Assembly: GCF_020740795.1 (NCBI RefSeq)
Contig: NC_067282.1
Location: forward strand, 153,746,858 to 153,810,857
Source: Apus apus
Lineage: Eukaryota > Chordata > Aves > Apodiformes > Apodidae
DNA: 64,000 nucleotides
Reading direction: 5' to 3'
The notes beneath the pieces were generated by a model. It did no database searches. It saw nothing but the letters and a program-made list of their open reading frames with translations, and was not told where the DNA came from. The position numbers and the translations under genes were made by a program. Positions 1 through 64,000 of this stretch are shown here, piece after piece. The stretch's first letter is position 1, and every line of letters starts with the position of its first letter.

Positions 1-1634
1 GATGCACGGGAGTTCCATGGGGAAGGACCTTAGAGATTGCAGAGGAAAGTAGCAGGTGGTTGCAAACTGAAGCTTGATGTGTTGTTACTGCAGCAAAGGA
101 CATGCTACTCTTGAGTTACTCAGAAAAATGCTGTTGGGTAGAGTAGGCTTGATAATGAGGTGACTGATCGTCATAGATTGCACATGACTTCTGTACCATT
201 AAAACTTTACCTTCCAGTGTGTAGAGCCTTTTTTTAAAATAGGAGAGGGGGGCAGATCCTGAGAGCTTAGTCTGCAAACAATTAGATGAAAATAATACAG
301 TTTTCTACTGTGGATTAGTATTTTACAAATAGGTGAGTTTCTAGAAGCTCCAGAATTTTATAGTGAAGGCTTTGAAAAGTTGGACAGTGAGGAACAGGAG
401 CTTCATGTAGAAAGGAGAAGCATGGGGAGTGCAGACTTTTGACTGTTTTGTTTTTAGGAGTAGGTGGCTGAGGAGGGAATTGCAACAGGTGAGACAGGAA
501 TTATTTGGTCTGCATAGCAGGGCTGGTTTAGGAGCTATAGCAAGATTTGGTGAGGATTGCAATGTGAAAAGATGCGGTTCTAAGATCAAAGAAATGTTTT
601 TTGCAGTTGAGAAGGGAGAGTTAAGGCAGAGATTGAGAGCTGTCTTCTGCACTAGCTTGCTCTCAGATGACAAAGTGAATTTGGGAAGGAGAAGAAAGTG
701 ACTAAGGGAAGGGAGGCTGGAGGCAGCAGGCAGTTCTACGAAAAGACTGTTAAACACTTGGTGGTGATATTAGAGGTATGTATTAGGCTTGATAGACTTA
801 ATTTCAGTGGATTTCTCTTGTATGCAGTGTCTGACTTTGCTTGACAAACAGATTTTTGTAGGATTTAGATGTCCTGCATATGTGTCAAGTTTGGTAATTG
901 CTTCATACTGCTCTCAGCTTCACAAAGTGATTTGTTTAGAGGCTCCAGACAGAAATAGGCTGCATTTTGCGTCATTATTTGAGTCTTAACTGTAGTGTGT
1001 GAAGAAAACAGACAAGTTTTTAGGGTGATTTGAGATGTGCTGTGATTCATAAAAGCAGATTTTGGTCCATACCAAATTATTAGAGGTTCTTCCTGCAAAG
1101 GATTGTCAGATGTTCCTTCTTAGTACAATCACTGTAGTTAGTTGTAAGATCCTGAAGTATGGAGTGGGGGAGAGGGGAGCTTGTCAGATGTAGGTGGTAG
1201 CTGATGTTTTAATTTTATTAAGCCTTTGTGAATATATATCCTAAGTCCCTGAATGACAAAAAAACTCCAGCTGCTTCTAAATAAAAAAATGGAAGTGTTT
1301 GATAATGCTGAATCTCTAGCTGGGGAGTCACAGAAAAGGGCTCTGGTATGTAATGCTTGCAGCAAATAGAAATGGCTTGGTTCTTGAAGTTCAGAAAGAT
1401 GTGCAGAGGAGTAATGTGGTGTAATGCTGCACTTGGTGGTCACTGGTGTGGTGTCTCAGACTTTTTTCTAAGTTTATGAAAGGTAAGAGGATAAGATGAG
1501 CAATGGGTAATTAAACTCCCTTCACTAAAATCAAAGTACTTGAATGTCTAGACCCTTGTTATTGCTGAGCAGTTGCTGATTTTGCACAGTAAATGGGCTG
1601 TTCATTTAAGATTGCTTATTCTTCTGTTTTCTAG
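1..1634 (+). other. EP300: EP300 intron upstream of first visible exon (partial)
   Basis: This is AT-rich, non-coding sequence ending in a pyrimidine-rich acceptor at 1,622-1,634. The open frames here match nothing I recognise and have no matching splice context. No repeat was identified. Confidence 0.7.
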
Positions 1635-1728
1635 GTGCAAATCCAATGGGAGTGAATGGAGGAGTAGGGGTTCAAACCCCTAATTTACTTCCTGACTCAA
1701 TGTTACATTCAAGTATGAATTCTCAAAA
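1635..1728 (+). CDS. EP300: EP300 exon (human 7 equivalent), pre-KIX linker
   Basis: 94 nt encoding [18 protein letters not shown].. and ending SSMNSQ. This matches the p300 linker before KIX. Acceptor TTTTCTAG, donor GTAAGT; it enters in phase 1 and leaves in phase 2. Confidence 0.93.
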
Positions 1729-4700
1729 GTAAGTTGAATTCTTCTTTGCACCCCAGTGATTTTGTTTTGATCTCATGGTGGTACTTGAATAAGCAGTGGG
1801 GTAAATGCCATTGATGGCTATCTCTCCCTCTGGATTTTGTAGCTTTTGTTGCAGTTTTCCAAATCCTTGGGTAGGACAGCATGTGCTCTTTCACGGCGTT
1901 GTTTTGGTGTCTGTGCAGCTATTTCTGCAGAGTTTGTCCATTGATTAGGGAATGGCTGAACTAGCACTTTGTCCTAACATTATTCTGAAAGAGACTATGA
2001 CTGTAAGATGACTAAGCTTGGACTAGACTTTTGCCCTCAATTCTTGCTCTGTTTTTGAAGCCCTATGATGAGTGAAAGCGCCAATGTTGCCAGTTTGGGA
2101 GCCATGCCAACAGCTCAACCATCCAATACGGGAATTCGAAAGCAGTGGCATGAAGACATTACTCAGGATCTCCGAAATCACCTTGTTCATAAATTGTGAG
2201 TAACTAATATCAAAACAACACACTCTGGGCAGGAGGGGGGGGGGGGGGGGCCGGCAGGAGGAAGCCTGGCTTCCAAAACTAGGGAACTAGGGGCCCAGGA
2301 GTGAGTTTTGTCAGTGCCCATGAGAAGGGAAAGCAGAAGCCCAAAAGATGGAGCTGCGTCTGCTGGACTGGGGCTGTTGTACTGGGAGTGCCCCACTCTG
2401 TGCTCAATCTGTCTACACAGGGGCAGCATCTCCTGGAAAACTGGCTTGTTGCTTTGTGTTCAGATCTCTGGGGTTAGTGCTGATATCCTGGTCTGGAGAC
2501 AAACTAATCACGTGTGTGTTTTTTGCCACCCACAGAGTCCAAGCCATATTTCCTACTCCTGACCCTGCAGCACTGAAGGATCGGCGTATGGAGAATCTGG
2601 TGGCGTATGCTCGGAAAGTGGAAGGGGATATGTATGAGTCAGCAAACAGCAGGGTGAGATATGACATCTTCTGTTGTCCAGTCGTGTGTATCTCTGCCTT
2701 GATCCCGTAGTGGTTGTGGAGGAAGAGGAATGAAGGCACAGATGAGAGTTCCAGGCTGAGGAAACGTGTGTTCAGGGGCTGCTGGATGGGGTCTGGGCGC
2801 CAACCAGCTGCATGCTTCTGCCTGGGTGTGCCCGGAGTCAGGGTGGTGCCCGTTGGGGTGTGATGTGCTCAAGACTTCTCAGTGTTCCCTGAAGGCAGAT
2901 GGAGCTCTTCACTGTGATTTTCATAAAGAAGTGACAGACATGAGACATGAGAAGAGCAATGTCTGGTGTTGGTCTAATGGTTGCCTTTTTGCCCTTCTAT
3001 CTGTGTGGCAGCCCCTCAAAGAGAGAGCTACCCACACCCAAGCTGAAATGGGGGGAGGGTTGGGGAGGGAAGCAGATGTGAGGCTGTTTTGCAAACTGGA
3101 AAGTACTGTAAGCTGTTGTCTTTACTTAATGCGTGTGTTGTCATCTTTCATGGTTTGAATTTCTCCTCAACAGGCAGAGTACTATCACCTGCTGGCGGAG
3201 AAGATCTACAAGATTCAGAAGGAGTTGGAGGAGAAACGAAGAACCAGGCTGCAGAAACAAAACATGATCCCAAATGCTCCAGGCATGCCACAGGCTCCCA
3301 TGAATCAAGGGCCCAACTTGGGACAGCCACAGCCAGGGATGTCTGCAAGTAAGAACAGTTGGGTTACTGACTACCTGGTGCAGGGAAATCCTGTACAATC
3401 GTTTTGGTAGGGTGGTGACCATTTTGCCCTTCTTGTTTCACAGGTACCTGACTTGCTCACATTTAAACAGAACTTTCTTGTCTTTGTTCAGAAGTACTTT
3501 TAAAATCTTTGCTTATATGTTAAATAATGACTGTAGTTTATCTAAAAGCTTTTAAGTCTTCTCAAAAAATAGATATACTCTTCTGTACTTCGGCTGAGGG
3601 TGGAGAGGATGGGGCTTAAGTTGCTTCCTGACATTTTAGAACAGTCTCTCAGTAGATTCACCTCTAGAATGAATTTAGTGAAAGATAACTTCAATTACTA
3701 GAAGAGAAATACATATTTTCATAATAGTTTTGTGCTGCTTAAAATTTTTGTCACTATTGGTATTGTTGCTAAGCAGAGAGTATGATTATTTGAGTTCTTA
3801 GGTATTGTATTCCTTTGAAAGTTTAGATATACTGCTTGTTCTGTGCCATGTTCAAGTTCTGTTACTTGAAGTAACCTTCCTAATGCTAGACAGATTTATT
3901 TATTTATTAATATAATATTCCTTGTTAACCATGCATTTATATATTAGAATAAATGTGATTTTGGAGACGAATTAATGAGGACTAGTGCAGCCTGGTGTAG
4001 TGTGAGGTTGGAACCTGCTGATCTTTAAGGTCCCTTCCAACCTTAAATATTCTGTGATTTTATTATTGTGGGTGATATTTCTGGTTAGAAAGTGGAGAGA
4101 GGCATCTGCTGACATTGTAGTCTTGTGTTTCCAGTTAGGTCTTGTAAATAATTGAAATACTGAACTTTTCTAAAGAAAATTGCATGCCATACTCTTAATT
4201 TAACTTTAAAAGGAGAACTAATTTTTTTTAAACTATTTAAGTCTGCTTTATGACTTTTTTTGTCTTTGTGATTCTGGACTGGCAGCTCTGGAGACTGAAA
4301 TAGTCTTTCTTAAAACCAAGTGCCACAGTTCTGCAACCATACTTTTCTAGAATACTGCCCTTCCTCCTCCCCCTGTGACCCTCTCTCCTGAGAGCTTCCT
4401 TCTCAGAAGGATTTTTCTCCTTCATTCTTTCAGTCTGGCATGATCTTAGATACTTTACAGTTAAGAATGGAGTGCTTCAGACACCTCATGGAAGCAGATG
4501 CATAGCTGCCTGTGACACTGTAATAAATGTCAAAAGATTGGGGCAAAATTTGAAGTAGTAACTGAGGAGACAAAAAACTTCCTGTTTTTTTCCTAACATT
4601 GCAGAAAGATCTAGTAGCTCCAGGCATATGCTGCAAGAATCTTCACCCGAGTTCTTTTTCTCCTGCTTAAATTTTAATCTATCTTTGTAAATCCAGTTCT

Positions 4701-7700
4701 GCATCTTTTCATGCTTGAAGTCAGAACAGGATTTACCTGGATGGAGTACCAAGAGCCAAGAAAGATTCTTAAAGGTTTATACTGTGACTTAATTTGCTGT
4801 AACTTTTGTAGAAAGTTGATCTTCAGCAGTAGATGTGACACTTTCGGTTAATCAGCATGTACTTCTGTAGTTCTCAAACTTCAGAGCTTTGAGAAACTCC
4901 ATTGAACCATATAGTTTTCATAGTGATTTAAATCTAGAGATGCATTAACAGTGTGGAGAGGCTTGTAGAAGTTCTTGTGGTCTGGGATGTTCATGAGCTG
5001 CTGCGTTGTTTGTTGTACTTGCAATAACATACTTCAAATTTGCCTTCAGTTTCTGAAAGCAGACTCTGAAGTTAAGCAATTTTTTCTGTCAATGGGACAT
5101 GCTTATATTTTCAAGGAAGTTTGTTTTGGCTTCACACTTTGAGGACTCTTAAAGAGTGTTAAGAGTTACTGGACTGTGTCAGTACTTTTTTTTTTTTAAT
5201 ACAGAATTTTTAGTCTGTAATTCTCACAGAAATGTTAGGTGGCTAAAACCTGGTGGTCTTCTAAATACCATAATCTTATTCTAAAACCTTTTTTTCCAGA
5301 TGGTCCTCTTCCTGACCCAACCCTGATACGTGCCAATGTGCCAAACCAGATGATGAATCGTATGCAGGCACAGCCAGGTAAATATGTGAAGAAAATTTGC
5401 TACTGTGATTTTGAAAGAATCTTGGAATTGAGCAGCTCTTGCTGAAGTCTCATAGCCCTTGTTTCACTTGCGGTTTCCCCATTTCATGAATAAAATAGCT
5501 ATCTATATTGTATAATGCTTACCTAACTATATATACACACATGCATATCTATATATCAAATAGCATTTCATGATCTTGTGAATTTAAGAGCTGCAGGTTA
5601 CTTCATGCTCTGTTAAATAAAGAACTTGATGCTTTTGGAACTACTCATGGTGTGAGCGTAGGATGGTAGGATCAGTCAAACATCGTGGGGCCAGGCAGCT
5701 TAGATGGGGAGATGGTGGTAAAGGGTGGATGGTGAGAATAATTTCTCAGAAGGAAGGGGCAGAACCTTTGTTGCATATTCAAGAAATATTGTAGCTGACA
5801 CACAATGTACTTAAGTGAAGATACAGTTTGGGTTTCAGCAAGTGAATTTCTGATATGTAATTGAGATAACACAACTTTCTGTACAAAGCCCATCTTCAGC
5901 AGTCGATGTGACACTTGATTATGTATTGTGTACTCCAGTGGTTCTCAAAATTCAGAACTTAGGTAACAGTGGAAACAAGTCTTTTTGGGGAAAAGAGTCT
6001 GTATTCTGAAGGAGTATGGTAGCTTGGACACTTGATATTTAAAATACTTCCTGTATAGTATTGTGTGCTTGAAAATGGGTTGCTACAAAGAGAAATTGGG
6101 AAGAAAATGTCAGAATTTAATCTCCAAATATTGAATGGTGCCCAAAGGAGAATTAAAGCCTTTGTTTCTAAGTATTTTTTTGGCACAATCGCACAGGAAT
6201 GAATCAGTTTGGCCAGATGAACATGCAGCTGTCGCCGATGGGACCCCGGCAAACCCCTCCTCTTCAGCACCCTGGACAGCTAAGCCAGGCGGGGGCCATG
6301 AACCAGGTCAGTCCACCTTCCTTCCAGGGTTCACTTCTCTTGGCTGTGGTCTCCTTGAATAAAGAAAAAGAAATTTTAAAATCAAGCATTATTTCTTCAT
6401 TCTCTTGACCCTTTGGTTCTTCCTTTTGCATTTCCATTGAAAGATTTGTCTGGTAAGCCTTTAGATCTTGGTGGTAAAAATTGCCTACAAGTTAAGTGGT
6501 GCTTTGTGATGTCGCATCCTTTAAACAAGGAACAAAAATAAATCTTAAGTCACAGTCCCAATCTGAAATATTTCCTTCACTTACAAGGGAAATTCATCGT
6601 AATTTCTGTCTTTTGAGAGGAGTGATACGTAGACTTCCCATAGTATATCCTACAGATAAGTGGCAAAGCATCAATTTCCACAACGAGATTAATGTTTGTG
6701 CTTTTTTTGTAAATTGTTGCAGAGGTGTACGCACTTCAAGTGAAATCAGTTCCTTTCTTTTCCAACAGATGGGATTTCCTTCACGTATGCAGCAACCAGG
6801 GGTTGGCCAGCCTTCTGGTCAGAATCAGTTCCTACAACAGCCCCAGTTCCCTGCTTCTTCCCCAGGAATGAACACAACAAGCATGCCTATGACTCAGCCT
6901 GGCAATCAGACACCAGTTTCTCAAGTAGGTTTCTGATTTCTGAAAGTGGTGTCAGTGGGCTCTGTCACATACTGGTTTCAGTGTTTGGTTTCTAGTAATG
7001 GAGAATTGCTTGTTTTCTCAAGATTCTTTTGGAATTATAGTAAATCAAATTAATTTATTGAGTGTCAACATTATCCTGTTGTAGCACTGGAAATGGCAGG
7101 GATGAAACATTTGTTCGTTTGTTTCAGAGTTTAGTGTGATTTTTTAAGTTTGGTTTTACGGAGCAAAGAAGCTTGTTACTTAGCATGCAGTAGTTAATGT
7201 CTTGCTGAAGAGCAGAGCATCAGAACCTGAGAAATTCAGAGGTGATAGAATGAGTCATAAAAAGGCATGTCTATCCAGGACCTATGTGTGTTACTGGTTC
7301 TGGGGGATAGGGTTATCACTACTAAAGATCTGAACTTAACAGTCTAGCAGTTTCCTCTCTGTCCTTTCCCTCTCCCTTTTCAGCAAGAACCTTTCAGGCC
7401 AGGAAGAAGTAGGGAATGTCAGTTTGCTTCTCGTTGATGCTTCTTCCTAGTTTGCAGGCAAGACTATTATGGAGTGACAGCTTCTTTTCCTTCACCAATA
7501 CAATTATTTTCTAATCTCGTAACGGTACAGTTGCAGCTGTACTTATTTCTGGTGATAAATTAAGTTTCTAGTCTTGGGGGTGGGGGCATGGGCACACTAA
7601 GTGTATTTGAATGCAATTTTTCACTGTAGTGCATTGTCCCATATTCAGGTTGTACAAATCAGCAGCTTTAGAAAAAAATGTTTTGCAAACTGGGAGCGTA

Positions 7701-10700
7701 GGTGTAACATTCTTTAAATGTATCAACAAGTATAAGGTATTCTATTTAAACTTCTCTTTTGGAGCTGAGTAAATTATAAAATAGCTTTATGTTCATGTGA
7801 AGAAAAATAAATCAAATAGACTGTTTTTCCTTTTGAAACAGTTTTAAAAACAAAACAGATAGTTTGTCACATTTTTTTTTTAAGTAGGCCAGAAACTTTG
7901 GTAATGCAGCCGTTTGACAGTAGTTTCTCTTGCTTTTCTGTTTCAAGTCATTGCAAACGTGTACAATTTTTTCCACAGGCACAAATGACGAGCGCTTCCT
8001 GTCCTGTGAATTCTCCTGCAATGGCTCCAGGTTCTCAAGGGAGCCATATTCACTGCCCACCTCTTCCACAGCCTCCCATGCACCGAAATTCTCCTTCTCC
8101 AGTACCCAGCCGAACCCCAACACCTCACCACACGCCTCCAGGCTTGGGATCACAGCAACAGCAGGCAGCAGCAGCTGCCACTGCTGCCCCCACACCTACT
8201 CCTCAGGCAATGCCAACTGGACCACAGTCACAAACTATGCACCCCCCTCAAAGACAGACTCCAACGCCTCCTCAGGCACAGCTGCCTCCACAGGTCCAGC
8301 CTCCAGTTCCAGTTACCCCTTCTGCAGAGCAACAGCAGCAACCCTTGTCACAGCAGAGCACGACTGCATCTGTTCCCACACCAACAGCACTGCTGCAGCC
8401 TCAGCACCCCACAACACCTGTAAGGAAATGTTTTCATTTTGCTTTCCCTGCATATATTTAAGCGTAAGGTTTAGTTTTCACTGGATCTTTTATTTTTGTG
8501 TGAGTCTGTGATAATGGAGGTAGCTCCTGGCGCATTTAATATCCAAGTAGGGGTTTTTTTTTTGCATTTGGAAAGTAACCTTTTTTGTGCATCAAGACAA
8601 GTCTATAGATCATCTGGTGTTTCCAGAGGGAGTATTTTTCAGTTTTTCAGAAGTCTTTAGTTAGGTCTGCATATGCATAGTGGTGGTGTACAATAGAGAA
8701 GCAGTATGTCATTTTCTCTGTACTAGACCTTCCAGTGCATGTTTCTGTTGCATGTTTTTCTATGATCGGAGTTGTGCAGCAGTGTCTCCTGCAGGTGAAG
8801 CAAGTAGAACTAGAGTGCATTTAAACTTGCTCTAAATGTAATAAAGGTAAAAGGTAGATTAGAGAAGGAGGGGGGGGGGAGTTCATTAGATGTCTGTTGG
8901 TAATGTATCTCTTGTTCCCTCAGCTTTCACAACCAGCTGTAAGCATTGATGGACAGGTATCCAACCCCCCATCCACTAGCAGCACAGAGGTGAACTCTCA
9001 GCAGGCTGTTCCAGAGCAGCAGCAACCACCCTTGCAGGAAGTGAAAATGGATATTAAAACAGATGAAGGGGAACCAGAACAGACAGAGCTACAAATGGAG
9101 GAGAAATCTGAGGTAAGATTCTCAACTGGTTGTTGGGTAAAGTATCTTCATCTAGTGCTGCTAGATACTTTCTGTCACCATGCAAGTCATTCCTTCCAAA
9201 CTTCAGTGAGCTGTAGGTGCTACCTGCTGCTGCCGTTTTGATTGTTGTCTTCCTCCCTTTCTTCGTAAAAAGGGTCTCTGTTTTCTAGTGAAATGATGGT
9301 AGAAGCTAGTGGTCACAGGAAAGCCCATGATAATGTGCAACTGTGAGGCTTTTTGGTAAATGCCAGTGTAAGAGAGCACTTGGGTTAGTCTGTCAGATGT
9401 TACTGGCAGCTGTTAATGTTACAGTAGCAGATACTAGGATGAGAGGAAAAAGCCTCAGGTTGTGCCAGGGGAGGTTTAGATTGGATATTGGAAAAAAATT
9501 TCTTTACTGAAAGGGTTGTCAGGCATTGGAACGGGCTGCCCAGGGAAGTGGTGGAGTCACCGTTCCTGGAGGTGTCTGAGAGAAGCGTAGATGTGGCAGC
9601 TAGGAACATGGTTTAGTGGTGGACTTGGCAGTGTTAGTTCTATGGTTGGACCTAACGATCTTAAAGGTCTTTTCCAACCTAAATGATTCTGTGATTCTAT
9701 ATGTGCATATTGGGCTGCTTTACTGGTCTCAGACAACTGGTCACAGAGGACAGCTAGGAGTGTGGCTACCAGTAGCATCATCCTTTCAGCCCCAGTGTAT
9801 GAGAGACTGTCAGATCTCCCTGAAGAGCTGGGTGAGTGACTGTATCTACTTGCAGCTCAGAACAGGATAGCAGCTCATCACTGCTGCTACTGCAGTGTTA
9901 AAAGATGCATTCTAGCACATTTGCTCAAGTTTTGACTACAAATTAGATACCCTTAATCCTAGGGAAGAGTTGTGGGTAGGATGGCAGGTAGGTTTAAATG
10001 AAAGAAATGTGGATGGATGACTTCACAGGAGGCTGACAGACTCCAAACTGCTTTCCAGGTTAAAGTAGAACCAGTTGTGGAGGAATGTAAACCAGACCCA
10101 ATGGAGCAAGAGGAGAAGAAATCTGAAGTGAAGACTGAAGTACCAGAGGGGGAAGAAAGACCTACTACTCCAGCTACTCAGTCTTCTCCAGCAGCTGGAC
10201 AGTCCAAGAAAAAAAGTAAGCTAAGCAGGAACACTGTTTTGACTGAAATTCACAGCATCTCCCTAGAGAAATCTTCAGGGGAAAAAAAAACAAACCTGAG
10301 CTTTCTTCATTGCTACTTAGTAAGCTTATATGGATTGTTCTTTGTGGCTTTTGGACAAACATGTAATACATGTAATAATACATGTGCTTGTAATTGGCTT
10401 TTGGCAATTTCTTTAAGGCTTTAGTACTTAAGCCTTTGTAAAACTGTCAATTCAATAGAGATTTTTAATACTCCAGTTACAGATTTTCTAGGTAGGCTTT
10501 TTCTTGCAACCTGGGAGAGGGGCATATCTGGAATGTAAACCAGCTCTGTTAAATTTAGCAGTGTCTTTTAGGATAAAAACAAGATTCTGGTTAATATTTT
10601 GGCCCATATCCTTGTGTCCAGGTGATCATTTTAACATCCTCCTCGGCACTCAGTGTTGCAGAGGATAAACAAGCCATCCATGCTAAATAACTTAAACCCA

Positions 10701-13700
10701 TTGTCTCTAGTATTTTTCCATAGACCTCACGTTTTCCAGCCAATTTCTTCCTTACAGCTGTTTCTGCTATCTTTCTGATGTCTGTTGTTTTTCAATAGTT
10801 TTCAAGCCAGAAGAGTTGCGGCAGGCGCTTATGCCAACACTGGAGGCACTTTACCGACAGGATCCCGAGTCTCTTCCATTTCGACAGCCTGTGGATCCCC
10901 AGCTACTAGGAATTCCTGTGAGTGTCTTAGCCAAGATGCTTTCCTGGCTTCAATTCTTTAATCTAAAACTGCTATATTATGATGTGTGTGTTTGAGAACA
11001 GCTGGAGTCTGTCTTACTAACATTTTAATATTTGGTGCCTTGGAAGAGGGTTAGCTTAGGCAGTAGAACTTGCAATGTCTGACTTAAGAACGTTTGTTTT
11101 TTCAAATGTTGTTTGGGTTCTGGGTTCCTTTGGGTAAATAAACAGGTATGCATTGATGTGATTACCAACAGATTCCCAGTGCTGTGTGAGCTTTTTATGG
11201 ATGTTGCTTCATATTGTGATGCTTCTGTTGCTGAGTTTCTCATCATCTATAAAACTTGACAAATATGTGGGAAATTAAGCAGATCAAGACTACTTAAGAA
11301 AAAAAATCCATCAATGATTATTAATCTGTTATAAGCAAGGAAGAGATCAGCTTCTAGTTTTTGTTTAGGTTGAATTTTCTACTCATTTTAGAATTGCCTT
11401 CAGAAGACATCACTGTCCTTCAAGGATCTGTGTTTTAAACTCCCTGGATTGACTACAGTTTTCTCTTTATATTCAAATATGTATGTAGAAGTCCTGCTTA
11501 GGTACTTAAGGCAACATTTTTTTGCCTGAAAGATGTTTTCTTTGGTTTTGATGTAGATGTTTGGGGTTTGCTAGTTTTTTGTTTCGTTTTGTTTTTTTCA
11601 AATGATGCAGCAAAAATCCCAGGTCTGCTGTGTTATACAAGGGCATAAATGTTGCTAATATTCTTTAACTAGCTCTCAATTTGCTGTCATATTCTGAGGA
11701 TTTTTGTAGGCTAAGTGGTCCTATTAACTGATCTGGGCATTGGAAGAAGGCGTTCTTTAGAGGGGACATGATACCTTTTATTATCTAATAGTTACTTCTT
11801 CTTGTTCATTAGGTTGTCCAGTCTGCTAAAAAGAGTCGCTTTCTTGTAATGCTCTTGTGTGTATTATCAAATCACAGAGGCTGCAAAACATTGCCACTTC
11901 TACTTCTTGTAATACTTGTTTTGTTGACTAAAATTAAAGTGGCTTTATTCCATTGCAAGTGGAAGAGCAATAAAGCCTGAGAAATAAAGGAATAATGAAA
12001 AGGAAGCACTGGGGAGTGATATGGTATTACTCAGAGATTTCATTGTATGTCACAAGCAGTTTGACAATCAAGTCAGGGAGGAACCTGTTTTTCTTGGTGT
12101 ACTGCGGAAGAATTTGTACGCTGAGAATACTCACGCCATCATGTCACAACATAGTTCTCTAATAGTGTTTTGAGACACTGTGTGTTCTTGCAGGATTACT
12201 TTGACATAGTGAAGAACCCCATGGACCTTTCTACTATCAAGAGGAAGCTAGACACAGGACAGTATCAGGAACCGTGGCAATATGTAGATGACATCTGGCT
12301 CATGTTCAATAATGCCTGGCTGTATAACCGCAAGACATCCCGGGTGTATAAGTACTGTTCCAAACTGGCAGAGGTGTTTGAGCAAGAAATTGATCCAGTT
12401 ATGCAGAGCCTTGGTTACTGCTGTGGAAGAAAGGTAAGAAAAGTATTTTAGTCTGCTGCTTGCTTCCTGGTATTGAAGGGGGAAAAATACAGCAGTTGTA
12501 GTTGTTAGCAGTTACAGTGGGTTTTAAATTTTTTTTAAATTTACTGGGATTTAGCAATCCCCAGTAATGTGATTTTGAGGTTTTCATGGATCTTCCAATT
12601 TTATCTAGTGTTTAAGTGATCCATTTGGATAGAAGCTGTTGGGGAGAAGTCAGTAACTAAAGGCTTATTTTGATTAGGGCAAGCCCATTAGCTTTTGCAG
12701 TTTGAACAGATGTGGTTTTGTTACTGCAGAAGTACTCTCTATTTCACTGTGTAGTGAGACTCTGTATTTCCATTGTCTTGTTTTGAAATGCTTTCCATAT
12801 TTGGAGGAAGAGCTAACTTGAGAATAAAAGCCCACTGAATATTTTTGTGACTCTAACACTTCATACACTTGCTATACTGTAAGATCTATGCACAGAGTAA
12901 GGTGGAAGTGATTCTTGTCTGGGTCACGCTTGCTTCCCGTGGAGAGCAAGTGAAGACACGTATGAGTACTAAAACAACCCATTCCTCTTTGCAGTTGGAG
13001 TTCTCACCACAGACTTTGTGTTGCTATGGCAAACAACTGTGCACAATCCCTCGAGATGCCACTTATTACAGTTACCAGAACAGGTAAGGAGAACTGCTTG
13101 GTGCAGTTCTGTGCATGCTTCAATCAACCTGCTAAAAAGTGTGCATGTATTTACGTATATGCTCTCTTTATATGTGTACACCTTTGTGTTCTAAGATAAA
13201 ATACCTGCTGGAAGTGCCCTCAAATAGTTTGGGTTTTGTGCTGACGGTTTCTTCTGCAAAAGTTCACTGCAGCCTTTGCTCTTCTTTCATTAGCAGAAAA
13301 GTGATGCTTTACTAAATTTTTATCCTACAGTTAATCAAACCTTCAGTTATCTACAAATCATATATATGTCTGTTGTCTTTGCTTCCTACTATGCAGCAGT
13401 ATTTTTCATGCAGAACACTGATAAAACTATGCAGCAAGTATATTAATATTTGTAATATATTATACTTGGCAAGTCTCTGTTTTTCTTATGATGTTAACAC
13501 TGAAGAGCAAACTTATTTTTGTGGTGCAGGTCTTAATTGAAAGATGGGTGTATTCAGATTTGAGTAGATTTATGCTTGCTTTTTCTCTCTAAGTTTCCAT
13601 AAGGGAGTTGTCTTGGAATTAGCTGTCAGCAGCTGTGTAAAGTGCAGTCAGTTTTACAGTTCTTCTAAATATACATGTGTGTGTATATATATATGTATTA

Positions 13701-16700
13701 GGTTTTTTTACATGGGATTGCTTAAAGGATTTAAATGTATTTGACTTACAGAAGAAGGTTTCTTGCTAGGCATCTCTTTGCCAGTTGAGGAGGTGAGCCA
13801 GGAAGAAGCAGGGAAACACTTGTACACTCTCATATCCCTTGGCGTGTCATCAGAATGCATCTGTTAGAAAACTTGTTACCTCCAATTTATATCATTTTCA
13901 TCAATTTAGTTGTCTATCTGTATTCTTTCCAGCACCTTAAAACAAATAAAAACACACAAACAAAACAAAGAAAAACCACCAAACTAACAAAATTACTAAC
14001 GCTTTTACCTGAAAACGAAGAAGATTTTTGCAGGAATTATAGTTTTCTTAACCACCTGGTGATGTGAAAGGAACCACAGAGCTACTGGAATTACACCTTA
14101 ACCTTATTGAGCCTCATAAAGTTTTATACCAGTGAATGCAGTTTTTTAGGAGTGAAGAAGTAGAAAATAAGCCTATAGTATCCTATAATAACTACATAGT
14201 GTAGAGCTTTTCGTATCGTGTCAGTATCTTCTGGTTATGCTTACCTGTAGGCAAGCATTAGGTGGATCAAAGACTTACTACTGAAAAACCTGATATGCTT
14301 TACCTGTTTTCACACATTAGGAGGGAATAGGTGCATGATAACAGGTGTATACATGTAACTTGTAAATTATGCTGCATACACACATGCATGTATCTGTAGA
14401 CTGAAACGTACAATTCCAGAATTAGTATGTTTTGCTTTATCTGAGATGAAAACTAAGAGGGATGACCCCTGACGTTTTAGCTTAACAGCTGCTCTAGTGT
14501 TAGTTTGCAGGGCTGCATAATAAATGTTTGAATTTTGCTTCTTTTTCTTTTTAGATGTCTTGTGCACTCCGTTAACACGCCTTAGTAATGGCTAGGCCAC
14601 AGGTTTAGAACATTTTTGAGGGCTGGGACAGAATCTTGAATTATTTGCTGTTTTATTCAAATACAAGTGAAAACTTTCTCTGTAATCTTTGCTGCATTGA
14701 TGTCTGGAGTGTTCTACACTCAAATGGCTATGGCAGAATCATATCAATGTCAAACACTATGAGTGTTGTTAATGTCAGTTAACATACAGTTTGACAGTTC
14801 TATAATTAACATTTGTAAGATTTTGAGGATAGATTTTATTGAAGTTTCTGATATTTAGCTTTCCCTTTCAACTAGGAGAGAGTTCTGTGGCCTTTCAGCA
14901 TTTAAACTTTTAAAATGGAAGACTATCCCTCTTCCATTGATCTCTTGCATATCTCTCTGCCAGCAGAACTGTTGTGCTGATGTACAAGTCAGAGTAGCAG
15001 TTCTTCCTTCCTTCTGCTCTTCCCCCTTTCTCATTTTAATTCTTTGCTGTACCTGGCATGGATTATTAAAATGAAGAGGGTATGGGTATGCTAAAATGGA
15101 ATACTCTTGTTTAATTTGCCTTAATCATTTGCTGCTTGTAAACCCACTTGAGAGATTTAATGCTAATCTGTGCTTTGCCTTGGCTTTCTGCTTTGTGTTG
15201 TCTTGTCCTGCTTCTGTGTTTTTGGTTTTGTCCTGCAAACCACCATTTCTTTGTTTGTGTGTGTATTACTTTTTTATTTCTCCTTCATGCTTGTCATTGT
15301 CTGCACTTGGCTTTGATTGCACAAAAAAAACCCCAAAAATCAAAAAAACCCCAAAAAACCAACCAAACACAATGTGGGGCCCATAAATCTGCATCATTGA
15401 ATATCCTTGTCGCCGTTGATGACCTGCTCTCTGCTCCTGTCCCTTCCTTGGCCTGCTGTGATTGGTGGCTCCATTGCTTGGCTTGGGCTGTGTTATGTGG
15501 ACGGAGCAGTTCACCCAAATATGGCCTTCTTGCTGACAGGTATCATTTCTGTGAGAAGTGCTTCAACGAAATCCAAGGGGAGAGCGTTTCTCTGGGAGAT
15601 GACCCATCACAACCTCAAACGTGAGTTAATGGTGTTTGCTTGGGCTGGGCATCCATAAGCTGTGTCATGATCTGTAGTGCTTTTTTGAAGGGAATGAGTT
15701 TAGTTTTAGGTTGCCCTCACTGTTTGTATGCTAGTAGAAGGGAGACTAGATATCCTTTGTAAAAGCCTGGACTTGTGCTTTAGATATTCTTCTTTAAAGT
15801 TTGGACTGACTTTATTGTAGTGAAACCTAAGCAATTAGTGTTTAAAATTGCAACTACACCAATAGAGGGCAAAGAAGAGAAAGTATTCTGCTACAGAAAA
15901 ATAGCCATGCCTGCAGAGAGGAAAGTGACAGACACAGTTTGATATAGTCAGAGGTACCATTCTGCTTATAGACTGGCTATGCTATTAAACTTGTATTCAA
16001 TGTCAGGCTGTGTTTCATCCAGATGAGAAGCAGGCAGCCTCCTTTTGCCATACAAATATTTCACTGCTGGTGCCATTTGCTTATGAGAAAACTGTGCAGT
16101 TGTTGAGGAGATCACTGTAAAAGGCTGTGCATGGATTTAGTTGCCTTTTTTGTGCTGGTGGCAGACTGTTGGGACAGTCTTTCATTCTGATGTACCCTCT
16201 TCCTACCTCCCTAAAAAAAATCCTGAAACAGAATTTTGGGAGACCAAGGAAGCTCTTGAGGGACTAGTGAGTGTCAAGCAGTTACTCTTTGAACTGTTGG
16301 AGGAAGCTCCTTGGGGGAGGGCATTTCAGGAACACGGCAGACCAAAGCAAGTGAGGAGCTTGGGATGGTCTAAAACCAGGGGGATAGTTGTTGAAGTTGG
16401 TAATTGGACAGAATTAACTTTCACTGGAAGGAGAAATTGTCTCCGGCAGCATGTTACCAGATCCTGGTTGACATGTATTTGGCCTTGTCCCTCTGCATAG
16501 TATGGATTGCTACTCTAGGTTTTGGATATTTGCTTCTACTAATCAGTATTGTTGAGTTTTGTTGATAATGAGATGTGGGATATCAAGTACTTGTATATGA
16601 GAGAAGCAATTATCTGTATACATGTAAATCTGTGCATAAGTAAGCATCTAATACATTCATGTTTATACATAAATTCTTGTTTAACTCCTGAGAGAGTATG

Positions 16701-19700
16701 TTCTTTCTCATACACTTAAGTTGGAATGGTTTACGACAAGTCTTTGAGTCAGAGTATAAGGCAGCATAGAGTGCTTTCCATTTCACATTAGATTTGGAAA
16801 TACAGGTGCTGGATTCATTTTTTTTCAATAATAAGAACGATCAAAAGCTCTTTAAACACAAGCAATAGTAAGAAGGTACTTCCAGCTTCTGGTATTCTTT
16901 TTCATAGCTGGTTTAAATACTTTGTTGTGTAGTTAAGATGGAGGCTATAGCCTGTGATAAGTGCAAGTACACTTTTGAATGTTCTCTCCCCCACTTAAAG
17001 GCTTTCCCTTAGGAACTCATTTTACCGGGGCATAAAGATCCTGCTCCCTTCTCTTCCCACAACCTGTAGTTAAAGTGAACGAAAGAAAACAAAAAATTGG
17101 GAATGTATATGTGAGGTCCTTTTTACAGTTCTACTCACCATATTACAGTAATAGTTTGAGGTAACTGGAAGATTGAACTTTCCTCATTTATCTGATGAGG
17201 AGCTTGAAGTATTCTGCAGTTGGTAGTATTCAGAATAAACACTAAAATAAAAGGATAGCAAGCTTAGTACACCTCATGCAAATTGGACTGAATCTCTGTC
17301 TTTGCCTTTCAGAGAGACATGTACTGATTTTTCTCATGTTGCACAGTACCCTCTTTGGGGTAAATTCTCAGAGATCTTACATGATTGTTGTGGACTATTT
17401 TGAACCAGATGAGTGTAAAAAATACCTGAGAACTCACTATCACAAAGGTGTGATTTCTAGCCTTGTCAATGCTACAGGAAAGGTAGAGGTAGTGTAGAGT
17501 GATGGCTGGACTGAGACGGCAGTTTGGAAGCTGAAATTTATCTTTGAAGTTAATCTCGGAGGAGGACCATCTGAAATATGATGAACTACCTTTCTCAATA
17601 ATCAAAGATAACCAAAATTCCCTGCCTTCCGAATATCAGAGAGGCAGGTGAAATAGTCCTTTCACTGTGAAATACTGATCAGACTGGTCCAAAATTTGAA
17701 CATCAGCAGGTTTTACCATTTATTCTGTGGTAAAACAGAGTAAGGGAGCAATGTGGATCTCTACCACCTGTTGTCCCATAAAAGAGAGTGTTTTCCACGG
17801 GCAGAGTCAGGGTGGCATATACTTTAGTTTTCTGTCACTTTATGAGATACAGCTCCTTTCCTTGTAGTGCCAGTGAGTTTTTAAAAAAAACTGCTTGCAA
17901 GTTTTGTCTTGGTGTGTGGGTATGTGTGGTATGGCATGGTATGTTGTCTTGTTTTAAAACTGATTTTTATTGCCTGTTTCTCCATAGCACAATAAACAAA
18001 GAACAGTTTTCAAAAAGGAAGAATGATACACTGGACCCTGAACTGTAAGTAATGCTGTCACACTTTGAATGATCCTCATTTTGTTGTAATTATTTTGTAA
18101 AAGGCATATAATTCCTTCACATTGGGCTTTGTTTTTCAGTGTTTTCCCAATTTCCTGTAGGTCAGTAGCCAGTAGGGGCTGCTCAGTAAGCAGCGCATTC
18201 GGCACTCTGTGCTCAGAACCCAAACCACCCCAGTGGTACTTGAGAAATATGTAACAATGTATGTGTGGGCCAAAATGACTGCATTTTGTTGCCTTGAATG
18301 TGGATTCAATAGAGGGGTCGATGCAGATAACTGCTTTGAAACCCTGTTGTGGCAAATTTACAAGTCTTAAAACTGATTTGAGTTATTTTTCAGTAGCTCT
18401 TTTGGTGCTGTTGTCTTTTCTAGTTGTCATATTTTTACAGGCAGCTGTAGTAGAAGGAAAAGTTGTTAAATTTGAGCCAGACTGTTCCTCTCCACTGCTC
18501 TGGAAGCAGTACCATAGACATTCAGTAAAGGGAAGATTGTGACTCATCTGCTTTTCTTAATATTCCTTAAGGGTTTTGGTTTTTTTAAGCCACTTTACAT
18601 GGTCATGCATTATACATCTGTGATGCTACTCTGCAAACATGATCTTCATTCTCAAATGAATGAGCAAAAAGAATATTTATTGTTCCCACACCATCTTTCC
18701 AGGGGCATATGGGTCAGCCAGTTGAAGGAGAGAATAGCAACTTGATTCATAACTTTTGCTTTCCCTTTGTTATAGTGAAGATACAGCCTCACACTGGAAG
18801 ACAAGCCTGACTTACAGTAGGATACCATATGCCCAACACAAACAACAAATTCACAAATTCAACAAATTCAATCAGAGTCTCAGACTCTTCTAAATAGGCA
18901 TGTTCAAAGGATGTCAGGTGGTTCTGATACGTGAAGCAGCCTTAGGTATTTCAGAGAATTGTACCCACCAGCATCTGTGAAGTAGGCCGTATCACTTACT
19001 TATCAGTTGTCCTTAAATCTCTGCTAGGCTCCTAAAAGTGACTTGGATGCTCCTATTGTCTTCTTCTTGCCCACCTTTTTCTGCATTTGCAGTGTACCCC
19101 AGGTGTCAAGCATAGTGAAGTAACTGACAGCCAACTATTTCTCCTGGTTCTTCACTTCTGATGCCTGTGAATCTATTTTCCATTTTTCGTTATAGCAACA
19201 AGCAGATTACAGATTTTATGCTTAGAGGGGTTTTGAGTGAAGTGGATGGAAGTAAGGCAAGAAAATGGCGATAATGATGTGTCCTTGCATAATCTACCTG
19301 GTTTTAAACTGACATTCTTAATTCATACTGTAGGTTGTTCTCAGCATTGATGTGCCCTCTATGTTTAATATGCTCAAGAGCCTAAATGCTCTAACTCCTT
19401 TATTAAAATGTTACAAGTAAGTAATGATACTACTAACTGCTTCCCTTCCCGCTTTTTTCTTCTACAGATTTGTTGAATGTATAGAATGTGGAAGAAAAAT
19501 GCACCAGATCTGTGTTCTTCATAATGAGATAATCTGGCCTTCTGGGTGAGGAATTTCTCCTTCTTAAGTAGAGTATATGATAGATTAGTTACTAGAGTTA
19601 ATGCATAAACTTGCTTGTATTGGTTATATTTAAGAAGTTGCATTCCCACCTGAATATGTAGGGTAATATTAAGTTTAGGCATATCTTACTGTGTTATGTG

Positions 19701-22700
19701 TGGAGTTGTTTCTAATCTTAAATGTTTCTAACATTATTGTGTGTGGAAGAGCCTTATGTTTAAGCCTTTGGTGTTTAAAGATACTAGTCCTTCATGAAAG
19801 TATGTTTTTAGTTCTGGTTACAATTTCATTCTGATCTATTTTTTTTTTTTACAAATCATACTGCTTTGTCATTGTAAGAAAAGTGAAACAACTAAAGCAT
19901 TTAACAGGTGAATTCACTTTTTTGATCTTAATGATCAGATTAAATCTGAAAAACAATCTAATTTTACATAGAAGCTTCATAGTTCTGGATAAAAATGCTG
20001 TTGGGCTTTTTTCTGATTGCTTTAAAAGCTTTCAAAAAATGGTAAATTATACGTAGATACAGCTCTGTAGGAGCTGAAATGTTCCGTTTCTTGACAAGAA
20101 AGCTATGACTTCTATCACTCTGTCCCATCCACGTTGCTGGAGAACAGGGTATGATCCTGTAACTGAGGAAGGATCTGCCTGTCATTTCATGCTAGAGTGT
20201 ACTTGAGGGTTTGGAAAAAAAAACCAAACAACAGCATTTTGCTTTGTGTTGAGCTATTTCCTTTTCATCAGCAACAGCACCTGGGGACTCTTTGTTCCAA
20301 GAATGCTTGAAGCCAATTTGCTCAATCTCCCAGTGGAGACCCTGTTTCCTGGGCCTGCAGGTGTTGACATGGGTGACTGACAGGAGATGCACCCCATGGA
20401 GCTTAGATCCTCCTCTGCAGTGCTGAAACAATTGGGCTATTTGTGCCTGCACTGTTGTTTGTGCTCTTTTATTTCAAATTTCAGTAAAGGTATTTTCCAG
20501 ACCAGATAAGATCTGGTGAAAGATTTTGCTTCTAATGATAAGATGCTAAGGAACATGATTATCTGATTGGGTGATTTTTTTCACTTTCTCCTATTTTTGC
20601 TTCAGCTTTGTCTGTGATGGCTGCCTAAAGAAAACAGGACGAACCAGGAAAGAGAACAAATTCTCTGCTAAAAGTAAGATTCTGGCACTTGCACCTACAA
20701 ATTGATAACTTAAATTGTTAAGAATGGGGAAGAGAGGTGGCTTTTGTACTCATTTTGCGTTTATTTCAGTTTTTTGAGTGAAAGGAAGATACTTCTGGTC
20801 AGTTCTGATGATCAGTTTTGTGATGTTTAGAAAGTTTACATACACAGGTGTTGTCATTGGTCAATAGTCTGTAATAGATGGTTAACGTACTGGTTTAGAG
20901 CACTGCTAATACAAGATAGACATCCTTTTATCTCAATTGCAGTATTAATAGCTTTGGGAAATAGTTGCTGTGTGACTGCAGCCTAACTTAAATTTATGAT
21001 AACTTGTTCAAATCGCCATGACAGCCCCTGTGCTTAAAAGCTTTGATGGAGACAAAGGTTGCATGAGCTGGGGACGAAACTTTCTATAGACATTTCCTCT
21101 TGATCAAGGCAGCTGATTCAAAGGCAGTATAGGAGGAAATTTGTGCAGTCATTGTCCATCTGTTCTATATGCAAAATGAGTCTGTAAGAAGCTTCTTAGG
21201 TTGGTGTACTTATAGTATTTATATTTCTGCTTTAAAAAAATGAAATAATAAAATTTCCAGCCAACCAATAGCATCAAGATTCTAAAAAGTATTAACTGTA
21301 ATGTTAAAGCAGTTACTTTTTTTAAGTCCTTTGGAAAAAGTCAAAGGAAGATACCACAGACTCTAAATTGCCTTGAAATCTAGGGGATAGCTTATAGTTC
21401 AGTCACAAAAAGTGTTCTCTTCAACTCTTCTTAGAAAATGGAAAGCAAACCACTCAATTAATGGTTTCAACATCTGGGTCTTTTTCCAAAATCTCCAAAA
21501 TCAAAATGTCCTGAATTCATCAAGAATACAGGAAGAATACAAGGATTTTTAATGGTTTCTATCAGCTTTTGTTTCTAGCAGTCTGTATGTATTCCACACT
21601 TAATGTACTATAGAGATGCTTCACAGGAAAGTGTCAAAATGGAAAAACGAAAAGCTGATTGGCAGATAAGCAACTCTGCCAGAAGTAATGGACAGCAATG
21701 AGACAGGCCCTATTACACCCAAAGTCTTAAAACTCCCTTTCAGCTTTAGGTTTTGTGTCAGCTAACTTTAGGCTTGTACTTCTACCAGCCTCATGACTTG
21801 CAAAGACAGCTGTATTTAGTTGTTCTTTCCATTATCGAAATACATTCTTTTGGTAAGTGAAGAGACTATCTTGGCTAGTGTGGCTTTATAGACAGAATAT
21901 ACTTTCAAATGAAACATCTGCTCTTGAAGCTGTATCTGAGCAGTGTTTTTTTTAATCCTGTTTAAGTAATTAATAGCTTCTATTCAGGAAGAGGCTTAAT
22001 TGTGATTGACTTTTAAGACAGATAGAAATTGACCTGAAATACAGATTCTTTGTTTAAATAATGTATAAATTGTAAATGTGCCTGTATGTGAAAAGCAATG
22101 CACCTCGTCTAGAAGTACTGGTGTTTAAAGAATAAGCTGTAATTTTCAGTAGCATGCTGCATGCATTAAAAGTCACTTTTCATTTCACATCTGAATAGAA
22201 AAATCACAGTTGAACAATTGAGTTTTATATATATTTAGAGCTGTATTTTTCTCCTGCAGGGTTACCAGCTACAAGACTTGGAACCTTCTTGGAGAACAGA
22301 GTCAATGATTTCCTAAGACGACAGAATCACCCTGAGGCAGGAGAGGTTACAGTTAGAGTGGTACATGCATCTGACAAAACTGTTGAAGTAAAACCAGGAA
22401 TGAAAGCAAGGTATATTCTTTCCATTTCTAATTTTGCTTTCTTTTGGAGGAGGTGGAAGCTATTTGAATGTACTTACATGCTGCTATTTAAAAAAAGACC
22501 ATTATATTCAAAACCTCATCACAGACCAGTTCTTTACAGATGTTGCAGCAGCATGCTGATTAGTTGTGATGAGTGTCATCTTCATAGTAAAAAGCAGATA
22601 CGTTACACTTGAGTAGTCTGCTAAGCATTTAACTTCAAAACAGCACCAAAGTTCCACTTAGAGTAGCCCTCATCGTTGCTGCTTTTACCTGGTGACATGA

Positions 22701-25700
22701 ATATGTTTGGTATTCCTCTTTACTCCCTATAATCCACAGGTTTGTAGACAGTGGAGAGATGGCCGAGTCTTTCCCATATCGAACAAAAGCACTTTTTGCC
22801 TTTGAGGAGATTGATGGTGTAGACTTGTGCTTCTTTGGGATGCATGTACAGGAGTATGGATCGGACTGTCCTCCACCCAATCAAAGGTGATTATTTTGTT
22901 TTGGTACCATCTCGGTTGGGTGAACCTTCTGATGTTCTGGGTAGAACTTCCTCATTGCATATGTATAGACGCTTAGTGCTGTTAGCGTCTAGAAACAAAG
23001 AAGCTTCTGTAGGATGTCCTTGGATCCATTTCTTACTGGGTGTGCTGGCTGCCCAGACTGTGGATCACTTCAGGATCACTTGTCAGTATTCTCAGGGAAG
23101 GAATTGGATAGTATTAAAGAGATGAGGCTAGAGTATCAAAAGAAAGCTGAGTTTCTAGAGGTAAATTAGGATCAGAGGCTTTGAAGATTGCTGTTGTATC
23201 GGATGCTTCAAATGCATAAAATAACGGTAGTATATGTGTAGAAGTACTTTGCTATCTCTGCTTCTCATCATGCCTTTTTCTTTTTTAGGCGAGTGTATAT
23301 ATCTTACCTTGACAGTGTTCACTTCTTCCGCCCCAAATGCTTGAGGACTGCTGTCTATCACGAAATACTAATTGGGTATCTCGAGTACGTCAAGAAACTA
23401 GGGTAAGTCTATTTTAACGTTTTCTTCTGTGCAGCATTTGTGCTGGGCTGTTCATAGTGCAAATGAAATTACTGCATCCTGTTGTGCGCGATACGGTGCC
23501 TGAATGTCAACCAGTGATAGACTAACTTGGCAACAATTGTGTGTTGTTGAAAAGGAGAAAAGGCAAAAAGGGATTTCAGACTTTTCAGGAGAGGCTTACG
23601 ATTTGGATAATTTTAGGTTTCCAAACTTACGTAAAACTTTCTTAAGTCTAAGTAGAAAAAGTAAGCCTTTTTATCCAGACGATAATTTTTACTGGCTTTG
23701 TTGGTAGTGCAGTCCTTGTGTAATGCCACTGCTTTAATCGGGTCATTTCTTTGGGCTGGCAAGTAAGATCTTACCCATGTTTATAAGGAGGAAGGTAAGT
23801 GTACTTTGTCTGTACTGATTAACTCCGTAACAGCTGTGTAGGGCTGCTAGGAAATCTCTTACAGAACAAGTATTTGAAACTGAGAAGCTAAAAAGTTAGA
23901 GGAGAATATACTTGGGACAGCACAAAAGAGAACACAGGACAACTGAAGAAATGGGAGAGGTGGAAATAAAGTGACCATGATTACTGAAGTAGGAAATGCA
24001 GTGAAGTAAACATCAGTCTGTTGACAAAGGTATCTGGTGTAGTTTAGCAGAGTGTTATTAATGAAGAAATTATTAGGGAATATGTTAAGAGTAGTTGCAA
24101 GAGAAGAATTCGGGGAGTCAGAATAGAGGTGGTTGGTGCTGCGTTCAGTGCCTCAGTGAGATGATATATTCCTTAGTACTTCAAAGGCACACGTTAGACT
24201 TCTTTCTGCTTTTTTGCATTGTGTAGTTTCTAATCTCCGAGTCTTTAAAATTGGTGCATAGAGTTCAGGCCTCAGTTTTATTTAATGTTGTTTTCTGTGC
24301 TGATGGGTAACATCAGGTTCTCATTTTGGGAGAATAGTATTGGTCATGTATCATCTCTCCTGTTGCGGGCAGAAGGAATGACAACTGGCTGCAGTTGCCA
24401 GGGTTTGGGTAGGATTCTGCAGAGATGTTTCTCAACACAGCAAGGATGGTTATTTTTCTATAACTTGAGATCTGATTATTCGTCCTACTGGAGCTCTTTT
24501 CAAAAACTAATAGAGAAGAACTGAGGATGAAGAAGTGATCTTGGTGGAATTATATTCTCTGCAGCTGCTACTATTTGAATGCCATCTATCTTCAGAGTAC
24601 TTGGATTGTATACCCGATAGCAGAGGTTGACAGTGACTGTTAGTCCCAGATGTAATTCTGAAACCTTTAAAAACTGATACGTACAAGTTAAAAACCAGAG
24701 GATTCACAGTAGAAAAGTAAACTGTGTGTTTAAGTAGATCTGTTTCTAAAATGTTGCTAGATAATGAATGACTGCACTATCTCTAAGGATAAAGAATTCT
24801 GGCTTTTACTGCTGAAATACCTAGTCTCCACCTTCCTCTTATTAGTTGGGAGGTGGCAATTGCAGGTCTGTATCAGGCTTTGATTTTTATCTAGACTGGA
24901 AAACATGCACATTTTATATAAGCTACTCCACATACAGTGCTGAATTTTTTAAAAAGTGAAAAGATGGTAATGCTCTCGCATGAATGATGCCGAATGAACA
25001 CTAGAATTAAAATATTGGGGAGCTGTAATTACTGTCCATCTGGCAACACCAGCCAACTTAGTGATGGCGCCATCTGGTGGCAGAGAGAAGAGCAAGCTCT
25101 GGTGTTAATCGTCAAGATCTCACATGTACTTTTTGTCTAATCATGCTAGGTATACTACTGGACATATCTGGGCATGCCCACCTAGTGAAGGAGATGACTA
25201 CATCTTCCACTGCCATCCTCCTGACCAAAAGATACCCAAACCCAAACGACTGCAAGAGTGGTACAAAAAGATGCTGGACAAATCTGTGTCAGAGCGCATT
25301 GTCCATGATTACAAGGTTTGTTAAGTGTATATCTGTATAACAGGGGAGAGGAAGATGGGGGGTTGGCCAGTCTTGTCTTGGTTTCTTTCTTACCTTATGC
25401 ATTGTGTCTGATTATTGACATTTATTAGTTTTAAGTGAATTGAGTACTAAAATTTATCCTCTTCAGAGAAGGTAGCTTCTGAAATTGTTCTAGCAAGAGA
25501 TTTGAAATTATTCCCTAGAGCAAACTAGTTTATTGATGAACACTGTAGAAGAGAGCAAATCTCATTTCATTAATACTAAGAAAATATATGGATTCTTTAA
25601 TCTTCCTTTGTTTAATAAATTGGCAGGGTTAGGCTGCCTGTGCAGTTAGAAGTATGTCAAATCTCTGGAAGTATCAGGACTTCAGCTAGTATCAACAATA

Positions 25701-28700
25701 TAGTGACTATATTGTCCTTTTTGGTAAGTACGTGTATTGAAGTCTAGCACACAGTAATAATTTACCTCTTCAGAGTGGGAATATTTGAAATTATTTGAAC
25801 TGTATGTAACTAATGCAGTGTTAAACCTGCACTTAGAATGTGCCTTCATGACACAAATTGAATTATTAAGCTCTCTTTTGTTTGATCTTCTGGTTCTTTT
25901 TTTAAATCTCCTATTGAAAAGGTTGCTTTTACTTATGTGACTTGTAGTAGCAGTAACCAAATGTTTTGCTCTTTTCCAGGATATATTTAAGCAGGCAACA
26001 GAAGATCGTCTAACAAGTGCAAAAGAGCTACCTTACTTTGAAGGAGATTTCTGGCCTAATGTTCTAGAGGAGAGTATTAAGGAACTAGAACAAGAGGAAG
26101 AAGAACGGAAGAGAGAAGAGAACACTAGTAATGAAAGCACGGATGTAAGAATGCTTCTGCTATTTCATGATATAATGTAAAAGTTTTGATTATGTGTGGC
26201 TAATTAAAAAGAATGGGGGGGCCTAGGCACTTTGTTTAACTGGGTTTTTCACCTTTCTGGCTTCACTCTTAATGTAAATTTCAATTTTACATTTTATAAA
26301 TTAGAGCTGTTAAAATACCACTAAACTACATTTGTATGAGCAGTGGCTGCTCATATGGCTATAAACCTAATTACCAAAGTCTATTAGATTGAAACAGCTG
26401 CTAGTTGAATATTTTGCTTCTGAAATCCAATTATTATCAGTGTTCATGCTGCAACCTCAGCCTGACTTGGAAGCTTTTTCCTTTAGCTGTTGAATAGTGG
26501 CTCTTTTCTTTATAACTTAGATGTTCCAATACCAATCTTAGCAGAATATTTTGAGAAAGTAAGAGCACTGTGATTTAGTCATTTACTCTGTGGGTTTTTT
26601 AGTATAAAGTTTTAAGGCTTAAACACTGTTTCTTTGTTACCTTATTAGATAATAAATGTTATTGGGATTTAGAATTAATCTTTTCCCTGAAAGACCTTTG
26701 GATCAAAACATTGGTTTTAACATTACAACTAGATGTTCTGGTTCTCCTGTGCTGCTCTTTGCAATACTTCCTTTCAAGGACTTAGTTTATTCAAAGTGCA
26801 AGAGTAACCTGGGAATTAGGCAATTTGATATCAAGTTTGCATGGACTAATGTCTTACTTGGGTAGGTATTATTTAAAGGTCTGTTTTCCACTTGGCATAG
26901 CTGCAAGTTCCCATTTCTGATACACCAGAAACCAGTCACGAGGAATAACCTAGCTCAGTCTGAGAGGTTGGTCAGCACTTAGTTGATCCTTCACAGCAGT
27001 TTGGCCCCAAACCCCTTCAGTGGGCAAGCTTGCAGCATATTACTACTTAACCCTATTATTGAAAGCAGTTTTAACTCTTTATTGACCCCATGTTTCAACT
27101 CTTGAAAAGAAGGCAATAAACTGTACTGTCAAATGACATGAGAACCAGGGGAGGTTTAGGTTGGATATGAGGAAGCACTTCCTCACGGAAAGAGTGATCA
27201 GACATCTCTGGAGCTGTTTAAGGAAAGACTGGATGTGGCACTTAGAGCCATGGTCTATCTGATGTGGTGGTGTTAGGTCATAGGTTGGACTTGATTATCT
27301 CAGAGGTCTTTTCCAGCCTCATTAATTCTGTGATTCTGTAATAGTCAGTCCTCTTCACTGGAAATTTTTATCCTGAGAAAAAGTATTTTAAGCTTAGAAA
27401 AAATGCTTCTTTGGATAAGAATTGCTTTGATCCTTGATAATCATAGGCTGTAGTGTTTTGGAGGGCCCTGTGAGAAGCACAAAGAAGAATAAACTGTTCA
27501 TTGCTAGTTGATCATAATTTAAATGAAGATGACCTGCTTTGTTCTACTGCTGAAGATATGACAGGAGGAAGATGCGTACTAGAAAAGGCACTACTAATGA
27601 ACAACAGCTTTATATCAAAATCCATTTAATGCAGTCTATTAAAAATAAAAATAAAACAGTCAAAGAGCTGTAGTAAAGTAAATCTAGGTGGATTAAGTCT
27701 TTCTCACCTCTGGTTAGTGCAGTATCAGCTGTACTTACCAGTTATTTTTAGTTTAGAATTGAATTGAAAAGCCATCTGCTGAATCTCTTTGTGATTATCC
27801 AAGAAGTTCTTCAGTGTTCAACTATAGCAGACAAACAGGTTTCAGTAAATAACGTTTCCTTTGCACTTTCTAAGCGTTTATGCTTCTAAATTTTTTAGAA
27901 CTATGTACTACTGATATTTATCTTTTGGAGTGATTCTAATTGAATGAATTTAATGTTTCAGGGGACCCTGGTAAGTGTCTTCGGAGTAAACTATTTTGAA
28001 ATGTTTTGATCTGCAGTTATAGAAGACGTGAAAGTATTAAAATGCTGATGTGGTTTGACTTAGATACCTGACATAAAATGCCTTTAACATTAATAGGTGA
28101 GCAAGGGAGACAGCAAAAATGCCAAAAAGAAGAACAATAAGAAGACAAGTAAGAACAAGAGCAGCTTGAGTCGTGGCAATAAGAAAAAGCCTGGCATGCC
28201 CAATGTGTCCAATGACCTCTCCCAAAAGCTGTATGCCACTATGGAGAAGCACAAGGAGGTAAGATTTGGTAGAATGAGAAATATGTATTTTACTGGAGTA
28301 AAGCAGTGTACAAAGCTTTGATACTTGAAACAGAGTTGTGCCTTGTAAATTATACAGGTCTGGCTGGAGAATTGAGTGGTCTACCAGACAAGTACCAGTA
28401 AGTCTAGGTGTTCTTTTCTGTGAGGGCTGTTGGGATAAATACAACTGTGCTTGTACAGAACTTCTGACAGCCTAGATTGTCACAACAGTTTTATTGTTCA
28501 GTCCAGTGCTTCTTACCTAATGCTTTAGAAGAAGGTAATCTTACAGGGCACCCAGAGGTTTGAAATTTCCTAGTCCTTACAAGCATACCACATCTCACGT
28601 GTTAGTTGATCATGGAGTTGTAAACTCTGTGTAATTAAGTTTGACCAAAATATTTTGGTACGTGCTGGCATATTAAGTCTTCTTCCTTTTCAGGTCTTCT

Positions 28701-31700
28701 TTGTCATCCGTCTCATTGCTGGTCCTGCAGCCAACTCCCTGCCTCCCATTGTTGAACCTGACCCACTCATTCCATGTGACCTGATGGACGGGCGTGATGC
28801 TTTCTTAACCCTTGCTAGAGACAAGCACCTGGAGTTCTCTTCACTACGAAGGGCTCAGTGGTCAACCATGTGCATGCTGGTGGAACTGCATACCCAGAGC
28901 CAAGACCGCTTTGTTTACACCTGCAATGAGTGCAAGCATCATGTGGAGACCAGATGGCACTGCACTGTTTGTGAGGTATGCTTGGTGAAGTGTTCCCTGC
29001 TTGTGTCCCCCTATCTGTGTGCTCAGAGTGCTTTTTACCTCCACTAATTTATCAATATTAACTGATGGAAAAAGGTCTGTACAGCTCACCTTCAGGCAGT
29101 TCAGAAAGAAAAGAGAGGGAATGTTTTCCATAACTGGCAGTTCTACTAATCCACTACTTGGTGTGATTTTTATCATCTGCTTTAAAGCTGTGAAGAACTG
29201 AAGTATCAGAATCACATTTCTTGTAGTTTATTCAAGGTGCTGCTGCTTAAGCAGTTAGGAACTGTAGCGTTTGCTTGGGCTTTAATGGTAGGCTCAGTGC
29301 ATCTTTTCTTATTCCAGAGACACAAGTGTTGTGCTAAGGTATTTCTGTGAACAGGGTTCTCTGTTGGTTTACTGGCATAGAGGTTGTGCTGTGCTACGAG
29401 TCAGCCTGCTATACTTGGGTGACTCCTCTGCTACCCTATTCTCTCTGTAGAATGCTGCTGACATAATTCTTGTCTTCAGAAGTGTTAGCAATAGCAGTGT
29501 GTTTGAAGATCAAGCCCAGTGGTTTGGGTCAACATGGTGCCCTCCACAGGGGACTAAGCCTGAATCTGGCTTGTAACTTTCTTAGCCTGCTGGAAGGAAA
29601 TTACTACCTTGAATTCAGTTCTGAAAAGCTCTCATTAAAATATGGTGCTCTGGTTTCCTGGTGTATACCAAAAAATAAGTTATATATTCCTTATGGATTA
29701 CTAAATTCTGAGGACTTGGATCTTCTTCTGAAGTATCAACTATTGAGACCAAAATATTGTGCTGTTGCTTTCACAGATTGTAAATGCTGTTCTGTTCTTC
29801 TGCCCAGTAAGCTGTGCTGTTTAAGTGAAAATATGTAGCTTTTGTTCTCCTTTCTTTTTGAAAATTCTTACCTCTCTTGCCTACTTTTGAAACATTAGCA
29901 GATGGGCAGCTCTTTGTTTCTTGCCTTTTTCTTCTCTTTTCCTGTCAGGAAAGAAAGGGATTTTTCTGTCCCAGCTGAATCGTGTGACTTACTAGCTCAC
30001 AGCAAACCTGTTTTTCAAGCTATATATATTTGTGTAGATTTCAGACACCCTTGTGCCCACATACTTTCCCTGGCTGGTATTTGGATTTATTCCTTCTCCA
30101 GTACCTCAACTTGGTGTGAAAGACTTCATTTTTTCCCTAGAGCAACAATTTGTCTGAAAGATACTGGGAATAATGTGTTGAGGTAGCATGACATCATTTG
30201 TTTATTGTATGGGGTTTCAGGAACACTGATAACTTTTCCTTCATTGCCTTTGCAGGATTATGACCTGTGCATCACCTGCTATAACACTAAAAACCATGAC
30301 CACAAGATGGAAAAATTAGGCCTTGGTCTAGATGATGAAAGCAACAACCAGCAGACTGCGACCACCCAGAGCCCTGGTGATTCCCGCCGCCTGAGCATTC
30401 AGCGCTGCATCCAGTCTCTGGTCCATGCCTGCCAGTGTCGTAACGCCAACTGCTCACTGCCGTCCTGTCAGAAGATGAAACGGGTTGTCCAGCACACCAA
30501 AGGCTGCAAACGCAAAACCAACGGAGGGTGCCCCATCTGCAAGCAACTCATTGCTCTCTGCTGCTACCATGCAAAGCACTGCCAGGAGAACAAGTGCCCA
30601 GTGCCCTTCTGCCTCAACATTAAACACAAGCTCCGTCAACAGCAACTTCAGCACCGCCTGCAACAGGCGCAGATGCTCCGGAGGAGAATGGCGAGTATGC
30701 AGCGGACCGGTGTGGTGGGCCAGCAGCAAGGATTGCCCTCGCCCACACCAGCCACCCCCACAACTCCAACGGGTCAGCAGCCCCCGACACCGCAAACGCC
30801 ACAACCCCAGCCTCCGCCCCAGCCTGCCTCGCAGCCTCAACCTGCACCTCCCAACAGTATGCCACCCTACACCATGCCAAGAACTCAGCCCCCGAGCGCT
30901 GTGTCACAGGGCAAGGCAGGTGGCCAGGTGACGCCTCCAACTCCGCCCCAGCCACCTCAACCTCCAGTTCAGGGTCCTCCTCCAGCAGCAGTGGAAATGG
31001 CCATGCAGATCCAGCGGGCAGCGGAGACCCAGCGTCAGATGGCACAGGTTCAGATCTTCCAAAGACCAATTCAGCACCAGATGCCCCAAATGCCACCTAT
31101 GGGAATGAACCCTCCACAGATAGGCAGAGGTCCTGGTGGTCATATAGATCAAGGAATGGGGCCAGCAGGAATGCAGCAGCAGCCACCGTGGGTGCAGGGG
31201 GGCTTACCCCAAACTCAGCTGCAGCCTGGAATGCAGAGGCCATCCATGATGTCAGTAGCCCAGCCAGGTCAGCCAATGAATATGGCACCTCAGCCAGGGA
31301 TGGGTCAGGTACCTGGCGCTGCTCAGCCCAAACAACCACCTCTGCCCCAGGCTGCCTTACAAAACCTACTGCGGACTCTCAGGTCTCCCAGCTCACCCAT
31401 GCAGCAGCAGCAGGTGCTTAACATCCTTCACTCCAATCCTCAGCTGCTGGCTGCTTTCATCAAGCAGCGGGCGGCCAAGTATGCAGGGTCCCAGAATCCC
31501 CAGGGAATGGCAGGTCAGCCTGGCATGCCCCAGGGTCAACCGGGGCTCCAGCCGCAGCCGGCCATGCAAGGGCAGCAAGGGGCAGTGCACCCCAACCCAG
31601 CCATGCAGAACATGAACCCCATGCAAGCGGGAGTGCAGAGGCCCAGCATGCCCCAGCAGCAGCCGCAGCAGCAGCCGCAGCAGGCCATGGCTGGGATGAA

Positions 31701-31899
31701 TCCTCAGGCGCAGCAGATGAATATGAATCACTCGGGGATGGCTCCCCAGTTCCGTGACCTCCTGATAAGGCGGCACCAAATGATGGAGCAGCAGCGCCAC
31801 CAGCAGCAACAGCAGCAGCAGGGAGCAGGACCAGCACTGGGGCCAGGAATGGCCAACCACAACCAGTTTCAGCAGCCCCAGGGCGTTGGGTATCCCCAA

Positions 31900-31930
<31 letters not shown>

Positions 31931-32502
31931 GAATGCAGCATCACATGCAGCAGATGCAGCAAGGAAACATGGGACAAATAAGCCAGCTTCCACAGGCGAT
32001 GAGTGCAGAGCCAGGAGCCAGTTTGCAGCAAGCTTTCCAGCAGAGGCTCCTTCAGCAGCAGATGGGGTCCCCAGCTCAGCCCAATCCTATGAGCCCCCAG
32101 CAGCACATGCTCCCCAATCAGGCCCAGTCCCCGCACCTACAGGGGCAGCAGCTCCCTTCATCGCTCACCAATCAAGTGCGTTCTCCGCAGCCTGTACCCT
32201 CACCGCGGCCCCAGTCCCAGCCCCCCCATTCCAGCCCATCTCCCCGGATGCAACCTCAGCCTTCTCCGCACCACGTCTCCCCACAGACCAGCTCCCCACA
32301 TCCAGGACTGGTAGCTGCCCAGGCAAACCCCATGGATCAAGGGCACTTTGCCAGCCCGGACCAGAGTGCAATGCTTTCCCAGCTCGCTAGCAATCCCGGC
32401 ATGGCAGGCCTCCATGGTACAAGCGCCACGGAACTGGGGCTCAGCTCCGAGAACTCAGACTTGAATTCAAACCTTTCACAGAGTACACTAGACATACACT
32501 AG
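1635..32502 (+). CDS. EP300: EP300, histone acetyltransferase p300 (3' 25 exons; 5' end outside window)
   Basis: p300 is a nuclear transcriptional coactivator that transfers acetyl groups from acetyl-CoA to histone and other lysines and bridges activators to the transcription machinery. Twenty-five exons were placed by protein similarity, GT/AG sites and phase. Joined, they give 5,819 nt that stay in frame to the TAG at 32,500 (about 1,939 residues). Domain order is KIX, bromodomain, CH2 RING/PHD, acetyltransferase, ZZ, TAZ2, IBiD and a Gln-rich tail, as in p300/CBP. The C-terminal STLDIH, the p300-type linkers and L3MBTL2 downstream favour EP300 over CREBBP. The first visible exon enters in phase 1, so at least six upstream exons are missing. 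Exon numbers used here count back from the last exon as human 31. I see no frame break. Confidence 0.97.
2061..2195 (+). CDS. EP300: EP300 exon (human 8), start of KIX
   Basis: 135 nt encoding [13 protein letters not shown].. through [18 protein letters not shown], the first KIX helix. The donor GTGAGT follows TT of the split Leu codon. The last 60 nt or so are duplicated at 42,570-42,629. Confidence 0.96.
2536..2653 (+). CDS. EP300: EP300 exon (human 9), KIX core
   Basis: 118 nt encoding [17 protein letters not shown], then [18 protein letters not shown] and ANSR. It covers the middle of KIX, which binds phospho-CREB, MYB and MLL. Paralogous copy at 42,979-43,096. Confidence 0.97.
3174..3348 (+). 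CDS. EP300: EP300 exon (human 10), KIX last helix and linker
   Basis: 175 nt encoding [20 protein letters not shown], the third KIX helix with its tyrosines, then [17 protein letters not shown] and a Gln/Pro-rich linker. Donor GTAAGA. Paralogous copy at 43,610-43,784. Confidence 0.97.
3998..4062 (+). repeat. CR1 LINE 3' end fragment
   Basis: A short remnant with the CR1 3' signature: a GGTCCCTTCCAACC-type block followed by ATTCTGTGAT. It lies in the intron before exon 11. Confidence 0.7.
4795..4890. repeat. Intronic repeat copy 1 (ancient dispersed element?)
   Basis: Contains ATCTTCAGCAGTAGATGTGA and GTAGTTCTCAAACTTCAGA. The same blocks, slightly diverged, recur at about 5,865-5,965. The TGGTTCTCAAA-like block resembles old hAT-type MITEs, but the family was not established. 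Confidence 0.5.
5300..5377 (+). CDS. EP300: EP300 exon (human 11)
   Basis: 78 nt encoding [19 protein letters not shown].., the p300 linker after KIX. Acceptor TTTTTCCAG, donor GTAAAT. Confidence 0.94.
5865..5965. repeat. Intronic repeat copy 2
   Basis: Contains ATCTTCAGCAGTCGATGTGA and AGTGGTTCTCAAAATTCAGA, matching copy 1 in the same orientation. The two copies bracket the 78-nt exon at 5,300-5,377. Confidence 0.5.
6197..6306 (+). CDS. EP300: EP300 exon (human 12)
   Basis: 110 nt encoding [20 protein letters not shown].. to GAMNQ. Low-complexity linker, donor GTCAGT. Confidence 0.93.
6769..6924 (+). CDS. EP300: EP300 exon (human 13)
   Basis: 156 nt encoding [20 protein letters not shown].. 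to TPVSQ. Linker rich in Gln, Pro and Met; donor GTAGGT. Confidence 0.93.
6925..7978 (+). other. EP300: EP300 intron 13
   Basis: About 1 kb of AT-rich intron. No gene, repeat or RNA was recognised. Confidence 0.65.
7979..8419 (+). CDS. EP300: EP300 exon (human 14), Pro/Gln linker
   Basis: 441 nt beginning [20 protein letters not shown] and containing [17 protein letters not shown], a conserved p300/CBP linker. Donor GTAAGG. Confidence 0.95.
8924..9112 (+). CDS. EP300: EP300 exon (human 15)
   Basis: 189 nt beginning [20 protein letters not shown] and ending in an acidic stretch (EKSE). Donor GTAAGA. Confidence 0.94.
9425..9700 (+). repeat. CR1 LINE 3' fragment
   Basis: About 275 bp with the CR1 terminal consensus: GGGGAGGTTTAGATTGGATA, AACGGGCTGCCCAGGGAAGT and TTTCCAACC..ATTCTGTGATTCTAT. 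Sense orientation, in the intron between exons 15 and 16. Confidence 0.9.
10059..10215 (+). CDS. EP300: EP300 exon (human 16), acidic linker
   Basis: 157 nt encoding [20 protein letters not shown].. to PAAGQSKKK. It contains a VKVEP-type motif resembling the SUMO consensus (psi-K-x-E). Donor GTAAGC. Confidence 0.94.
10799..10917 (+). CDS. EP300: EP300 exon (human 17), start of bromodomain
   Basis: 119 nt encoding [20 protein letters not shown] and [19 protein letters not shown], helix Z and the ZA loop of the acetyl-lysine-binding bromodomain. Confidence 0.97.
10918..12193 (+). other. EP300: EP300 intron 17, within the bromodomain
   Basis: AT-rich intron of about 1.3 kb. Nothing else was recognised. 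Confidence 0.65.
12194..12433 (+). CDS. EP300: EP300 exon (human 18), bromodomain core
   Basis: 240 nt encoding [19 protein letters not shown], then [19 protein letters not shown]. The Asn of the [10 protein letters not shown] segment is the conserved acetyl-lysine contact of bromodomains. Confidence 0.98.
12995..13083 (+). CDS. EP300: EP300 exon (human 19), bromodomain end / CH2 start
   Basis: 89 nt encoding [20 protein letters not shown] then DATYYSYQN. It leads into the Cys-rich CH2 region. Donor GTAAGG. Confidence 0.97.
13084..15539 (+). other. EP300: EP300 intron 19
   Basis: About 2.5 kb, with a short TA/TG microsatellite near 13,675-13,692 and an A/C-rich run near 15,320-15,370. No gene or RNA was recognised. 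Confidence 0.65.
15540..15620 (+). CDS. EP300: EP300 exon (human 20), CH2 RING
   Basis: 81 nt encoding [20 protein letters not shown] then DPSQPQ. The CxxC pair belongs to the RING fold. Confidence 0.97.
15621..17987 (+). other. EP300: EP300 intron 20
   Basis: About 2.4 kb of AT-rich intron. The frame at 16,141-16,500 looks like chance, because no flanking splice pattern or known protein similarity was seen. Confidence 0.65.
17988..18044 (+). CDS. EP300: EP300 exon (human 21), CH2
   Basis: 57 nt micro-exon encoding [18 protein letters not shown]. Acceptor CTCCATAG, donor GTAAGT. It is too short for ordinary ORF calling. Confidence 0.96.
19468..19545 (+). CDS. EP300: EP300 exon (human 22), PHD
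   Basis: 78 nt encoding [20 protein letters not shown] then IIWPS. These are Cys/His ligands of the PHD finger. Confidence 0.97.
20606..20673 (+). CDS. EP300: EP300 exon (human 23), PHD end
   Basis: 68 nt encoding [19 protein letters not shown] then SAK. It holds the last PHD CxxC and a basic segment before the acetyltransferase domain. Confidence 0.96.
20674..22259 (+). other. EP300: EP300 intron 23
   Basis: About 1.6 kb of AT-rich intron with nothing recognised. Confidence 0.65.
22260..22410 (+). CDS. EP300: EP300 exon (human 24), acetyltransferase start
   Basis: 151 nt encoding [20 protein letters not shown] and [17 protein letters not shown], the N-terminal part of the acetyltransferase domain. 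Confidence 0.97.
22740..22886 (+). CDS. EP300: EP300 exon (human 25), acetyltransferase
   Basis: 147 nt encoding [20 protein letters not shown], then [20 protein letters not shown]. The GSD segment includes the Asp at human position 1399, a commonly mutated activity residue. Confidence 0.98.
23289..23402 (+). CDS. EP300: EP300 exon (human 26), acetyltransferase
   Basis: 114 nt encoding [20 protein letters not shown] then [17 protein letters not shown]. It is part of the acetyl-CoA-binding fold. Confidence 0.98.
23403..25149 (+). other. EP300: EP300 intron 26
   Basis: About 1.75 kb between two catalytic-domain exons. No repeat or gene was recognised. Confidence 0.65.
25150..25315 (+). CDS. 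EP300: EP300 exon (human 27), acetyltransferase active site
   Basis: 166 nt encoding [20 protein letters not shown] then [20 protein letters not shown]. It contains the Trp of GHIWACP and the Tyr of QEWYKKM (human W1436 and Y1467), both central to catalysis. The donor is the weak GTTTGT. Confidence 0.98.
25980..26144 (+). CDS. EP300: EP300 exon (human 28), acetyltransferase
   Basis: 165 nt encoding [40 protein letters not shown] and the acidic/basic run before the autoregulatory loop. Donor GTAAGA. Confidence 0.97.
27143..27341 (+). repeat. CR1 LINE 3' fragment
   Basis: About 200 bp in sense orientation: GGGGAGGTTTAGGTTGGATA, GAAGCACTTCCTCACGGAAA and a TTTTCCAGCC..ATTCTGTGATTCTG terminus. 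It lies in the intron between exons 28 and 29 (26,145-28,096), which is otherwise plain. Confidence 0.9.
28097..28258 (+). CDS. EP300: EP300 exon (human 29), autoregulatory lysine loop
   Basis: 162 nt encoding [20 protein letters not shown] then a [10 protein letters not shown] segment. This is the Lys-rich loop that p300 autoacetylates to switch on. The second residue is Ser; human has Thr there, as I recall. Confidence 0.97.
28694..28975 (+). CDS. EP300: EP300 exon (human 30), acetyltransferase end / ZZ start
   Basis: 282 nt encoding [20 protein letters not shown].. and [18 protein letters not shown]. It closes the catalytic domain and opens the ZZ zinc finger. Confidence 0.98.
28976..30255 (+). 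other. EP300: EP300 intron 30
   Basis: About 1.3 kb ending in acceptor CTTTGCAG. Several open frames occur but none has recognisable similarity. Confidence 0.65.
30256..32502 (+). CDS. EP300: EP300 terminal exon (human 31): ZZ, TAZ2, IBiD, Gln-rich tail
   Basis: 2,247 nt with stop TAG at 32,500. It starts [20 protein letters not shown] (end of ZZ). TAZ2, with repeated Cys/His clusters ([29 protein letters not shown]), lies at about 30,370-30,650. A Pro/Gln linker follows. The IBiD/NCBD, which binds p53, IRF3 and p160 coactivators, lies at about 31,340-31,490 ([33 protein letters not shown]). Two poly-Gln runs sit at 31,801-31,821 and 31,897-31,929. The long minus-strand frames here are shadows of the CAG-rich sequence. 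Confidence 0.98.
30370..30650 (+). other. EP300: TAZ2 (CH3) zinc-binding domain within EP300 terminal exon
   Basis: The Cys/His spacing HACQC..NCSLPSC, HTKGC..CPIC and HAKHC..CPVPFC matches the three zinc sites of TAZ2, which binds E1A, p53 and other activation domains. Boundaries are approximate. Confidence 0.93.
31897..31929 (+). repeat. EP300: Poly-glutamine run (11 Gln), CAG/CAA mixed
   Basis: Eleven consecutive Gln codons lie between GVGYP and RMQHH. CAA interruptions are present. The human protein has a shorter run at this point, as I recall. Confidence 0.9.
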
Positions 32503-33695
32503 ACACGTTGTAGCATTTTGGGAGCAAAAAAAAAAAAAATAGAAAAGAAAAGAAAAAAACTTATTTTCTCAAGACTTTTTGTACTGAAGACAAATTTTTT
32601 TGAATCTTTCTTAGCTAAAACAACATTTTTCCCTGGAACACATCTGAACTCTGCAGCAGTAGTTTGTGGTTTTAAAAACAAACCAACAACGAACCTGAGG
32701 GACAGTAGAATACAAAGAATATATTTTTGTTATGGCTGGAATCATAACCAGTCCTTTTTCTTGTTTTGTTTTGTTTTTTTTTCCTCGTGTGCGTTGGGGA
32801 GGTCAGGGGAAGAGGGTGGTCTTTTGGCTGTTCACCGAAGGATGCCCTACTCATGCCTCCAATAGGTTTTATTTTTTTTTTAAATTAATGAAAATATGTA
32901 ATATTGATAGTTATTATTTACTGAGGCAGATGGTAAACATTTTCCCTATTCTGGTTTTTCTTCAAGTCACTGCAAAAAAAAAACAAAACACCACAACAAA
33001 ACAACAACCAACAAAAACCAAAACCACAGGAGAACCTTTCCCTAAAACCGGAGGACAAAAGGGGTTAATGTTGCTTTAAAAATACATTACATATATAAAT
33101 ATATATATATATAAAAATAAATACCAATCTTTTCCTCTTTGGTTGGAAATACGTCAATTCTTTGAAAAATGTGTAAAAATATTAAATAACTCGGTTCCCT
33201 CCTGAAGTCTACTTTTGTCCTCCAAGAATTTTCTATACAAGAGTCTGAGCTTAAAAACTTCAAGTATTAAAATAATTTGTACATGTAGAGAGAAGACAAC
33301 ATTTTTGCAAATACACAGGGGCAGCTGCCAAATGGATGTAGTATATATATTGTGGTTTCTGTTTTCTTGAAAGAATTTTTTTTGTTATTTTTACATCTAA
33401 CAAAGGAAAAAAAAATAAAAAAGAGGGTAAGAAACAATTCCAGTGGGATGTTTTTAACCTGAGAAAAAGTCCCTGGGGTTTCTTCTTTATGCTTGCTTTC
33501 TCTCTCCCATGCCCCTTTCCCACCCTCTTCCACTTTCTGTAAAACTTGAAAATAGAAAGCAAAAAACCCTCAAATGTTGTAAATCATGCAATTAAAGTTG
33601 ATTACTTATAAATATGAACTTTCAATCACTGTATAGACTGTTAAAAATTGATTTCTTATTACCTATTGTTAAATAAACTGTGTGAGACAGACAGC
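32503..33695 (+). other. EP300: EP300 3' UTR
   Basis: AT-rich sequence between the stop codon and the poly(A) signal, containing A-rich and T-rich runs and a TA repeat at about 33,088-33,112. No gene-like frame. The exact cleavage site was not determined. Confidence 0.85.
33672..33677 (+). terminator. EP300: EP300 poly(A) signal AATAAA
   Basis: Canonical hexamer followed by a GT-containing stretch. The context (GTTAAATAAACTGTGTGAG) resembles the end of mammalian EP300 transcripts as I recall them. Upstream AATAAA copies at 33,116 and 33,414 could give shorter 3' ends. Confidence 0.8.
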
Positions 33696-33699
33696 CTGT

Positions 33700-36180
33700 T
33701 TTTAATGTTTCCCTTCTCTACCACACGTGTTGCTTGACCTTAAGATGGTGGGGGTAGCAGAATATATGATCCTTAATTCAAATGTTTGCTTTTTAGACAT
33801 TGGAGAGTTATTTAATGTATATGACTTTTAAAATGCAAATCTCTAATAAGGGACATGGAGTAATCATTAGTCTCCTAAATGGACACTTTTGGTACAGCTC
33901 TGCATTCGCATTTGTTCCCAGCATGTATCTTACCAAAGAACCGAGGTCTAACCTCAGCAGTTGTGCCAGTCAGCTGTATCCCACCCTGTTCACCTGGCCT
34001 GAGAGCAGCTGATCTTCAAAGGACCTATTTTGCATTTTGAAATGAGAACTATTGTTTGGATATGTGATATTAAAAGATCCTATTTCACTTGGAAATACAT
34101 TGTACACCATTCGGCACCAGAGTGAGTGTGAGGTCAGCTTGTGTGGATGTCCCGTAGAGACTGCTGAGATGGCGTGTGGGTGCCCTGTCACCTCGTGTTG
34201 CATCTGATGATCTGCCAGATGTAGGGCATGTATGGTCAGTTACCATATATTATACATATTTTGGGGATTTCCTGAACAGAAATGCTTCAACAGCAGAGTG
34301 CGTGTGTAGAAAACCCAGTTGTGTGCTGCCTGTAGCTGCGTGCATGTGGACCTAATGTCATCGTGTAAGAACATGTGTGTTGCATGCTGGCTGGGCACCA
34401 TGTGTGTGGTTGGCCTCTTGAGGGCTTCCCAAAATACAGCCTTATTCTGTGTGTTAGCTGGCTGTCGAGGGAATAACTTGTGCCAGGGCATTACAGACCT
34501 GGAAGACCTGGATGTGACCAGAGCACAAATGCATAATGCCAGCTGTGTTGTGAGCATCAGCATGTCCACAAATCCCAGGAAAAGACTGACAGCAACAAGC
34601 CATCCTCAGGAAACTGCTGGTTGGAAGATGATGACAAGTGGAACCTGGACAAATAGAATGGGAGCCTCAGTCAAGTGCCAAACAAAAGTGTGGGCAGATA
34701 TTCAAGGCTGTTAAATTGGGAGTGAAATGCTTGACATTTGGGTATAAATACAAGTAGGACAACAAATCTCATCTGAAAAAGGTGTATTTCCAACACCAGC
34801 AAGATGCTGGAAAGTCCCAGGGAGGTATTCCCCCCTAGATAATCCTCGAACTAATCAACCCCATGTTGCACAGACTAGCTCTGCACCAAGCCTAAAAGTA
34901 CCTGGTCTGCTCTGGGAGGAACTGCTCTGGGCCTGCTCTAAAGGAGAGCAGAGGACAAGAGGTGTGTTGAATTCTCAGGCAGCAGACTGGGATGGTCCAC
35001 AGCTGCATTCTCTTGCCCCAGTCATGGCAAGCTTTCCTCTTCCCCCACCCAAGCAAAGCTTAGTTTTACGTTCAGGCTGGAGCATAAATTCCTTCTAACC
35101 GCGTCCTGGCTAGCGAGGTGTAAAATGTACCCAGCTTTCTGACTTGCATGCTTTTCAAGCATCCTGATGTGGGGGCATGAATGAAGGCTGTTTGCCACAT
35201 TAACAAAATGCCTGTTTTGAATTTTGAGTTTGTCTTGACCCACATGGGAGCATTTGGTCTGTGCTGAAGTGGGGAAGCATAGAGATCTTGCAGAGCAGCT
35301 TTGGTTTAAAGAGCTACAGATCTTCCAACTTTGAATGTCAACATAGTGACTTGCTGAAAAGATGCCATGAGGCCTTTTATGTGACCGCACCGCTGCTGTC
35401 CCTCTTTGTAGATGCTGTTGAGCCAAGTTGAAATGTTGTGCGTTTTTTGGACCGGTATGGATGATTGAGGGTCTTGAATTTGTATGGGGTTTCTTTCCCT
35501 TACATCTATCTGCCACTTTTTTCTCCTGCTTCTACTGGAGAACCAGAACTCACCAGTTGGGAAAATGCTGTGGCTGACTGGGGATGTGGTAGGATAGCAA
35601 CAAAATTAGGATGTCATCTGTATCACTGCTGTGTGCATCTAAGAGTAGGTTGTTTCGCTTTGACCAGCAACAACCTCACACCCAACTCTTTAGCAGGGCA
35701 ATCAAAGATCTATTGTCCAGTCAAAATGATGCAAATGCATCTAGTAAAATAATAGGCAGCTCAGTGATGTAAATTTTCTAATGTGTATCCCTTCCAGCAC
35801 CCCTTTGAGTTGCAGGGTCAATGACTGAAGTAGCAGGGGGGGAGGACTTGCAGTCACATGGAGGAGTATAACCATGGTTTCTCCCTCAGTCTTGGGGTCT
35901 TGTAAAAAATACATTTGCTCTTCCCCAGTTCATTGTTCCATGTTATGTACAAGTTTACCATTTATGGAGTGTTTTAGATATGTTGCACACTTGTTCTTTC
36001 TTACCCCGAAAACTGGTTTTACACAGCTCCTGCTTACTCTGATGACTTGGCTACCTGTGAATTGCTAATAGCCCTAGGCCTGCAGTGTTGTCTCATGACT
36101 GGATGTGTCTGTGCTGTGTTTGGTTTGGTTTTAAAATTCTGGTATTGTAGGTGCTCTGTTCTAAGAAGAGCCACTTGTTA
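33700..36180. other. Intergenic sequence downstream of EP300
   Basis: About 2.5 kb with no exon, repeat family or RNA that I recognise. Scattered short frames lack splice or homology support. Confidence 0.6.
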
Positions 36181-36183
36181 CTA

Positions 36184-38420
36184 CAGAATGGCTGAGGTGG
36201 GCAGACACCTCTGGGGACTGTCTAGTCCAGCTCTCTGCTCAAAGCAGAGTCACCTAAAGCAGGTTGCATGCTGCTGTGTCCAGATGAGTATCTCCAGGAT
36301 GGAGGTGCCACAGCCTCTCTGTGGACAAGATCCCCCTGAGGCTTCCCTCCATGCCGAACAGTACCAGCTCTCCCAGACCCTCCATTCATGACAAGATGCT
36401 TCAGTCCCCTCATCATCTTCTTGACCCTTTGCTAAACTCACTCTGTTATGTCCATATCACTCCTGTACTGGAGAGCCCAGACCTGGATGTAACATTCCAG
36501 ATGTGTCTCTATGCCACAAGGGCACATTGTTGCCATATTGTTCAACTTGTCACTAGGACCCTCAGGTCCTTTTTTGCCAGGCTGCCTTCCAGTATGTGCT
36601 GGTGCGTGGGGTTGTTCCTCCCAGATGCAAGAATTTCCCTTAGTTGAACTTCACAAAGTTCCTGGCAGCCCATTCCTTCAGCCTGTTGAGGTCCTTCTGG
36701 ATGGCAGCACCACGCTTTGGTGTATCTGCCACTCCTCCCAGTTTTGTAACATCCATAAAATTCCTGAAGATGTACTCTGCCCCATCTTCTGCGTCACTAT
36801 CAAAAGATGATGTTAAACAGTACTGGCCCCAGTACCAACCCTGGACTATGTCACTAGTGACTTGTCTCCACAGGACTTTGTGCCACTGATCCCAACCCTC
36901 CAGGCCATCTTGGTATCTATTTATCTAGCCCATGAGTTCTCAGAGATAGTGTCAAAAGCCTACAGTAAGTTCGATTTAAACAACATTCACTGCTCTCCTC
37001 CCAATGACCAAGAGAGTCATAGAATCATAGAAGGCTATAAGGTTGCTTAAGTATGATTTCCCCTTTATAAACCCATCATGACTACTCCCGTTCACTTTCT
37101 TGGCTTTAATGTGTTTGGAAATGGTCTCTGGGAAGGCTTGCTCTGTCACTTTCTCAGGGAGTGAGGTAAGGCTGACTGTCCCGTAGTTCCTGAGACTCCC
37201 TTCCTTCCAGACAGGAGTTCATTCTTCTACTCCTCAGGAACTTCCCCTCCCCCTGTCACTTCAACCTTATAACAGAGAGTGGCCTTGTAATGACATCAGG
37301 CAGCTCCCTCAGCACTTGGGTGTGCAACCATGAAGTCCCATGAACTTGAGCATGTCTAGTTTGTTTAAATGTTCTCTAACCGGATTCTGCTTCACAGAGA
37401 GTGTTTCCTTGCTCCCACTGGTCTCAGGGAGGGGGGATTTCTGAAAGCAGGGAACTTCAGAGAGTCACACAGATGTGCTGATTTCCTAGTAAAGTTATAA
37501 GAGCTTTTCCCAGGAAGCTGTCCTCCCAGCATGTCCTTGTTTTCATGCATATATGTGGGCTGGGCCCCCACCTGCCATGTATCAAGATCTCTCCTGCCCA
37601 CATCATGCTGCATGGTTTGCTTGCCAAGCTAGCCCATCACTTCCACATTTGATTGTCAGTTGTCCTGTCCCTCACCTGTTGTCCCTGGCTTAAAGTTCTC
37701 TTGGCTGGGCAGCCATTGTCCACTTAGCAAAGATGGTTTTGCCCCCTTGGTCATATGGATCCCTTCTCTTCATGACAGTCACTGATCCTTGAAGATGGTT
37801 CCATGGTCAGAAAAGTTGAATCCCTGTTGACAACGAGTTTTTGACGGGCAGGCTGCATCTGTTCCCCTTGAAGTTCTTCCTCACCAATACAAGACTACTT
37901 AGCCCCTATTATTGTGCCCATGGCATCCAGAGCCACACAGTCACACTTGATATGCTTTGGGACTCCTCTGGCAATATCCTTGATGCCCATGTGGAAGAGC
38001 AGCAGGGAGGTTAACAGTGGCTGGACAAGCCCTGGCAGCCTCTCCATAACATCCCAGATCTGAGAACCCAGCAAGCAGCACATCTCCTTAGGCAGGTTGG
38101 TAGATGGTGACCTCCATCCCCTGCAGCAGGAAGTCTCTCACTACCAGCACCCACCACTTCTGCATGATGCTGCTGCATGGCTCAGGCCCCAGAGATTCAG
38201 ACATTTCACTGGACACAGCTCCCACCCTCACATCTGCTGTGAAGGCACTGAACTGATTCTTCTTTTCCTGTACATGTGCAGGTGGAGCAGGAGACACGGA
38301 GCCACAAGTCACAAGCTTCCAGCCTTCGTCATCAAGTGAGTCTCTGATTCCCAACCTGATGAGCACAGGCTCTGCCTTTGCTACAGATGGGGGGTTCAGG
38401 CTCTTGAAACTGGAGGGTGT
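36184..38420 (-). mobile_element. Inverted, degraded CR1 LINE with ORF1 esterase and ORF2 reverse-transcriptase remnants
   Basis: Read on the minus strand, 38,420-37,890 encodes pieces like WVLVVRDFLLQGMEVTIYQP, MCCLLGSQIWDVMERLPGL and HMGIKDIARG. These fit the esterase (SGNH hydrolase) part of CR1 ORF1. From about 37,190 to 36,184 it resembles CR1 ORF2 from the reverse transcriptase to the 3' end, with numerous stops and frame changes. Only about 0.6 kb separates the two parts, so the endonuclease region is missing or unrecognisable. The catalytic GDS block reads RDF, so the esterase copy is dead. Boundaries are approximate, and two insertions side by side are also possible. Confidence 0.7.
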
Positions 38421-41400
38421 CCAAAAAGATCCTGTTCTGCCCTAGCCTCAGCCAAAGCAAAAAGCTTAAAATATTCCCTATAGCACAAAGATTTGCAAAG
38501 CTGTATCCTCCTGCAGGAGACCTCAGCCTGGGTGGAGGCTCTGACAATACAGGGAGAGCTGTTCCAATGACTGCAGGAGACCATGCCACATGGCACATCA
38601 ACCCCCTTGCTGAGCACAGGGACCCTGACCCCCTCTGTGCACCCCACTGTGCAAACCCCTGCCTCTGTTAACTGCTCTCCAGGAGCTGTGCTCTAGGCCC
38701 AGCAGTTGCATGGGCTTCTCCCTGGTACCTGCTATCTATTAGTTGCAATAATATCTATGCATTAAGTGTCACATCAGATAATTGTAAAACACCAAAACAA
38801 TGTTGGTAACAGTCACCTGGTCATTAGACAATTGTTACAACAGCAAAACAAGCTACAGCACAGCTCCTGGCAGGCCCAGACAAGTCCAGACAAAGCCTGA
38901 CAGTGCCCGAGTTACTCACATAATGCAGAGCTTGTGGCCTCTTACAAGCAGTGGCAGCACCATGACGAGCTGTGTCAGTGACAGCCATTTCAGCTTCTGC
39001 TTCCTTTTCCAGTGTTTCCTCCAGTGTTTGATGCACGCTTAGTTTGTCTGCAAAACTCGCCTCTTGTTTCCAAAATGGTATATTTACACACACCATGTCC
39101 TTGATTGTGCTCCTCTCAGTTCCAACCAAAGTCCAGGACTCTGGAGAACCTGGAGCAGATCCTTTACTGAAAGACAGCAGTAGCCAGAAGCATCTGCTCC
39201 TAATGACTGGTTCTGCCTAAGTTTGTGAAGAGACCTCCTACCCTTAAAATGAGCTTTTATTTGAAGAACAGTCATATGTTGCCCTGGCTGGAGAATGTTT
39301 GTTTTTACAAACCGTCTTATAGGCTGCCCTTTGTACAACACAACCCTTGGGTAACTGTCAGTTTTCACAAGGAGCCATTTCCTCCCTTGGCTCATCAAAA
39401 CAGGTCACCTGCTATAGATCCTAGCCTGAGACAGAGCCTAGCCCAGCTCCTGAAAGTGTGAGAGCACAGTGGGCTCCACGTGCAGTGGTTGCATCACAAT
39501 TGAAAAGCCACTGAGCTGCTCCATCAGCCTTGACAGGCATGTTGTGTGCATTGGCATCTGCCTGCCCAACTTACTTCTGGCACTTTGTTTAGAAAAATGA
39601 GGGCTTGATGATTTGCTTGAGTTGCTTTAGTTGCATTGCCTTAGAAAAGGGTCTCAGTTGCAACTTTCCAGCAGGAATCTTGCACACAGTGGATGTTTGA
39701 AAGGGAAACCTGTTCTATAACCAGTGCTGTGAGTAGGTGATGGGCAATCAGCCATGGCTCCAGTCTAAGCTCCTGCTGTAGGGCATGTGGTGGGCTTAGG
39801 GAGGGTGGAGTAATTACTATTGGCACCCTCTCCCATAGCCATCTTTGAAGCACTTCATAGCTCCTGGTGAAGTTGGCATGGCTCAGACTGTTGTTTTCCC
39901 CAGGTGTGCTGGGTGGGGGCAGGCTCTGGCATATCTTGGCGTATGCCACAGAACTATGTGGGATGCAACCACGAGCTCTATCAGTGAGTGTTTTGCTTCT
40001 CCCCCTGCCCCCCAAGGCAATAGTAGGAATAGGAAGGCAGTGTGAATGGCATTCCAAGAAGAATGCTTTTAGCCAACCCCACTCCTCTGACTGAAAGAGC
40101 ACAGCTTCTGCTGCCCAGAAGAGGAGGGAGTCCTTCATTTAGGCTTGTTTCCTTCTTCACTTTTGCTTTTCATTGTCTTTGTTATCCCACACCATTGCTG
40201 TAGCCTTTCTAAAATGGGGAGAGAATGCAGGTACAGCTGCATACCTTGCGGAAGAAGAGTCGCAGCACTAGGAGACTGTGGGGCTGGTGAAGCAGGGCCT
40301 CAGATGAAAGGGAATCCCTGGCTGTTATAGAAAGGATCTTCAAGGGACTGGAAGGCAGGACTTGGACGTTATGCTCAGTCTGGGAAATGACGTCTGGTAA
40401 GCCAGGGCCCAGGCTCCTGCACTACTGCTGCAGATAGTAGACACAGGGATAGGGGCTGTGAGGCAAGAGTGGGAACTGCAAACACAGCACTGGAAGCCTG
40501 AGCCCCATTTCTACTTGTAGCAACCCCAACTCCCTAAGCTGAAGGTCCTTCAGGTGTTTGCTTTTCCTTTGCTTTCTTGAGATTGCAGCCAGAGCAAGAG
40601 GAGCGGTCAGTGAATCCCATGTTCTTCCTGTGCAAATGTGTTCTGCTATTCTGGTAGCGGGTCAGTAACTTCAAGTTTCTCTAAAAAAGACCCTTGGGGC
40701 AGGTATTTTGGACATGTTTGGGTTTTTTTCAGTCCACCTATTGTAACCCATGCTGTTCCTCTCCTGGACTATAGACCATGTGCTGTGTCTTGCCTGAAAG
40801 GGTATTTCAGGGGCACAGGTTGGGATGTGAGTGTGCCCATCCCTATGCAACTCATGCAGCCTGTTTGGTTTGTGGAGCAGCACATTTTCTTTTCCATTGT
40901 AAGAAGAAGATCTGAAAGCTTCCTCTGGAGGAAAGGGGAGCTGACAACAGGTCATAGGAGAGGGACTAGCTACCCACTGTGGTGCTAGATCAGTGCTGTG
41001 CTGAAGCAAATAATTTAATTCACTTTGATCACAGCTGCAGTGGAGATTACATCTCTGTCCAGCCAAAGATCAGGACTTGCTTTTTAAGTTGGTATCCCAA
41101 ACAGCTTCCAGTCTGTGGTCTACACTGAGAGATGCAAACCCATGGGCAAGACAAGTCTCTGTTCCTGCTTAGCCTTGCCACTGTAACCCACACCACACAC
41201 TGTCCAGCCCAGCTGGTATTCTGCAACCTGCAAGACAGGATGAGCCAACGACACACTTGAGATCACCTTGAGTCTTTAGAAGCCACCTTGCAACTTCAAC
41301 TGCCTTGTAATGGGGGAGAGGGAGTGAATATACATGGCTCCCCAGTGACTCAAAGCAGGTACCTATGGTACCTCGTTCTCTTGTGTCTGTTTTGAAGGGG

Positions 41401-42290
41401 AATTCCAAAATCCAGTCTCTACATCCACCCTGTGAGCAGAGGGTTATCTCACCAGTCCCATGGGTTGACAGCTGGAGGTGTGACTTGAGTCTAACAGCCC
41501 CCATGCTGCTATGGCTTGTAATTGCAGTCACTGGGTGGGTTAGAGCCACCAGAAGGTCGAATTTCAAAATAATGAGTTTAAAAATAAAGACCTCAGGTTC
41601 TCTGTTTGCTTACTCTTTTCTCAGTCTGAGCTTATACTGAAGTATTTCAAACCTTTTTTCTGTCACTTGGGCCCAATTCCCCAACATCTTCACAGATAGA
41701 GAGAGGGCTCTTAGCAGCTTGGGAAAGCACATGTAATGGGGTGTCCATCTTAGTAAATTGCATATAATATGTCAGGCCATATGGATGTTTTAATGCCTCA
41801 GTTACTAGATGGACTTACTGGTCCTCCAGGCCACCCCTTCTGCTGGGGAAGGTGACCTGGCAGGGCATGGTGGTGCCCTGTATCTTCCCATGCTTGCAGA
41901 GGAAACGGGCAGCACAGCTCAACACTCAACAGCCAGATATTTCTGGGAAATGAGATGAGGTAAATACTTAAAACTGAGAGGTTTACCTCCCAGACAGTTT
42001 ACTCTTTTCTCCTCTTCTCAGGACAGCCTTAGAACCGGGCATAGTCGTTGGTTTTTCTAAATCCAGACACAATTTTTTGTGTTACTTTTACATTTTTATT
42101 ATTATTTGTATGCAGCGCTGTGTTGACATATGCTGGCAGACCTTAGCTGGGATGCTCGTTGGGTCTGGCGTCAGGTTATTTGTTCACCCCACAGGCTGTC
42201 AGCTGCACGGCGTGATTTACTAACAGGTTGCTGTAAGGACGTAAGAACGCCAGCGCAACATGAAGGATGCTCTGACAAGGGTTTTCTCTA
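38420..42290. other. Intergenic sequence upstream of the KIX copy
   Basis: About 3.9 kb in which I recognise no gene, RNA or repeat family with confidence. The long frames here lack homology and splice context. Confidence 0.55.
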
Positions 42291-42516
42291 CGCCCCGCAG
42301 CCCTTGAGAACTAGGAAGCAGCGACGGCTTCGCCCTCCTGCCTCAGAGCCGGCTGTGACGTGTTCCCAGCGGCCGCACCCCATCCCCGACCATCCCCGAT
42401 CCCTCCCTGCCTGCCGGGACACCCCCGCCCCCGACAGCGGCTTTGCACCGACGCCATTCCGGTGCGTGTTGCGGAGCCGGTGCTTCCTTCGGGGAACTGC
42501 AGCAGCCTAAGTCGCT
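42290..42516 (+). promoter_or_regulatory. GC-rich putative promoter / 5' UTR of the KIX-only gene
   Basis: CpG-rich sequence set in AT-richer surroundings, immediately before the candidate start codon. It includes a CRE-like core TGACGT at 42,356-42,361 and several GC-rich blocks. No TATA box is evident. It does not match the EP300 side of the duplication. The transcription start is unknown. Confidence 0.45.
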
Positions 42517-42629
42517 ATGACCTTCAAGTTACTCCTGGGGTCAGGAGGCTCCGACCTGTCAGAGGGCGGCCAGAAGCAGTGGCACGGAGACGTTCCTCAG
42601 CATCTCCGAAACCACCTTGTTCATAAGTT
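42517..42629 (+). CDS. KIX-only gene exon 1 (new start plus first KIX helix)
   Basis: 113 nt. The first 57 or so nt are unrelated to EP300. From AAGCAGTGG onward it aligns to EP300 exon 8 with seven substitutions in 56 nt: four change residues (E to G, I to V, T to P, D to H) and three are silent. The donor GTGAGT is conserved. Confidence 0.55.
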
Positions 42630-42672
42630 GTGAGTAGCTAATATCAAAACAGCACACTCTGAGGTGTTGGGG

Positions 42673-42708
<36 letters not shown>

Positions 42709-45700
42709 GAGGAAGCCTGGCTTCCAAAACTAGGGGCCCAGGAGTGAGTTTTGTCAGTGCCCATGAGAAGGAAAAGCAGAAGCCCAAAAGATGGAGCTGC
42801 GTCTGCTGGACTGGGGCTGTTGTACTGGGAGTGCCCCACTCTGTGCTCAAGCCGTCTACACAGGGGCAGCATCTCCTGGAAAACTGGCTTGTTGCTTTGT
42901 GTTCAGATCACTGGGGATAGTGCTGATATCCTGGTCTGGAGACAAACTAATCACGTGTGTGTTTTTTGCCACCCACAGAGTCCAAGCTATATTTCCTGCT
43001 CCTGACCCTGCAGCACTGAAGGATCGGCGTATGGAGAATCTGGTGGTGTATGCTCGGAAAGTGGAAGGGGATATGTATGAGTCAGCAAACAGCAGGGTGA
43101 GATATGACATCTTCTGTTGTCCAGTCGTGTGTATCTCTGCCTTGATCCCGTAGTGGTTGTGGAGGAAGAGGAATGAAGGCACAGATGAGAGTTCCAGGCT
43201 GAGGAAACGTGTGTTCAGGGGCTGCTGGATGGGGTCTGGGCGCCAACCAGCTGCATGCTTCTGCCTGGGTGTGCCCGGAGTCAGGGTGGTGCCCATTGGG
43301 GTGTGATGTGCTCAAGACTTCTCAGTGTTCCCTGAAGGCAGATGGAGCTCTTCACTGTGATTTTCATAAAGAAGTGACAGACATGAGACATGAGAAGAGC
43401 AATATCCTGTGTTAGCCTGATGGTTGCCAGCAGTGCCCTGAACAGTGCCCCTTTTTGCCTTCCTGAGTGGCAACCCCTGCAAAGGGAGAGCTACTCTCAT
43501 CCAAGCTGAAATGTGTGAGACTGTTTGGCAAGCTTGGATCATTGTGACCTGTTGTCTTTACTTAATGCGTGTGTCATCATCTTTCATGGTTTGAATTCCT
43601 CCCCAACAGGACGAGTACTATCACCTGCTGGCGGAGAAGATCTATAAGATTCAGAAGGAGTTGGAGGAGAAACGAAGAACCAGGCTGCAGAAACAAAACA
43701 TGATCCCAAATGCTCCAGGCATGCCACAGGCTCCCATGAATCAAGGGCCCAACATGGGACAGCCACAGCCAGGGATGTCTGCAAGTAAGAACAGTTGGGT
43801 TACTGACTACCTGGTGCAGGGAAATCCTGTGCTGTCATCATCATCATGGTGGTGACCATTTAGCTTTATTTTTCTGTTTTCATTTCACAGTTACCTTTGT
43901 AAACTTGGTCTGCCAAAAGTTAAGCAGAACATGTTGGTTTGGGCTTTTTATTAGGATTTATTCTGTTTGCTTGTTGGTTTTCTGAGCTGCTATACCTTCC
44001 TTTTTCAAGGACAGTATTGTGAACATATGACCAAGGGCTACAAGTCTATAAACATTTTTTCCTCAAAATGGCTGCCTTCTCCAGTGCTGATGACAAAAAC
44101 ATTAACCCTTGTAGTGCTTTGTGGGTTTTTTTAAATATTCATACAGTGTCACTATAGGAGGTGAGAGGGAAAACATTCCTAAAGCCATGTTCCACTTCTC
44201 ACTGCAATAATTTGGAAGGTGGCCCTGTACCCAGAATGGCTGCCACTTGGTGCTGGAAGCGAAACTAGGCCCATGAGCTGCCAGGATTCTCATGAGCTCT
44301 TGGAAATGACAGAGAGTAGAAAACTGAAAAAAGAGGCTCTGGAGGAGCAGCGGATGAATTTGTGAAGCCTGGAGACCTGGAGCATGAGCTCTTCAGCCCA
44401 GAGCACAGGTGAGAGGACAGTCCCAGTAGACAAGCACAAAGAACCCGTGTGCTAACGCTCCTAAAGGAAGGTGTGGTGATGAAGGACAGAGCTGGTGATC
44501 AAGTACAAAAAGCTTCTCCAGCTGCACAGTAAGCAGTTGAGTACCTGTGTCCAGCTCTGAGAAAGCAGCCTGGCTTTTGTCCTACAAGAATAATCCCTCC
44601 CATTGCATCCTGGACTCCTTCTGTGCTTTTACCTGGCAGTAGCCTTTTCATAAAGATCTTTCTGAATTTTGTATTTCACAGGGCATCAAAACAGAGACCA
44701 GGACCAGAGCAGCAGTAGGGAAGGAGACAGGAAAAGTGAAGTCTAATCTAAGTTTTAGAATTTCATTTCTTGACATTGTTAGGATTGTTATATCCCTGAA
44801 GAAAGGGGCTGGCTTTACAAAGATAATTGAATCATGGATTGTATGGGGTTGGAAGGGACCTATAAAGGTCATCTAGTCCAAGCCCCCTACAATAAGCAGG
44901 GACACCTCCAACTAGATCAGATTGCTCAGAGCCCCATCAAGCCTAACCTTGAATGTCTCCAGGGATGGGGCCTCCACCACCTCTCTAGGCAACCTGTTCC
45001 AAAGACCCACCACCCTCATATTAAATAACTTTTTCCTAATGTCCAACCTAAATCTACCCTTTTCTAGTTTCAAACTAATATCGCTTGTCCTATCATTACA
45101 TGCTCTTCTAAACAGGTCTTCCCCAGCCTTCTTACAGGCTCCTTTCAGGTATTGGAAGGTTCCTATAATGTATCCCAGGAGTCTTCTTCAGGCTGAACAA
45201 CCCCAACTTCCTCAGTCTGTCTTCGTAAGAGAGGTGCTCCAGCCCTCTCATCATTTTTGTTGCCCTCCTCTGGACACGCTCCAACAGTCCTTCCTGTGTT
45301 GGGGGCTCCAGAGCTGGATGCAGCACTCCAGGTGGGGTCTCACCAGAGCAGAGTAGAGGGGCAGAAGCACCTCTCTTGATCTGCTGGCCACACTTGTCCC
45401 GATGCAGCCCAGGATGCGGTTGGCCCTCTGGGCTGCAATTGCACATTGGTGGCTCATGTCCAGCTTTTGATCCACTAGTACCTCCAGGACTGCTCTCTAG
45501 CATGTCTTCCCCCAGCCTGTATTCATATCTCTGGTTGCCCTGGCCCAGGTGCAGGACCCCGGACTCAGCCTTGTTGAACCTGGGCCCACTTCTCCAGCTT
45601 GTCCAGGTCCCTCTGGGTGGCAACCCATCCCTCTAACATACAGATTGCACCACCCAGCTTAGTGTCATTGACAAACAATGTTACAGAACCAAGTTTTTTA

Positions 45701-46219
45701 TTATTAAAGATAAGTATTTATTAATCAATGTTAATCTGATTAAAATGAAATTATTTAAATACTACTATTGTTGAAAAGAACCACAATATTTAGAACCACA
45801 ATGACAAATGAACAGCCATGGGATTGTGACTGCCTCTAAATCTGTTCTGTGTCAAGACAGAACTTGTTTTTGCTCAAGCTCTCAGGAAGCCTTGAGCCAG
45901 CCTGCCTGTGACCTGAGGGAGCAGTGCTGCTCATTCCACTCGGAAGGAAGCAGGATGCACACGAGCAACAGCGCATAATGTGTTACGTGAACGACTATTG
46001 CAGTGGAAGGATTTAATGAACTTTTGATTTTGTGTATTTTCTGGAAATACATTTGTTGTCTGTCATGCAGTGCACTGTCAGCAGCATTTGCAAGGGAATA
46101 ACAGGCTTTATAATTTATTTAATTATCAGCTGCATTATTAAAGTACTTTAAAAGCTGTTTTCTGTTTCTTAACAGTGCTGGAGGTTTGTTTGGAAAACCT
46201 GAACCTGGAGGACGTCTGA
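42517..46219 (+). CDS. Predicted stand-alone KIX-domain gene from partial EP300 duplication (4 exons, about 149 aa)
   Basis: Four exons (42,517-42,629; 42,979-43,096; 43,610-43,784; 46,176-46,219) join in frame to 450 nt with a TGA at 46,217. Residues 1-19 are new ([19 protein letters not shown]). Residues 20 to about 101 are a complete KIX domain ([11 protein letters not shown].., AYARK read as [20 protein letters not shown]). A p300 linker follows, then a new tail ([14 protein letters not shown]) if the last exon is real. An in-frame TAA at 42,508 fixes the ATG, which has G at -3. All donor and acceptor sites in the duplicated part are intact. If exon 3 is not spliced, the frame stops at 43,853 (about 158 aa). 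Function is unknown; a p300/CBP competitor is inference. An unexpressed duplicate cannot be excluded. Confidence 0.6.
42674..42705 (+). repeat. Poly-G tract (32 G)
   Basis: An uninterrupted G run in the first intron of the KIX copy. The matching EP300 intron has 16 G at 2,235-2,250. The length may be assembly-sensitive. Confidence 0.9.
42979..43096 (+). CDS. KIX-only gene exon 2 (KIX core)
   Basis: 118 nt, same length and phase as EP300 exon 9, with three substitutions: GCC to GCT (silent), T to A in FPAPDP, and A to V in NLVVYARK. Splice sites intact. Confidence 0.65.
43610..43784 (+). CDS. KIX-only gene exon 3 (third KIX helix and linker)
   Basis: 175 nt, same length and phase as EP300 exon 10. 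It begins DEYYHLL where EP300 has AEYYHLL and differs at four or so positions. Acceptor CCCCAACAG and donor GTAAGA are intact. Confidence 0.65.
43856..44830. other. Candidate intron 3 of the KIX-only gene, proximal part
   Basis: About 1 kb with no repeat or exon that I recognise. Similarity to EP300 fades after about 43,895. Confidence 0.55.
44835..45690 (-). mobile_element. Inverted CR1 LINE fragment (3' end and ORF2 C-terminal region)
   Basis: Reads as the reverse complement of a CR1 3' region: GGTTGGAAGGGACCTATAAA, GTCATCTAGTCCAAGCCCCC, CTGAACAACCCCAACTTCC and GCAGCACTCCAGGTGGGGTC. The minus-strand frame at 45,251-45,475 ([20 protein letters not shown]) is the decayed ORF2 C-terminus. Confidence 0.93.
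45690..46175. other. Unassigned sequence before the candidate terminal exon
   Basis: About 0.5 kb, AT-rich. No feature was recognised apart from the acceptor at its end. Confidence 0.55.
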
Positions 46220-46445
46220 CACTAGGGAAATCTGCTGATCGAGTTGCAGTCAGGAGGCTTTGCGAGCTCCCCGCCACTGTTCCTCTGCGAGGAGAGAATC
46301 CTTTGTACCATTAAGAAGCTGTGCTATAAAACGCGTAAAAATTTTAAAACCAATTGCGTAGCAAAGTAAGCGCTTAAAGGCCTGTTCTGCGTAGGTAATG
46401 CTCTTTTTTTTTTTTTTTTTTGCTAAATAAAGCATCTGTTTATGC
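46176..46445 (+). CDS. Candidate terminal exon of the KIX-only gene (CDS to 46,219, then 3' UTR)
   Basis: A strong acceptor (TTTTCTGTTTCTTAACAG) precedes a sequence that, joined to exon 3, adds [14 protein letters not shown] and a stop. AATAAA follows at 46,426-46,431, about 1 kb before the L3MBTL2 start. No homology supports it; it is inferred from signal order and phase only. Confidence 0.35.
46426..46431 (+). terminator. Candidate poly(A) signal AATAAA
   Basis: Canonical hexamer after an 18-T run and before the L3MBTL2 CpG island. It belongs to neither EP300 (ends 12.7 kb earlier) nor L3MBTL2 (starts downstream), so it fits the KIX-only gene. A chance match is possible. Confidence 0.35.
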
Positions 46446-47065
46446 ATGCAACGTCAGAAACGGGTCCGCTGAGGGTGCGAGGAGCAGCAGCCTCGACTCG
46501 TGCGGGCTGTTCACCGTGCGGTTCTTGGGCGCAGCCGGGCAGGGTGGGAGTGAGGCAGCGAGTTCTCAGAGCTCTGCCCCCCGCCGGCCTGGCAGCACGT
46601 CCCAGCGGCCACCGACGGCTCCCCCGGCCCGGTGACACGCTGCCTGTGGCCGCCGAACGGGACAGGGGCAGGGGGCTTGCTAGCGTGGGGTTAGGCACCA
46701 GCGCCCTGAGGGCATTCCTCCCGCCCCGACCCAAGCCCCTGCCCGCTTACCAGGCGCTCCGGGAAGCCGCGTTGCGCTTGAGGCGCACACCTCCAGCCCC
46801 GCATCTCCGAGGGGCTCACGGCTCCTCAGGGGTGCGACGTTGGCGCCCACGTGCTGATGGTTACCGGGCACCGCGGGGCTGAAGATGTGTTCAGGTTTGG
46901 GTTGGGTTGTGTCTGTGGTGGGTTTTTTTTTTTGTATTTATTGTTTACGATCAGCGCCTGGGACAGACAGCTGTCCAGAACTACACGCACGGGTGGGATG
47001 GGACCGCCAGCGCTCCCCCGCGCCGTGCCCGGGGAGCGGGGCCCGGCTTCTCCGAGGAGGAGGAG

Positions 47066-47260
47066 GAGGCACCGAGGCCGGAGGCACCGAGACCGGGAGG
47101 CACCGAGGCCGGGAGGCACCGAGGCCGGGAGGCACCGAGGCCGGGAGGCACCGAGGCCGGGAGGCACCGCGGGCGGAGGCACCGCGGGCGGAGGCACCGC
47201 GGGCGGAGGCCCCGGGAGGCACCGCGGGCAGAGGCACCGCGGCCGGAGGCACCGCGGCCG
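47066..47260. repeat. GC-rich minisatellite, about 16-bp unit (GGGAGGCACCGAGGCC)
   Basis: About five near-perfect 16-bp units at 47,095-47,170 grade into variants (GCGGGCGGAGGCACC, 15 bp) up to about 47,260. It is CpG-dense and 180-375 bp upstream of the L3MBTL2 start codon. Confidence 0.9.
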
Positions 47261-47339
47261 CTCCGCCGCAGCGGCGGGACAAGAACTACCGCTCCCGCCA
47301 CGCCCCGCGGGGAGCAGGCGGAGAAGAAGCTCTTCGCTG

Positions 47340-47369
47340 ATTGGCTCTCTTCCCTCGGCTCCCGCCAAT
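47340..47369. promoter_or_regulatory. L3MBTL2: Paired CCAAT boxes (inverted ATTGG and direct CCAAT)
   Basis: ATTGG at 47,340-47,344 and CCAAT at 47,365-47,369 are typical NF-Y sites, 25 bp start to start and 70-100 bp before the ATG. Binding is inferred. Confidence 0.6.
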
Positions 47370-47384
47370 CAGACGCGGCGCCGC

Positions 47385-47398
47385 GGGGCGGGGGGCGG
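47385..47398 (+). promoter_or_regulatory. L3MBTL2: GC box (Sp/KLF-type), GGGGCGGGGGGCGG
   Basis: Two overlapping GGGCGG-type cores just downstream of the CCAAT pair. A common arrangement in TATA-less promoters. Confidence 0.55.
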
Positions 47399-47440
47399 TG
47401 CTCCTGGCGCGTGAGGCGGGCTGGGGGCGCCCCGGCAGCC

Positions 47441-63058
<15,618 letters not shown>

Positions 63059-64000
63059 GTGAGTGATGTTTGATTAGTGCCCTCCCGCTCGCTCGCAGGC
63101 TGGGCCCAGTTAGAGGAACCCTGTCCATGTCCTCTCAGAGCAGGAGAGAGAGGCCTTGTCTTGCTGTGAATGCCCGCAGTCAGGTGTGGGCTTGGCAACA
63201 CAGTTTCATCCTTCTTTACTGTCCCCATTACCTGAGAGACCAGAGAGCTCTGTGTGTGGGAAGGATCTCTTTTGCAGTCTGTTTTCTGTTGGCCTTGGTA
63301 TAGCTGGTGCTTGCTTCTAGGCATGAGGTTGTGCTGCTTTCCCCACTGTGTCCATGGTCGGAGGGAGATGGTTTGCTGCAGCAGGAGGGTGGCTGGAGAG
63401 CAACCCTTCCTGCTTTGTGCTGAGGGAAAGAAGGCCTTAAGATGGCTGAAGAGGCCATTAGTGGGGCTGGACCATGTTACTGTTTCATCTTGTCGTCATT
63501 GTTTTTGTTGTCATTGTTGCAGTAGTTGTGGCAAATCATGTTGTAGACAGGCAAGAAGTTCCTTCTTGGGGGGTGGAGAGGAAAGAACATCTAAAGAATA
63601 TAGAGAAGTTCAACCTAAATAAAAACCTCAGCTAAAAATGAAAACATTAATGCTACCGTGTCCCTGCCTTGGAGCCAACCTGCCCATTGCCTAGGACTAG
63701 GCCCAGACAGGTAAGCAAAGCTGACTCCAGACTGATTCCAACAGGACCCACTCCTCAGAAGATAAGCACATGCTGAAGTGCCTTGCCTTTAATGAAGGAG
63801 AACACGGGGGAGCATATTTTGAGATGGTGGCTATAGAGTTTTTCTCCAGTAGGCCATTTTTGTTGAGTAACCATAGCAGCTAATGACCATGTAGCTTGCT
63901 CATCAGTTGTGCTGGTCCCTGGCGTGTGGTTTCTCCATGCAGCAGGGTTGCTGATTTTCCAGTAGAAAAGAAACACTTTTCCCCATGCTCTGTTATCTCT
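63059..64000 (+). other. L3MBTL2: L3MBTL2 intron 15 (runs to window end)
   Basis: No exon matching the remaining L3MBTL2 C-terminus was found in these 0.94 kb, so the last exons lie beyond the window. Confidence 0.6.

Follow-up and report, generated by a model that had tools for sequence, protein, structure and literature searches.

A short gene encoding little more than the KIX domain of p300 very probably lies between EP300 and L3MBTL2 in the swift Apus apus. It comprises four exons and 149 codons and occupies positions 42517-46219 of the window (the whole stretch of 64,000 nucleotides that was analyzed). Domain assignment and structural modeling show a predicted product in which the KIX domain is folded and its flanks are disordered; the protein ends in a short acidic-leucine tail and lacks a catalytic domain. 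The gene appears to be retained under moderate constraint, which is strongest on exons 2 and 3 (where conversion acts as well) and on the tail.

Structure and origin of the KIX-only gene

All four exons are located on the forward strand. Exon 1 (42517..42629) joins a new leader of 19 residues to the remainder of EP300's first KIX exon, a layout that recurs in other birds. Exon 2 (42979..43096), defined by alignment with EP300 and by its splice sites, encodes KIX sequence, and exon 3 (43610..43784) encodes KIX helix 3 plus a proline/glutamine-rich linker. The terminal coding exon (46176..46219), which shares its first codon with exon 3, adds a tail of 14 residues followed by TGA; homologous tails are present in 12 other named birds. 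A poly(A) signal, AATAAA, is found at 46426..46431 on the same strand. In the swift, frame, phases, and splice sites are all intact; neither a broken frame nor broken splice sites, as in a pseudogene, were found. The stretch upstream of the ATG (42250..42516, strand not assigned) is rich in GC and CpG and promoter-like by composition (GC 0.56-0.64, CpG observed/expected 0.84 and 0.59 in 500-nt windows). The last intron harbors a dispersed repeat (44823..45676, strand not assigned), which we take to be CR1, with 40 further genome matches overlapping that part of the query. Upstream, the last ORF of EP300 ends at 32502 and is followed by AATAAA at 33672; downstream, there is a CpG island at 46.5-48 kb, and the ORFs there presumably belong to L3MBTL2.

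The conceptual 149-aa product is 100% identical over 149 residues to a database protein, P0002, 'histone acetyltransferase p300-like [Apus apus]'. Other 3′ ends were considered (two alternative frames of the last exon, and read-through of exon 3 to the stop at 43855) and rejected, as the homologous tails fix the frame beginning at 46176: bird homologues end in tails that agree with it. The query of the first protein search carried a wrong-frame tail and, thus, did not contain the true one, which is why the homologous tails constitute independent confirmation of the terminal exon. The terminal exon with poly(A) signal, which the original prediction had offered only as a possibility, is therefore upheld, with two corrected starts, 43610 for exon 3 and 46176 for the last exon.

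The block 42574-43830 repeats EP300 2140-3394 (forward strand), which takes in the end of the first KIX exon, the second and third KIX exons, and both KIX introns. The full local alignment extends at lower identity to 43930 and comprises 1250 ungapped columns, 95.4% of which are identical when poly-G is masked; a long poly-G run is found in the copy's first intron (42674-42706), and a shorter one at the corresponding site of EP300. Alignment and exon boundaries agree that the KIX exons were duplicated with frame, phase, and splice sites intact, as had been predicted. The breakpoint at 42574 falls within EP300's first KIX exon. Because the EP300 homology starts inside this exon, the leader is not encoded by a separate ATG exon; the predicted new start and leader hold, whereas the leader shares its exon with KIX helix 1. 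For the terminal exon, no EP300 counterpart was found within the window. Searching all six translated frames of the genome at the protein level placed KIX at three loci only: EP300, the KIX-only gene, and a locus on contig C15, which is presumably CREBBP.

A processed retrogene or retrocopy is ruled out because both KIX introns were duplicated. An assembly duplicate is ruled out as well: identity to EP300 falls to 81-88% in parts of the block, with indels, and other birds have homologous proteins. Through a partial duplication of EP300 at the DNA level, the KIX exons came to lie between EP300 and L3MBTL2; there, they acquired the leader, the CpG-rich start region, and the new terminal exon. 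The sequence and its predicted homologues show that this duplication predates the divergence of kiwi from the remaining birds.

Distribution, probable gene conversion, and constraint in birds

The first protein search yielded 524 proteins among 592 candidates, the best 120 of which were examined. Among these, short p300- or CREBBP-like proteins were present in 17 named birds, and models were full-length in 13 (Apus, Pelecanus, Aptenodytes, Harpia, Balearica, Calonectris, Egretta, Athene, Rhynochetos, Rissa, Aythya, Anser, and Anas), spanning 10 orders. The taxonomy look-up covered 12 of the 17 birds and returned 11 orders, kiwi's included; Egretta, Anser, Anas, Tyto, and Calidris were assigned to orders from general knowledge. 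The tail is common to 12 of the 13 full-length proteins and to the kiwi (Apteryx) model, which is partial (94 aa); the listed Harpia protein, an isoform X2, has a different end. A stand-alone KIX product, as proposed from the swift sequence, is thus supported by automatic models with the leader-KIX layout in at least 13 named birds plus the partial one of kiwi, all of them automatic predictions pre-selected for open frames. No further named birds appeared among the best 120 of 867 proteins from a profile search (5963 candidates), or in a tail-directed search (22 proteins of 22), whose eight new proteins, P0131-P0138, represent exon 3 read into the intron, without the tail. Chicken, songbirds, parrots, crocodiles, and turtles were absent by name from the matches listed; as cluster members are unnamed and only the best 120 rows were covered, this does not imply absence from these animals.

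The bird models P0002-P0009, P0011-P0015, and P0029 bear the name 'histone acetyltransferase p300-like', which is functionally wrong for a predicted protein lacking the acetyltransferase domain and which keeps the KIX-only gene out of study. 'Isoform X2' labels, present on the Harpia, Athene, and Rissa models, hint in database names at transcript support. Another protein, P0010 (184 aa; 1562-nt contig; five cluster members; source code 'lgn'), is intron-free from KIX through exon 3 into the tail, with EP300-type sequence preceding KIX. We take the source to be assembled public reads and the EP300-like start to be an assembly chimera; given this chimeric start, the junction of exon 3 and tail points to a spliced transcript, the RNA origin being putative. 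P0010 could also be taken literally, in which case the tail exon would mainly belong to a fusion transcript: upstream EP300 exons would be spliced to it, and the product would be a truncated p300. We consider this very unlikely: the transcript would have to bypass many exons of EP300 along with that gene's poly(A) site, assembly across near-identical KIX exons accounts for P0010 more simply, and the named full-length models begin with the separate leader.

Exchange with the parental gene is evident in the swift. A run of 247 nt identical to EP300 (43048..43294, forward strand; part of exon 2 and the following intron) represents a conversion tract; its length was reached in 1 of 10000 permutations, and the other parts of the block show the lower identity given above. 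Across birds, with swift EP300 as the only reference, the 18 KIX residues of exon 1 are identical to EP300 in five of the 13 (pelican, crane, egret, little owl, and kagu), and three to nine of them differ in the remaining eight. A copy-specific GEV is common to Tyto, penguin, harpy eagle, shearwater, and kittiwake; at the same site, Athene and the other four birds of the EP300-identical set read EDI. In EP300 exon 3, at window positions 3318-3320, swift EP300 reads NLGQ, the swift copy and nearly all other listed bird copies read NMGQ, and the kittiwake copy reads NTGQ. The simplest reading is repeated conversion, presumably in the direction from EP300 to the copy, which would refresh the KIX exons of the latter.

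Such conversion might be the main reason why the KIX exons stay open in a duplicate without protein function, the gene models being by-products of automatic annotation. Consistent with this are the tract in the swift, the identity of exon 1 with EP300 in five of 13 birds, the fast evolution of leader and exon 1, and models from three birds that are truncated or degenerate (Tyto and Gymnogyps, 99 aa each; Calidris, 84 aa). According to the original prediction, frame-breaking mutations in close relatives together with the lack of any spliced transcript would make the locus a pseudogene; these three models agree with that in part, and the swift gene is intact. However, leader and tail have no EP300 counterpart and are nevertheless in frame in 12 named birds; conversion from EP300 cannot reach either of them. 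The Tyto (P0024) and Gymnogyps (P0025) proteins end at the same place (after ELEDK/ELQEK), perhaps through independent losses at the same arginine codon.

Neutral simulations were used to gauge this conservation. Mean tail identity among the 13 birds was 0.73; star simulations with 11 lineages gave means of 0.73, 0.62, 0.54, and 0.46 (95th percentiles 0.82, 0.72, 0.65, and 0.58) at divergences of 0.08, 0.12, 0.16, and 0.2 per lineage. From bird rates and dates, we assume 0.12-0.2 to be realistic for these birds. At the same four divergences, the whole frame remained open in 2.9%, 0.2%, 0.1%, and 0% of 2000 neutral lineages simulated without conversion, and leader plus tail alone remained open in 21% to 5% (divergence 0.1 to 0.2), both of which argue, the second more weakly, against a functionless duplicate. 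Between Neoaves and Anatidae, identity was 0.69 for the tail, 0.35 for the leader, and 0.54 for exon 1. The divergence of leader and exon 1 corresponds approximately to the neutral expectation, and the tail value is compatible with neutrality to an extent depending on the assumed divergence, identity of at least 0.70 being reached by 51%, 28%, 15%, and 5.8% of neutral pairs at 0.1, 0.13, 0.16, and 0.2. For exon 1 of the swift EP300/copy pair, pS was 0.295 and pN 0.091, from only 18 codons, too few to carry weight. Taken together, we regard the absence of any protein function as unlikely, though it deserves to be taken seriously.

KIX domain, tail, and proposed function

A KIX domain was assigned by Pfam in all four proteins scanned (PF02172; 133.6 bits for swift and 100 bits for mallard, cut-off 27). 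As predicted, the 149-aa product lacks the p300 acetyltransferase: the Pfam scan of this protein returned KIX-type families only, neither acetyltransferase nor bromodomain. AlphaFold modeled the KIX core with pLDDT block means of 69-94 for swift and 71-95 for mallard, the copy least similar to swift's in the bird alignment; leader, linker, and tail are of low confidence in both. The swift model has the three-helix fold and matched nine PDB entries at E ≤ 0.001, all of them CBP/p300 KIX, with MLL/MYB, MYB, and phospho-KID among the ligands. T614, which we take to be an MLL-side residue of KIX, is changed in six of 15 bird proteins, including the swift's. Of the 17 bird proteins, 16 retain Y650 and A654, and 15 retain Y658; the exceptions are Calidris, which loses Y650 and A654, Tyto, and Anser, which has Y658F. 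Two studies describe these three residues as a tested loss-of-function set for binding of CREB and MYB (PMC12424780, PMC3858336). As fold and CREB/MYB pocket are mostly kept, the product should still dock CREB/MYB-type domains, and it should be unable to acetylate.

The tail is short, acidic, and leucine-rich. In nine of 13 named birds, it contains L-x3-L-x2-L-x-L, the pattern of a class 1a CRM1 nuclear export signal; the background frequency of this leucine-only pattern is 0.13% in random intergenic 14-mers and 0.27% in 14-mers from the retrieved proteins. The wider pattern (hydrophobic-x3-hydrophobic-x2-hydrophobic-x-hydrophobic) is present in 11 of the 13, with Anser and Anas failing; its background is 3.8% and 1.6%, respectively. 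According to the NESmapper report (PMC4168985), polar, proline-rich flanks tend to precede true export signals, position-dependent repression is exerted by acidic residues and by asparagine in the spacers, and export-signal predictors over-call. The swift tail is likewise preceded by a polar, proline-rich flank, and it probably provides CRM1 export or a different contact through a leucine motif.

The product would most likely bind activation domains that dock to KIX, phospho-CREB and MYB first, and, through this binding, compete with p300/CBP. Many activators depend on p300/CBP as a limiting hub. A non-catalytic KIX protein acting as such a decoy is our tentative reading, to which we give somewhat less than an even chance. 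A more elaborate version, in which the free KIX domain together with its own export signal forms a dedicated sink that draws phospho-CREB and MYB away from p300/CBP while conversion keeps its surface matched to that of the parent, is doubtful. The opposite effect, whereby KIX would hold an activator and the acidic-leucine tail recruit another partner, raising transcription, is even less probable; the character of the tail and the existence of plant KIX adaptor proteins speak for it, and yet the tail is modeled with low confidence, helical over a short stretch in swift but not in mallard. If competition is the true function, birds possess a widespread, built-in natural competitor that could modulate programmes dependent on CREB and MYB, and an unusual domain-only paralogue renewed by conversion from a parental gene at a distance of 40 kb.

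Comparison with known KIX proteins and decoy paralogues

The proteins were already known as automatic database models under a misleading name. Among the titles and abstract openings listed by the literature searches, a stand-alone KIX gene of birds was not described. What appears to be new is the pairing of a free KIX domain, itself well known, with a novel tail that is conserved in part, rather than a new kind of system.

Free KIX sequences were also encountered outside birds. The bat Molossus nigricans has a predicted protein of 268 aa (P0122) in which a p300-derived KIX occurs twice in tandem, apparently the product of a free-KIX gene that arose independently, and the armadillo Dasypus has a 'p300-like isoform X2' of 214 aa (P0017) with a diverged KIX, possibly a separate partial copy. 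P0123, P0125, and P0130 are short proteins for which the search listing shows a single KIX domain or two, and no further recognised domain. In plants, KIX8 and KIX9 are free KIX proteins. Like the bird gene, these plant proteins and P0122 have KIX without an acetyltransferase, but origin and flanks differ, and the bird tail is absent from P0122.

With the KIX of p300/CBP (PF02172; PDB 5svh, 1kdx, and 9jej), the bird gene has the fold, the exon structure, and most residues of the CREB/MYB pocket in common. In contrast to p300/CBP, the bird KIX stands alone between a new leader and a new tail, and acetyltransferase, bromodomain, and zinc-finger domains are absent. Dominant-negative or decoy partial paralogues likewise keep a binding domain and lose the effector domain; the bird copy differs from them in being, as its sequence suggests, refreshed by conversion from the parental gene, and the inhibition it would exert is putative.
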